Shown here in pieces: positions 1-52,676 of a stretch of 52,676 bases of DNA; the first letter of the stretch is position 1; the number at the start of each line of letters is the position of its first letter. Below the pieces are notes generated by a model. That model did not search any database. It saw only the letters and a program-made list of their open reading frames with translations, and had not been told where the DNA came from. Where the stretch lies: positions 1 through 52,676 of the forward strand of contig JACQFF010000031.1 of assembly GCA_016200205.1 (NCBI GenBank), given 5' to 3'. Made by a program: the position numbers and the translations under genes. The stretch comes from Planctomycetia bacterium (GTDB lineage: Bacteria > Planctomycetota > Planctomycetia > Pirellulales > PALSA-1355).

Positions 1-2
1 CC

Positions 3-251
3 TTGCAGATTCCCGTGCTAACGAGCCCGTTCTTGGCGTGGGAAATGGTCTCGGCTGGCGGAGTTTGCGTGATCTTCAGTCACGGAGAATTCACGTGGTG
101 GGCACGATTTGGAAGTGAAATGCAAATAATGTTAGCGCGAGAGCAGCCTTTCGCAATTGGCGTGAATCTTGTCCCATTGATCGTTCTGATCCTCATCGTG
201 TGGTCCGAGTGGAGGCTTCGCCGTGGTGCCGGCCCCCATAGAGTGAATTAA
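3..251 (+). CDS. C-terminal part of an unrecognised membrane protein (truncated by window edge)
   Basis: The reading frame is open from the first bases of the window, so the gene probably begins upstream; the TTG at position 3 is only the first start-like codon inside the window. The visible 82 residues end with a convincing hydrophobic segment (VNLVPLIVLILIVW) followed by positively charged residues (EWRLRRG), which reads as a single membrane helix with a cytoplasmic end. The stop lies just before a palindromic repeat. I recognise no family. It could also be a non-coding open frame, because 82 residues with no known motif is weak evidence. Confidence 0.35.
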   Translation: MQIPVLTSPFLAWEMVSAGGVCVIFSHGEFTWWARFGSEMQIMLAREQPFAIGVNLVPLIVLILIVWSEWRLRRGAGPHRVN

Positions 252-256
252 AAGTG

Positions 257-315
257 AATTAAAGGGGACGGGAGTCATTGTTTCGACGGAATATATATTC
301 CCGTCCCCTTTAATT
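257..315. repeat. Perfect 17-bp inverted repeat, REP/MITE-like
   Basis: Left arm 257-273 (AATTAAAGGGGACGGGA) is the exact reverse complement of right arm 299-315, with a 25-base AT-richer loop. A partial direct copy of the left edge (GTGAATTAAAA) lies at 244-254. From memory, palindromes with the core AAAGGGGACGGG recur between planctomycete genes and resemble REP elements mobilised by RAYT transposases. It lies between the convergent ends of the partial gene at 3-251 and the DUF1501 gene, so it could also form a bidirectional terminator hairpin. Confidence 0.7.
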
Positions 316-366
316 CCGCCCCGATTTCCTCAAGCCGGATGGCGGCAGTTTTGGCCTGAATTGAAA

Positions 367-1836
367 TCAGGCGATAATCTGCTGGACGACGTCGCCATAG
401 ACATCCGTCAGGCGATAATCGCGGCCGCTATAGCGATACGTCAAGCGTTCGTGATTCAGGCCCATCAGGTGCAGGATCGTGGCGTGCAGGTCGTGGACGT
501 GCACTTTGTCTAAAACGGCGTGCCAGCCGAAATCATCCGTGGCGCCGTGCACCATACCGCCCTTGATACCGCCGCCGGCCAGCCACATGCTGAACCCGAA
601 CGGATGATGTTCCCGGCCGTCGCTTCCTTCGGCCGTGGGCGTGCGACCGAACTCGCCGCCCCAAATGACCAGCGTATCCTCGAGCAGACCGCGCGATTTG
701 AGGTCCTTGAGCAGGCCGGCGATGGGCAAATCGGTGGCCGCCGCGTTGTCGATCAGCCCCTGCCGCAATCCGCCATGCTGGTCCCACAGTTGGCAGGCCG
801 AGGCCTTGGAGCTTCGCGTATGGAACAATTGCACGAACCGCACCCCTCGCTCCACCAGCCGCCGGGCGAACAGGCACTGCTTGCCGAAGATCTCCGTCAC
901 GGGGTCGTCGACGCCGTAGAGATGTTTCGTCGCTTCACTTTCGGCGTTGATGTCGAAAGCCTCGGGCGCTTCGGCCTGCATGCGAAAGGCCAGCTCGAAC
1001 GAAGCGATGCGGGCACTGAGCTCGGTCTCTTCCGGATGCCGCTGGCGATGGACTTCGTTGAGCCGTTTGACCAAATCGAGTTGCTCGCGCTGCGTCGACG
1101 CCGAGAAACGGGCGTTTTTCAGGTTGCCGATCGGATTGTCGACGTCCGCAACATACGTTCCCTGATAGGCAGCCGGCAGAAAACTCGAGCCCCAGAGCGG
1201 CGCGCCTTGCGCGGGCTGGTTGGGACTGATGGCGACAAAACCGGGCAGGTCCTGATTCTCGCTGCCCAATCCATACAACAGCCATGAGCCCATGCTAGGC
1301 CGGCAAAAAGCCTGCTCGCCCGTGTTCATTTGGAGACAAGCGCCGTTGTGGTTGATGTTGTCGGCCACCATCGAGCGGATCAGGCAGATATCGTCCATGC
1401 AATCGGCCACGTGCGGAAACAGCTCGCTCACGTCGGCGCCGGCCTGACCGTACTTTTTGAACTTGAACGGAGACTGCAACAGGTTGCCGGTCTTGGTGCG
1501 CATCAGCTTCGGCTTTTCGAACGGCAGCGGCTTGCCGTTGTCCGCCGCCAGCCGCGGTTTCGGGTCGAACAAATCGACGTGCGACGGCCCGCCGGGCATG
1601 AACAGAAAAATGATCCGCTTGGCTTTGGCCGCGTGGTGCGGTGGTCTAACGGCCAGCGGATTAAATGCCGGATTCAGCGCGTCGAGCCTCGCGCGGGCCG
1701 ATTCGGCCGCTCGCGTTTCACCGGCCAACAGGCTGGCCAGCGCGAGCATGCCAAAACCGTTCGTGCAGTTCTCCAACATCCGCAGCCGGCTTATCACGTT
1801 TGGCGAAACGATTGTGTTCGATTCGTGCCGCTGCAT
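367..1836 (-). CDS. DUF1501 family protein
   Basis: This 489-residue protein belongs to the DUF1501 family, an alkaline-phosphatase/sulfatase-like fold abundant in planctomycetes and normally encoded next to DUF1549/DUF1553 cytochromes; its reaction is unknown. Family hallmarks are FLFMPGGPSHVDLFDPKP near residues 77-94, WGGEFGRTP near 390, REHHPFGF shortly after, and the C-terminal HATILHLMGLNHERLTYRY. The chosen ATG has AAAGGACG upstream. The N-terminus is odd. DUF1501 proteins usually start with a twin-arginine motif of the form RRxML, but here the matching stretch is SRLRMLENC, so the pair is split and Tat export is uncertain. It follows the DUF1549/1553 gene after 52 bases on the same strand and is probably co-transcribed with it. 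Confidence 0.93.
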   Translation of the reverse strand: MQRHESNTIVSPNVISRLRMLENCTNGFGMLALASLLAGETRAAESARARLDALNPAFNPLAVRPPHHAAKAKRIIFLFMPGGPSHVDLFDPKPRLAADNGKPLPFEKPKLMRTKTGNLLQSPFKFKKYGQAGADVSELFPHVADCMDDICLIRSMVADNINHNGACLQMNTGEQAFCRPSMGSWLLYGLGSENQDLPGFVAISPNQPAQGAPLWGSSFLPAAYQGTYVADVDNPIGNLKNARFSASTQREQLDLVKRLNEVHRQRHPEETELSARIASFELAFRMQAEAPEAFDINAESEATKHLYGVDDPVTEIFGKQCLFARRLVERGVRFVQLFHTRSSKASACQLWDQHGGLRQGLIDNAAATDLPIAGLLKDLKSRGLLEDTLVIWGGEFGRTPTAEGSDGREHHPFGFSMWLAGGGIKGGMVHGATDDFGWHAVLDKVHVHDLHATILHLMGLNHERLTYRYSGRDYRLTDVYGDVVQQIIA

Positions 1837-1888
1837 AACTCGTCCTTTCGGTCAGGTTAGCGGGACGTCGGGCCGCCATTTTACGATT

Positions 1889-4800
1889 CTATTCGACATA
1901 AATAAACTCGTTGGCGCATAGCAGGGCCTGGCAATATTCTTCCCAAGCCATTCGGCCTTCGACGTCGCCGCCGGCTTGCTGCCGCGCCGCGGCAAGGAAT
2001 TGCGTGCCCAACTCGATTTCCTCCGTCGTGGCGGGCCGGCCGTAAAGCAGCACGTAAGCCCGCGCGATTCGCTCGCCGTCTGAATGGGCCCGGTCCGCCA
2101 AGATTCGCTCGACGATGGGCGGAATTTGCGCTAGCGCAAATGTGTTGTTCAGCAAGAAAAGCGCCTGCGGTGCGACGGTCGAAATGGTCCGCTGGTCGAC
2201 AATGTTTTCCGGATCCGCCGTATCGAACAAGAAGGGGAACCCCGCTTTGTCCGATCGCACGGTCATGAGATACATCGTCCGCCGAGGGCTGGCCAGATCG
2301 CGCGTCGGCCGGCCGCCGAGCGATCGATCCAATTTGCCGGAAATAAACAGCAGGCTGTCGCGGATCGCTTCGGCTTCGAGCCGGCGGATGCTCATCCGGC
2401 CGAACAGATGATTGTCCGGGTCGGCTTTTTGGGCCTCGGCCACGGCGTGGCTCGACTGCTGATACGTCGCCGAGAGCATGATCGCGCGGTGCATCGCCTT
2501 GATCGACCAGCCTGAGTCGATCAATGTGCGGGCGAGATAGTCGAGCAATTCGGGATGACTTGGCCGCTCGCCGAGTTTGCCGAAATTGCCCGGGGTGCGC
2601 ACGATTGCCTCACCAAAGTGATGCTGCCAGATTCGATTGACCATCACCCGCGCGGTGAGCGGGTTGTCGGGCGCGGCGATCCACTCGGCCAGTTGCAGCC
2701 GGCCGCTGCCCTGCTTGATGGGGGGCTGATTCTCGCCGGCCAGGATTCTGGGGAATCGTCGCGGCACGACTTCGCCCAGCCGATCGTACCGGCCGCGAAT
2801 GTGGATCGCCGCGTCGGTGAATCCGGCATACTTCGTGCCCGGCACTCCGCCGTCGGAGGCGGCCATCGCGTAGGGAATCGGCGGCGGCACGGTCTTTTTC
2901 AGCGTGTCGAGTTCCACCGACATGGTTTGCAATTTGGTTTGTACGTCGACCGGCAAGAGGTTTTCATCCCGGTTGTTCACGCGAAACGGGCCCTGGTCGG
3001 ACACGAGTTCCTGGTAAAGCTGCAGCGCGGGATTGGCTGGCGGCGCATCCTTGCCGTCGGCGGCTTTGGCCGGCGCCGGCAGTTTGGCAGCCTCTTCCAA
3101 AGCCTTTTGAATCTCCATGGCCACTCGCTCGAGATCCGGCCGTGCCGCCGTTCCAGAGTCGACTTTGGTCATCGTTCGAAACCAGGCCGCCAGCGCTGAT
3201 TTTGGACCACTGTCGGCCCGCTTGGGGCCGTGAGAAGGATCGAGATCGAGAAAATGCCAGACTTCGCTGTTGCCGAAACTGTCGCGATGCGGGTTGCCAC
3301 GCCCGTTATCGAGCACGTCGGGCACGATCTCGCGCGTCAGATTCCACGCTCGTTGTTGCCCATCCTGTTCGGTTATTTCGAATTCGACAGTGGTCAGATC
3401 GCAAGTGTATTCTTGCTTTGGCAGCACCACTAAAAGCAGCATGTCCCCATTTTCGACCGCGACCGAACTGAGGCGATCGGCGCTAGTGCCCTCGCTGATC
3501 GGCTGCCCGCCGCCGTTGGGAATCGAGCCGCTGGTCAAGGTCGTGGTCATGCGGGGCGTGCGATGTTCGACGGTCCAATCGACGCCGTTGCCGCAGGCGG
3601 CGTGGGCATCCACAACTTTGCCGGTAATTCGTACCGTGCCGGCAATCGGGCTTCGCCAGGCCACCGCCACGCCGGCCGCCGGCGAGGGATGAATCGCAAC
3701 CGAATGCGGCGGCATCGTGCCGGGCACATTGACCGGCTGGTCGTTGGTGTTGACCAGTAGAATCGGCTCCGACGCATCTCCCTTCCAACCGTGCACGCCG
3801 GGGGCGCCCTGGTCGCGGACCATTTTGGACATCAGCCGGCTGTCGCCCGAACTCAGTCCCAAGTAATCGATCCATTGCACCAGCGCATCGCCCCGCAACT
3901 GCCGCTCCAGCGCGAATTGCAGCGACGTTTGAGCCGCCTTGTCTTGTGTCCGATGGCGATAATCCCAGGCGGATAGCAAGTAGCGGCTCGTATCGGCGAC
4001 AAAACCCTTTGCCAGCGCGGCGAACTGTTCGTCGCTGAACTGCTTGATTTGTTTGCCGAGTTCAGCCGTGCGGGCCGCGTGCTGGTTGAATTTGTCGATG
4101 ACCGCTTGCGGCACCAGCGGCACTTTGTTGTAGGGCGCTGAAATTGCCGGCACGGCGATCTGGGTGCTGAAGAAAATGCCGGCCAGCGAGTAATAATCGG
4201 CCGTCGGAATCGGGTCGAATTTGTGATCGTGACAGCGGGCACAGCCGACCGTCAGCCCCAGCATCGCCCGGGAGACCACATTGATCTGGTCGTCGACCAT
4301 ATCGGTGTACATCTTTTGCGTGTCGGCATCGCCGGGGCCCCAGGGACCAATCGTCAGCATCCCGGTCGCCACGATCCGGTCGGCATTGACCGTGCCTCTC
4401 TCTCGGGCGGGAATCAGATCGCCGGCGATCTGGTCGACCACGAACTGGTTGTATGGCAGGTCGCGATTGAAGGCCGCCACGACCCAGTCGCGATAGCGGT
4501 ACGTCTCGACGATATCGTACGGCTGGCCGATGTCGCGCAGATCCTTGCAATCGGCATAGCGCACCACGTCGAGCCAGTGCCGGCCCCAGCGTTCGCCATA
4601 AGCCGGCGATGCCAGCAGCCGATCCACAAGCCGGGCGAAAGCCTCCGGCGAATCGTCGGCCAAGAATGCGTCGATTTCCTCGGGCGCGGGTGGCAGTCCG
4701 GTCAGGTCAAAGGTGGCGCGGCGAATCAAAACCCGTTTCTCGGCCCCAGGAGCCGGTGAGAGCCCGCGCTGCTCAAGTTGCGACAAGATGTAGCGGTCGA

Positions 4801-5326
4801 TCGGTGAGCGGAGCCAGGCGGTGTTTTTTACTTCCGGCGGCGGCACCACGCGCAGCGGCTGGAACGACCAGAAATTTCGTTGTTCGTCCGTAAACTGATA
4901 AGCCTGCGAGGGCTGGCGAGACGCGACCGGCGCCTCCGCTTCCGGCCAGGGGAGGCCCAGGGCCACCCATTTCGAGATCAGCTCGATTTGCTTCTCGTTG
5001 AGCTTCGCGTCCGGAGGCATTTGCAGCGAATCGCGATACTCGACGGCCTCGACGATCAGGCTTTCTTTCGGCTTGCCCGGCACGGCAGCCGCGCCGGTAT
5101 CGCCACCGGCCAACAGCGTCGCGCGACTGGTGAGCTTCAATCCGCCCTTCGGCTTCTCGATATCGCCGTGACACTTGTAACAGCGTTCGATTAGCAGCGG
5201 CCTGATTTCCGTTTCGAAGAATTGGAGGGATTGCGGATCGAATTGCTGGGCCAAGGCAGTCGAGCAACAACCGGCCACGCCTAACAAAATCGAACTTAAT
5301 AGCACCTTGGCAGGGAGGCTGGCCAT
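1889..5326 (-). CDS. Planctomycete cytochrome C (PSCyt1) + DUF1549 + DUF1553 protein, long form
   Basis: This 1145-residue exported protein is typical of planctomycetes. It starts with a signal peptide whose end (VAGC, Cys20) could be a lipobox. The PSCyt1 domain has a c-type heme motif CYKCH at residues 49-53 and the downstream GGLKLTSR and LGLPWP stretches. DUF1549 follows at roughly 170-400 (ATFDLTGLPP, GRHWLDVVRYAD), with a second CxxCH, GCARCHDHKFDP, near residue 360. DUF1553 is C-terminal (NRIWQHHFGEAIVRTPGNFG, WSIKAMHRAIMLS). Between them lies a beta-rich insert at about 500-690 that the paralogue at 28898-31405 lacks; it resembles a lectin or carbohydrate-binding domain, but I cannot name it. 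Probably an outer-membrane or periplasmic redox protein working with the DUF1501 partner. The exact function is unknown. Confidence 0.93.
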   Translation of the reverse strand: MASLPAKVLLSSILLGVAGCCSTALAQQFDPQSLQFFETEIRPLLIERCYKCHGDIEKPKGGLKLTSRATLLAGGDTGAAAVPGKPKESLIVEAVEYRDSLQMPPDAKLNEKQIELISKWVALGLPWPEAEAPVASRQPSQAYQFTDEQRNFWSFQPLRVVPPPEVKNTAWLRSPIDRYILSQLEQRGLSPAPGAEKRVLIRRATFDLTGLPPAPEEIDAFLADDSPEAFARLVDRLLASPAYGERWGRHWLDVVRYADCKDLRDIGQPYDIVETYRYRDWVVAAFNRDLPYNQFVVDQIAGDLIPARERGTVNADRIVATGMLTIGPWGPGDADTQKMYTDMVDDQINVVSRAMLGLTVGCARCHDHKFDPIPTADYYSLAGIFFSTQIAVPAISAPYNKVPLVPQAVIDKFNQHAARTAELGKQIKQFSDEQFAALAKGFVADTSRYLLSAWDYRHRTQDKAAQTSLQFALERQLRGDALVQWIDYLGLSSGDSRLMSKMVRDQGAPGVHGWKGDASEPILLVNTNDQPVNVPGTMPPHSVAIHPSPAAGVAVAWRSPIAGTVRITGKVVDAHAACGNGVDWTVEHRTPRMTTTLTSGSIPNGGGQPISEGTSADRLSSVAVENGDMLLLVVLPKQEYTCDLTTVEFEITEQDGQQRAWNLTREIVPDVLDNGRGNPHRDSFGNSEVWHFLDLDPSHGPKRADSGPKSALAAWFRTMTKVDSGTAARPDLERVAMEIQKALEEAAKLPAPAKAADGKDAPPANPALQLYQELVSDQGPFRVNNRDENLLPVDVQTKLQTMSVELDTLKKTVPPPIPYAMAASDGGVPGTKYAGFTDAAIHIRGRYDRLGEVVPRRFPRILAGENQPPIKQGSGRLQLAEWIAAPDNPLTARVMVNRIWQHHFGEAIVRTPGNFGKLGERPSHPELLDYLARTLIDSGWSIKAMHRAIMLSATYQQSSHAVAEAQKADPDNHLFGRMSIRRLEAEAIRDSLLFISGKLDRSLGGRPTRDLASPRRTMYLMTVRSDKAGFPFLFDTADPENIVDQRTISTVAPQALFLLNNTFALAQIPPIVERILADRAHSDGERIARAYVLLYGRPATTEEIELGTQFLAAARQQAGGDVEGRMAWEEYCQALLCANEFIYVE

Positions 5327-5586
5327 GCGGTTTCGTGCTCTCAGGTGGGCGCGAGAAGGCTAGAACCGAATTATCATACAAATCCTGGTGCGTTGCAAGG
5401 TGGCGCTACACGGGCGCGCGCGAACAAGCCACTGTCACGGTGAAAATTGGATTGCTTGCGGGCGCCCTCCAGGAGCATTACTATTGTAAGACGATTTCGA
5501 AAACGGATGCTTCGGTGAGTTTCGGCGCGGTGCATCACTTCGGTAGCCGGTGTTGAACGCTGTCCTTGAACAGGCGTCTTTAATCT

Positions 5587-7563
5587 ATGTCCGGCGACAC
5601 GTCATCCAAACCCGCCCCAGGCCCCACGGTCGCCGGCGGCCTGCTTGCGCCCTGGCATGTGGGACAACTGCCGCCGCCGCCGGCATCGGGCTGGCGAGTC
5701 TGGGTCGGATTGCTCGGGCCGGGGGTCGTGCTGGCGGGCACTTCGATCGGTTCGGGCGAATGGCTGTTTGGACCGGCGGTCAGCGCTCAGTACGGCGGCA
5801 CGGTCTTATGGCTGGCGTCGATCAGCATCATTTTGCAGGTTTTTTGCAATCTGATGATGATGCGCTACACCGTTTACTGCGGCGAGCCAATCATTGTCGG
5901 CGGGTTGCGCACCCGGCCGGGTCCCGCGTTCTGGATCGGCGCATACCTTATTTTGGATATCTCCTCGATCTGGCCATACAACGCTTCGAATGCCGCCGTG
6001 CCGCTGGCCGCCGCCATCCTGGGCCATCTGCCGGGCGAAAGCTCTCTGCAGATCGCCGGCCATCTGATGACCGAATCGCAATTGGTGCGCGGCTTGGGAT
6101 TCGCGATTTTCATTCTGGCCTTCGTGCCGTTGATCTTCGGCGGCACGGTCTATCGCATGCTCGAAAAAATCATGAGCTTGAAGCTCGTGCTCGTGTTGGG
6201 CTATTTGACCTTCATGGCCCTGTTCATGGTTTCGCCGCGCGTGGGTTGGGAAGTGTTCAGCGGTTTTTTCCGCTTTGGTGATTATCCGCAGCGGGCCGAT
6301 ACGATCCTGGTCGACCGGCATTTCGCGCTAACCGTACACGAACAAGACAACACGTATGTGATCAAGGGCACCAAGGAACCGACTGGGCCGATCATCGGTG
6401 AATTTCGCATCAATGGCGTCGCGCAGCCAAAAGTTCTGTCCGATGATCTGAAGCCAAAACGCGACACCCTAGTCGTTCAAGCCGAAGGCATGCTACATTC
6501 CGACGAATTCTACTTCGAGACGCGGACCGAATCGGGCACCGTGCTTTCCGGGCATGGCACGGTAAACAACGGATGGCAGCCGACCGAATTCGCAATCACC
6601 GCCGTCAGCGGCGAACGACGCACGTATGCACGGCTTGAAGACGTGCCCTTGGAATTTCGCCGCACGCTCGAAGAGTTGATCATTCATCAGGGTGTCGAGC
6701 ACAAGAGTTTGTGGGGCTATTTTCGCCAATACGGCCGGCTGCCGGAGTTGGACTGGTTCACACTGGTGGCCTTTGCCGCGATTGCCGGGTCCGGCGGGTT
6801 GGCCAATACGCTGTTTTCCAATTACACGCGCGACAAGGGCTGGGGCATGGGCGCCGCGGTGGGCGCGATTCCCAGCGCCATCGGCGGCCTGCCGATTTCG
6901 CTCTCGCACGTCGGCGAAGTCTTTCCCATCGATCCACCGAACCTCAATCGCTGGAAAGGCTGGATCCGCCACATCGTCCGCGATCAAACGGCCATCTGGA
7001 TGATGGCGTCATTTATCGGCATGGCGCTGCCCTGTATGTTGTCGCTGGAATTCATTCGCAATGCGACCGTGGCCGGCGATCGGGTCGCGGCCATGACGGC
7101 AGAGGGCATCGCAACGCGCTATCCGCAGTACGGCGGCCTGTTCTGGACGTTGACCTTGTTGTGTGGCTTTCTCGTGTTGGCCCCAGGCCAAATCAGCGTC
7201 GGCGATCAGATTGCTCGTCGCTGGACCGACATTGCTTGGACGGCCAGCAGTCGCCTCAAACGAATGGGCGGCACGCACGTGAAGTACGTCTATTACAGTA
7301 TCTTGGGCGTTTACGCCTTTTGGGGTCTGTTCGTTTTGTGGCGGTTGCCGGCCCTCGACATCGCGAAAATCGGAGCCGTGTTGGGCAATGTCGCGTTGGG
7401 TTTTTCGGCCTTGCACGCTCTCTATGCCAACCGCGCGCTATTGCCCAAGGAATTGCAGCCTCACTGGCTGCTGCAAATCGGCGTCGTTCTGTGCGGGATC
7501 TTTTTTATTGGCATCAGCGTGGTGGTGATAGTGGACGTGGTCAACACGTTGAAACTTTTTTGA
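5587..7563 (+). CDS. Nramp-like membrane transporter with inserted soluble domain
   Basis: A 658-residue polytopic membrane protein distantly resembling the Nramp/APC-fold divalent-metal transporters. The first helix region (GLLGPGVVLAGTSIGSGEW) aligns in position with Nramp TM1, but the metal-binding DPGN motif is replaced by GTSIGSGEW and no MPH motif of TM6 is visible, so the substrate is unknown. Hydrophobic segments run to about residue 235, then a hydrophilic beta-rich domain of about 135 residues (236-371) interrupts the membrane part. The membrane part resumes with FAAIAGSGGLANTLFSNYTR. The second paralogue (24702-26495) carries a different insert at the same point. The ATG at 5587 has only a weak ribosome site. 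The stop is 9 bases before the dehydrogenase gene, suggesting one operon. Confidence 0.85.
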   Translation: MSGDTSSKPAPGPTVAGGLLAPWHVGQLPPPPASGWRVWVGLLGPGVVLAGTSIGSGEWLFGPAVSAQYGGTVLWLASISIILQVFCNLMMMRYTVYCGEPIIVGGLRTRPGPAFWIGAYLILDISSIWPYNASNAAVPLAAAILGHLPGESSLQIAGHLMTESQLVRGLGFAIFILAFVPLIFGGTVYRMLEKIMSLKLVLVLGYLTFMALFMVSPRVGWEVFSGFFRFGDYPQRADTILVDRHFALTVHEQDNTYVIKGTKEPTGPIIGEFRINGVAQPKVLSDDLKPKRDTLVVQAEGMLHSDEFYFETRTESGTVLSGHGTVNNGWQPTEFAITAVSGERRTYARLEDVPLEFRRTLEELIIHQGVEHKSLWGYFRQYGRLPELDWFTLVAFAAIAGSGGLANTLFSNYTRDKGWGMGAAVGAIPSAIGGLPISLSHVGEVFPIDPPNLNRWKGWIRHIVRDQTAIWMMASFIGMALPCMLSLEFIRNATVAGDRVAAMTAEGIATRYPQYGGLFWTLTLLCGFLVLAPGQISVGDQIARRWTDIAWTASSRLKRMGGTHVKYVYYSILGVYAFWGLFVLWRLPALDIAKIGAVLGNVALGFSALHALYANRALLPKELQPHWLLQIGVVLCGIFFIGISVVVIVDVVNTLKLF

Positions 7564-7572
7564 GAGATACGC

Positions 7573-9966
7573 ATGAGCGCGACGATTGATCGGCCGGCCG
7601 CTGGCTCGCCGGGAGAGCCCATCTTCGAAACCCGCACGCTGCTCGGGTTGTATGAGCAGATGATGCTCATTCGCCGTTTTGAGTTGACGGCTCAGGACGT
7701 CTATAAAAAGGGCGAGATGCCCGGCTTTATTCACTTGTATCTCGGTGAAGAGGCAACGGCCGTGGGCGTCTGCGCGCACTTGCGACGCGATGATTGGATC
7801 ACCAGCACGCATCGCGGCCACGGCCACGCGTTGGCCAAGGGCGTGCCGCCCGAAGAGGTCCTGGCCGAATTGTACGGCAAGGCCGGCGGTTGTTGCGGCG
7901 GGCGCGGCGGGAGCATGCACCTGTATAAACTTGACGTCGGCTTGTTCGGCACCAATGGATTCGTCGGAGGCGGCTTGCCGGCCACGGTCGGCTTGGGTTT
8001 AAGCGCTCGCACGCGGGCCACCGACCAGGTTGCCGTCGCCTTTTTCGGCGATGGGGCGGTCAACCACGGGGCATTTCACGAATCGTTGAACTTCGCCGGA
8101 GTGCAAAAGCTGCCGGTGGTGTTCGTGTGCGAGAATAATCATTACGCGACCGCCACTCCGCTGACGATGGCCACTCTCAACACGGACGTGGCCACCAAGG
8201 CCGCGGCCTACGGCATTCCTGGAGTGGCCGTGGACGGCAACGACGTGTTGGCGGTGTGGGAAGTGACGCGTCAAGCGGTCCAGCGGGCCCGATCCGGCGG
8301 CGGGCCCACCTTGATCGAGGCCAAAACCTATCGCGTCGTAGGCCATCACGAGGGCGATCCGCTGACTGGCACTTATCGCTCGCAAGAAGAGCTCGACACC
8401 TGGAGGGCACGTTGCCCCATCGCCACCTTCCGCAAGAAATTGCTCGCCGAAGGCCGCGCCACCGCCGAGCAGCTCGACAAAATCGACGGCGAGGTTGAAG
8501 CAAAGATCCTGCATGCGGTCGAGTTTTCGCGCAAATCGCCCGCGCCCGATCCAGCTTGCGCCAACGATCACGTGTGGGCCGAGCCGTTGCATCCGCGCGT
8601 CGCATCCGCGCCGGCCAATGCGGAAACAAAAGTGCAATCCTGGCTCGAGGCGGTGCGCGATGGAATTGCAGAAGAGATGCGCCGCGACCGGCATATCGTC
8701 TACCTGGGCGAGGGCACGGGAGAACGTGGCGGCAGCTTCGCACATACGAAAAACCTGTGGCACGAGTTCGGCGCCGAGCGCATGATCGATACGCCGATTT
8801 GCGAGTTGGGCTTCACTGGGGCGGCGGCCGGTGCAGCGGCCAGCGGTTGTCGGGCCGTGGCCGACGTGATGTTCGCCGACTTCATGTTCGAGGCCGCTTC
8901 GCAAATCATCGAACAAGCGGCCAAGCTCCGCTACATGAGCAACGGCCAAACCAGCGTGCCGATGATCGTGCGGGCTGCCTGGGGGACCATCAAAAACACA
9001 GGCCCGCATCATAGCGGGAGCTACCATCCGATTTGGGCCCATTGCCCGGGCCTGATCGTGGTGATTCCCTCGACTCCCGCCGATGCCAAGGGATTGTTCA
9101 AAACCGCGCTGCGGGCCCACGACCCGGTGATTTTCTTCGAGCCCAAGGCTCTGTTCTCAAGCAAAGGGCCGGTGCCTGTCGGCGAACACTTTGTGCCGTT
9201 CGGCGTCGCCAACATCGTCCGCGCGGGGACCGATTTGACGATCGTCTCCTGCGGCTCGCCCGTTCACCGCTGCTTGGATGCGGCCGAGCAACTCGAACAA
9301 CATGGCATCTCGTGCGAAATCGTCGATCTGCGTACAATCGTGCCGCTCGACGTCGAGACCGTAATCCGCAGCGTGGCCAAGACGGGCCACTTGCTGGTGG
9401 TCGACGAGGCTTTTTCGATGTGCGGCATCGGCGCGGAACTGGCGGCGGTGATGATGGAGCACGCGTTCGAAAAACTCGACGCTCCAGTCGGCCGATTGCA
9501 TACCGACCCGGTGGGGCACCCTTTCAGTCCGGCGCACGAAAACGCCGTGGTGGTCTCGGTCGAGAAGATCATTTCGGCGGCCAAGGCGGTCATGGCCGGC
9601 CGGCCGGAGATTCCGCGACGATTGCGGGCCACTGTGGCAAAGAAGTCCGCGGCCGCTCCGCTGAGACGCTCTGTCGGCGCGCCTCCAGCGAAGTTTCCGC
9701 GGCCGGCCCCGACTGCCGACGCATCGAGCGTGCCGCTGGTGATGCCCAATCAAGACCTGACGATCAACGAGGCCCGGATAATTCAATGGCTCAAGCAGGT
9801 CGGCGATCCGGTGGCCAAAGACGAGCCGGTCGTGGAGGTGGAAACCGACAAAGCGGTGATGACCGTCGACGCGCCGGTTGCTGGCCACTTGGCGGAGATC
9901 CTGGTATCGCCTACAACCGTGGTCCTGCTGGGTCAGCGGCTCGGCACGATTCGGCGTGACGACTAG
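7573..9966 (+). CDS. Fused E1alpha-E1beta-lipoyl 2-oxoacid dehydrogenase
   Basis: One 797-residue chain holds three parts of a 2-oxoacid dehydrogenase system. Residues about 20-340 are E1alpha, with MMLIRRFE, HRGHGHALAKG and the thiamine-diphosphate motif starting GDGAVNHGAFHESLNFAG at 158 and ending in ENNHYAT. Residues about 350-670 are E1beta (YLGEGTGERGGSFAHTKNL, DTPICELGFTGAAAGAA, MSNGQTSVPMIVRAAWG). A linker rich in Ala and Pro leads to a lipoyl domain at about 720-797 with the lipoylation site VETDKAVMTVDAP (Lys760). It would decarboxylate pyruvate, acetoin or a branched-chain 2-oxoacid; motifs alone do not decide which. No E2 acyltransferase or E3 gene is near. E1alpha-E1beta fusions are known, whereas a lipoyl domain on E1 is uncommon. 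It lies 9 bases behind the Nramp-like gene. Confidence 0.93.
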   Translation: MSATIDRPAAGSPGEPIFETRTLLGLYEQMMLIRRFELTAQDVYKKGEMPGFIHLYLGEEATAVGVCAHLRRDDWITSTHRGHGHALAKGVPPEEVLAELYGKAGGCCGGRGGSMHLYKLDVGLFGTNGFVGGGLPATVGLGLSARTRATDQVAVAFFGDGAVNHGAFHESLNFAGVQKLPVVFVCENNHYATATPLTMATLNTDVATKAAAYGIPGVAVDGNDVLAVWEVTRQAVQRARSGGGPTLIEAKTYRVVGHHEGDPLTGTYRSQEELDTWRARCPIATFRKKLLAEGRATAEQLDKIDGEVEAKILHAVEFSRKSPAPDPACANDHVWAEPLHPRVASAPANAETKVQSWLEAVRDGIAEEMRRDRHIVYLGEGTGERGGSFAHTKNLWHEFGAERMIDTPICELGFTGAAAGAAASGCRAVADVMFADFMFEAASQIIEQAAKLRYMSNGQTSVPMIVRAAWGTIKNTGPHHSGSYHPIWAHCPGLIVVIPSTPADAKGLFKTALRAHDPVIFFEPKALFSSKGPVPVGEHFVPFGVANIVRAGTDLTIVSCGSPVHRCLDAAEQLEQHGISCEIVDLRTIVPLDVETVIRSVAKTGHLLVVDEAFSMCGIGAELAAVMMEHAFEKLDAPVGRLHTDPVGHPFSPAHENAVVVSVEKIISAAKAVMAGRPEIPRRLRATVAKKSAAAPLRRSVGAPPAKFPRPAPTADASSVPLVMPNQDLTINEARIIQWLKQVGDPVAKDEPVVEVETDKAVMTVDAPVAGHLAEILVSPTTVVLLGQRLGTIRRDD

Positions 9967-10010
9967 CGATTCCAACGCGTTGCTGCCAGGCCTATATTTC
10001 CGGGCTACCC

Positions 10011-11987
10011 ATGATGGCAAATACGCTCCGTGCCGCCGTTGAGAAAGCACTCTGCCCAGGGTGGTTTTTTGTCGCCAGGCCACTGCGGGTGCGGGTGGAA
10101 CACGTTGCGGCGCAGCGCGTGCCCTGGGAAATCTTTCGTGGGCATCTGCTCGACCCGGCGCACGCCCGAGAGTCGGCCGAGTTCGAGGCGTGGAACCTCT
10201 TTATCGATGACGATCAAGAACCGGGTGTCGCGCCGCTCGTTTCGATCAAATGGCAGCGGGCTTGGCAACGGCTGTTTATCGTCCGCCAGATCTTGACTCA
10301 CGGCTTCGAAGCGTACGAAGACTCGCCGGGCGTGATCCTGACTCGGGAGGTGCAAAAATGGGTCGCCGAGTTGGCCGGAACGATTGATCTCGAACTGCTC
10401 GACGCTGATGCCTTACCGGCCGAGTTGGCGACCTATATCTTTCTTGCCGTAATCGGCAGCAGCCGTTTGCCGATTACGTCGCTCGAATCGCCGCTGCCGG
10501 CCTTTTCGCTGGGCCGGCTTGCCTACCTGCCGGAGCGATCCGATTCTCGCCAGGAGGAATCCGATCCAATCGCATTTTTGCAGTCCGCTTTGGCCGAGGA
10601 TCACAAGATCATCGAACAGGCCAAGGCGCTCGAGATCGCGCTGCGGGCCATCGACGTCCACGAGGCGCCGAGCCTGATGTGCGTTTGGGAGCATTCTTTT
10701 CGGAATCACCGGGAAACTCCAGACCGAATTGTGGGATTGTTCCGAGCGGTTTTCAACACCGTGGCGCTCTCGCCGTATACCGGGTTCGCCGGTACGTTGC
10801 TTGCGACACTCCGCGAGCTGGCCTCGCCCGAGCGGCTCGGACCGGCGCCGGTCGTCGATCTTGTCAGCTACATGCTGCGCCACTTGTGCCGGCATTTGAC
10901 GGCGTTCGATTTGACGCTGTTTCACAGTTTTGGCGCGAACTATCCCGACGCGCTGTTTTTGGACGCGCTATTGAAGGCGTACCTGCAACTCATCGATGCA
11001 CACGCCGAATTATTCATCGCTCACCGGGAGGATCCCGCGGCGCTGGCCCTAGACAAGCGACGGCGGCGGCGCGCTTTGCGCCAGGCGTGCCTGGTTCGAA
11101 AACAGTACGAAGGACATCGAGTCCCCGATGCGCCGACGTCGATGGGCGAGAACCTGCGGGTTTTGCCCCCGCCATTTGCACGAGTTCCCGAAGAACAAAT
11201 TCTCCAACTGGCCAAACGCCGACGGGTACTCTTCGAGGGCGATCCCTTGGAAGGATTCTTGACAGGCGAGTCGGTGAGGCGCGTGCATCAAGAGAGTCTG
11301 GAGGATTTGGTGAATACAATTGAACTCAGCGAATTGGGGATGGCCCATTTCCTCGACCGGCCAATGGGGATTTTCAAAGAGCCGGGCGAGGTCGATCGTA
11401 CGCCCCTTTTGTCGTACGAAGCGTTTAGTCGCTCGGTGCTGAAAAGACGCCTCGCCCAGTTGAAATCCGTCGGCTGGCTTTCCCAGGAACTGCGGGAAAG
11501 ATATACGGTCCGGCTCGATGCCATGCCTGCAACAGGCGTACCGGTCGCTTCGCTTGCGCCGCTCGAACGACCGGGCGTCGCCTCGTTGGCCGATGCTCAA
11601 AAAGTGGCGGCGGACTTCGTCTTGCTGCGCGCCACAAGCCAATCGCGGCGTGAGTTCATGGTGCCCTATGATGTGAGCGCCCTCGAACATGCGTCGCTTG
11701 AAAGCGCGACTGCGCTACGGTCTGCCAATTTGATCGCGGTCGTACAGCATCCGCGGCCTGATGGATCGGTCAGTCAGCCGACGCTGCGGGGCTACGACGG
11801 CCAAGGACGTCCGTGCATCGAATTGGGGTTCCCCCTGGGACCGGATAAAATGCCGCGCTATCGCGAGCGGAGCGGTGTCGAACTGGTGGCCGGCTGGCAG
11901 ATCTTGCGCGTTTGGAGCACGGCCGCGGACGGACTGCCAAAAGAATTTGATTTACGCGATAAAGCAGTCTGGCTTAAACTGCGCTAA
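10011..11987 (+). CDS. Unrecognised 658-residue protein
   Basis: I do not recognise this protein. It has no signal peptide or membrane helix, so it is probably cytoplasmic. Most of the chain looks helical, with an Arg/Lys cluster near residues 350-360 (LDKRRRRRALRQ) and a C-terminal part richer in strands. The middle section (residues about 200-340) has regularly spaced leucines like an alpha-solenoid, but no repeat unit stands out. Codon use and the absence of long competing frames on the same strand support a real gene. The ATG at 10011 is followed by a second ATG, and no clear ribosome site is present. It begins 45 bases after the dehydrogenase stop and ends 45 bases before the sulfatase ATG, so it probably belongs to the same transcript. 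Confidence 0.75.
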   Translation: MMANTLRAAVEKALCPGWFFVARPLRVRVEHVAAQRVPWEIFRGHLLDPAHARESAEFEAWNLFIDDDQEPGVAPLVSIKWQRAWQRLFIVRQILTHGFEAYEDSPGVILTREVQKWVAELAGTIDLELLDADALPAELATYIFLAVIGSSRLPITSLESPLPAFSLGRLAYLPERSDSRQEESDPIAFLQSALAEDHKIIEQAKALEIALRAIDVHEAPSLMCVWEHSFRNHRETPDRIVGLFRAVFNTVALSPYTGFAGTLLATLRELASPERLGPAPVVDLVSYMLRHLCRHLTAFDLTLFHSFGANYPDALFLDALLKAYLQLIDAHAELFIAHREDPAALALDKRRRRRALRQACLVRKQYEGHRVPDAPTSMGENLRVLPPPFARVPEEQILQLAKRRRVLFEGDPLEGFLTGESVRRVHQESLEDLVNTIELSELGMAHFLDRPMGIFKEPGEVDRTPLLSYEAFSRSVLKRRLAQLKSVGWLSQELRERYTVRLDAMPATGVPVASLAPLERPGVASLADAQKVAADFVLLRATSQSRREFMVPYDVSALEHASLESATALRSANLIAVVQHPRPDGSVSQPTLRGYDGQGRPCIELGFPLGPDKMPRYRERSGVELVAGWQILRVWSTAADGLPKEFDLRDKAVWLKLR

Positions 11988-12032
11988 TGGTTGCTGATTC
12001 CGCGGCGAATCAGGCAATGTTGGGGAGGATTC

Positions 12033-13439
12033 ATGATCAACAAGCATAGTGCGCTGGCGGCTGCTCTCGTTCTTCTCTCGGGTGTTTATCAGGCGATCGC
12101 GGCGCCCAAGAACGTCGTGCTCGTGGTGGCCGATGATTTGGGCCCGGACTTGGGTTGTTATGGCAACCGGGTAATCAAAACGTCAAACCTCGACCAGCTT
12201 GCGGCCGAGGGTACGCGATTTACCCACGCATTTTGCACTACCGCTAGTTGCAGCCCCAGCCGGTCGGTGATCCTCAGCGGCCTGTACAACCACGCCACCG
12301 GCCAGTATGGCCTCGAGCACAGTGTGCACCACTTCCGGACGTTTGACGAAGTGAAGACGCTAAGTGCGCGGCTTGCCGATGCCCACTACCGCACGGCCCG
12401 AGCGGGTAAGTTTCACGTCGGGCCCAATGAAGTCTATCCGTTCGATCGCGTGGTGCCGGGCAATGCGCGGAATGCCGTCGAGATGGCCGACCATTGCCGA
12501 GATGTCATCGCCGCCGCCGATGAACGGCCGTTCTTCTTGTATTTCTGCACCAGCGATCCACACCGCGGCGGCCGCTACGGGCCGCCGCCCAACAAACCCA
12601 ACCTGTTTGGCAACGAAGGACAGTATTCCGGCGTGACCGACCAGCGCTATGATCCCAAAGACGTGATTGTGCCTTCGTTTCTGCCCGATACGCCAATCTG
12701 CCGGGCCGAACTGGCCCAATACTACCAGTCGGCTTCGCGTGTCGATCAGGGGGTCGGCCGACTGATTCAGGTTCTCAAAGAGTCCGGCCATTGGAATGAC
12801 ACCCTCGTGATCTTCATTTCGGACAACGGCATTCCGTTTCCCGGCGCGAAGACGACCGTCTACGATCCCGGACTCCGGCTGCCGTGCCTGGTGCGCAATC
12901 CATACCTGAGCCAGCGCGGCGTCCAGTCGGAGGCGATGGTTTCGTGGGTCGACATTGCTCCCACGATATTGGATTTTGCGGGCGTTCTGGCCCAGCAGAC
13001 AGGTTTACAAGGGCGATCGTTCCTTGGCGCGATCGAGCAAAGGCGTCCCGCCGGTTGGGACGAGATCTATGGCTCGCACACGTTCCACGAAGTCACGATG
13101 TATTATCCGATGCGGGCGGTGCGCACCCGGCAGTATAAGTTGATCTGGAACATTGCTCATCCGCTACCATTTCCGTTTGCGTCCGATTTGTGGCGCTCGC
13201 CAACCTGGCAAGACGTTTTCGCCAAAGGCCCGCAAGCGATCTACGGTAAGCGAACCGTCGCGGCGTACATCAATCGCCCGCGATTCGAACTATATGATCT
13301 CGAGCAAGATCCGGACGAACTGCAGAACCTGGCATCCGACCCACGACATGCGGCAACCGTGGCTCAATTGAAGGCCAAAATCAAGGCCTTTCAGCAGCGC
13401 ACGAAAGATCCGTGGATGCACAAGTGGGAATATGAATAA
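12033..13439 (+). CDS. Sulfatase, N-sulfoglucosamine sulfohydrolase-like
   Basis: A 468-residue exported type I sulfatase. A signal peptide (LAAALVLLSGVYQAIAA) is followed by the metal-binding VVADDLGPDLGCYGN. The active-site signature is CSPSRSVILSGLYNHATG, with Cys73 the residue converted to formylglycine by FGE. DNGIPFPGAKT carries the further metal and active-site residues. The NHATGQYGL segment and the C-terminal ELYDLEQDPDELQNLA fit the heparan N-sulfatase-like subgroup (S1_8), so it probably acts on sulfated polysaccharides in the periplasm. The ATG at 12033 is preferred over upstream frame starts because GGGGAGGA precedes it and the signal peptide begins there. No FGE or second sulfatase lies in the window. 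The cysteine form needs an aerobic FGE elsewhere. Confidence 0.93.
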   Translation: MINKHSALAAALVLLSGVYQAIAAPKNVVLVVADDLGPDLGCYGNRVIKTSNLDQLAAEGTRFTHAFCTTASCSPSRSVILSGLYNHATGQYGLEHSVHHFRTFDEVKTLSARLADAHYRTARAGKFHVGPNEVYPFDRVVPGNARNAVEMADHCRDVIAAADERPFFLYFCTSDPHRGGRYGPPPNKPNLFGNEGQYSGVTDQRYDPKDVIVPSFLPDTPICRAELAQYYQSASRVDQGVGRLIQVLKESGHWNDTLVIFISDNGIPFPGAKTTVYDPGLRLPCLVRNPYLSQRGVQSEAMVSWVDIAPTILDFAGVLAQQTGLQGRSFLGAIEQRRPAGWDEIYGSHTFHEVTMYYPMRAVRTRQYKLIWNIAHPLPFPFASDLWRSPTWQDVFAKGPQAIYGKRTVAAYINRPRFELYDLEQDPDELQNLASDPRHAATVAQLKAKIKAFQQRTKDPWMHKWEYE

Positions 13440-13557
13440 TATCGGGCGGGAGACGGGGAACGACGCGGTTCATCGCGTGCTTCGACTTTTGTGTCAAAGT
13501 GGCAATTCATGAAACGAGACGAACGCCGCCTTTTTTTCAGAAACGCGGCCGGCAGGG

Positions 13558-14826
13558 CTAACGTTCGGCCGGCCGCACCAGCACATGCGGCGGCAGGCCC
13601 GTTGTCTCGGTGACGCGGGCCGCCGCTTGGGCGAGTTCATTGAGCGTATCGAGCAGGGCCCGCTGTGCCTGGATCAATCCGGTGCGAGCGGCGTAGACGC
13701 GGAGCAAGTCTGTCTGGCCGGCTTGAAATTGGCTTTCGACGCGCCGCACGTCTTCGGTCAATTCGCGGGACAACTCGACATGCGATCGATCGATCAAACG
13801 GCGGGCCCACTCGTAGCGCTCGATGGCCGCCTCGGCCTCGAGTTGTGCCCGGTTTTCCAATTGTTCCAAAGCAATTTCGCGCTGCCTCACTTCGGTCATC
13901 CGTTGGCGGAGCAGCGGCATCCCATTGTTAATCACAGGAATGTCGACTTGCGTGCGAAACCCCCAAAAAGTGCTGGCAAAGTCATCGCGCGCGTAGTACG
14001 GCCCGATTTGCAGATTGGGGACGCGTGCCGCTCGCGCCAAATTGGCATTTGCTCGGCTGAAAGCGACATCGGCCCGGGCTGCCATCACGTCCGGCCGCCC
14101 CGAGACCAGGTCAATCACTTCGTTGGCCGGCGGTTTCGTAGCTTGGCCGATGGTGGTCGCGACCGGCTGCCACTCGAAGCGCGTCAGGTCGCCGCGCGGT
14201 TCGAACCGCTCCGACGAGATCAAGCCCAGTTGGGTTCGCAGATCCAGCACCGCCGTGTTATAGGTGGCGATCGTCAGGTTTGCTTGTTGCCGCGCGGCAT
14301 GAGCTTGCAAGCGGGCCAAGGCCACGTCGCTGGCCAGTGCTTGTCCCGCCGAGAAACGCCGCTCGAGTACCCCGATCAGCTCCTCGTTCAGATTAGCCAA
14401 GGAAAACGCCAGGTCACGCACGCCGCGTTGATAGAGGGCCGTGAAAAACATCCGCTCTGTTAGCGCAACGTTGATCAACTCCGCCTGGTGGATGTTCCAT
14501 TGCGTGCGGGTCAGGTCGGCGGCGCCGGCCGCATCGCGATAGCGAGACTGGTGGGCTAATTCCAGCGTTTGCATCAATAACACATAATGGGCCACTGGCG
14601 TTGTGGCGCCATTTCTCTCTCGGCTGAGCCCCCCAAGTTTGAGCTTCGAACCGTGACTTGCGGATTTAGGCCCTCGGTTGGCGATGGCAAATCGGCCGGG
14701 GCGATGAACGACGCGGCTCGGACCCGATCGGATACGACACCGCATTGGGAAGACATTTGCGACGGCGCTCGCGTAGCGGAAATCGGCCCGCAGGGTGGCA
14801 GCCGTCTCACCCCGGCATCGGCGCAA
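13558..14826 (-). CDS. TolC-family outer-membrane efflux protein, 5' end frame-disrupted
   Basis: Outer-membrane channel of the tripartite efflux system encoded divergently with the adaptor and pump at 15234-19674. From about residue 85 onward the chain is a normal TolC-family helical barrel: WNIHQAELINVALTERMFF, LIGVLERRFSAGQALASDVA, a second repeat from RPDVMAARADVAFSRANANL, and a Gln/Glu-rich end. The first 80 residues do not look like TolC and lack a signal peptide. A neighbouring reverse frame instead contains a signal-like KHICLILMALAEAWADA (about 14860-14910) and a TolC-like LNPQVTVRSSNLGGSAER ending at the dinucleotide run 14614-14621. Removing one GA there joins SAER to NGATTPVAHYVLLMQTLELA. 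I infer at least one frameshift; further breaks upstream are possible, so this may be a pseudogene or an assembly error. Confidence 0.75.
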   Translation of the reverse strand: MRRCRGETAATLRADFRYASAVANVFPMRCRIRSGPSRVVHRPGRFAIANRGPKSASHGSKLKLGGLSRERNGATTPVAHYVLLMQTLELAHQSRYRDAAGAADLTRTQWNIHQAELINVALTERMFFTALYQRGVRDLAFSLANLNEELIGVLERRFSAGQALASDVALARLQAHAARQQANLTIATYNTAVLDLRTQLGLISSERFEPRGDLTRFEWQPVATTIGQATKPPANEVIDLVSGRPDVMAARADVAFSRANANLARAARVPNLQIGPYYARDDFASTFWGFRTQVDIPVINNGMPLLRQRMTEVRQREIALEQLENRAQLEAEAAIERYEWARRLIDRSHVELSRELTEDVRRVESQFQAGQTDLLRVYAARTGLIQAQRALLDTLNELAQAAARVTETTGLPPHVLVRPAER

Positions 14827-15233
14827 GCGATCTCGGCGGCTGCGCCATGCGGTGCGTCAGCCCAGGCTTCCGCCAGGGCCATGAGGATCAAGCAAATGTG
14901 TTTCAAAGGACTGGTTTCTTTCGCGCGGCCGCGGATGGGAGTAAACGCGCGGCGAACTTTTGTATTGCGGCGAAAGCTCTCCGTCGGCCTGACTCGCGAC
15001 GGCGCAATCGAGGGGAATAAATCGAGCGGGCTGCGGCGGTGGTTCGGTTGGAGCGGTAAGTCGTTGTGTATCAAATGTATCGGCCATGATGGGTCGACAA
15101 GTTCTAAGGTTCTGAGGAAATCCGCCGGACAGTAGCTAAACACTCACCATTTCTAAAGTTATGATAGAACCATGCCGAGTATCACGGCGGCAAGCGGCAA
15201 AGAATAAAACGCCATGCGACGAGGTTTCAGCGC
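14827..15233. other. Intergenic region between divergent efflux genes, holding the displaced tolC 5' end
   Basis: On the minus strand 14745-14910 contains the signal-peptide-like stretch and early TolC-like residues that belong in front of the gene at 13558-14826 but are out of frame with it. The remainder, about 15000-15233, must hold the divergent promoters. TATGAT at 15160-15165 resembles a -10 box on the plus strand, but I see no convincing -35 partner. The plus-strand open frame through this region has no protein-like features and is not called. Confidence 0.4.
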
Positions 15234-16565
15234 GTGAGAATCTGGAAAGCTGCGGTAGTTGCGCTGGTCCTTGCGGAAATTGCCGGCTGCGCGAAATCGG
15301 TGGCCAAACATCCGCAAGATGCGGCGGAGGACGAGCATGATGCGCCTGCCATCGCGGTGAGGGTTGCGCGCGCCGAGCACCGCACGCTGGAACAAGCAGT
15401 CAAAGCTTTGGCCCAATGCGAAGCCCCGGTCGGCAAGCTGGCGACATTGACGCCGGCCTTGGAGGGGCACGTGCACGCGATCCTGGTAACTCAGGGGGCC
15501 GCGGTCAAGGCGGGCCAGCCGATCGTTGAATTGGATCAAACCATGCCAGCGGCGGATGTCGGCGAAAAGATGGCGATTCGTGACGCCGCCAATGCTACGC
15601 TCGAGTTGTTGCAATCGCTTCCACGACCCGCAGAACAGCGAATCAGCAAGCTGGCTATCGGTCAAGCCGCGGTCGCCCTCGAACGGGCCCAATCCCAACT
15701 GGATCATCTCAAGCCGCTGGCCGAGCGGAACGAAGTCTCCGAGCAGCAGCTCTTCGACGCCGAGAAGACTGTCGAACAAGCACGATTGCAGAAGGAATTG
15801 GCTGAGTCGCAGTCCGCACTCTCGATGTTAGGTCCCAGGGTCGAAGCCGTCGCGGAAGCGAAGGCCCGGATTTCGATTGCCGATGAGGCGCTCAAGGCTT
15901 CGCGGGCCCGACTGGAACTGCATACGATTCGCACGCCGATCGACGGGATTCTTGAAGACTTGACATGCCATCCGGGCCAGACGATTGCAGCCGGAACGCC
16001 CGTGGGCCAGGTCGTCGACTCGCGGCAGCTTTACGCGTTGGCATGGCTACCGCCCCGAGCGGCCCAGTTGGTGCGGGTCGGACAGAAGGCGAAAGTGCTC
16101 AGTAGCGCTGTTAGCCCATCCGTCAAAACGTCAAATGACAGCGAACTCTCACCGCACGGCGATCGGTTCGTGCCTGCCGAGGTGGTCTTCGTGGGCCAGG
16201 TGGCCGATGCCCAGACGGGAAACCTCCCGGTGCGCTGTCTCATCGATAACGCTAATGCCCGTCTGGCAATCGGGCAGACGGTCAGCATTGCCATCACCAT
16301 GAAGGAAGAGTTGGACGTATTGAGCGTTCCCGTGGCGGCCATTTTCGATTTGGGCGAGGGACCCCTTCTCAACGTGATTCGCGATGGAAAGACGGTCGTC
16401 CTGCATCCACGGCTCGGAACCTCGCACGAGGGCTGGGTGGCGGTTTCCGACACCGATTTGAAGCCGGGCGAAGAGGTTATTATCGAAGGAGGCTACAACC
16501 TCAAGGAAGAAACGCCAGTGAAGATAGAAGACGTCCGGCGGGATGAAGAGCATGAGAATCGGTGA
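15234..16565 (+). CDS. RND efflux periplasmic adaptor (membrane fusion protein), lipoprotein
   Basis: A 443-residue membrane-fusion protein linking the inner-membrane RND pump to the TolC channel. The N-terminus is a lipoprotein signal ending IAGC (Cys19). The order is a lipoyl-like half motif (LEGHVHAILVTQGAAVKAGQ, about 77-96), a long coiled-coil hairpin (about 120-215, rich in Leu, Ala, Glu), the second lipoyl half and a beta-barrel (IRTPIDGILEDLTCHPGQTI, about 230-250), and a membrane-proximal domain at the C-terminus. The start is GTG at 15234 with GACGAGG upstream; an ATG at 15213 in another frame terminates after a few codons. The 3' end overlaps the pump gene by 23 bases, which indicates translational coupling. 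Confidence 0.92.
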   Translation: MRIWKAAVVALVLAEIAGCAKSVAKHPQDAAEDEHDAPAIAVRVARAEHRTLEQAVKALAQCEAPVGKLATLTPALEGHVHAILVTQGAAVKAGQPIVELDQTMPAADVGEKMAIRDAANATLELLQSLPRPAEQRISKLAIGQAAVALERAQSQLDHLKPLAERNEVSEQQLFDAEKTVEQARLQKELAESQSALSMLGPRVEAVAEAKARISIADEALKASRARLELHTIRTPIDGILEDLTCHPGQTIAAGTPVGQVVDSRQLYALAWLPPRAAQLVRVGQKAKVLSSAVSPSVKTSNDSELSPHGDRFVPAEVVFVGQVADAQTGNLPVRCLIDNANARLAIGQTVSIAITMKEELDVLSVPVAAIFDLGEGPLLNVIRDGKTVVLHPRLGTSHEGWVAVSDTDLKPGEEVIIEGGYNLKEETPVKIEDVRRDEEHENR

Positions 16566-19500
16566 ACAGCTCGAGGGAGCCACGGGCGACCCGACTCGGC
16601 GTATGAACCTGGTCGCAATGGCCAGGCCGTATTTCGGCCTGCTCGTGTTGACCACGCTATTGCTCACCATCTTTGGCGTGGTCGCCATGGTGCGGATGCC
16701 TTCGGGCATCTATCCCGAAGTGGCGTTCCCGCGGATCATCATCATTTCACAAACGCCCAGGCTGGCGATCAAGGACGTGGAAGTCGCGGTCACGCGGCCG
16801 ATCGAGGAAGCCGTGGGCATTGTGCTGGGCGTCACGCGCGTGGTGTCCAAATCGGTGCGCGGCGCAAGCGAAGTTTCGGTCTACTTTGCGCCCCAAAGCG
16901 ACATGGTTCAGGCCCTGAACGATATCCGGGCGAGGATGGCGGAAGTCGGCGCCCAGCTTCCTCCCGGCACCAGCACGCTGACCGAGCGGCAAACGCCCTC
17001 GGTGTTTCCGATCATTTCGTTTGTGATTACCGGCGGGCGCAATCCGTCGGCGCTGCACGATTATGCCTACTACGACCTTCGGCCGCGCATCAGCCGCATT
17101 CCCGACGTGTCGTATGTCACGGTGCAAGGTGGCGACATCCGCGAGATCCTGGTCGAGGTCGAGCCCCAGGCGTTGGTCGCCGCCGGACTGTCGATCGCGG
17201 ATATCGCGGACCGGCTCGCCAAAGAGCATCGCTTGAGAGCCGTGGGGCGATTGGATCGCGATGTGCTGCAATACCAGGTGCTGGCCGATACCCAAGCCAA
17301 AGATCCGCTGGAATTGGAAGATCGTGTGATCGTCCAGAAGAACGGCCAGCCGATTCGACTGGGCGATCTGGGGCGAGTCGTGGCATCGCACGAGGACCGC
17401 ACGATCGCCGTTCGCTCGAACGAGAAAAACGCGGTGGCGCTGACCGTGTTCCGGCGTTTGGGGGGCGATGCTCTGCGCGTGTCGAGCGAATTGACGGCCG
17501 TGCTGGACAGTGCGCGAACCGCCGCGCCACCGGGCGTCGAAATCCATCCGGTCTACGACCAGGGAGTTCTGGTGCGCACGGCGATCGCCAATGTGCGCGA
17601 CGCGATCATCATCGGCGGCATTTTCAGCGTGATTGTGCTGCTCGCGTTTCTCAAAAGCGTCAGGGCCACCCTCATCGCCGCATTGTCGATTCCGCTGAGC
17701 CTGATTATCAGCTTCGTGTTCCTCTATTTGACGGGCGATACGCTGAACTTGATGTCGCTCGGCGGTTTGGCGGTCGCGATCGGCCTGATCATCGACGACA
17801 CGGTCGTGGTGATCGAGAATATCTCGCGGCACTTGGCCGAGGGGCAAACCGGCGACGTGGCCGTCGATCGGGCGAGCCGCGAAATCAGCGGCGCGGTGGT
17901 CGGTTCGACGTTGACCACCATCCTCGTCTTCCTCCCCTTGGCTTTTGTGCGCGGGGTGGTTGGCCAGTTCTTTCAATCGCTCAGTCTGGCGCTGACCGTG
18001 GCGCTGCTGGTGTCGATGGTCGTCAGCCTGACGATCATTCCCGTGCTGGCGGCGCGCTACTTAGGACGACGGAAGATGCCGACCACGGGGCCCATTTATA
18101 ATTTGCTCGCCGATCGCTATGAAGGCTCACTGCGGGCCGCCCTGCGTTTTCCACGCTGGGCGGTATTCGGTTCGCTCTTGGTGGCGATTCCGGGGCTATG
18201 GCTGGCCGAACATCTGGAAACCGGCTTTATGCCGGAGATGGACGAGGGCGCATTTGTTCTCGACTACAAAATGCCCGTCGGCACTTCGTTGACGCAAACG
18301 GACAAGGTGTTACGCCGCGTCGAGGAGGTGCTGTCGCGAACCGAAGACATTTCCGGCTACATCCGCCGCACCGGCGCCGAGCTGGGCTTTTTCGCCACCG
18401 AATCGTATACGGGCGATATTCTGGTGAGCCTCAAGCCGCCGGGGCAGCGGCGCGCGATGAGCGAGATCGTCGCGGAATTGGAGGAAGTGCTCAAAGCCAA
18501 AACACCGGAACTGGAAGAGATCGAGTTCGTCCCGCTCATCCAGGATCAGATCAGCGATTTGGCCGGCGTCTCGAAGCCGATTGAGGTCAAGGTGTTTGGG
18601 CCGGATGTCGCCGTGTTGCGCGAATTGGCCGAGAAAGTCGCCGGCATGGTAGAGCAAGCCGGCGGAAAAGAAGTCAACGCCAACGTGCGGCTGGGAAATC
18701 CCGACATTGTCATCCACCCCGACAGCGTGCCGACCGCGCGCGTCGGCTTGACCGAAATGGATATCGAGAATCAGCTCAACGCGGCCCTGTATGGGCAAGT
18801 CGCCAGCACAGTGCCCGAAGAGGATCGGATGACGAAAATCCGCGTCCGCTACCCCGATCGGGTGCGATTCAATACCGACGAACTGAGCCAACTTCCGGTT
18901 AGCTTGCCGCCGGTCGCGCCGCCGGCCGGCAAAGCAGCGGGGCCCAGTTTCGTGCCGCTCTCGCAACTGGCTTCGATCACGTATTCGCGCAGTCCGAACG
19001 AATTCTTCCGCGAAAACCAGCAGCCGGTGATCACCGTGGAGGCCGCTTTGGAGGGTCAGGATCTTGGCGCCGTCAACAGGGAGATTCAAAAGCGGGTAGC
19101 GACGCTCGCTTTTCCGCCCGGCTATCGCTGGGAGCTGGCCGGAAATTATCGAGCCCAGCAAGAGTCGTTCGCCAATTTGCTGATGGTGCTGGTGGTCGCC
19201 TCGGCACTCGTGTTTTTGCTGTTGGGTTTTCAGTTTCACAGCCTGACGTTGCCGTTGTTGATTTTCTTGGCGCAGCCGATTTCGCTCACCAGCGCGCTGT
19301 TGGCGTTGTGGATTACCGGCACGCCGCTGAACGTGTCCTCGTTCATGGGCGCGATTCTGTTGATCGGCTTGGACGTGAAGAACGGGATCATCCTGATCGA
19401 ATACATCGGCCAGTTGCGCGGCCGGGGAATGCCACTCGATCGGGCTTTGGTCACCGCCGGACGCGTCCGCTTTCGCCCGATCTTGATGACGAGCCTGACC

Positions 19501-19674
19501 ACGATTTTCGGTCTCGTGCCGCTGGCGATGGGCTTGGGTCCCGGCGCGCAGATGCAACAGCCGTTGGCGATTGCCGTAATCGGCGGGCTGATCACCAACA
19601 TGCTTTTGACGCGGCTGTTGATTCCCGTCGGTTATTTGGCGCTGCGAGGTCGCGCGCAAGCGACGGCCGCGTAG
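16543..19674 (+). CDS. RND efflux pump permease (AcrB/CusA superfamily)
   Basis: A 1043-residue inner-membrane pump with the usual 12-helix RND plan: TM1 near residue 30, a large periplasmic loop with porter subdomains, TM2-TM6 at about 345-560, a second periplasmic loop, and TM7-TM12 from about 875. TM4 carries AIGLIIDDTVVVIENI with adjacent aspartates near 418-419. That is the proton-relay pair of the AcrB (HAE) type rather than the single acidic residue usual in heavy-metal CusA/CzcA pumps, so organic substrates are more likely than metals. TM10-TM11 has VSSFMGAILLIGLDVKNGI, where Lys is the expected partner. ATG 16543 is kept; ATG 16552 is equally possible. Expression is coupled to the adaptor by gene overlap. 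Confidence 0.94.
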   Translation: MKSMRIGEQLEGATGDPTRRMNLVAMARPYFGLLVLTTLLLTIFGVVAMVRMPSGIYPEVAFPRIIIISQTPRLAIKDVEVAVTRPIEEAVGIVLGVTRVVSKSVRGASEVSVYFAPQSDMVQALNDIRARMAEVGAQLPPGTSTLTERQTPSVFPIISFVITGGRNPSALHDYAYYDLRPRISRIPDVSYVTVQGGDIREILVEVEPQALVAAGLSIADIADRLAKEHRLRAVGRLDRDVLQYQVLADTQAKDPLELEDRVIVQKNGQPIRLGDLGRVVASHEDRTIAVRSNEKNAVALTVFRRLGGDALRVSSELTAVLDSARTAAPPGVEIHPVYDQGVLVRTAIANVRDAIIIGGIFSVIVLLAFLKSVRATLIAALSIPLSLIISFVFLYLTGDTLNLMSLGGLAVAIGLIIDDTVVVIENISRHLAEGQTGDVAVDRASREISGAVVGSTLTTILVFLPLAFVRGVVGQFFQSLSLALTVALLVSMVVSLTIIPVLAARYLGRRKMPTTGPIYNLLADRYEGSLRAALRFPRWAVFGSLLVAIPGLWLAEHLETGFMPEMDEGAFVLDYKMPVGTSLTQTDKVLRRVEEVLSRTEDISGYIRRTGAELGFFATESYTGDILVSLKPPGQRRAMSEIVAELEEVLKAKTPELEEIEFVPLIQDQISDLAGVSKPIEVKVFGPDVAVLRELAEKVAGMVEQAGGKEVNANVRLGNPDIVIHPDSVPTARVGLTEMDIENQLNAALYGQVASTVPEEDRMTKIRVRYPDRVRFNTDELSQLPVSLPPVAPPAGKAAGPSFVPLSQLASITYSRSPNEFFRENQQPVITVEAALEGQDLGAVNREIQKRVATLAFPPGYRWELAGNYRAQQESFANLLMVLVVASALVFLLLGFQFHSLTLPLLIFLAQPISLTSALLALWITGTPLNVSSFMGAILLIGLDVKNGIILIEYIGQLRGRGMPLDRALVTAGRVRFRPILMTSLTTIFGLVPLAMGLGPGAQMQQPLAIAVIGGLITNMLLTRLLIPVGYLALRGRAQATAA

Positions 19675-19724
19675 ATATCCGCCCTCAATCTCTGGAAGGG
19701 TGCCGGGATGAGGGCAACAAGATC

Positions 19725-19766
19725 ACAGGGCACCCTCACCCTAACCCTCTCCCAGAGGGAGAGGGG
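19725..19766. repeat. Palindromic CCCTCACCC...GAGAGGG intergenic repeat, possible bidirectional terminator
   Basis: After ACCCTCACCCTAA, the arms CCCTCTCCC (19745-19753) and GGGAGAGGG (19757-19765) form a perfect 9-bp hairpin with a 3-base loop. From memory the string CCCTCACCCTAACCCTCTCC recurs between genes in many planctomycete and other GC-rich genomes. It sits between the convergent RND pump and MFS genes and includes the MFS stop codon, so the last residues of that transporter (PAPLPLGEG) are encoded by the repeat. Confidence 0.65.
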
Positions 19767-20976
19767 CGGGTACATTCTCCGGCAGCACCGTTCGGAGGTA
19801 GGGCACAACCAGCCAGCACAAGGCGGTGAAGATCGCGCCGATGCCCACGAGCACGTTGAACGCCAGCGGATTGCCCCACGCTTCGACCCCATTCTGATAA
19901 CACCAACCACCGAACCACGTTGATAGTCCCGTGCCGAGATTCGAGAGCGCCATCAGCAGGGCGAACAGGGTTCCGGCCGTTTGCGGCGGGCAGATTTGAG
20001 CGGCCAGGTCCAGTTGGACCATTGTCGCCGTGGCGATCGCAAAACCGGCTGCCGCGCTCGCGACGCGCGCCGACGCTTCGTCGTGCATGAACCAATACGC
20101 CACCGAGCTGACGATGCCCAGCACGATGGAAACGTGCACTAAAATCGCCAGGGGAACGCGGCGGCAATAGAGTCCATACAATAGGCTGCCGATCATCGCC
20201 GCCGTTGCGCTTAGAGACACCGTGTTACCGAAGAATTGCTTGCTGAGTCCGAGTTCATCGCGAGTCATGTACAGATAGAGTACGACTTTGGAGAACGGAT
20301 TGAAGTTCCACAAAAACATGAATGCGCCGCCGGCCAGGATCGCGCGCGAGCCGGTTGCCCGGCGCAGCAGGTGGAGCGTGCTCTTGAAGTTCTCTCGCGC
20401 GTTGGTTTGCCGCCGGTCCGATACGACGGTCGCCGACAGGAAAACGGTGCCGACCATCATTCCGCCGCAGATCAAGAATGCGAGCTTTTCTTGCGATTGC
20501 TGACTCAAGTAACCACCCAAGCTGCCTGTCAGAATATCAGCGAAGTAAATGGCCCCCCATTGCACGGCTTGCAATCGCCCGGTGAGTCCGCGAGGTTGTC
20601 CCTTCTCAATCATCAGCGCATCGATCACGACGTCGGAAAAGGCGACGCCAATGGTTGACAGCACCAATAGAAAAAACAGGGCATCGACGGCCCCGGCCGG
20701 CAAGTCGATCGCATACAGGACGTCCAGGCTGGCGGAAGTGATTACACTGGCGACGATCAAATAACTTTTACGGTGATAGCCGGCCAGCGGAACAAAATCG
20801 GAGACGAGCCCAAAGATCGGCTTGAGGGCCCACGGCAGCGCCAACGCGAACGAGAACCCCGCGATCAGTTCGGCGCTTTCTCCCCACGACGTGAGCAAGG
20901 AGAGCACCGGCTGCGAGAGCAATCCCTCGGTCGGCTCACTGATGCCCTGAATGAAGTAGAACAACCCGAACAGCAC
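19741..20976 (-). CDS. MFS transporter, folate-biopterin (BT1)-like
   Basis: An inner-membrane transporter of about 411 residues with 12 predicted helices. The segment FALALPWALKPIFGLVSDF followed by GYHRKSYLI closely matches the BT1 folate/biopterin transporter signature. FSDVVIDALMIEKG also fits, but the substrate is unproven. The start is uncertain: GTG 20976 lies directly at the first membrane helix (LFGLFYFIQGISEPTEG), while the frame stays open upstream for at least 40 codons (ending PPPREQFNPLGLSV) with no ATG, GTG or TTG that I could find. A CTG or other rare start upstream would add a normal cytoplasmic tail. The last nine residues come from the palindromic repeat. The gene lies about 100 bases downstream of the amidohydrolase gene on the same strand. 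Confidence 0.82.
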   Translation of the reverse strand: MLFGLFYFIQGISEPTEGLLSQPVLSLLTSWGESAELIAGFSFALALPWALKPIFGLVSDFVPLAGYHRKSYLIVASVITSASLDVLYAIDLPAGAVDALFFLLVLSTIGVAFSDVVIDALMIEKGQPRGLTGRLQAVQWGAIYFADILTGSLGGYLSQQSQEKLAFLICGGMMVGTVFLSATVVSDRRQTNARENFKSTLHLLRRATGSRAILAGGAFMFLWNFNPFSKVVLYLYMTRDELGLSKQFFGNTVSLSATAAMIGSLLYGLYCRRVPLAILVHVSIVLGIVSSVAYWFMHDEASARVASAAAGFAIATATMVQLDLAAQICPPQTAGTLFALLMALSNLGTGLSTWFGGWCYQNGVEAWGNPLAFNVLVGIGAIFTALCWLVVPYLRTVLPENVPAPLPLGEG

Positions 20977-21076
20977 GCTCAGGCCGAGGGGATTGAATTG
21001 CTCGCGTGGTGGGGGCTGGTCTTTGCGTGCGGCGCTGGCTTCGACGATGGTGCACCTCGGAGCGCCGGGCTCGCCT

Positions 21077-22072
21077 TCAGGAGAAAAATACCCGCTGGGC
21101 CGTTTTCTTTAGCAGCCACTCGCGATCGGCGTCGGAAAGAAAATCCAGGCGGCTGCGAACCAACTCGATCGAGTCGAGATACTTGTGCCCCTCTTGGACC
21201 TGATAGGGGCAATCCGTGGCCCACATCAACCGCTCGGGTCCAAAAGCATTCAGCAGCGAGCGAATCATCTCCGCCAGATCCAGATAGGGCGACTTCTTCT
21301 TGCCCAGCGCGTAAAACGCCGAGATTTTGACATGCGTATGGTTGTGACGCGCTAAACGGCTCAGCTTGGCGACGTCGGAATCGCGAATCGTGCCATCGAC
21401 GCCGATCCGGGCAAAGTGGTCGATCACCACCGGCGTGTCGGGAAACTTCTCGCACATCCGATCGATGGCCGTGAGCGCTTCGGGGTTGATCAAGCCGCAC
21501 ATGGCGAGCTGCTCGTCGGCTCCGATCTTCCACATGTACGCCATGCCCGGACTGGAGAGCCAGCGATCGACATCTTGCCCGGCCGGATGAATCCGAAAGC
21601 CGCGCACCCCCTGCTTTTTCAAATCGCGCATCGTGTCGCGCAGTGGAGCGGCATGCTCATCGATCACGGCCACTCCCGAGAACACGCCGGGAAATGCGTG
21701 CATGCTGTCGAGCATGTAGCGATTGTCGAAGCCATAGTAGCTCATTTGAATCAGTACGACGCGGCTGACACCACAGGGCCGCGCGTGCGCCAGCAGTTGT
21801 TGGGGCGTGAAACTGGGCGGCTGCATGTCGGTCGGCTTGAAAGCCGCGGACAGCGGATAACGTTTCACGTCGGGCGTCCACACGTGCGAGTGGGCGTCGA
21901 CCGCCCCGTTGGTCAAGTCGCCGGCAGGCGCCGCCGCTTGCTCGGCTAGCGCTTTGCCGTGGCTGCCCAATAGCGGCATTGCCGCGCTGCCCAGCGCGAT
22001 GGCGCCGCGTTTCAAAAAGTCGCGACGCGACTGGGAATTTGCAGGTTCCTTGCGTGTCACCATCGTGGGCAT
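21077..22072 (-). CDS. Tat-exported amidohydrolase (Amidohydro_2, TIM barrel)
   Basis: A 331-residue metal-dependent hydrolase of the amidohydrolase-related (Amidohydro_2) family, which includes 2-pyrone-4,6-dicarboxylate lactonase-like and decarboxylase enzymes. The N-terminus has a twin-arginine motif SRRDFLKRG and an Ala-rich segment, so export folded through Tat is expected. Metal ligands are visible as VDAHSHVW near residue 58, VVIDHFARIG near 219 and MWATDCPYQ near 289. KISAFYALG near 256 also fits the barrel. The substrate cannot be read from the sequence. ATG 22072 is used because the Tat signal starts at once. Neighbours are a BT1-like transporter downstream and a nested palindrome upstream; an operon with the transporter is plausible. 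Confidence 0.9.
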   Translation of the reverse strand: MPTMVTRKEPANSQSRRDFLKRGAIALGSAAMPLLGSHGKALAEQAAAPAGDLTNGAVDAHSHVWTPDVKRYPLSAAFKPTDMQPPSFTPQQLLAHARPCGVSRVVLIQMSYYGFDNRYMLDSMHAFPGVFSGVAVIDEHAAPLRDTMRDLKKQGVRGFRIHPAGQDVDRWLSSPGMAYMWKIGADEQLAMCGLINPEALTAIDRMCEKFPDTPVVIDHFARIGVDGTIRDSDVAKLSRLARHNHTHVKISAFYALGKKKSPYLDLAEMIRSLLNAFGPERLMWATDCPYQVQEGHKYLDSIELVRSRLDFLSDADREWLLKKTAQRVFFS

Positions 22073-22207
22073 TTTGCTTCCTCGCGAAGCCGAGTTGTTG
22101 GCAGATCACGTGCCTTCCCGCAGCGTTTTACCTCGTGGCGCACCAAACCGCAAGCAAGCCGCCCGGCGACTCCGAAAAATCTCCGGCTGCCGGGCGGGTG
22201 TTGGTTT

Positions 22208-22342
22208 TAGAACGTGTCTTCAAATTACGCGACCGGGAGGGCGAGGCTCCTGCCGAGCCTCTACTTCCGGTGCGAAATCGGCTCAGCGGGAGCTTCGCCC
22301 TCCCAAATTCCAACGCTCGGAACGTTTTGAAGACGCGTTCTT
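22208..22342. repeat. Nested inverted repeat (MITE-like)
   Basis: Outer arms GAACGTGTCTTCAAA (22210-22224) and TTTTGAAGACGCGTTC (22325-22340) are reverse complements with one mismatch. Inside them GGGAGGGCGAGGCTCC (22235-22250) pairs with GGGAGCTTCGCCCTCCC (22288-22304), and a third hairpin GAGGCT...AGCCTC lies at 22244-22262. The GGGAGGGCGAGGCTCCTGCC core is a family I associate with planctomycete intergenic DNA. The whole unit is about 135 bases, has no coding capacity, and occupies most of the gap between the DUF4139-like and amidohydrolase genes. Confidence 0.72.
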
Positions 22343-22369
22343 AGTGGAATGCCGGGAAATCCGGCTCGA

Positions 22370-24499
22370 TCAGCCGGTGATGTCCAAACTGATCAAAAAA
22401 TCGTCCAGCGACTGCCGTAGTCGGGCTTCGTCCGCGATCAGCTTTTGAATCTGCTCGCGCATCTTTTCGACCGCGTCTTCCTGGGCGCCGAATTTCTGCA
22501 CGTACCGCTTGTAGAGATCCGAGTTGTGCTCCAATTGGATCATGTTCTGGCGAATGCGGTCTTGCTCCTGCGTGATCGTGCTGATCTGCTGTTCCAGCCG
22601 CCCGCGATCCTGGGCCACGTTTTGAAGGGCCTGCTTGCGCTTGACGATGTCTTGCAGAGCCGTCTTGACGGACGGGCTGACCGTCTTTTGGCTCAGGTAA
22701 AACGCAATCGCATTGCTGTCCAAGTTGGTGATCGCCAATTGCTGGCTCACGACCAGTTCTTCTTCGACCGAGAGCGCCGCGGGCTTGCCCGGCTCGGCGG
22801 TGACGGCAAAGCGATACTTGTCGCGCGTCTTTTCGGTCGGCTTTTCAGGCGACACGAGCTTCCAATTCGCGTCGACCGGGTACTCGAGCAAAACCGTCTT
22901 GGGCTTGGAGTCGGAATTCTTGATCGTGTATTTGTGCGTGCGGCCATACTTGCGGCTGGTCTGCATCACGCCTTTGATCAATTTCACGCTGACCAGTTGC
23001 TCGGGATGGCTCTTGGTTTCGGGCGCGACTTCAGTGTTCAGATCGAGAGCATAGCTGACGAGCCGCTCGGCGCCGGGCGAAAGGTCCTCGATTTTGGCGT
23101 CGCCCGCATAGGCGCCGCCGTCGAACACCGTGACCGGCCCTTGCATCAGGTGCAGGTCGGTGGAATTCACCAGCCGCAGGCCGTTGAGCGGGTGCTTGGC
23201 TTGCACCGCTTCGTTATAGATCGAGACTTTGTTCCCCTTTACCGATTCGTTGACGATCGGCAGCATGGCCGATTTCTGGCGGGCCAAAGTGACCGGCGTG
23301 CCGATCACATATTGAAACAGTTCGCCCACTTCGCCGGCTTGTGCGGACGGGACGGCGCCCCGGCTTTCGGGGGTGGCAAAGAAATCGACTTCCTGCTTCG
23401 GCGCTGCAGCTCCGAAGGCCGATTTTTCGGCCAGGCTGCTTTTAGCGTCAGATCGCAGTTGTTCGTGCCGCTCGAGCTCCTGTTCTCCGGCCACCCTTCC
23501 CGCCCGCCCGGCCGGCGCGTTTCCGCCCAGTCCGGCGAATCGTCGAGCGGCCTCGTCGAGATCCTGGCCGTAAGTTTGCGGCCGGAGTGACGCATACAGG
23601 TTCAACGCCTCCAGGGGTCGCTGCACGTAGAGCGGTTCGTAAAGATCCATTTTGAACGAAATCGGCCGGCCGCTCACCAGCGTCAACGCCACGTTATTCC
23701 AATCGGCTTCCGTGGTGTTTTCCACGATGGCCCAGCCTTGCAGGAAGGGGGCTTCCTTGTCGCTCAGGACCAGGCGGTAGCTGGTTTTCCAGACCGGAGT
23801 TCCTTCGATATAGGCCACGCGCACCGGCCGCTTGCCCTTGCCGAGCAGGTTCAGGCTCACCGTCTTTTTGTCGGTGTTGTGTCCGGTGGCCAACACCGCG
23901 AGCGCCTGCCGCAATTCGGCGTCGAGCTTCTCGTTCACGAACTTGATGCCGCTGATGCTGTCCAGCGGAATGCTGCGCAGTCCGCTGTCGGTGAGCAGAT
24001 TGAGCAATTCCACTTCGATGGTTTCGTGATCCTTGCCAATTTCCTTCTTCCGCTTTTCAACTCCCAGCAACACGCCCGTGAGGGCCGGGCCATCGAGTTG
24101 CACCCGCTCCCCGCGCACCTGGTCGAGCAGTTGTCCCAGCGTGGGATTGTTCGTAAGGTCGATGGGAAAGGTTTGTAGCGTTTTGGTGATCGGGTCGCGC
24201 GAGCCGTAGGTGACGGTGGAAATGGTCCCGCCGCCGCGGTCTTCCAAAATCATGCTCTTGAGCAGGTCGTTGATGTCCTCGACGCGAAAGCGGAAATCGA
24301 TTTTGGCGTCCCCTTCCACGTCGCCCCGGTGCTCGAAATAGCCAACGCCGGAGTTGAACATCACGACTTTGGTCAGCGGCAAGCCGCTTTCGGCCTTTTT
24401 TTCACCCGCTTCATCGGCGGCCAACGGCCGCGCCAGCATGGCCCCCGCGACGAGTGCGCAAAATCCCCACGCGAATCGGCTGTTTATGTTCGGCGACAT
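22370..24499 (-). CDS. DUF4139-like secreted protein with C-terminal coiled coil
   Basis: A 709-residue exported protein. A signal peptide (FAWGFCALVAGAMLARPLAA) precedes VVMFNSGVGYFEHRGDVEGD. The middle (ALTLVSGRPISFKMDLYEPL, and later YTIKNSDSKPKTVLLEYPV) has the strand pattern of DUF4139 proteins such as the MuiA family, whose activity is unknown. Residues about 610-705 form a long coiled coil (RKQALQNVAQDRGRLEQQIS and onward). Possibly a periplasmic scaffold or surface protein. The ATG at 24499 is chosen because GGAGG lies about 10 bases before it and the signal peptide starts there. The gene is 200 bases downstream of the second Nramp-like transporter gene on the same strand, so the two may be co-regulated. 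Confidence 0.8.
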   Translation of the reverse strand: MSPNINSRFAWGFCALVAGAMLARPLAADEAGEKKAESGLPLTKVVMFNSGVGYFEHRGDVEGDAKIDFRFRVEDINDLLKSMILEDRGGGTISTVTYGSRDPITKTLQTFPIDLTNNPTLGQLLDQVRGERVQLDGPALTGVLLGVEKRKKEIGKDHETIEVELLNLLTDSGLRSIPLDSISGIKFVNEKLDAELRQALAVLATGHNTDKKTVSLNLLGKGKRPVRVAYIEGTPVWKTSYRLVLSDKEAPFLQGWAIVENTTEADWNNVALTLVSGRPISFKMDLYEPLYVQRPLEALNLYASLRPQTYGQDLDEAARRFAGLGGNAPAGRAGRVAGEQELERHEQLRSDAKSSLAEKSAFGAAAPKQEVDFFATPESRGAVPSAQAGEVGELFQYVIGTPVTLARQKSAMLPIVNESVKGNKVSIYNEAVQAKHPLNGLRLVNSTDLHLMQGPVTVFDGGAYAGDAKIEDLSPGAERLVSYALDLNTEVAPETKSHPEQLVSVKLIKGVMQTSRKYGRTHKYTIKNSDSKPKTVLLEYPVDANWKLVSPEKPTEKTRDKYRFAVTAEPGKPAALSVEEELVVSQQLAITNLDSNAIAFYLSQKTVSPSVKTALQDIVKRKQALQNVAQDRGRLEQQISTITQEQDRIRQNMIQLEHNSDLYKRYVQKFGAQEDAVEKMREQIQKLIADEARLRQSLDDFLISLDITG

Positions 24500-24701
24500 G
24501 GCAACAAACCTCCATCGATGTTCCGACTGGTAAGAGCCCAATTGGGGCGACGGTCCCCAAAGTGCCCTTCGGGTAATTCTAGCTTTTTAGACGTTCCGGG
24601 ACTGCGGAAAGTTCCGCCCGCGGAAAAATCGGCACAAGAATTCGCGGACGCAGGCCCGAGGCCGTCCTCTGCGCGAACGCTCGCGATGGCGTATCGCCGG
24701 C

Positions 24702-26495
24702 TTAGAAGTAGGGCCGAGCGGTCTCGATGGCCGTGATGGTCGCCAGCGAGAAGAAAAACACGCCGCCGCCGGCCAGACCGAGCCGGACAAACCAACCGGG
24801 CCGCAGCTCTTTGGGTAATAGCGTCAGGTTGATGACCAGCGTGTGGATGCAGCTAAAGCCCAAGGCAAAATTCATGATGTTGGTGCCGATCTTCAACAGC
24901 GCCCTCGGTTTGCCGATCGACAGCAAAATCAATCCGATCGCCATGTAGCCGAGGAGCACTCCGAAGTAGAGCGTTTTGATGTGTTTTGGGTCCCACTCGC
25001 GCAACCGCCGGCTCGAGGTCCAAACCACGTCGACCCAACGCCGAATGACGCCGTCGGCACTAGTGGCCATGGCGGGCGCCAGCACCAAGAATCCGCACAA
25101 GAGAGTCAGGTACCAGATGATCGAACCGGCCGTCGCGCCCCAAGATTCGGCAACGGCGCCGCTCACGCCATCGGCCGTCATTCCCGCGGCGTACCATTCG
25201 CTGACCTCGGTGCCGCGGCGCAAAAACTGCACCGACAGCATGCTGGGCAGCGCCATTCCGAGAAAACAGGCCGGCATCCAGACCACCAACTGGTCGCGCG
25301 CCACGTGGCGATACCAATGCCGCCAACGGACGAGCGAGTCCTTCGTGACTTGAAAGACCATGCCGACGTGGGACAGCTCGATGTTATGGCCGCCGACGAC
25401 GCTGGGGATTGCGCCGACATAATGTCCCATGCCCCACCCCTGATCGCGCGTGTAATTGCTGATCGGCGCGTTCGAGAGTCCCCCGCAGCCCGCGATGGCG
25501 GCGAAGGCGGCCAACAGCGCGATCGTGCTGAAATCGATGTCGGGAAACGACCGGCCCTCGAAGAGGGCGACGAAGACATTCTCCGTGCTGTCGCCATCGC
25601 GAATGCCGTCCTTGTCGACATCCTCGAATTTGTCGGGCTTGCCGTCGCCGTCGATGTCGGTCCAAGCATCGGGCTTGCCGTCGCCGTCGGTGTCGATGCT
25701 GGGCGGAAGGGCCCGCTCGACGATGTCCAAATGACCATCCTTGTCCCAGTCCTCGCCCGGATCGAGCACGCCGTTGCCATTGAGGTCTTCGCCCCGCTGC
25801 ACCGGAACGGTTCCGAATTTGAAGAAGCCGCTGATAATTTCGGACCAAGTTTGCGGGCTGGAAAAAAAGATCGCGAGAAAAAGCAAAAACCCCAGCACCG
25901 TGACAATCTTGAAGGACATGATGAGCTTGAGCGTGTCGTAAATCTTGCCGCCGAAGACGAGTGGAGCCATCGCCAAGAAGAACACGAAAAAGCCCAATCC
26001 GCGCACCAGCGATTCGTCCTGGGACCCCGAGGGAATACGGCCCAAATAGACCGCGGCCAATGGCGTGGCGGCGTTGGCGGCCAGATAGGGAAACACGGCG
26101 CCGAAATCGAGGAGCAAATACATGAAGAGCCAAAACCGCGGTCCGGGCAGCGTGCGAAATTTTCCGGTGAAGATCGGCTCGCCGGTGTAGAGCGCGTACC
26201 GGCTGATTTCCAGGTTGTAAAATACCTGGCCCAAAATGCTCAGCGTGGCCAGCCACATCAGCCCGCCGCCATAGCGGGCCGTCACTGCCGGGCCGGCCAG
26301 CCATTCGCCGCCGCCGATCGCCGATCCGCCCACGAGCAATCCCGGCCCGAGCATGGCGAACCAATTCTTCCAAGTAAACTTTGGCGCGGCGACGAGCATG
26401 CCGGTATTCCAACGCGGCATGTCATGCGAGCCGGGATAGGGGGCGACAAAGGGAGCCGGCTGCTTCGTGGCAGGCGCGATCGACGCTTCGGCCAT
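24702..26495 (-). CDS. Nramp-like membrane transporter with calcium-loop insert
   Basis: A 597-residue paralogue of the transporter at 5587-7563: MLGPGLLVGGSAIGGGEWL replaces Nramp TM1, and FAAIAGCGGLSNAPISNYTR matches after the insert. The DPGN and MPH metal motifs are again absent. At residues about 235-302, after SGFFKFGTVP, five acidic loops follow one another: DLNGNGVLDPGED, DWDKDGHLDIVE, DTDGDGKPDAWTD, DIDGDGKPDKFED and DVDKDGIRDGDS. They have the DxDxDG spacing of dockerin, EF-hand and thrombospondin-3 calcium sites. Substrate and sensing role are unknown. ATG 26495 (MAEASIAPATKQ) is preferred because it avoids overlap with the SDR gene and gives an N-terminal tail like that of the paralogue. 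Confidence 0.87.
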   Translation of the reverse strand: MAEASIAPATKQPAPFVAPYPGSHDMPRWNTGMLVAAPKFTWKNWFAMLGPGLLVGGSAIGGGEWLAGPAVTARYGGGLMWLATLSILGQVFYNLEISRYALYTGEPIFTGKFRTLPGPRFWLFMYLLLDFGAVFPYLAANAATPLAAVYLGRIPSGSQDESLVRGLGFFVFFLAMAPLVFGGKIYDTLKLIMSFKIVTVLGFLLFLAIFFSSPQTWSEIISGFFKFGTVPVQRGEDLNGNGVLDPGEDWDKDGHLDIVERALPPSIDTDGDGKPDAWTDIDGDGKPDKFEDVDKDGIRDGDSTENVFVALFEGRSFPDIDFSTIALLAAFAAIAGCGGLSNAPISNYTRDQGWGMGHYVGAIPSVVGGHNIELSHVGMVFQVTKDSLVRWRHWYRHVARDQLVVWMPACFLGMALPSMLSVQFLRRGTEVSEWYAAGMTADGVSGAVAESWGATAGSIIWYLTLLCGFLVLAPAMATSADGVIRRWVDVVWTSSRRLREWDPKHIKTLYFGVLLGYMAIGLILLSIGKPRALLKIGTNIMNFALGFSCIHTLVINLTLLPKELRPGWFVRLGLAGGGVFFFSLATITAIETARPYF

Positions 26496-26571
26496 AGTGG
26501 CGAAATCCCGTCCGGTTTCGAGAGGTCCTGCCGTCCTTGGCATGACGCGCGAATTTTCCCGCCCCGCGCTC

Positions 26572-27366
26572 CTACCAATCACGTGTATAACCGGCCGTCC
26601 AACCTCCGTCTACCGTCAGGACCGCCCCATTAATATAGCTGGCCTCCGGCGAGACGAGAAACGCTACCGCGTGGGCAATCTCTTCCGGCGTTCCAGGCCG
26701 CCCGAGGGGCACGTGCGAGAGCAAACTCCTGGCGATCTCGGTCTTGTCCCCTTCCGGTCCATAGAAAAGCGCGCGTGTGCCGCGCGTAATAATCGAACCC
26801 GGGGCGACACAGTTGGAAAGGATTCCTTGGGGGCCCAATTCGAGCGCCATCGAGCGGGTGAGATTCACCACTCCGGCTTTGGCCGCCACATAAGCGCTTT
26901 GCAGCCGCAGCGGCACGAGGCCCGCGACCGAGGCGATGTTCACGATCCGCCCGCCACCCCGCTTGATCATGCCCGGCACGATGGCCTTGCTGACGACGAA
27001 CACGCCGGTCAAATCGACCCGCAGAATCCGGTTCCAATCCTCTTCGGCATACTCGTGGATCGCGCGGCGTTCTTTCGACGTATTGATGCCGGCGTTGTTC
27101 ACGAGAATGCCGATCGGGCCTAATTGCTCGTGAATTTCTTTTTGCACGGCGCCCAGCCGGGCCGGATCGGCGACATCGCCCGCCAGCGCGATCACGCGGC
27201 TTCCCCGGGCGGAGATTTCGCTGGCGGTTCGCGCGACCGAATCGGGCTCGAGGTCGAGGATCGCGACGGCCGCGCCGTTTTCGGCCAATCGCTCGACGAT
27301 TGCCCGGCCAATTCCCTGGGCGCCGCCCGTGACGAGCGCCACTTGGCCTTTCAGGTCAACTTGCAT
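26572..27366 (-). CDS. SDR family NAD(P)-dependent oxidoreductase
   Basis: A 264-residue classical short-chain dehydrogenase/reductase of normal length. The cofactor motif is TGGAQGIGRAI near residues 14-24, and LDLEPDS at the end of strand 2, with an acidic residue, favours NAD over NADP. NNAGINTS is at about 90. The catalytic set is IASVAGL (Ser), then YVAAKAG (Tyr-x-x-x-Lys) near 160-166, and the C-terminal INGAVLTVDGGW closes the fold. These features fit 3-oxoacyl-ACP reductase (FabG)-like or sugar/polyol dehydrogenases; the sequence does not decide. It is cytoplasmic. It lies upstream of the second transporter gene on the same strand with a gap of 76 bases, and about 70 bases from the DUF1501 gene. 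Confidence 0.92.
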   Translation of the reverse strand: MQVDLKGQVALVTGGAQGIGRAIVERLAENGAAVAILDLEPDSVARTASEISARGSRVIALAGDVADPARLGAVQKEIHEQLGPIGILVNNAGINTSKERRAIHEYAEEDWNRILRVDLTGVFVVSKAIVPGMIKRGGGRIVNIASVAGLVPLRLQSAYVAAKAGVVNLTRSMALELGPQGILSNCVAPGSIITRGTRALFYGPEGDKTEIARSLLSHVPLGRPGTPEEIAHAVAFLVSPEASYINGAVLTVDGGWTAGYTRDW

Positions 27367-27437
27367 CGAGAGTATTCCTTGTGATGGATGTTTTTATTTT
27401 CGAGTCGACGCCAAACCACGAATGGGTGACGGTGGGC

Positions 27438-28859
27438 TCACGCCAAAATATCGTGCGCGACTTCTCCGCTGACGTCGGTGAGCCGGTAGTCGCGGCCGCT
27501 GTAGCGATACGTGAGCCGCTCGTGATTGATTCCCAAGAGGTGCAAGATCGTGGCATGAAAGTCATGCACGTGGACCTTGTTTTCAGCCACCGCGATGCCG
27601 TAGTCGTCCGTGGCGCCGTGAACGAATCCGCCCTTGACGCCGCCGCCGGCCATCCACGACGAAAACGCCTGATGATGGTGCTCTCGGCCCAGGGCATTGG
27701 CTTCGACATGGTAGGGCGTGCGGCCGAACTCGGTGGTCCAGACCACCAGCGTCTGATCGAGCATGCCGCGTCGCTTCAGGTCTCGAATCAAACCGGCCAT
27801 CGGCTGATCGACGTTTTTCGCCAGCGGAATATGATCGTTCATGTTCCCGTGCGAATCCCAATTACCCGACGAGCCGGTGTCGATCAACTCGATGAACCGC
27901 ACGCCGCGTTCGGCCAGGCGTCTGGCAACCAGGCACTGCCAACCGAATCCGGTGTTCTGCCCGCGCTGGAGGCCATAGAGGCTGAGCGTTTCCTCGGTTT
28001 CCTGGGAGAGATCGAAGACGGCCGGCGCTTCGCGCTGCATACCGAAGGCGGTTTCGAACGATTTGATACGGGCTTCCAACGCCAGATCGGTGGAGCGCTG
28101 CTGTTGATGCCGACGATTTCGCTTTGCCAACAAATCCAATTCGAGCTCTTGCAGCTCAAGCGACGCGACCCGGCGTTCGATATTGGCGATGGGCACGTTG
28201 CCGGGAAAGACCTGCGTGGCTTGATGGCAGCCCGGCAGGAAATCGGAGCCCCAAGTCTGCGCGCCGGCATAGGGCACATGCGGTGCGATCGCGACGAAAG
28301 AGGGCAGATTCTGGTTCTCGCTGCCCAGCCCGTAGCTCACCCAACTCCCGATGCTGGGACGAGCAAACGTAAACGAACCGGTGTGCATTCCCAACGTGGC
28401 TTCGTAATGGTTGGTGTGGTCCGATTCCAGCGATCGCAACACGCACAAGTCGTCGGCACACAATCCGACGTGCGGAAACAAATCGCTGACCTCGATGCCC
28501 GACTGGCCGTACGGTTTGAATTTCCACTGTGGCTGCTTCAGATAGCGTTTGAACTGGCCGAGCTTGCCTTGCCAGTTGTCGACGGTGATCGTTTTGCCGT
28601 GGTCGGTGAAGAGCTTGGGCTTGAAATCGAACGACTCGACGTGCGAAACACCGCCGGTCATGTAGAGGAAAATGACGCATTTCGCCCGGGCGGTAAAATG
28701 GGGCTTCTTCGGAGCCAACGGGTCGGAATCTGAATCCGCGGCGGCGGCAACCGCCGGAGCCATGTCGGCCAGAATGCCGTGCAGGGCCAGCGCGCCAAAC
28801 CCGCCCACCGAGCGGCGGAGCATTTCCCGTCTGGTTGTCGGAAAGTCGAATGAGTCCAT
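27438..28859 (-). CDS. DUF1501 family protein
   Basis: The second DUF1501 protein of the window, 473 residues. It keeps the twin-arginine signal that the first one has lost (TTRREMLRRSVGGFGALAL), so Tat export is expected. Family motifs are FLYMTGGVSHVESFDFKPK near residue 66, VWTTEFGRTPYH near 370, GREHHHQAFSSWMAGGG and the C-terminal HATILHLLGINHERLTYRY. Similarity to the 367-1836 protein is high at these motifs and lower between them, so this is an old paralogue rather than a recent duplicate. ATG 28859 is used because the Tat signal follows directly and GGAG lies 9 bases upstream. It is 38 bases downstream of its DUF1549/1553 partner. Confidence 0.94.
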   Translation of the reverse strand: MDSFDFPTTRREMLRRSVGGFGALALHGILADMAPAVAAAADSDSDPLAPKKPHFTARAKCVIFLYMTGGVSHVESFDFKPKLFTDHGKTITVDNWQGKLGQFKRYLKQPQWKFKPYGQSGIEVSDLFPHVGLCADDLCVLRSLESDHTNHYEATLGMHTGSFTFARPSIGSWVSYGLGSENQNLPSFVAIAPHVPYAGAQTWGSDFLPGCHQATQVFPGNVPIANIERRVASLELQELELDLLAKRNRRHQQQRSTDLALEARIKSFETAFGMQREAPAVFDLSQETEETLSLYGLQRGQNTGFGWQCLVARRLAERGVRFIELIDTGSSGNWDSHGNMNDHIPLAKNVDQPMAGLIRDLKRRGMLDQTLVVWTTEFGRTPYHVEANALGREHHHQAFSSWMAGGGVKGGFVHGATDDYGIAVAENKVHVHDFHATILHLLGINHERLTYRYSGRDYRLTDVSGEVAHDILA

Positions 28860-28897
28860 GCCGTACAACTCCAAAGTTCAACTACTTCGCGACCAGG

Positions 28898-31405
28898 TTA
28901 CTCAATATACAGGAATTCGTTGCTGGTGAGCAGCACGCGAACGTAGGCGCTCCAGGCTGCAACAGCGGCTTCGTCCGCGGGAATCCCGGAGGCGGCCAAC
29001 TGCTGGCGATAACGCTCCAGGAACTCGGCGGCTTCGGCCACTTCCGGCGGCTCGGCCGGCCGAGCGAAGGCGAGGCTGTAAGCCAGTTGCAAGCGCGGCG
29101 AATCCTCGTTGTGCGCGCTCACCAATCGACGCGCAAATGCCGAGGATTGCTGGTGAATGAACGGGTCGTTCATCAGAAAGAGCGCTTGCGAGGGGGTCGT
29201 CGTCAACGATCGCTCGGCCGTGCTGGTGTTTGGGTCGGCCCCATCGAACAGCCCTAAAAAAGGATGCTTTTGGATGCGCTGCGTCATCAGATACACGCTG
29301 CGTCGATTGGATTCGTACGTGGCTTTGAACGGCGCATGTTGAGTAAAGCCCCAGCTCGTGCGTGGCGGAAACGGATGGGGTCCGCTGGGCGACGCGTCGA
29401 GCTGTCCGCTGACGGCCAGCACGGCGTCGCGAATCGATTCGGCCTCGAGCCGCCGCCGCTCGAATTTCCACCAGAACTCGTTCGAGGCATCTTGTTGCGC
29501 GGCCGGACCAGCGTCGTCGCTCGCCATCTGATACACGCGCGAGAGCATGATTTCTTTGTGCAGCCCCTTGATCGACCAGCCCTGACTCATCAGCGTGTCG
29601 GCCAGATAGTCGAGCAGTTCGGGGTTTGCAGGCGCCCTGCCGCGCAAACCGAAATCGCTGGGGGTCTGCACCAGGCCACGACCAAAGTGATACTGCCAAA
29701 TCCGGTTCACGATCACGCGCGCGGTCAGGGGATTCGAGCGGCGCGTGAGCCAGTCGGCCAACTGCAGCCGGCCGCTGCCCGGCGCATCGGGCGACAAAGG
29801 ATCGCCGCCCAAAATTTCCAAAAACCGCCGCGGCACCTCGGAGCCCAATTTCGTCGGCTCGCCCCGCTTTTGGATTTTGGCATTTTGTGGACTGTCGTCG
29901 ATCATCCCGTAGGCCATTTCAAAGGGCCCGGCGATGACCAGCGCATCTCTTTTTTCTCTCCACTGGCCGATGACAATGCCAAGCTGCTCTCGTTTCGCCT
30001 TGAGTGCCACGACCCCTTGAGCTTCTTTGACCGTGGCCTCGCTGACCGCGGAATTCTGGGCCTGCTTGGCGATGCTTTCCTCGGCCGTCTTGATCGACTG
30101 ACTTAACGCCTTGGACTCGCCGTCGAGTCGCTTGAGCTCGGCCTCGCAACGAGCGAGTTGCTCTTGATGGGCGGCGGCCAACGGCGCGGCTTCGGCATCG
30201 GGCAACAGCGGCACGAAATCGCGCGGCTGCTTTTTCTCCTCCGAACCGGGGAAGGCGTAGCGCGAGCTGGCAAAGATGCCATACAGGGCGTAATAGTCGG
30301 CCATTGAAATGGGGTCGTACTTATGATCGTGGCACCGGGCGCAGCCGATCGACAGCCCCAGAATCGACCGGCCCAGCGTGTCCAGAGTGTCGGCAATCGT
30401 CAAGTGATGATAGTTTTCCGAGTCGAAGCCAAAACGACGCGAAATGGCCAGGTATCCCGTGGCCGTCGTTCGCTCGGCATACGTTTCGCGCGGGCCCGAT
30501 TTGGCCAGAATGTCGCCTGCGATTTGTTCGCGAATGAACTCGTCGTACGGTTTGTCTCGATTGAAGGCGTCGATCACGTAGTTGCGGTATTTGTAGGCCT
30601 GCGGCACCGGGAAATCGGCCGTTTCACCGGCCGTGTCGGCATAGCGCACCACGTCGAGCCAATGCCGTCCCCAATGCTCGCCATAATGCGAAGATGCCAG
30701 CAGCCGATCGACCACTCGGGAAAACGCTTCGGGAGTTTCGTCCGCCAAGAACGCGTCGATCTCTTGGGGCGTGGGCGGCAGCCCGATCAGATCGAAGGTG
30801 GCCCGGCGGAGCAAAGTTCGCTTTTCGGCGGGCCGGTTGGGGCGCAAGCCGCGGGATTCCAACTTGGCCAAGATGAAGCGGTCCACCGCCGTTAGCGGCC
30901 AGGCCGTATCTTTCACTCCGGGCGGCGTCTGCGGCCCAACGGTCTGGAACGACCAAAAGCCTCGCTGGACGGCGCTGATTTGAAATGGCTGCTCCGGGCT
31001 CGCTGCCACGGCGGGCTGATCGCCGGATTGCGGCCAAGGCAGGCCCAACTCGACCCATCGCGCGAATTTTTCAATTTCCTCCTCCGGCAGCTTCGCTTTG
31101 GGCGGCATCTTCAGGCCTTGATAACGGACCGCCTCGATCAGCAAACTTTCGCCGGGCTTGCCGGGCACGGCCGCCGGGCCGGTTTCGCCGCCGGCCAACA
31201 GGCCCGCACGCGAGGTGAGCTTCAGCCCGCCTTTCGGCTCCTTCAGATCGCCGTGGCACTCATAGCAGCGGCTGACAAGCAACGGCCGGACTTCTTTCTC
31301 GAAAAAATCAATTGCGTCCGGCGAGGGTTCCGCTGTCGCGGCCGGCTTGTCGAGCAACGGGATGAGCGCCAGCGTCAACAGAAGGGGGCGAAAGTCCCTG
31401 AGCAT
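28898..31405 (-). CDS. Planctomycete cytochrome C (PSCyt1) + DUF1549 + DUF1553 protein, short form
   Basis: An 835-residue exported cytochrome-type protein. A signal peptide (LLLTLALIPLLDKPAATA) is followed by the PSCyt1 heme site CYECHGD near residue 46 and GGLKLTSRAGLLAGG. The DUF1549 region has ATFDLIGLPPTPQEIDAFLA and GRHWLDVVRYADTAGE, then the second CxxCH, GCARCHDHKYDPI. A coiled-coil segment of about 80 residues follows (CEAELKRLDGESKALSQSIK). The DUF1553 region has NRIWQYHFGRGLVQTPSDFG and EIMLSRVYQM. It lacks the beta-rich middle domain of the paralogue at 1889-5326. ATG 31405 is preferred over 31432 because the signal peptide then begins normally. It is presumably co-transcribed with the following DUF1501 gene. 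Confidence 0.93.
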   Translation of the reverse strand: MLRDFRPLLLTLALIPLLDKPAATAEPSPDAIDFFEKEVRPLLVSRCYECHGDLKEPKGGLKLTSRAGLLAGGETGPAAVPGKPGESLLIEAVRYQGLKMPPKAKLPEEEIEKFARWVELGLPWPQSGDQPAVAASPEQPFQISAVQRGFWSFQTVGPQTPPGVKDTAWPLTAVDRFILAKLESRGLRPNRPAEKRTLLRRATFDLIGLPPTPQEIDAFLADETPEAFSRVVDRLLASSHYGEHWGRHWLDVVRYADTAGETADFPVPQAYKYRNYVIDAFNRDKPYDEFIREQIAGDILAKSGPRETYAERTTATGYLAISRRFGFDSENYHHLTIADTLDTLGRSILGLSIGCARCHDHKYDPISMADYYALYGIFASSRYAFPGSEEKKQPRDFVPLLPDAEAAPLAAAHQEQLARCEAELKRLDGESKALSQSIKTAEESIAKQAQNSAVSEATVKEAQGVVALKAKREQLGIVIGQWREKRDALVIAGPFEMAYGMIDDSPQNAKIQKRGEPTKLGSEVPRRFLEILGGDPLSPDAPGSGRLQLADWLTRRSNPLTARVIVNRIWQYHFGRGLVQTPSDFGLRGRAPANPELLDYLADTLMSQGWSIKGLHKEIMLSRVYQMASDDAGPAAQQDASNEFWWKFERRRLEAESIRDAVLAVSGQLDASPSGPHPFPPRTSWGFTQHAPFKATYESNRRSVYLMTQRIQKHPFLGLFDGADPNTSTAERSLTTTPSQALFLMNDPFIHQQSSAFARRLVSAHNEDSPRLQLAYSLAFARPAEPPEVAEAAEFLERYRQQLAASGIPADEAAVAAWSAYVRVLLTSNEFLYIE

Positions 31406-31566
31406 GGCGTTTGGCAGCCTCGGACTGGGCATGGACCGTGTTTCGAGCGAGCCGACGCGTGCGACTAATCGGGCTGGGGGCGGAATCTCGGGCGTGGTTT
31501 TGACACCAAATAGTTTAGATTCACGGACCGCCCGGCGTCAAACTTGGTCCCCAAAAGAGCCAGCGG

Positions 31567-31749
31567 TCAGTGCATCTCGATACGCGTCTCGAAGAACGCC
31601 ACCAGCGCGAACGTTGCAAGGGGTCCGAACAGCAGTGAAAGCAGGAACCAGTTGAAGCCGCTGCGCCTCTTTCCCTGTGCGAGGCCGGCGTTGATCAGTG
31701 CCAGCGTTCCCCACCCTACGAAATACCCCGGCACGACGTTTGGATCCAT
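31567..31749 (-). CDS. Small two-helix membrane protein
   Basis: A 60-residue protein with two hydrophobic segments separated by a basic turn: YFVGWGTLALINAGLAQGKRR and then NWFLLSLLFGPLATFALVAF. The FLLSLLFGPLA pattern recurs in small planctomycete inner-membrane proteins of unknown function, as far as I can recall. ATG 31749 has AAAGGCGA upstream; the frame is open further upstream, but that extension looks non-coding. It is transcribed leftward between dcd and the DUF1549/1553 gene and has no obvious operon partner. Confidence 0.6.
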   Translation of the reverse strand: MDPNVVPGYFVGWGTLALINAGLAQGKRRSGFNWFLLSLLFGPLATFALVAFFETRIEMH

Positions 31750-31920
31750 GGGATCGCCTTTCAGCACGGTGATTGCGAGGCAAAAACACCTGTGGGCAAG
31801 CTGGTGGTTCAAATGATTTAGAACAATCGGACAAAACCGCCCGACCATCGATGCAAGTGGCATTTCACGGCCGCTTGCGGCTTGGCGTCGCGCCGGCCGA
31901 TAGGTTTTGTCCAACCGCTC

Positions 31921-32499
31921 TTAGCGGTGCGATCGCTCCATGCCAAAGTTGAGCTTCAATTGCGGATCTTTCTCCGAGTCGGGGTTAATCTCCTTGAAGA
32001 GCAAACTTGGCTGAATGTCGCGATTGTGCTGGTATTTGTCGCTCGCATATTCGGTGATTGCACCGTGGATTTCGTGATAGAAGATCTGGCAAATCGCGAT
32101 GCCGGGGTAAATCCGCACCGGCTGCACGGCGAACATTTCCAGCGTCCAAAAGCCACAAAACCCCACGTCGCCGAAGCCGGCCGTCACGTGCACAAACAGC
32201 CCCAAGCGGCCGATCGAGCTGCGGCCTTCGATCATCGGCACCAGCTTGTGCGTCTCCGTCCGCTCGACCGTGCGGCCGAGGTAGAGCTGATTGGGGCCCA
32301 GCACTAGGCCCTCGGGCGGGATGGTCATGCGGCGCACGCGATTCGGCTTGGCCATGTCGAGCACGACCTCTTCATAGGTCATCAGCTCGTTATGCAAGGA
32401 GAGGTTGTAGCTGTTGGGATTGAGATTCGCCTCATCGAACGGGTCGATGATGATGTTCGCTCCCAAGTTTTCGCGGATCTGGTGGCCGGAGAGAATCAT
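31921..32499 (-). CDS. dcd: dCTP deaminase
   Basis: A 192-residue enzyme of the dUTPase-like trimeric fold that deaminates dCTP to dUTP to supply thymidylate. It starts MILSGHQIRE. Key segments are the nucleotide-binding MIEGRSSIGRLGLFVHVTAG (about 93-112) and GFGDVGFCGFWTLEMF, in which the Glu is the expected catalytic general base. The C-terminal region has the expected tail (KYQHNRDIQPSLLFKEI). I cannot tell monofunctional from bifunctional DCD/DUT by eye. ATG 32499 is chosen because the upstream extension of the frame overlaps the nth gene and is not protein-like. It is 32 bases downstream of nth on the same strand, so the two probably share a transcript. Confidence 0.93.
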   Translation of the reverse strand: MILSGHQIRENLGANIIIDPFDEANLNPNSYNLSLHNELMTYEEVVLDMAKPNRVRRMTIPPEGLVLGPNQLYLGRTVERTETHKLVPMIEGRSSIGRLGLFVHVTAGFGDVGFCGFWTLEMFAVQPVRIYPGIAICQIFYHEIHGAITEYASDKYQHNRDIQPSLLFKEINPDSEKDPQLKLNFGMERSHR

Positions 32500-32531
32500 A
32501 AGAAAGTCTCGACGAATTGTGTTCGCGCCGC

Positions 32532-33188
32532 CTATGAGCGGTCCGCCACGCCGATCCTGGGGCAAATCGAATCGAGCGGACACTGGTCGCATTTCGGCTT
32601 TCGGGCCACGCAGATCCGCCGGCCGTGAGCGATCATCCGGTGGCCAAAATCGATCCATTCTCGCTTGGGCAATTGGCCCATCAAGTCGCGTTCGATCTTC
32701 ACGGGATCCGAGTGCCGGGTCATCCCCAAGCGGCGGCTGAGGCGGGCAATGTGCGTGTCGACCACCACGCCGGTGGGAATTCCAAAGGCGGTGCCCAAGA
32801 CCACGTTGGCCGTTTTCCGCCCCACGCCCGGTAGCTTGACCAGAGAGTCGAGGTCTTGAGGCACCTCGCCACCATGGTGTTCGACCAGTTCGCGGCAACA
32901 GTTCTTGATGTTCTTGGCTTTATTGCGGAAAAAACCGGTGCTCTGGATTGCCCGCTCCAATTCGCTCGGCCTGGCGGCGGCAAAAGCTTTGGCGTCGGGG
33001 TATTTGCCGAACAGATCCTTGGTGACGATGTTCACTCGGGTGTCGGTGCACTGGGCCGAGAGGATCGTGGCCACGAGCAACTGGAGCGGCGATTGAAAAT
33101 CTAGGGCGCAGCGGGCATCGGGATACGCCGCCTTCAGACGTTTGACGATTTGCGCGGCATGACGTTTTCCGTCGGCAATCGCGACCAT
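32532..33188 (-). CDS. nth: Endonuclease III
   Basis: A 218-residue base-excision repair DNA glycosylase/AP lyase that removes oxidised pyrimidines. The helix-hairpin-helix LPGVGRKTANVVLG holds the catalytic Lys near residue 120, followed by the catalytic Asp in VVDTHIARLSRRLG near 138. Four cysteines at the C-terminus (CVARKPKCDQCPLDSIC, spacing C-x6-C-x2-C-x5-C) bind a [4Fe-4S] cluster. Other family segments are LVATILSAQCTDTRVN and STGFFRNKAKNI. Length fits the family. ATG 33188 (MVAIADGK) is used; the frame runs further upstream without protein-like content. It lies immediately downstream (in its own direction) of the region entered by the insertion sequence. Confidence 0.95.
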   Translation of the reverse strand: MVAIADGKRHAAQIVKRLKAAYPDARCALDFQSPLQLLVATILSAQCTDTRVNIVTKDLFGKYPDAKAFAAARPSELERAIQSTGFFRNKAKNIKNCCRELVEHHGGEVPQDLDSLVKLPGVGRKTANVVLGTAFGIPTGVVVDTHIARLSRRLGMTRHSDPVKIERDLMGQLPKREWIDFGHRMIAHGRRICVARKPKCDQCPLDSICPRIGVADRS

Positions 33189-33563
33189 GCGGAGCCTAGC
33201 GGTTTGTGGCAAACGAGTCAGCTCAACGAGAGAGGCCGAAGAAAGTTTTTCCTGTCGGGGCAGGTAATTCTCCCGTAGCGCTGCAGCGAATGTCAAGTAG
33301 ACAGGCACCACGCGGAGTTGGTTGCGTTGTGCGGAAGTTGGTTTCGTTGAAGGTGGTTGCGCGCGGGGCTCGGAGGGGCTTACACCAGCGGTGGATCGTC
33401 GTTCAAGGACTTCTCTCGCCGCGTGGCGGTCGAATGCGGATTCTTACACCAGACGCCCCTTGCGTGATGTATTAGTTGCGATGTAAACTCGGGCCCAGAC
33501 GCTCCGCCAGCCGGGAGCGCGACGTTCCCCCCACACCCACTTGGCCACGACACGGAGGTTTCC
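33189..33563. other. Non-coding stretch between nth and the transposase gene
   Basis: This 375-base stretch must contain the nth promoter and the left end of the insertion sequence. No convincing gene lies here. The 11-base string GGTTGCGTTGT at 33320-33330 recurs in inverted orientation at 35087-35097 beyond the transposase gene, which makes it a weak candidate for a terminal inverted repeat. Near the transposase start GGAGG at 33555-33559 is a good ribosome site. Confidence 0.4.
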
Positions 33564-35097
33564 ATGCAAGTCGCCGTCACCAAGTCGCTGTTCGATTGGG
33601 AGTCGCTCGAAGACAGCCCGCGGTTAAGCACGTTGCGCAAGCTGCTGGCCAGCGTGCCGGATGCGGCGTTGCTGGATGGCTTGCGCCAAGCACGCGGTCG
33701 CGGGCGAGACGATTATCCGGTGCAGGTGCTGTGGGGCGTGGTGCTGCTGACGATTGCCCTGCGACATCCAACGTTCGAGGCTTGTCTGGATGAACTGGGC
33801 CGCAACGCTGAATTGCGACGCCTGATCGGCATCGCGTCGGAAGATGGCGTCCCCAAGAAGTGGAACGTTTCGCGGTTCCTCGATGGGTTGGGCCAGGAGC
33901 CGCATCATACGCGGTTGCGGGAAGTGTTCGACCAGATGGCGCGGCGATTGGGGCGGAGCGTGCCCGATCTGGGTCGCAACGCTGCGGGGGATGCCACGGC
34001 GCTCAACGCCCGCCGCAAGCAGGACGACGCGGCCTTGGCTGGCGAAGAAGCACAAGGCCTGCCACAGCCCAGCGGAGGTCGCAAGGAGTACACGGACGAT
34101 AGCGGCAAAGTCACGCGCGTGGTGGAGTGGTTCGGTTACAAATTGCACCTGGTGGTCGACGTGAAACACGAAGTCAGTCTGGCTTACCGGATCACCGACT
34201 CGGGAACCGGAGACGGCGAAACGTTGCCCGCGCTGGTCGAACAGGCCCAAGCCAATCTGCCGGCCGGGCGGATCCGCACGTTGGCCTACGACAAGGCGGC
34301 CGATACCAACGACGTGCACGCCGTGCTGGATCAAGCCCAGATCAAACCGCTGATCCAAATGCGCAATTTATGGAAAGAAGAGTCCGAGAAGATGTTGCCC
34401 GGTCACGATGGCAACTCGAACATCGTCTACGACGAGGCCGGCACGGTGTATTGCTATGACCGCGTGAGCCAACCCATCGTGCGGCATCCCATGGCTTACA
34501 CCGGCTATGAACACCAACGAGGGACACTCAAGTATCGTTGTCCGGCAGTGCATGAAGGCTGGACCTGTCCGAGCCAGTCGGTGTGCAACGCCGGCCGCAC
34601 GTTTGGGCTGTCGGTCCGCATCAAGCGAGAGATCGATCTGCGCCGCTTTCCGCCGATTCCTCGCGCCACCAAGCAGTTCGAGCGGCGTTATAAGGGACGC
34701 ACCGCGGTCGAGCGAGTCAACGCTCGCCTAAAAGTCTTCTGGGGCGCCGACGACGGCAACATCCGCGGGGCCCGCCGCTTTCATGGCTTCGTGGGGGCCG
34801 TGATGGTCGTGCATCTGGGCTTTGCCACGTTGCTGGCGAGCATCCCGCGTCGCGAGGGCACGCTGGGCAAGCTACGGCTCAGCCCCATTGCCAAAGCGCT
34901 GCACGCGGAACTGGCCGGTTGAAACCGGCTGCACCGCCGCTGCGACACCCGCCGCGGCTGTACTGCGCGCCCTTCACGCCTCCCACCACCGCCAAGCCCC
35001 CGCCCCACGCCTGGCCCGTCCTTCCTCGCCGCGACCAAGCTGCACCCGCCGCAATCGTCGGCAAATCTACGCTTCCCCTCCGGGCGACAACGCAACC
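33320..35097 (+). mobile_element. Insertion sequence with one DDE transposase (ends approximate)
   Basis: A single intact transposase gene lies between nth and tatD, both housekeeping genes on the opposite strand. Candidate ends are the inverted 11-mers GGTTGCGTTGT (33320-33330) and ACAACGCAACC (35087-35097). The flanks beyond them do not show a clear target-site duplication, so the limits are tentative. An element of about 1.8 kb with a single transposase of about 450 residues fits IS1182- or IS4-type elements. The intact frame suggests fairly recent insertion. Confidence 0.4.
33564..34922 (+). CDS. DDE transposase, IS1182/IS4-like
   Basis: A 452-residue intact DDE transposase. The N-terminal part (LRKLLASVPDAALLDGLRQ, VQVLWGVVLLTIALRHPTF) resembles the DUF772-type domain. 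Catalytic residues read as Asp in AAGDATALNAR (about 145), Asp in IRTLAYDKAADTND (about 244) and Glu in YKGRTAVERVNARLKVFWG (about 385). The cysteine cluster YRCPAVHEGWTCPSQSVC near 330-347 is like the Cys-rich insert of DDE_Tnp_1_6 proteins. GGAGG upstream supports ATG 33564. It is in the opposite orientation to nth and tatD. I cannot fix the IS family without a database. Confidence 0.92.
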   Translation: MQVAVTKSLFDWESLEDSPRLSTLRKLLASVPDAALLDGLRQARGRGRDDYPVQVLWGVVLLTIALRHPTFEACLDELGRNAELRRLIGIASEDGVPKKWNVSRFLDGLGQEPHHTRLREVFDQMARRLGRSVPDLGRNAAGDATALNARRKQDDAALAGEEAQGLPQPSGGRKEYTDDSGKVTRVVEWFGYKLHLVVDVKHEVSLAYRITDSGTGDGETLPALVEQAQANLPAGRIRTLAYDKAADTNDVHAVLDQAQIKPLIQMRNLWKEESEKMLPGHDGNSNIVYDEAGTVYCYDRVSQPIVRHPMAYTGYEHQRGTLKYRCPAVHEGWTCPSQSVCNAGRTFGLSVRIKREIDLRRFPPIPRATKQFERRYKGRTAVERVNARLKVFWGADDGNIRGARRFHGFVGAVMVVHLGFATLLASIPRREGTLGKLRLSPIAKALHAELAG

Positions 35098-35144
35098 GCC
35101 TCGCCACGCCTCGCTCGTGTCCGTATCCCGTAGGCGATATCAAC

Positions 35145-35921
35145 TCAAGCAACGAGCCGAAACAATGCTTGGGCGTTGGCGGTGGTTTGGGCGAAAAACT
35201 CGGCGGGACTTTGGCCGCGAACCTCCGCCAGGCAGGTGGCCGTGTGGATCAAATTCGCCGGCTCGTTGCGCTTGCCGCGCAGCGGATGGGGGGCCAGGTA
35301 GGGGCTGTCGGTCTCGATCAGGATCCGCTGGGGCGGAATCGTCGCCGCGACGGCTCGCAAGTCGTTCGATTTTTTGAAGGTTATCATGCCCGCGAAACTG
35401 ATCCAGAGCCCTAGTTCGATGCACGCGGCTGCCGTTTCGGCAGTGCCGGTGAACGAATGCATCACTCCGGCCAACGGCCCACGGCGACGCGCTTCTCGCA
35501 GCATTTCCAACACGTCGGCGTCGCTTTCGCGGGTGTGAACGATAAATGGCAATTTGCGATCTTGAGAAAGCCGCAAATGGCGATCGAAAAAGTCCTGCTG
35601 AACGGCAAACGGAGAATAATCCCAGTGCCGGTCCAGACCCGTTTCGCCGACGGCCACGACTTTGGGCCGCGAGGCCAACTCGACGACGACCTGCCAGTCC
35701 TCAGGCTTCGCTTGCGCCGCGTAGTTGGGCTGAATGCCCACCGCGGCAAATACGCCGGGGAACCGGGCTGCCAAATCGACGACGGCCCAACTGGAGGCCG
35801 CGGTCACGCCAACCGCGATGATTGCGTCTACTCCGGCGTCGTGAGCGCGGTTGATCACGGCCTCGCGGTCGGAGTCGAATTCTTCCTGATCCAAATGGGC
35901 GTGGGTATCGACCAAAGGCAT
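35145..35921 (-). CDS. tatD: TatD family metal-dependent hydrolase (DNase)
   Basis: A 258-residue TIM-barrel nuclease of the TatD family. Metal and catalytic residues are DTHAHLDQ at residues 5-12, GETGLDRH near 92, IVHTRES near 126, MHSFTGTAE near 153 and IETDSPYLAPHPLRGKRNEP near 203. The length matches the family. TatD proteins are Mg-dependent 3'-5' exonucleases in DNA repair and turnover despite the name. No tatABC genes are nearby. The stop is about 50 bases from the putative right end of the insertion sequence, so the gene was not interrupted. Confidence 0.94.
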   Translation of the reverse strand: MPLVDTHAHLDQEEFDSDREAVINRAHDAGVDAIIAVGVTAASSWAVVDLAARFPGVFAAVGIQPNYAAQAKPEDWQVVVELASRPKVVAVGETGLDRHWDYSPFAVQQDFFDRHLRLSQDRKLPFIVHTRESDADVLEMLREARRRGPLAGVMHSFTGTAETAAACIELGLWISFAGMITFKKSNDLRAVAATIPPQRILIETDSPYLAPHPLRGKRNEPANLIHTATCLAEVRGQSPAEFFAQTTANAQALFRLVA

Positions 35922-35948
35922 GGTGGAGGCCCAGTGGCACGCAACGGC

Positions 35949-36389
35949 TTACGAAGCCGGATTCGCGAACTGCTCGGCCAGTTCTTCCAGCGCCTCGAGT
36001 TGTCCCCGCGCGGCTCCCAACGCTTCCTCCGCCAGCACGCCGGCCTGGCGATCCGCTCTCAGCTCGGCCACGCACTGCTCGATTGCGGCCACGTCGTTTT
36101 TTTGGCACTGGACCAACCGAGTGATCAAGAAATCGAGCGACAGGTCGTGCATATCGAGAAAATCGATGGGGTACTCGCCCGTTTCGATCGGGCCATGATG
36201 ATCGAGGATATGCCGTGCGATTCTACCGGCCATTTGCTTCTGGTCGTCGGCGATATGCCGCAAGTTGGTCAGTGCCTTCTCTTCACCGCGATGGGTCCAG
36301 GGGTGGGCGTAAGTCAAATACATCGGCAGCGAACGATACAAAATCGTCAACAGCCGATTGAGCGCCTGATAGGTGCCGAGCTTGCTCAT
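35949..36389 (-). CDS. Putative ferritin-like four-helix protein
   Basis: A 146-residue all-helical protein that I cannot assign firmly. It has ILYRSLPMYLTYAHPW, HRGEEKALTNLRHIADDQKQ, LDMHDLSLDFLITRLVQCQ and LAEEALGAARGQLEALEELA. The spacing of Glu and His residues across four amphipathic helices suggests a ferritin-like bundle, possibly metal binding, but this is an inference. ATG 36389 begins at the conserved-looking MSKLGTYQALNR. An alternative ATG at 36446 has a better ribosome site (GGAAGG) and would add 19 residues. It lies between tatD (27 bases) and nuoN on the same strand. Confidence 0.65.
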   Translation of the reverse strand: MSKLGTYQALNRLLTILYRSLPMYLTYAHPWTHRGEEKALTNLRHIADDQKQMAGRIARHILDHHGPIETGEYPIDFLDMHDLSLDFLITRLVQCQKNDVAAIEQCVAELRADRQAGVLAEEALGAARGQLEALEELAEQFANPAS

Positions 36390-36523
36390 ACTTTTTTTGA
36401 TCCCCAGCAAACTGATGGAATGCGCGTTCCAGGCAAACTGGCCCATTTTCCAGGCCTTCCGTTGGTCGGCCCTATTGCGTTATTTACCTAGGGCTCAATC
36501 GGCGAGTCCGTGTCCTTTGAAGC

Positions 36524-38206
36524 CTAGAAAAGATGTGCGGCGGCGGAGAGGGCAAACTGGTTCAAGTTGTTCCACCAAATCCCCAGCACGACCAGCGGCA
36601 GGGTAATGGCCGCCACGTACGTTCCGGGAATGAAGGACAAACTGACGGGGATCCGATTCTCCGGCTCCGGGTCGATGGTCATGATCTTCACGACCCGCAA
36701 GTAATAATACAAGCTGATCGCGGTATTCAAACCCCCGATGACCAGCACGGTCCACAGCTTGGCTTCCACCAACGATGAAAAGATCAGCAGTTTCCCGTTA
36801 AACCCAGCTAGCGGCGGCAGCCCGATCAAACTGAACAGAATCACGGAGAAGCAAACCACGACGATCGGGCAGCGGCGGATCAGTCCGGCATAATCGGCGA
36901 TGTCCTCGCTGTTGAGCGCGTTGCGGAGGAAGGCCACGACCGCAAAGGCCCCCAGGTTCATGAACAAGTACACCCCTGCGTAAAAGGCCATCGCAGCCAT
37001 GGCAGCGCCGGCCGCCTCGGGATTGGTTCCGGCCAAGACCATCGCCGCCGGGATCGGCATGATCATATACCCGGCCTGGGCGATCGTGGAGTATGCCAAG
37101 AGCCGCTTGATGTTGGTTTGGCCATAGGCCGCCAGATTGCCAAACGTGCAGGTGATGATTGCCGTAAAAGCCAACACGCGGGCCAAAAAGTCGCGGGCCG
37201 GCGCCAGGGCTTTGATTTGTGACGAGCGTTCGATTTTGGGTGTTGCTGTCTGGGCGGCAGCTTCGCTCGGGGCCCCTTGGGCCGTGGCGGCCTGTTCCGA
37301 GACGGAGAACATGGCCACCTGGGTCGCTGGAACAGCCGGCACGGCGATGGAGCCAAACCCGATTGCCACACGGGCCAACAGGGCCAGCGCGGCCGCTTTG
37401 GAGGCCACCGACAAAAACGCGTTCACTTCGGCGCTGGCCCCCTCGAAGACGTCCGGGCACCAGAAATGGAACGGCACGGCGGAGAGCTTGAAGGCGATGC
37501 CCACCAGGATCATCAGCCCGCCCAAAGCCAAAACCATGTTTGTGCCGTCGAGTAATTTGGCGGCCTGCAAGAGCTCAGCCAGCCGGACGCCCATGGTGGG
37601 CAGGTGCATCGAGCCCAGAACGCCGGCCAACAAGCTGATGCCATAGAGCATGATGCCCGCCGTGCCCGCGCCATACACGGCATATTTGAGCGCCGCCTCG
37701 CTGCTTTGCCGGCGACCTTTGAGGATTCCGGCCAGGGCATAGGAGGGCACGCTCGCCATTTCCACACTCAAGAAGACCATCAGCAGATGATTGGACGAAG
37801 CCATCAGGCACATGCCGAGTGTCGCGCCCAGCACGAGCGTATACACATCGGGCGCGGCGTCACGATCGGGAACGCCCGAAATGCGCGTGAAGACGGCAAA
37901 TAAGACGGCGAAGAAAAACAGCAGGGTGCGAAAATAAATCGTGAAGGAGTCGTACACGAGCAGCCCGGTGAACAACTGCTGCGAGCCCCCCACCGGCTCG
38001 ACCGTTAGCCAGGGGCCCGCCAGGTACAAGGCCACCGCCGAGCCCGCCAGCGTCACGTAAAACGAATCGACGCGGCTCGTCAGGTTGAACACCCGCGACA
38101 GCAAAATGAGCACGATCGTACCGCACAGCACGAGCTCTCCGCGAAACGCGGCCGTGCTGCCGAGCGTATCGATCACTAACTGGTTGATTAAATCTGAAAG
38201 GCTCAC
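36524..38206 (-). CDS. nuoN: NADH-quinone oxidoreductase subunit N
   Basis: A 560-residue antiporter-like subunit of the complex I membrane arm. It carries MASVPSYALAGILKGRRQSSEAALKYAVYG (about 150-180), VGIAFKLSAVPFHFWCPDVFEGA with the key Lys in the broken-helix segment, and TNIKRLLAYSTIAQAGYM before the second half. It is longer than typical NuoN (about 480) because of a hydrophilic loop near residues 300-335 (SEQAATAQGAPSEAAAQTAT). It is the last gene of the cluster, 73 bases after nuoM. Together with NuoM and NuoL it should pump protons, but NuoL here is broken. Confidence 0.95.
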   Translation of the reverse strand: MSLSDLINQLVIDTLGSTAAFRGELVLCGTIVLILLSRVFNLTSRVDSFYVTLAGSAVALYLAGPWLTVEPVGGSQQLFTGLLVYDSFTIYFRTLLFFFAVLFAVFTRISGVPDRDAAPDVYTLVLGATLGMCLMASSNHLLMVFLSVEMASVPSYALAGILKGRRQSSEAALKYAVYGAGTAGIMLYGISLLAGVLGSMHLPTMGVRLAELLQAAKLLDGTNMVLALGGLMILVGIAFKLSAVPFHFWCPDVFEGASAEVNAFLSVASKAAALALLARVAIGFGSIAVPAVPATQVAMFSVSEQAATAQGAPSEAAAQTATPKIERSSQIKALAPARDFLARVLAFTAIITCTFGNLAAYGQTNIKRLLAYSTIAQAGYMIMPIPAAMVLAGTNPEAAGAAMAAMAFYAGVYLFMNLGAFAVVAFLRNALNSEDIADYAGLIRRCPIVVVCFSVILFSLIGLPPLAGFNGKLLIFSSLVEAKLWTVLVIGGLNTAISLYYYLRVVKIMTIDPEPENRIPVSLSFIPGTYVAAITLPLVVLGIWWNNLNQFALSAAAHLF

Positions 38207-38279
38207 GGCTATTTATTTCTGTTGGTAACCGGCGTGCGGCTGAGGTCTTGCTCTGCGATTTGTTTCGATTTGGGTCTCG

Positions 38280-40043
38280 TTACTGCTGTACCACGGTCGC
38301 CGAGGGCTCGGCGCCGTCAATCTCCGCGGTGGCTTTAGGCCTGGCCGTCTCGTCGTTCTTGCGAGTCCAATCGGCCAAATCTTGCACGGTGCGATCGACG
38401 CTGGGAGTCATGTAGCTGAAGAGCGATTGCGGATAGACGCCCAACGTGATGGCCAGCGCCAAGAGCGGCGCCGCGATGGCCAATTCCCGCGCGTTCATCG
38501 GATGCAGATGGTCGCCGTGCGGTCCTTTGTATTCAGGCCCCAGGTAAACACGTTGCAACGTCCACAAGATGTACGCTGCGGTGATGATCACAACCGACGC
38601 CGAAATCACGGCCAACCCCTTATTGTAGTTCCACACGGAAAGCGTGACGAAGACTTCGCCGATGAACCCGCACAGCCCGGGCAGACCCAAGCCAGCAAAG
38701 AAAATGCCGATCGCCAGGCCGGAATAGACCGGCATTTTGGCGAATAAGCCGCCGAATTGATCGAGATTGCGATGATGTACGCGGTCGTAAATCACGCCCA
38801 CCATGAAGAACATGGCAGGCGAGCTGATGCCGTGGGCGATCATTTGAAACATGGCGCCGTTGACGCCCATCTTCCAGGCGTCGGAATTGTACTGGGTGCC
38901 GGCGATCGCGCTCCACACACCGATGCCCAGCACGACGTAGCCCATATGGCTCACGGAGCTGTAGGCGACCAGCCGCTTGAAGTCTTTTTGGGCCAGCGCG
39001 GCAAATCCGCCGTAGACCATGCTCACCACCCCCAAGGCACAGACGAAGTAGGCCAGGTCGTAGCCCGCCTGCGGACAAATGGGGTAACAAATGCGGAGGA
39101 TTCCGTAGCCGCCCATCTTCAACAGCACTCCGGCCAGGATCATCGAAATCGGCGTGGGGGCCTCGACGTGCGCGTCGGGCAACCAGGTGTGCAGCGGCAC
39201 GGAAGGGACCTTGATCACAAAACCCAGCAGCAACAGTAGGAAGGCCCACCATTGCAGGCTTTTGCCGAACAGCAGTTCACTATCGAAAACCGTCGTGTGC
39301 TGTCCCATTTGCTGTAAGGCCAGAATATTGAACGTGTGCACCGCGTTGGATTTGGCATGCAGTTGAGCAATTTGCCGGCTCTGCTCCGCTTGGTCGAGTT
39401 GCGAACTGACCACGCCTGAGGCAATGAGTTGCTCGTGCGACAGTTTCGTCAAGTCGCTGTTGAAGTAGAGAATCAAAATCGCGATCAGCATGAACACGCT
39501 GCCCAGCAGAGTGTAGAGGAAGAACTTGATCGCGGCATATTCGCGTCGCGGCCCGCCCCACACGCCGATCAGGAAATACATCGGCAGCAGCATCACCTCC
39601 CAGAACACGTAAAACAGAAAGAAGTCGAGCGACAGGAAAACGCCGATCATGCCGGTTTCCAGCAGCAGGAACAGCATGCAATAGGCTTTCACGTGCTTTT
39701 GAATCGTCCAACTGGCCGCCATTGAGAGCATCGTGACGAAGGAGGTCAGGATCACCAACGGGAAGCTGATCCCGTCGACGCCCATGAAGTAGTTGATGTT
39801 GAAACTGGGGATCCAATCGATGGAAAATACTTTCTGCATTTCAGACAGGCTCGTGTTGAACTGCCAATTGCCCTTGCCGGGCAGCGCCATCACGGCCGTC
39901 AGCAGGAAGACGGCCGCCGTGATCACGAGCGAGAATATTTTCATCGCTTCGGTCTTCTCGCGCGGGAAAAAGGCCAGCGCCAGCGCGCCGGCAGTCGGCA
40001 GAAAGACGATCAAGCTCAACAGCGTCAGGTATGAGGATTCCAT
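38280..40043 (-). CDS. nuoM: NADH-quinone oxidoreductase subunit M
   Basis: A 587-residue proton-pumping subunit of the complex I membrane arm. Signature parts are FFLFYVFWEVMLLPMYFLIG, with the conserved TM5 Glu, the segment GFVIKVPSVPLHTWLPDAHV (Lys and His of the channel) near 285-305, and DFKRLVAYSSVSHMGYVVLG near 358-377. The last two bracket about 70 residues whose equivalent is missing from NuoL in this window. A loop of about 60 residues near 215-270 (SSQLDQAEQSRQIAQLH) is longer than in E. coli. It starts 74 bases after the nuoL C-terminal part. Confidence 0.96.
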   Translation of the reverse strand: MESSYLTLLSLIVFLPTAGALALAFFPREKTEAMKIFSLVITAAVFLLTAVMALPGKGNWQFNTSLSEMQKVFSIDWIPSFNINYFMGVDGISFPLVILTSFVTMLSMAASWTIQKHVKAYCMLFLLLETGMIGVFLSLDFFLFYVFWEVMLLPMYFLIGVWGGPRREYAAIKFFLYTLLGSVFMLIAILILYFNSDLTKLSHEQLIASGVVSSQLDQAEQSRQIAQLHAKSNAVHTFNILALQQMGQHTTVFDSELLFGKSLQWWAFLLLLLGFVIKVPSVPLHTWLPDAHVEAPTPISMILAGVLLKMGGYGILRICYPICPQAGYDLAYFVCALGVVSMVYGGFAALAQKDFKRLVAYSSVSHMGYVVLGIGVWSAIAGTQYNSDAWKMGVNGAMFQMIAHGISSPAMFFMVGVIYDRVHHRNLDQFGGLFAKMPVYSGLAIGIFFAGLGLPGLCGFIGEVFVTLSVWNYNKGLAVISASVVIITAAYILWTLQRVYLGPEYKGPHGDHLHPMNARELAIAAPLLALAITLGVYPQSLFSYMTPSVDRTVQDLADWTRKNDETARPKATAEIDGAEPSATVVQQ

Positions 40044-40117
40044 AGATAGCGTATTCCGAAGATTGTGGAGCCCGAATGCGGCTTGATTTCTTTGTTACGA
40101 CGATTATTCGGACGTAC

Positions 40118-41251
40118 TCAGGACCCTGCCAAAGTGGTGTTCAGGTAAAAGGTAATCAAAACAAACAGCGCCACTGTGCCGATGACGATAAACATCACGT
40201 ATTGCCGCAGCTTGCCGGTTTCGGCGCCGTGAAACCACAGCCCGATCGCGTAGATCCAATCGGCGCCCGTGTTCACCAACCCGTCGACGAAGTAGCGATC
40301 GACCAGATCATCCAAGCCGGCCACCATCCGGGTCGCTAGCGCCAAGGAATCGATAAAGCCGTCGATAATCTTTTTGTCGAAGTCAGCGACACGGCGGGCA
40401 ATGAACAGCGCCGGTTGCACGAAGATCGCGTTATAAAGCTCGTCGAAATACCACTTGTGAATCAGGAAGCGGTAAATGGGCCGGAACTGGTTTCGCACCT
40501 CGTTCGGATCGAGAATCCGCAGCCCATAAAAAACCAACGCCAGCAAAAACCCGCACAGCGCGGTGGCCGTGGCTACGTAGGTTGCCGTATCGTGATATGC
40601 GGCGAGGTGTCTGTCGTGCTCGCCAGGGTAGAGCAACTCGCTCAAGAGCACGCCCTTGGCCGCGATGGCTGTACCGGCCGGTCGGGCCTGTTCCAGTAAC
40701 GGCTCCACGCCAAGCCCAAATAAAGTCCAGCCGACGCCAATGGCCAACGCCGCCAGCACGACCAGCGGGTAATACATAACTTTCGGCGCTTCGTGAGCAT
40801 GCTCGTAAATGTGGTGATCGCGCGGCTCGCCCGCAAAGGTCATGAACCACAAGCGGAACATGTAAAATGCAGTCACTGCGGCGCCGGCCGCGGCCACGAA
40901 GAACATTCCGCCGTAGGATGGATTGCTGGCCTTGAACGAGAGCGCCTGCGCGAGAATGGCGTCTTTGGAATAGTGGCCGCTCAGCCCGATCGAAAAAGGA
41001 ACCCCGGCGCCCATAATCGCGAGGCAGCCGACGAGCATCGTGTAAGCGGTCCAGGGCATTTTTTTCCGCAGCCCGCCCATCTTGGTCAGCTCGTTCGTAT
41101 GGCAGGCGTGAATCACGGAGCCGGAGCACATGAACAACAGGCTCTTGAAGAACGCGTGCGTGATCAAGTGGAACATGCCCGCCACCCAGCCGCCGACGCC
41201 CAGCGCGAACATCATGTACCCTAGCTGGCTAACCGTCGAGTAGGCCAGCAC
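40118..41251 (-). CDS. nuoL: NADH-quinone oxidoreductase subunit L, C-terminal fragment of a broken gene
   Basis: The C-terminal 377 residues of NuoL. It opens in mid-domain at LAYSTVSQLGYMMFALGVGG, preceded in frame by FTATDIKRV, which in intact NuoL lies after TM8. It includes HAFFKSLLFMCSGSVIHACH, KMPWTAYTMLVGCLAI and the long amphipathic lateral helix near the end (about 270-340) that runs along the membrane arm. The GTG at 41251 is only the first start-like codon; no gene-like start or ribosome site precedes it. It continues the N-terminal fragment (41221-42294) in another frame with about 70 residues lost between them. Either a real deletion or an assembly fault; alone it should not be functional. 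Confidence 0.85.
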   Translation of the reverse strand: MLAYSTVSQLGYMMFALGVGGWVAGMFHLITHAFFKSLLFMCSGSVIHACHTNELTKMGGLRKKMPWTAYTMLVGCLAIMGAGVPFSIGLSGHYSKDAILAQALSFKASNPSYGGMFFVAAAGAAVTAFYMFRLWFMTFAGEPRDHHIYEHAHEAPKVMYYPLVVLAALAIGVGWTLFGLGVEPLLEQARPAGTAIAAKGVLLSELLYPGEHDRHLAAYHDTATYVATATALCGFLLALVFYGLRILDPNEVRNQFRPIYRFLIHKWYFDELYNAIFVQPALFIARRVADFDKKIIDGFIDSLALATRMVAGLDDLVDRYFVDGLVNTGADWIYAIGLWFHGAETGKLRQYVMFIVIGTVALFVLITFYLNTTLAGS

Positions 41252-42294
41252 GCGCTTGATATCGGTCGCGGTAAAAAGATTCCCACGCCGGCGACTACCA
41301 ACAACCAGTAGGCGTGACGACCCGGGCCGTCCGGACTCCGGTCGTTTCGCCAGGTATCGATTTGCTCATCGGTCGGTTCGACACCGCGAGCAATTTCGGC
41401 CGCGGCGGCCGCTTTGACCATGCCGGTGGGTGCTTCCAGAGCGTAGTGGTTTTCTTTAGCGCGGATCTGGCTGAAGATACCGTGCTCGGCGACTTCAATC
41501 TGCCCGTTGCCGTTGGCGTCGATGTCGCCGAAGGCAAACGTGCCCAGACTGCCGAACAGGGCCATCAGACCAACGATCATGCCGAAGTCGCCGATGCGGT
41601 TGACGATAAACGCCTTGTTCGCCGCCGTCGAAGCACTCTTGCGTTCGATATAAAATCCGATAAGGAAATACGAGCAGATACCGACGAGTTCCCAGAACAC
41701 GAACATCATCGCCATATTGCCGGCGATCACGATGCCCAACATGCTGAAGCAAAACAGCGACATGTATTGGAAGAAGCGGTGGAATCGGCCGTGGCGGTGC
41801 AAGTGCTGACCGTTGGAGAGTCGGACTTCGTGATCGACCACGTCATGCAGTTCGTCGTGCATGTAGCCATAGGAGTAGAAATGGATGCACGTGGCGATGA
41901 TCGTCACCATCGAAAACATCAACACGGTGAGCGAGTCGATGTAGTAGCCGATCGTGATCGAGAGCGAACCGAATTTGCCCAGCGTGTACCAGTCGCCGGT
42001 GATCGGCTTGACGCTCGGTTCGGCGGCGTGCTCCGCGTGGGCCTCATGGGCGGCGACAGCGGCACCGGTTTCGTGATGCGCGGCCGCCGGCAAATCATAA
42101 TTGGGCAGCCACACGCAAAACAGCGAAAAGAGCGACAGCAGGCAGGAGGTCAAAATCGCTCCGGTCGCAAGATAGCCAGCCTTGGATCCGGCCTTGCCCA
42201 TCCGCGGACCGAAAAACACGATCAGCACAAACGAGGCCAACGGCAGCAGCCAGGCCAGACCTAACAATTTGGGTAGTATCGTGACAGGATCCAT
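41221..42294 (-). CDS. nuoL: NADH-quinone oxidoreductase subunit L, N-terminal fragment of a broken gene
   Basis: The N-terminal part of NuoL (357 residues, of which about 338 are genuine). It has YYIDSLTVLMFSMVTIIATC, FHRFFQYMSLFCFSMLGIVI and VFWELVGICSYFLIGFYIER with the conserved Glu. An unusual loop at about 255-325 contains a canonical EF-hand sequence DANGNGQIEVAE (residues 259-270). After YWLLVVAGVGIF the frame runs out through LPRPISSACW to a stop, whereas the correct continuation FTATDIKRVLAYST lies in another frame. The segment with the conserved GKSAQ, LPDAMEGPTPVSAL and His-containing channel residues is absent. Its start codon overlaps the nuoK stop (TGATG), so the two are translationally coupled. 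Confidence 0.88.
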   Translation of the reverse strand: MDPVTILPKLLGLAWLLPLASFVLIVFFGPRMGKAGSKAGYLATGAILTSCLLSLFSLFCVWLPNYDLPAAAHHETGAAVAAHEAHAEHAAEPSVKPITGDWYTLGKFGSLSITIGYYIDSLTVLMFSMVTIIATCIHFYSYGYMHDELHDVVDHEVRLSNGQHLHRHGRFHRFFQYMSLFCFSMLGIVIAGNMAMMFVFWELVGICSYFLIGFYIERKSASTAANKAFIVNRIGDFGMIVGLMALFGSLGTFAFGDIDANGNGQIEVAEHGIFSQIRAKENHYALEAPTGMVKAAAAAEIARGVEPTDEQIDTWRNDRSPDGPGRHAYWLLVVAGVGIFLPRPISSACWPTRRLAS

Positions 42295-42635
42295 CAGCCT
42301 TTGAGCTCATCTGCCTGGTCGACATCGACCGTGGCGTGGTTGTTGTAATAGTTGAGAGTAATGGCCAACGCCACGGCGGCTTCCGCCGCGGCCAGCACGA
42401 TCACGAACAGGGCAACGAGCTGGCCATCCAAGCCAATGCCCGAAACGCCGGGCCGCAAGAGTTCGCTGCCCAGTGCCACGAAGTTCACGTTCGCGCCGTT
42501 GAGCACCAGCTCGATTCCCATCAGCACGCCCAGCGCATTGCGCTTGGTGGCCATGCAGACCGCGCCGGCCACAAACATGACCGCCCCGACGATCAGATAA
42601 TGCGAAACGCCGACTGGATCGCTGAGCAGATTCAT
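42294..42635 (-). CDS. nuoK: NADH-quinone oxidoreductase subunit K
   Basis: A 113-residue membrane subunit of complex I (Nqo11/ND4L) with three helices. VGVSHYLIVGAVMFVAGAVC forms TM1. The conserved glutamates appear in VLMGIELVLNGANVNFVALG (TM2) and LAAAEAAVALAITLNYY (TM3); these are expected in the proton-transfer path between the quinone site and the antiporter subunits. Length is near the family norm of about 100. Its stop codon shares bases with the start of nuoL. It lies 44 bases after nuoJ. Confidence 0.95.
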   Translation of the reverse strand: MNLLSDPVGVSHYLIVGAVMFVAGAVCMATKRNALGVLMGIELVLNGANVNFVALGSELLRPGVSGIGLDGQLVALFVIVLAAAEAAVALAITLNYYNNHATVDVDQADELKG

Positions 42636-42679
42636 ATCATCCTTCCGCGCCTCGTCGCTTGTGGGCTCGACGTCTTGAA

Positions 42680-43285
42680 CTAAAAATGGTCGCCGACCGA
42701 TCGGCCGCCGGCCCGCCTCTTGGACCGGGCCAAATAAGCCGAGCCGATCAACACGACCAACAAATGGACCGACACAATTTCGAACGGCAGCAAATAGCCT
42801 GACATGCCCCCCGCGAGCGTGGCGTCGGTTTGCTCCAGTTTATCCACCCGCGCCCCGAGCAAGCCCAGGCCCAGCCGGGTCGCGGTCACCTGGCTTGCGG
42901 CCGGCCGATCCTCGCGCGGGACAGCTCGCCACGCGTCGACGCTCGTGGCGGACGATATCAGTACGGTCAGCAAGGAACCGCCGACAATGGCTCCCAAAAT
43001 CCACTCGCCGGCCGAGGTCTTCATCGAAATGAAGGGACCCTTGGCCGTGAGCATCACGCCGAAAATCAACAGCACCAGGGTGCCGCCGACGTAAATCATC
43101 AATTGCATCGCGCCGACGAAATCGGCGCCGGCCAAAAAGAACAAGCCCGAGGTGGCGCCCAGCGAGAGCACCAGGTAAAACGCCATGCGGACCACGTTGC
43201 TGGTGAGCACCACGGCCAGCGCGAAAACGCAGGCCAGCGAAGCGAACAGCAAGAAGAAGAACGAATGCCAGTTGATTGTTTCCAC
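42680..43285 (-). CDS. nuoJ: NADH-quinone oxidoreductase subunit J
   Basis: A 201-residue complex I membrane subunit (ND6/Nqo10). The family signature is VVRMAFYLVLSLGATSGLFF followed by FVGAMQLMIYVGGTLVLLIF, the pi-bulge TM3 that couples quinone reduction to proton pumping. VHLLVVLIGSAYLAR is the last helix. A periplasmic loop of about 50 residues (SSATSVDAWRAVPREDRPAA, then RLGLGLLGARVDK) sits between TM4 and TM5 and is common in NuoJ. ATG 43285 lies 5 bases after the nuoH stop, so the genes are tightly packed in one operon. Confidence 0.94.
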   Translation of the reverse strand: METINWHSFFFLLFASLACVFALAVVLTSNVVRMAFYLVLSLGATSGLFFLAGADFVGAMQLMIYVGGTLVLLIFGVMLTAKGPFISMKTSAGEWILGAIVGGSLLTVLISSATSVDAWRAVPREDRPAASQVTATRLGLGLLGARVDKLEQTDATLAGGMSGYLLPFEIVSVHLLVVLIGSAYLARSKRRAGGRSVGDHF

Positions 43286-43290
43286 AACGC

Positions 43291-44517
43291 TTACCTACTC
43301 TCTGCGCGCGTCCGGCGGGCCACGGGATTCAGCGGGTCCTCGGCCGGGGGCTCGACGGCCGTGGGTTGCTGGGCTTCCAAATGCCAGCCTTCGCGGATAC
43401 TGCCATATCGGGTCTGCCGCGGAATAAATAATCCGCCCGGCAGAAAATACGTCCACAGCGTGGCGCCCACGAACATGACCGCCGCAATCGGCGTGCAATA
43501 TTTCAGGCAAGTGGTCATGACCTGGTCGATCCGCAGACGCGGCAGCGTCCACCGCACCCACATCATGAACGTCACGCCGAACACGCACTTGAACATGAAA
43601 TTGAGCATCCCGAGAAAATTGCCGAAGTAATGGGCCAAGGGACGCGAAGCATCGGTCAGACCCAGCCAATCGGCGAGCGGGATCGGCCCGTTCCAGCCAC
43701 CGAAAAACAGAATTGCCGCCAGGCCGCTGACGGCGAACATCGAGCCGTATTCGGCCATGAAGAAAATGCTCCACCGCAAGCCAGAATACTCCGTGTGGAA
43801 TCCAGCCACCAGTTCACTTTCCGCTTCGGCCAAATCGAACGGAGCGCGGTTCACGCTGGCCGTGGCACAGGTGAAGTAAACCCAAAAGATGACGAACGTG
43901 AACGGATCGTGAAACACGAACCAGTTGCTAAACCACCCGGCTTGCATCTGGCTGATCGTGACCAGATCCATCGTTCCGGCGATCAACACGGGCACCACCA
44001 CGCACATGCCCAAGGGCACTTCGTAGCTGACGACTTGAGCGGCTTCGCGCATCGCTCCGAAGAGCGACCACTTGGAAGCCGAAGCATAGCCGGCCAGAAT
44101 AACGCCAAAAACTTCAATTCCCAGCACGGCGACCATGAAGAACACGGCCACGTTCAACCGCGCGCCGACCCAGCCGTCGGCAAATGGCAGGGCGAGGTAG
44201 CCGCAGAATGAGGCACAAAAGCTCACGTACGGCGCCATGCGGAAGAGCATCCCGTCGGCGCCCTCGGGCATCAGGTCTTCTTTCGTGATCAGCTTCAGGC
44301 CGTCGGCCAGCGTTTGCAGCCAGCCGAACTTGCCGCCGACGCGAGTGGGCCCCAAGCGATCCTGAATCCGGCCCGACACTTTGCGTTCCAACCAAATGAA
44401 CGCCAGGGCGCCGCCGGCCACGAGGTTGATCAGGAGGAAGGCATGTACTAGCGCAGCGGCGACGTAGGCCAGAAACTGCCACTCGGGAGACAGGAACCCT
44501 TTGAGATATTCGGCCAC
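43291..44517 (-). CDS. nuoH: NADH-quinone oxidoreductase subunit H
   Basis: A 408-residue complex I membrane subunit that forms the quinone chamber with NuoB and NuoD. Conserved segments are FIWLERKVSGRIQDRLGPTR (about 40-60), LQTLADGLKLITKEDLMP, AAQVVSYEVPLGMCVVVPVL with the Glu-rich coupling loop, NRAPFDLAEAESELVAGFHT near 224-243, and FMMWVRWTLPRLRIDQVM near the end. An extra basic, Pro-rich tail (about 40 residues) ends the protein. The start is GTG at 44517 with AGGACG upstream. The last 70 bases of the PEP-CTERM gene overlap this start in another frame. Confidence 0.95.
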   Translation of the reverse strand: MAEYLKGFLSPEWQFLAYVAAALVHAFLLINLVAGGALAFIWLERKVSGRIQDRLGPTRVGGKFGWLQTLADGLKLITKEDLMPEGADGMLFRMAPYVSFCASFCGYLALPFADGWVGARLNVAVFFMVAVLGIEVFGVILAGYASASKWSLFGAMREAAQVVSYEVPLGMCVVVPVLIAGTMDLVTISQMQAGWFSNWFVFHDPFTFVIFWVYFTCATASVNRAPFDLAEAESELVAGFHTEYSGLRWSIFFMAEYGSMFAVSGLAAILFFGGWNGPIPLADWLGLTDASRPLAHYFGNFLGMLNFMFKCVFGVTFMMWVRWTLPRLRIDQVMTTCLKYCTPIAAVMFVGATLWTYFLPGGLFIPRQTRYGSIREGWHLEAQQPTAVEPPAEDPLNPVARRTRAESR

Positions 44518-45383
44518 CGCTCGCTTCGTCCTAAATCGAACACTCTCGGATTAATGAACGCACCCGTTGCGGCATTGGTCTGCGGCCAAAACGGTCCGCA
44601 AGGGCCGATCATTTCGCGCTTACCGAGAGTTGGATTGAGATCGTGAAATATCGCACAAACCACCCTTGATCGGCAAGCCCCTGGAAACCTGGTTTTTTCG
44701 TTTCGCGCTCGACGGCGATGCCATTGGAACACCAAGACGCCAATGCCGCACAAGCCCAAAATCAATGTGCCTGGCTCAGGAACGTTCTGGGGATTGGTGG
44801 ACGGTATCGGCAGGGAGAAAGCAATGCTGCCATCACCGATCGTGCTGCTCCGGGAAAATATGGGCCCATGGGCACTGGAAAACGCCAAACCATCCGAGGA
44901 GTTGCCCGGCCCAATTCCATCGAAATACCAGATGGCCGAATCCAACGGAAGGATGTGCGCGACAATGGAATGAGCGCCGTCAACCAAGCCGAAACCATCA
45001 TCGCCCACGAAGTCGCCAATATTTGATGTGTCGGCCGGACCGGTCAGTTCGATCGACAGCGACGAGAGGAATTCGGGCCCCGTCTCGCGAACTTGATACG
45101 CGTAGACGTAGTCGCTCGCGGAGAAATTTGAGTAGCTGGCCGGGAAGGTTCCGGGGGACCAAACGGCATAATCGATGGCGCCAAAGAGGCCGGTCGGATT
45201 GTTGTTGAGGTCGTACGCTTGATAGAGCGTGGTGCCGTGAAAGCCAGCAATAGAGGCCGTTTCAATAGCCAACGGACCAGCGAAGGCTTGGGGGGCGCAA
45301 AGTGCCACAAGCCATACGACACCGCGCGCTGCGGTTCGAACCAGGGCCGTTTCCTGCTTGAACGGCCAGCCGAAGATTTTCAT
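44448..45383 (-). CDS. PEP-CTERM sorting-domain protein inside the nuo cluster
   Basis: A 311-residue secreted protein of unknown function. It has a signal peptide (AARGVVWLVALCAPQAFA), then a beta-rich body of about 175 residues with many Ser, Thr and Asn (IDYAVWSPGTFPASYSNFSA). The PEP-CTERM signal follows: VPEPGTLILGLCGIGVLVF and then the arginine cluster HRRRARNEK. Such proteins are cut and anchored by exosortase EpsH/XrtA. They normally stop a few residues after the arginine cluster, but this frame runs on for about 85 more residues (FPGACRSRVVCAIFHDL onward) and overlaps the first 70 bases of nuoH. This suggests loss of the original stop codon. No exosortase gene lies in the window. The gene is foreign to nuo clusters, so it is probably an insertion. 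Confidence 0.75.
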   Translation of the reverse strand: MKIFGWPFKQETALVRTAARGVVWLVALCAPQAFAGPLAIETASIAGFHGTTLYQAYDLNNNPTGLFGAIDYAVWSPGTFPASYSNFSASDYVYAYQVRETGPEFLSSLSIELTGPADTSNIGDFVGDDGFGLVDGAHSIVAHILPLDSAIWYFDGIGPGNSSDGLAFSSAHGPIFSRSSTIGDGSIAFSLPIPSTNPQNVPEPGTLILGLCGIGVLVFQWHRRRARNEKTRFPGACRSRVVCAIFHDLNPTLGKREMIGPCGPFWPQTNAATGAFINPRVFDLGRSERWPNISKGSCLPSGSFWPTSPLR

Positions 45384-45859
45384 GAGCGATACCTACTCGT
45401 CGATTGCGGCTCGACCGAAGACGCGGCGGTCGCCGATGGCGCTGCGGCTTTTGCGTGCGCGAAGCGTACGACAAACCGCAGGTGGACCGTTTCGGGGAGC
45501 TAAGAAGGAGAGCCGTTGCGATCTCCGCCACGAAGCAGATGGAACGTCCCTGGGAGCCTGAGGGCTAAAGGGAAGGCTCTCAATTCACGTTCACTAGCGG
45601 AATCCAAAGCTCGATTAGAAACCAGCCTGCGCAGACAGCGCTCTGGCACTATCGAACAACGCTAACGACCAATTTGGCCGATGTCAAGCATCCGTTTAAG
45701 AAATGTTTGAAAAAATTCACGACCGAGTGACGAATCTCCCGCGGCGTCATGTGACACCAAAGGCGTGCAGGCACGAACGCCTTCAAGGATGAGTCGCGCT
45801 GAGAGATTCGGCGACAGCCGCAATTATTCGTCCGGGGCGCTCCCGCCAAAACCGCGGCA
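45384..45859. other. 476-bp non-coding gap between nuoD and the PEP-CTERM gene
   Basis: No convincing gene is present on either strand. The stretch separates nuoD from the rest of the cluster and must carry the promoter for the PEP-CTERM gene and perhaps a new one for nuoH-nuoN. I see no clear hairpin with a T run that would end the nuoA-D transcript. The gap is far larger than those between the other nuo genes (mostly 5-75 bases), which fits insertion of the PEP-CTERM gene together with flanking DNA. Confidence 0.5.
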
Positions 45860-47065
45860 CTAGCGGTCGATTTCTCCCATGACGATGTCCAGCGAACCGA
45901 CGATGGCCGGCACGTCGGCAATCAGGCAGCCGCGGCACAGCTCGTGGGTCACCGACAAATTGCAGAACGAACTGCTCCGCGCCCGGGCACGCCAGGGGAT
46001 GGCGCTGCCCGTGCTGACGATGTAAAAGCCCATCTGACCCCGCGGGGCTTCGGTTTCCATATAGGCCTCGCCCTTGGGAAGTTTCTCGTTGAGCTTCACC
46101 GGTTCGCCAAACGGCCCGGTCGCCATGCTGTAGCGATCGATCGCCTGGCGCACCAGATCCATCGACTGCATGACCTCCAGCATCCGCACATAAAAGCGAT
46201 GCCAGCAATCGCCCAGCACGGTCGACGCGGGCACCTTGGGATACTTGTGATCCTTCGGATAATGTCCATCCTTTTGCACGATCACTTCGAAGGCATAGCC
46301 GTCGTACATTTCCGTGTAGCGCTGTTCGCCGTCGCGGCGCAGATCGCGATCGACGCCACTACCGCGCAGCACGGGTCCGGTGCAGCCGTAGTCGATGGCC
46401 ATTTCAGGCGAAAGGACGCCGATGTTCGCGGTGCGGCGGACGAAAATCGCGTTGCTCGTAAGCAGCGCGTGATATTCGTCGATCACCGGCTCGAGCTGGT
46501 CGATGAAGCTCTCGCACTTTTGCAGCCAGCCGGGCGGCAAGTCGGCCGTGGCGCCGCCGACGGTGATGTAGCTATAAGTCAGCCGGGCGCCGCAGACTTC
46601 CTCGAACAGATCGAGAATCTTTTCCCGTTCACGGAAGGCGTACAAGAAAGGGCTGAACGTCCCCAGGTCGAGACCATAGGCGCCCATGCCGACCAGGTGG
46701 CTGGCGATGCGGTTGAGTTCCACGATCAGCACGCGCAAATGCCGGGCCTTTTCCGGCAATTCGAAGCCCAGCAGTTTCTCGACCGTCAGTGCCCAGCCGA
46801 GATTCATGTTCATGCCGGCCAGGTAGTCCATGCGATCCGTGTAGGGGATCCACTGGCGAGGAGTGAGGTTTTCGCCGATCTTTTCCGCGCAGCGATGCAG
46901 GTAGCCGATATGCGGCGTGACTTCGGAGACTACTTCGCCGTCGGTGCGCAGCACCAGTCGCAGCACGCCGTGCGTGCTGGGGTGTTGCGGGCCCATGTTG
47001 ACAAGCATCTCATCGGTTCGGACGTCGAACTCGATGATCCGCGGATCGTCCAATTGCGTGGTCAT
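45860..47065 (-). CDS. nuoD: NADH-quinone oxidoreductase subunit D
   Basis: A 401-residue 49-kDa-type subunit of complex I. It lines the quinone site and derives from [NiFe]-hydrogenase large subunits. Conserved segments are VNMGPQHPSTHGVLRLVLRT (about 22-41), with the quinone-contacting His, EVTPHIGYLHRCAEKIGENL, YLAGMNMNLGWALTVEKLLG and LRGSGVDRDLRRDGEQRYTE. RGQMGFYIVSTGSAIPWRAR is near the C-terminus, and the end VGSLDIVMGEIDR is the canonical NuoD terminus. The length is normal. The ATG at 47065 has no strong ribosome site, perhaps compensated by coupling to nuoC, from which it is separated by 155 bases. Confidence 0.96.
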   Translation of the reverse strand: MTTQLDDPRIIEFDVRTDEMLVNMGPQHPSTHGVLRLVLRTDGEVVSEVTPHIGYLHRCAEKIGENLTPRQWIPYTDRMDYLAGMNMNLGWALTVEKLLGFELPEKARHLRVLIVELNRIASHLVGMGAYGLDLGTFSPFLYAFREREKILDLFEEVCGARLTYSYITVGGATADLPPGWLQKCESFIDQLEPVIDEYHALLTSNAIFVRRTANIGVLSPEMAIDYGCTGPVLRGSGVDRDLRRDGEQRYTEMYDGYAFEVIVQKDGHYPKDHKYPKVPASTVLGDCWHRFYVRMLEVMQSMDLVRQAIDRYSMATGPFGEPVKLNEKLPKGEAYMETEAPRGQMGFYIVSTGSAIPWRARARSSSFCNLSVTHELCRGCLIADVPAIVGSLDIVMGEIDR

Positions 47066-47220
47066 GGATAGTACAACGCTGTTGTCGTGGAATTGTTAAC
47101 TCAAGACTAAGCGGGTCCGTGGAGCGAATTACATTAACCCCGCGCAAGCCAGGGCGACAACGCCTGGCCCGCACTTATGCGTCGGGTCATATAGACGGCA
47201 TGCCAATTTTTAGCTCCCAC

Positions 47221-47754
47221 TTATCGCCCGCGAATGCCGTGGTATTCCAGCGGCATTTCGTAATCTTTTCTCAGCGGATAGCCGACCCAGTCCTCGGGAC
47301 ACAAAATGCGGCGCAAATCGGGGTGGCCGCTAAAGCGGACTCCGACCAGATCGAACACTTCGCGCTCATGCCAATCGGCGGTGCTCCACACGCCGCTGAC
47401 CGAGGGCACCTCGGGCAGATCGCCCGGCCGATCGCCTTTCCAACGCGGCAAAATCACTTTAAGCACGAGGCTGATTTTCGTCGGCAGGCTCGACAGGTGG
47501 TACACCACTTCGAGGTGCGGCTGCCAATCGAGCTTGGCCGCTTTCTTCGGGTCCGGTTCGAAATAGTCGACGCCGGAAATGCAATTGAGCATGTTGAATC
47601 GCAAATCCGGCTGGTCGCGCAAATACTTGCACACCTCCACCAGGCCCTCGGGCGCGACTTCCACCCAAGGATCGATGGCCGCGAGATTCGCGCCAGTGAT
47701 CTTGTCACCGAACTCGTTTTTGATCCGATCGAGAAAGGCTTGACCGCTCATCAT
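47221..47754 (-). CDS. nuoC: NADH-quinone oxidoreductase subunit C
   Basis: A 177-residue 30-kDa-type subunit of the hydrophilic connecting arm of complex I. VVYHLSSLPTKISLVLKVIL leads to WSTADWHEREVFDLVGVRFS and GHPDLRRILCPEDWVGYPLR, and the C-terminus KDYEMPLEYHGIRGR is the family signature. The length matches free-standing NuoC, so it is not fused to NuoD. ATG 47754, with GGGAAGGGAACG upstream, is chosen; the frame extends upstream into nuoA, but that part is not protein-like. In most operons nuoB separates nuoA and nuoC; here only 61 bases lie between them, so nuoB is absent. Confidence 0.94.
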   Translation of the reverse strand: MMSGQAFLDRIKNEFGDKITGANLAAIDPWVEVAPEGLVEVCKYLRDQPDLRFNMLNCISGVDYFEPDPKKAAKLDWQPHLEVVYHLSSLPTKISLVLKVILPRWKGDRPGDLPEVPSVSGVWSTADWHEREVFDLVGVRFSGHPDLRRILCPEDWVGYPLRKDYEMPLEYHGIRGR

Positions 47755-47815
47755 TTTTTCGTTCCCTTCCCGAGGCCAACCTGGGGGATGATGCGCCGCA
47801 GTCGCCGCGGCGTGA

Positions 47816-48481
47816 CTAGGCGGAGAGGACCGATTCTTCGCGGGCGACTCGTGGCCGTGGTTCCTGCTGCATGGCCCGTTCGCGACTGAGCGCGCGGACC
47901 CAATCGAGATCTCCGCGTTTCCAGACGTAGGCAAATCCCACCAGCAGCACCGCAAAAAATACGCCGATATCGATGATCGAGATTTTAGCGAGCGTCTTCG
48001 CCAGGTCTTCCACGGCGCGCGCGTTGCGTTGCACGTCGGTGGCGCCGGGGCCGAGCGATTGGGCGAGCTCGTCGCTCAGAGGCGGAATTGTCGGGCGCGC
48101 GATTCCCAACTCTTCGAACACCGCGGCCACCTCCGGGGTCAATTGGTTCGGATCCGCCGTGATTTCCAACTGCTGAGCGACCTTCGGGAGGTCGGGATCC
48201 ATCAGGTGCGTGGCTTTGCCATACACCGTGGCCCAGGGAAAGAAGAAGGCGACTTCCACGTCGAAGATGATGAACAGCAGGGCGACGACATAGAACCGCA
48301 AATCGAACTGCACGAAGCTGGAGCCGATCGTCGGCTCGCCGCACTCGTACACCTCGAGTTTCTCGGCATTGGGCGCCCTAGGCCGAAGAAAATGTCCGAT
48401 CAACAGATTCACGAACAGGAAGATGAAACCCGCGCCTGCGAACAGGGCCAAATAGGCCACGGTGGCTGTCGGAGAGGCCAT
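47816..48481 (-). CDS. nuoA: NADH-quinone oxidoreductase subunit A, with extended internal loop
   Basis: A 221-residue complex I membrane subunit (ND3). The family signature is intact: KLEVYECGEPTIGSSFVQFD, then LRFYVVALLFIIFDVEVAFF. The third helix IGVFFAVLLVGFAYVWKRGD is also normal. Between TM2 and TM3, where other NuoA proteins have a short loop, there is an insert of about 75 residues (THLMDPDLPKVAQQLEITAD, then LAQSLGPGATDVQRNARAVE), predicted helical and acidic. Usual NuoA length is 120-150. ATG 48481 follows a 240-base gap after the DUF2203 gene and opens the run nuoA-nuoC-nuoD. Confidence 0.93.
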   Translation of the reverse strand: MASPTATVAYLALFAGAGFIFLFVNLLIGHFLRPRAPNAEKLEVYECGEPTIGSSFVQFDLRFYVVALLFIIFDVEVAFFFPWATVYGKATHLMDPDLPKVAQQLEITADPNQLTPEVAAVFEELGIARPTIPPLSDELAQSLGPGATDVQRNARAVEDLAKTLAKISIIDIGVFFAVLLVGFAYVWKRGDLDWVRALSRERAMQQEPRPRVAREESVLSA

Positions 48482-48721
48482 GATTGCCCGTCACTTTCAC
48501 TTACAGAGAAAACACCGCTCGAGCCGTTCCGGAGATTTTTTCCGCGAGGCGCGCCGGCGTGTGCGACTTGCGACGCCGCGAAGACTAGAAACGACCGTAT
48601 TGCATGAGGCCGATAACGGCACGTTCGGCAGACCTTCGACCAGGTTAAACGTGCATTGTAGGAAACAGACCACCGTGTCTGCAAGCCACTACCGCATTGC
48701 GGGTATCCGAGGCGAGCGGTG

Positions 48722-49189
48722 CTACAGCGTCTCGCCCTGTGGAGCGGATGCGTCGGGAGCCAGGCTCTCGGCAACCAACGATTGTCGTCCACGAAAACCG
48801 GCGTCTAATTCGTGCCAGTGCAAAACTTCGCTTTCGCCCAGCTTCCAGCAGAGGAAGACGATGCGGTCGTCCATCATGGCGGGGAAATCGATGAGGCCCT
48901 CTGGACCACTCTTGGGCTCGACGCCCAATTCGCGAAGCTCCTCGACGAAGGCCTGGAGCTGCTCGGTATCTTTACCGAGTTCTTCTTCGATTTGCGAAAG
49001 CTCTTCGGTGTAAGGATCCTTGGCCGAAGCATTCCGTCCTGCCGAAAGCAGCGCCAATCGCTCGCGGCGCTCGATCACTTCGCGCGAGAGCCGAACCAGG
49101 TCCGACGTGATCGCTCGTACCAGCGGCAACACGGCGTTGGCCTGTTCCACGGTGAACAATCTGCGCGGACGATAAGATTCGGACATCAT
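48722..49189 (-). CDS. DUF2203 family protein
   Basis: A 155-residue soluble protein of the DUF2203 family, function unknown. The N-terminal RLFTVEQANAVLPLVRAITS is the family hallmark. A coiled-coil middle follows (LSREVIERRERLALLS, EELSQIEEELGKDTEQLQAF), then LRELGVEPKSGPEGLIDFPA and RIVFLCWKLGESEVLHWHEL, whose C-terminal part closes the fold. ATG codons at 49189 and 49186 and a GTG at 49192 follow one another; 49189 is chosen. It lies 10 bases after the nuoI stop on the same strand, so it is co-transcribed with nuoI. The link to complex I is unexplained. Confidence 0.9.
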   Translation of the reverse strand: MMSESYRPRRLFTVEQANAVLPLVRAITSDLVRLSREVIERRERLALLSAGRNASAKDPYTEELSQIEEELGKDTEQLQAFVEELRELGVEPKSGPEGLIDFPAMMDDRIVFLCWKLGESEVLHWHELDAGFRGRQSLVAESLAPDASAPQGETL

Positions 49190-49199
49190 CACAAATCTC

Positions 49200-49727
49200 T
49201 CACTGATTGGGGCCGCCGTGCACCGGTTCGGTAATCACTTTTGAGGCGGCTACCGCGGTCGGATTCAACGTGGCCTTGCCCCAAGCCACATCCACCGGCA
49301 GGCGGGCGAAATCCACCACGCAGCCATCTCGACTATAGCAGCTCAAGTCGTGCGTGGCGCCCATGAAAATACAATCGACCGGGCAAGGTTCCACGCACAG
49401 GGCGCAGAACATGCATTTCGTGTAGTCAATGGAAAAACCCGTGATTTTGAAGCCCTTGCCGGTCGTCACCCGTTCTTTGCCAATGTAAATGCAATCAACC
49501 GGGCATGCCTTGGCGCACTGGTCGCAGGCAATGCAGGTGGTCAAATCATAGCGGTGGAAACCCCGGTAGCGAGCGGCAACCGGAACGGGCAACTCGGGAT
49601 ACTCGAAGTGCTCGGTAAACGTCTTTCGTTCCGGCCGGTACGTGATCAGCCAGTACCGCAGCGTCACCCACATACCATACGCAACCGTATAGACCGCATC
49701 CCAGATGTCCCGTAACCACTTGCCCAT
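49200..49727 (-). CDS. nuoI: NADH-quinone oxidoreductase subunit I
   Basis: A 175-residue ferredoxin-type subunit (TYKY) carrying the N6a and N6b [4Fe-4S] clusters of complex I. The motifs [19 protein letters not shown] (about 65-83) and [19 protein letters not shown] (about 105-123) are complete, with four cysteines each. The N-terminal amphipathic helix ([19 protein letters not shown]) anchors it to the membrane arm, and [13 protein letters not shown] precedes the first cluster. ATG 49727 is preferred because the frame upstream is not protein-like. It is separated from the main nuo cluster by the DUF2203 gene and a 240-base gap; usually nuoI follows nuoH. Confidence 0.95.
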
Positions 49728-50596
49728 GGTGAGGTCCCTACGATTGCTTGCGCTCGAAAACCGCCAATCATTAGCGGTCAACCGCAACGACAAGCACTAA
49801 CTCGCTCGACCTCTGTATTATAGGCAGCACCCATTGGTTCGCAAGCGGCCATGTCCCACGGCGCTCCGAGCTCTTGCCAAGGCGCGTACAGCAATACTAC
49901 GCTCGCGATTGTGATGCGATCTCAAACTGAGAAACACGCAACCGGCTGTCCGTGGAAATGGTCTCGAATCATCTGCGATGGCGTACGCGACTTCAGTCGA
50001 TCAACATGGCTCCAAGCCACCGGCGGTGGGTGCACGTACGCGCGCCAAGTCTTTTGACTGAGCGTTTTAACCAGTGCGTTTACGCCCATCTGGTGCTCAA
50101 AGAGGACGTGGCCAGTTGCGTTGGAAAAGTCGCCACAACCCTTTCAAGCTCATTTCGAGACAGAAATGCTGCCCGCTCGCAAAACCGACCTGCTAATCAT
50201 TCCGCCCCGTTGATCAAACGGCGAAGCCCCCTGGAGCCGCGGCGCGGCCATGTCGGTTAAGTAACTACCGAATTTATGGTTACGATGATTTTTCCGGTCT
50301 TGTCTTCAACGTGATCGAGGAACGCGGGGAATTGGCGCAGGGACTTATGGACCCCACATCTTGTGCCGTGCTCGTATAGAATCTCCAAGAAATACTGCAA
50401 CCAAGTTGTTTCGGAAGCTTGACTCCAATCCGTCAACACGTAGAGTGAATGGTAGCAAGTGACTGTGCGCAAGCATCGGTATCCCTACCGAGAGGGGATG
50501 CGAGGATCCGCTCCCCGGGTACCGCGATGCAACGTCGGTCCACGCAGGGGTTGTGGAGAACAAAGGAAGCCCCGCGACAATATCGAAGGAATGGCC
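49728..50596. other. About 870 bp with no recognised gene, upstream of nuoI and csrA
   Basis: Open frames of 68-102 codons occur on both strands, but none shows a motif, ribosome site or protein-like composition. Base composition is visibly less GC-rich than in the neighbouring genes. The stretch separates leftward nuoI from rightward csrA and must carry their promoters. The long leader could hold a regulatory RNA, but I see no specific structure. It might also be the decayed remains of a gene. Confidence 0.5.
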
Positions 50597-50839
50597 ATGT
50601 TGGTACTATCCCGCAAGAAGAACGAGAGTATTGTCATCAACAATGACATCACGATCGTGGTCGTGGAAATTCGCGGCGATAAGGTCCGGCTCGGAGTGGA
50701 AGCTCCGAAAGAAATCCCGGTCCATCGACGCGAAGTCTACGATGCGATACGCCGCAACGAAATGCCCGTTGTCGACGTGCCCATTGCCGACAAGGCGCCG
50801 TCCGATGCCGATGCCAATGGCGCTGCTGGCGAGACCTAA
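50597..50839 (+). CDS. csrA: Carbon storage regulator CsrA
   Basis: An 80-residue RNA-binding post-transcriptional regulator that binds GGA motifs in mRNA leaders. The conserved start MLVLSRKKNESIVINNDITI and RLGVEAPKEIPVHRREVYD (about residues 32-50) make the family clear, and the RNA-contact residues (Arg6 and the VHRREV segment) are present. The C-terminal 20 residues after RRNEM are acidic and specific to this lineage. GAAGGA ends 6 bases before ATG 50597, which is better than the ATG at 50591. No flagellar genes are in the window, so its targets cannot be read here. Confidence 0.95.
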   Translation: MLVLSRKKNESIVINNDITIVVVEIRGDKVRLGVEAPKEIPVHRREVYDAIRRNEMPVVDVPIADKAPSDADANGAAGET

Positions 50840-50879
50840 ACGTTCTTTTTCATCGTGTCTATCACGCCTGCCGACGATT

Positions 50880-50943
50880 CTCTTGAGTCGGCAAAAGGAT
50901 CGGCGGCTGTCCTCTTGAGTCCGCGAAAGGGTCGCCGATTTCC
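50880..50943. repeat. Two tandem imperfect copies of a 32-bp unit
   Basis: The unit starting CTCTTGAGTCGGCAAAAGG at 50880 repeats at 50912 as CTCTTGAGTCCGCGAAAGG, with further matches downstream (TCGGCGG against TCGCCGA). The period is 32 bases. A hairpin GCCGAC...GTCGGC (about 50869-50892) overlaps the first copy. It lies just downstream of csrA and may act as its terminator or be the remnant of an intergenic repeat family. Confidence 0.55.
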
Positions 50944-51063
50944 GCCACGGAGGGTCGATTGACTCCTGGCCGAGCGCGCGGGACAGCACTTGACGAGTAG
51001 GCTTGCAGGCCATTATACACGCCTTACGGTCTGCTGTCGTGCGCCGCGCTTGCATGAAGAATT

Positions 51064-51138
51064 GGCCCCGTCGTCTAGCCCGGTCTAGGACACCGGCCTT
51101 TCACGCCGATAACACGGGTTCAAATCCCGTCGGGGTCA
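51064..51138 (+). tRNA. tRNA-Glu (anticodon UUC)
   Basis: A full cloverleaf can be folded by hand. The acceptor stem GGCCCCG pairs with CGGGGTC (one G-U), with discriminator A and no encoded CCA. The D arm is TCTAGCCCGGTCTAGGA, the anticodon loop CTTTCAC gives UUC, and the T arm is ACGGGTTCAAATCCCGT. The top pair of the anticodon stem is a C-A mismatch. A run of six T follows the gene and may end transcription. It stands alone between csrA and the ferrochelatase gene; I see no attachment-site duplication or integrase. Confidence 0.95.
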
Positions 51139-51218
51139 TTTTTTGATATTGCGCCAGAGCGCTCGCCGGCGCGCGTGCCGCGATTCAAAAGGGTCCTCTC
51201 GGACTTCAAGGTAGCTCG

Positions 51219-52247
51219 GTGGCACAGCCCTACGATGCGGTCCTGATCGTCTCCTTTGGCGGACCGGAAGGACCCGACGACGTTCTTCCGTTTTTGGAAA
51301 ATGTGCTGCGGGGCCGGAACGTGCCGCGCCAGCGGATGCTCGAAGTCGCCGAGCATTACTACCGTTTTGGCGGCATAAGTCCGCTGAACGCGCAAAATCG
51401 AGCGCTGGCGGCCGCGCTCGGCGCCGAGTTGGCGACCCACGGCCCGGCGCTGCGGGTTTATTGGGGCAATCGCAATTGGCCGCCGTTTTTGGCCAATACT
51501 TTAGCCGAAATGGCCCGCGATGGCGTCCGCCGCGCGCTCGGTTTTTTCACGTCGGCCTACAGTTCATATTCTTCGTGCCGGCAGTACCGCGAGGACATTG
51601 AGCGGGCGCAGCAAGCGCTCGGCCCCGCGGCGCCCCAGGTCGAAAAACTGCGGGCATTCTACAATCATCCCGGCTTTATTGGCCCGATGATCGAGCGCGC
51701 CGAAGCCGCCTTGATTCAACTCCCGGGCGAACGTCGCTCGTCGGCGACAGTGATTTACACCGCGCACAGTATTCCGCTGGCGATGGCCGGAACCTGTGGC
51801 TACGTGGCGCAACTTCAAGAAGCCGCGCGGCTGGTCTCCCAGGGTCTCGCTCTGACCGGTTACAGGCTAGCCTATCAAAGCCGTAGCGGACCGCCCGGGC
51901 AGCCCTGGCTCGAGCCCAATATCAAAAACGTCCTGCGCCAGTTGCACGCCGGTGGTGAAGTGCGCGACGTGGTTATTGTTCCGATCGGCTTTCTGTCCGA
52001 CCACATCGAGATTCTATTCGATCTCGACACCGAAGCCCGCCAACTCTGCGAACAGTTGGGATTGAACATGATCCGCGCCCAGACCGTTGGCAGTCATCCC
52101 GACTTTGTTCGGATGATTCGCGAGTTGCTTGAGGAGCGCGTGGCGGGTGCGCCGAAACGGGCATTGGGAGAATTCGGCCCGAGCCACGATGTTTGCCCGG
52201 CCGATTGCTGCCTCTACTCGCCGACGCAAGGCGAACCCGGGGTGTAG
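51219..52247 (+). CDS. hemH: Ferrochelatase (HemH/CpfC family)
   Basis: A 342-residue enzyme inserting Fe2+ into protoporphyrin IX or coproporphyrin III, late in heme synthesis. VLIVSFGGPEGPDDVLPFLE is the N-terminal family motif, VYWGNRNWPPFL lies near 86, and FFTSAYSSYSSCRQYREDIE near 110. The catalytic His is in VIYTAHSIPLAMAG near 186. YQSRSGPPGQPWLEPNIKNV (about 217-236) and VVIVPIGFLSDHIEILFDLD with its conserved Glu also fit. The style of these motifs resembles the coproporphyrin-dependent (CpfC) branch, so hemH is used loosely. The start is GTG at 51219 with AAGG upstream. No membrane helix. It follows the tRNA by about 80 bases. Confidence 0.93.
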   Translation: MAQPYDAVLIVSFGGPEGPDDVLPFLENVLRGRNVPRQRMLEVAEHYYRFGGISPLNAQNRALAAALGAELATHGPALRVYWGNRNWPPFLANTLAEMARDGVRRALGFFTSAYSSYSSCRQYREDIERAQQALGPAAPQVEKLRAFYNHPGFIGPMIERAEAALIQLPGERRSSATVIYTAHSIPLAMAGTCGYVAQLQEAARLVSQGLALTGYRLAYQSRSGPPGQPWLEPNIKNVLRQLHAGGEVRDVVIVPIGFLSDHIEILFDLDTEARQLCEQLGLNMIRAQTVGSHPDFVRMIRELLEERVAGAPKRALGEFGPSHDVCPADCCLYSPTQGEPGV

Positions 52248-52263
52248 CGAGTCGCGGCCGTGT

Positions 52264-52676
52264 CTATTCGCGCTCGATGATCATCGCCACGGCATTGCCG
52301 CCGCCCAGGCAGAGCGACGCCAGGCCGCGACGCAGTCCCCGTTCGGCTAAGGCATAAAGCAACGTGACCAGCACGCGCGCACCGCTGGCGCCGATCGGGT
52401 GCCCCAGCGCGATTGCGCCACCGTGAACGTTGGTCTTGCCTGCATCGGCTTCCAGCGGACGCATACACGCCAGGCACTGCGCCGCGAAGGCTTCGTTGAG
52501 TTCGATCAAATCGATGTCGGACAGCTTCAGTTTGGCGTTGGCCAAAACTTTCTGCACGGCCGACACGGGGGCAATGAAAATCTCTTTCGGCGCCACGCCG
52601 CTGGTGGCGCACGCCACGATGCGGGCTTTCAACGGCGCGCGGCTCGCACGGGCCACCTGTTCCGAGACGACGACGA
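52264..52676 (-). CDS. Thiolase (acetyl-CoA acetyltransferase), C-terminal part, cut by window end
   Basis: The visible 137 residues are the C-terminal domain of a thiolase. [18 protein letters not shown] holds the conserved Asn-Glu-Ala-Phe, [20 protein letters not shown] holds the catalytic His, and the end [19 protein letters not shown] holds the second catalytic Cys of the CxG motif. These positions fit acetyl-CoA C-acetyltransferase (AtoB/PhaA type) or FadA. The frame is open to the last base ([18 protein letters not shown]), so the start lies outside the window. It is convergent with the ferrochelatase gene, with only 16 bases between the stops. Confidence 0.95.

Follow-up and report, generated by a model that had tools for sequence, protein, structure and literature searches.

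Strings of calcium-type loops are known from secreted proteins, and the calcium concentration of the periplasm is usually high and steady. In carriers of the LeuT fold, TM6 participates in the outer gate. The described systems that come closest to the locus presented here are the SLC11/Nramp transporters, in which an aspartate of TM1 is described as universally conserved (PMC8806188), the thrombospondin type 3 repeats (TSP_3, PF02412; TSP3_bac, PF18884), the FG-GAP repeats and the linear calcium motif Dx[DN]xDG, a class with a strong bias towards the periplasm and the cell exterior, both rich in Ca2+ (Rigden et al., PMC3123361). The open-access literature yielded no report of an insert of such loops in any Nramp protein, and the word 'transporter' was not found in the text of the paper on the linear motif (PMC3123361). 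Within the window, by which we mean the whole stretch of 52,676 nucleotides (52.7 kb) of planctomycete DNA that was analysed, a string of five loops of this kind lies in a predicted outer loop of an Nramp-like transporter.

The transporter gene (24702–26495, minus strand) is an intact open reading frame of 597 amino acids starting with an ATG at 26495, an alternative GTG start at 26582 being possible. The Pfam Nramp model gave no match to the host protein; NCBIfam Nramp_1 matched it well above the cut-off of 50 (140 bits, E 9.3e-41) and also matched each of its 54 relatives (54/54). The AlphaFold2 model of the protein, built with 54 homologues (mean pLDDT 85, pTM 0.87), superposes on DraNramp with a Z score of 29.6 over 379 residues, and its best solved matches, namely DraNramp, BfraNramp, human NRAMP1 and EleNRMT, reach Z scores of 28–30 over 365–400 residues. 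By profile and by Nramp/LeuT fold, the latter as seen in a predicted model, the protein falls within the broad Nramp/SLC11 superfamily, and it can be described as a divergent Nramp-fold transporter: it shares the LeuT fold over about 380 residues with DraNramp, EleNRMT and BfraNramp, but is ~12% identical in sequence and carries a large insert in the loop EL3, between TM5 and TM6.

The clade also departs from SLC11 at the substrate site. When TM1 is aligned to that of BfraNramp, the window protein has GGGE in place of DPGN; of its 54 relatives, 52 have the same GGGE and the remaining two have GSGE, with G61, G63, E64 and W65 invariant in all 54. The DxxN of the canonical SLC11 metal site is therefore missing from TM1, and the clade lacks both the universal SLC11 aspartate and the DxxG motif of the Mg2+-type NRMT proteins (PMC8806188). 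In TM6, where canonical SLC11 proteins have AxxM, the sequence assigned by position, less certain, is GGLSN. Without the metal-site motif, the label 'Nramp family divalent metal transporter' given by automatic annotation becomes doubtful for this clade. As to clues to the substrate from a conserved gene neighbourhood, no recognised partner was common to the whole set; a UspA-like gene lies upstream of the transporter at six loci only.

The TM5–TM6 loop module, delimited with a 30-sequence alignment and the model, comprises 86 residues (25569–25826, minus strand) between predicted TM5 (residues ~187–211) and TM6 (~322–340), and is edged by short strands at model residues 229–233 and 302–306. 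Its five DxDxDG/DxNxNG loops span 25587–25787 on the minus strand, where they read in the order loop 1 (DLNGNGVLDPGE, 25752–25787; ligand pattern D1 N3 N5 D9 E12), loop 2 (DWDKDGHLDIVE, 25716–25751; D1 D3 D5 D9 E12), a linker of seven residues, RALPPSI (25695–25715), loop 3 (DTDGDGKPDAWT, 25659–25694), loop 4 (DIDGDGKPDKFE, 25623–25658), which is degenerate or absent in many homologues, and loop 5 (DVDKDGIRDGDS, 25587–25622), which is nearest TM6 and whose aspartates are invariant in the 30-sequence alignment. The codons of the first aspartates start at 25787, 25751, 25694, 25658 and 25622, so that loops of 12 residues each abut exactly in the arrangement 12+12, linker of 7, 12+12+12. All five loops of the original prediction, which had left the strand unstated, are thus present as quoted. 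Its description of them as interrupting a polytopic transporter is equally sound, in that insert-free homologues connect the same two helices by a short loop. When the insert's own residues were shuffled 200,000 times, five motifs never arose and the maximum, four, was reached in 12 shuffles; in the rest of the window, over all six frames, the motif turns up as isolated matches only. Chance or an out-of-frame artefact is ruled out by the shuffling test together with the codon and selection comparison described below.

In the whole-protein model the insert is ordered (pLDDT ~81–92) and contains no helix, and it is likewise free of helices when modelled alone (pTM 0.53). An identity with EF-hand or dockerin sites, whose pattern had been invoked for the loops, is not supported, because the models are helix-free and an exact period of 12 residues leaves no room for flanking helices; the Pfam EF-hand models gave E values of 0.66 or worse. 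The proposed likeness to thrombospondin-3 stands in part. The insert shares with these repeats the tandem helix-free DxDxDGxxD loops, the expected wrapping around Ca2+ and an expected extracytoplasmic setting, but differs from them in its strict 12-residue period, its lack of cysteines, its position inside a membrane transporter and its matches to TSP_3 and TSP3_bac, which stay far below the cut-off (E 4.8 for both, ~7.5 bits versus 25). Indeed, none of the Pfam calcium-repeat models reaches its cut-off with the window insert. The module can be likened to a thrombospondin-3-type calcium wire without cysteines. With the linear Dx[DN]xDG motif it has in common the motif itself, an Asp or Glu a few residues further on and the extracytoplasmic bias. 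FG-GAP repeats (PF01839) share a DxDGDGxxD calcium motif with the insert, but the match is short and below cut-off (E 3.7e-4 over 11 residues) and neither model contains beta-propeller blades, and the FG-GAP propeller was rejected. A Foldseek search with the insert-alone model (pTM 0.53) returned no usable match, which is not proof of a new fold, and no solved relatives of the insert were found by sequence.

On which side of the membrane the loops lie can be deduced from the transporter itself. With the insert set aside, the loops of the family contain ~22 lysines and arginines inside versus ~5 outside. Because this bias agrees with the match to the Nramp fold, with its cytoplasmic N-terminus as in Nramp, it is well supported that EL3 would face the outside. 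The original prediction had remarked that such repeats are usually found in secreted proteins; this is correct insofar as the motif class is normally extracytoplasmic, but the surprise largely vanishes because EL3 should itself lie on the extracytoplasmic side. We consider it reasonably probable, though by no means assured, that the insert is a Ca2+-stabilised extracytoplasmic cap or spacer made of five tandem 12-residue loops in EL3. Each loop would most likely fold round one Ca2+ ion from the periplasm, as predicted from its putative ligands, and the string of loops would set as a compact, strongly acidic, helix-free body, its base tied by two short strands, placed next to TM6 on the outside of the transporter. 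Its role would probably be structural, whether in stabilising the loop, in shaping access or in holding a partner.

A survey of homologues for the loop aspartates, which the original prediction had proposed, bears them out. Among 36 homologues, the putative ligand positions of loops 1 and 2 (positions 1, 3, 5, 9 and 12) are each kept in at least 34; positions 2, 4, 7 and 10 are variable, position 8 is hydrophobic and position 6 is glycine. When 30 inserts are aligned, loops 1, 2 and 5 show no or almost no variation at their ligand positions, and loop 4 is often degenerate. A wider set of 307 units from 65 distinct inserts has aspartate at position 9 in 94% and glycine at position 6 in 89%; these units were picked by positions 1, 3 and 5, with positions 6 and 9 playing no part, and the conservation of positions 1, 3 and 5 is taken from the 36-homologue and 30-insert alignments. 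Across the 65 inserts the commonest unit spacing is 12 residues, and the number of loops per insert is mostly 3–9. The net charge is ~−18 for the window insert and has a median of −16 (range −32 to −9) over the inserts. Such charge would suit an acidic funnel, in which the aspartates gather cations, the substrate among them, around the entrance and specific Ca2+ loops are secondary. However, charge alone would need neither the strict spacing nor the glycine at position 6 nor the hydrophobic residue at position 8 of loops 1 and 2, and a cationic substrate is not established for a protein in which GGGE replaces DPGN; we regard this explanation as quite improbable.

The cap or spacer reading is also in keeping with the codon comparison. 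NG86 estimates with six relatives (seven loci, two of them with identical figures) gave a dN of 0.12–0.27 versus a dS of 0.6–1.3 for the insert, resembling the remainder of the gene. Of 23 ligand residues, 20–22 are unchanged as amino acids, 6–9 of these being encoded by a different, synonymous codon. As judged from these codons, the loop residues are under purifying selection. This bears on the possibility that the module is a neutral low-complexity spacer generated by repeat turnover and tolerated as it hangs outside the membrane. Turnover does occur: two homologues that are nearly identical outside the insert (L011 and L021) are 48 residues apart within it, the middle being replaced and the ends kept, while another (L112) has at the insert site a Gly/Ala/Ser-rich spacer devoid of D-loops, and paralogues carry unrelated inserts in the same loop. 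Yet neutrality is hard to reconcile with a dN well below dS, with ligand residues kept through synonymous changes and with first and last loops that are nearly invariant across two phyla, and we give this explanation little credence.

D-loop inserts are present in 63 of 102 homologues, from Planctomycetota and Acidobacteriota, and absent from 39. A tree built without the insert, a quick tree with weak support in places, requires at least 12 switches between presence and absence. Nearly all D-loop inserts begin alike, which suggests that they may have had one origin followed by many losses. L114, from a genome of the same family (G296), has no insert, although its two halves share 77% and 68% identity with the window protein, and L079 retains a single loop, DLNGNGIQDADE. 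Loss of the aspartates in close relatives, which the original prediction had named as an argument against its proposal, was encountered only where the insert is missing altogether, as in L114; insert-bearing relatives keep those of loops 1, 2 and the last. With at least 12 changes of presence and loop numbers from 3 to 9, any function of the module would be dispensable, and the module seems to be a genuine accessory cap, but an optional one, and not a core gate.

These changes also weigh on the calcium-regulated gate that the original prediction had offered beside a rigid spacer, in which Ca2+ would stiffen EL3 and switch or tune transport through TM6a. In favour of such a gate, the module feeds into TM6 and its loop 5, closest to that helix, is among its most conserved parts. 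On the other hand, a gate sits poorly with the removal of the whole insert in close relatives and with the variable loop number, and steady, high periplasmic Ca2+ would keep the sites constantly filled. The rigid spacer fits the data better than the gate, and an on/off role for the module is unlikely. A conserved loop string in the outer loop of an Nramp fold offers an opportunity to test whether extracellular Ca2+ shapes a LeuT-fold transporter.

The TM5–TM6 loop, EL3, is a site where modules come and go, repeatedly gained and removed in evolution. In the window, a transporter paralogue (5587–7563, plus strand), with matches over 5608–6294 and 6739–7539, carries in its TM5–TM6 loop a different, D-loop-free insert (~6295–6738), and unrelated inserts in this loop are also found in paralogues elsewhere in the genome. 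With regard to mobility of the module, no further homologue of the insert was found in its own genome and none in plasmids. It is tempting to speculate that the clade is an undescribed Nramp-fold lineage no longer devoted to transition metals, in which the outward EL3 would offer interchangeable soluble modules (calcium wires, a beta-propeller-type insert, other domains) a place to dock and the calcium wire would directly tune TM6, and hence transport, in response to external Ca2+; taken as a whole, this scenario is a long shot.

Some further observations were made on these genomes. In a distant Nramp-like relative (L096, G130:C17:6627-8753), the TM5–TM6 loop has ~280 extra residues with matches to Reg_prop, the two-component regulator propeller. 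Downstream of the paralogue in the window lies a gene (7573–9966) with E1 dehydrogenase, transketolase and lipoyl domains. A NuoL-like gene (40118–42294, minus strand) is read in two frames, split near 41250–41290 by a frameshift or an assembly error, and is intact in a genome of the same genus (L131). Its product contains, in the loop after a helix, an EF-hand-like loop, DIDANGNGQIEVAE (41485–41526, minus strand), at a site where the sequence differs in the same-genus relative (L131) and in L133.
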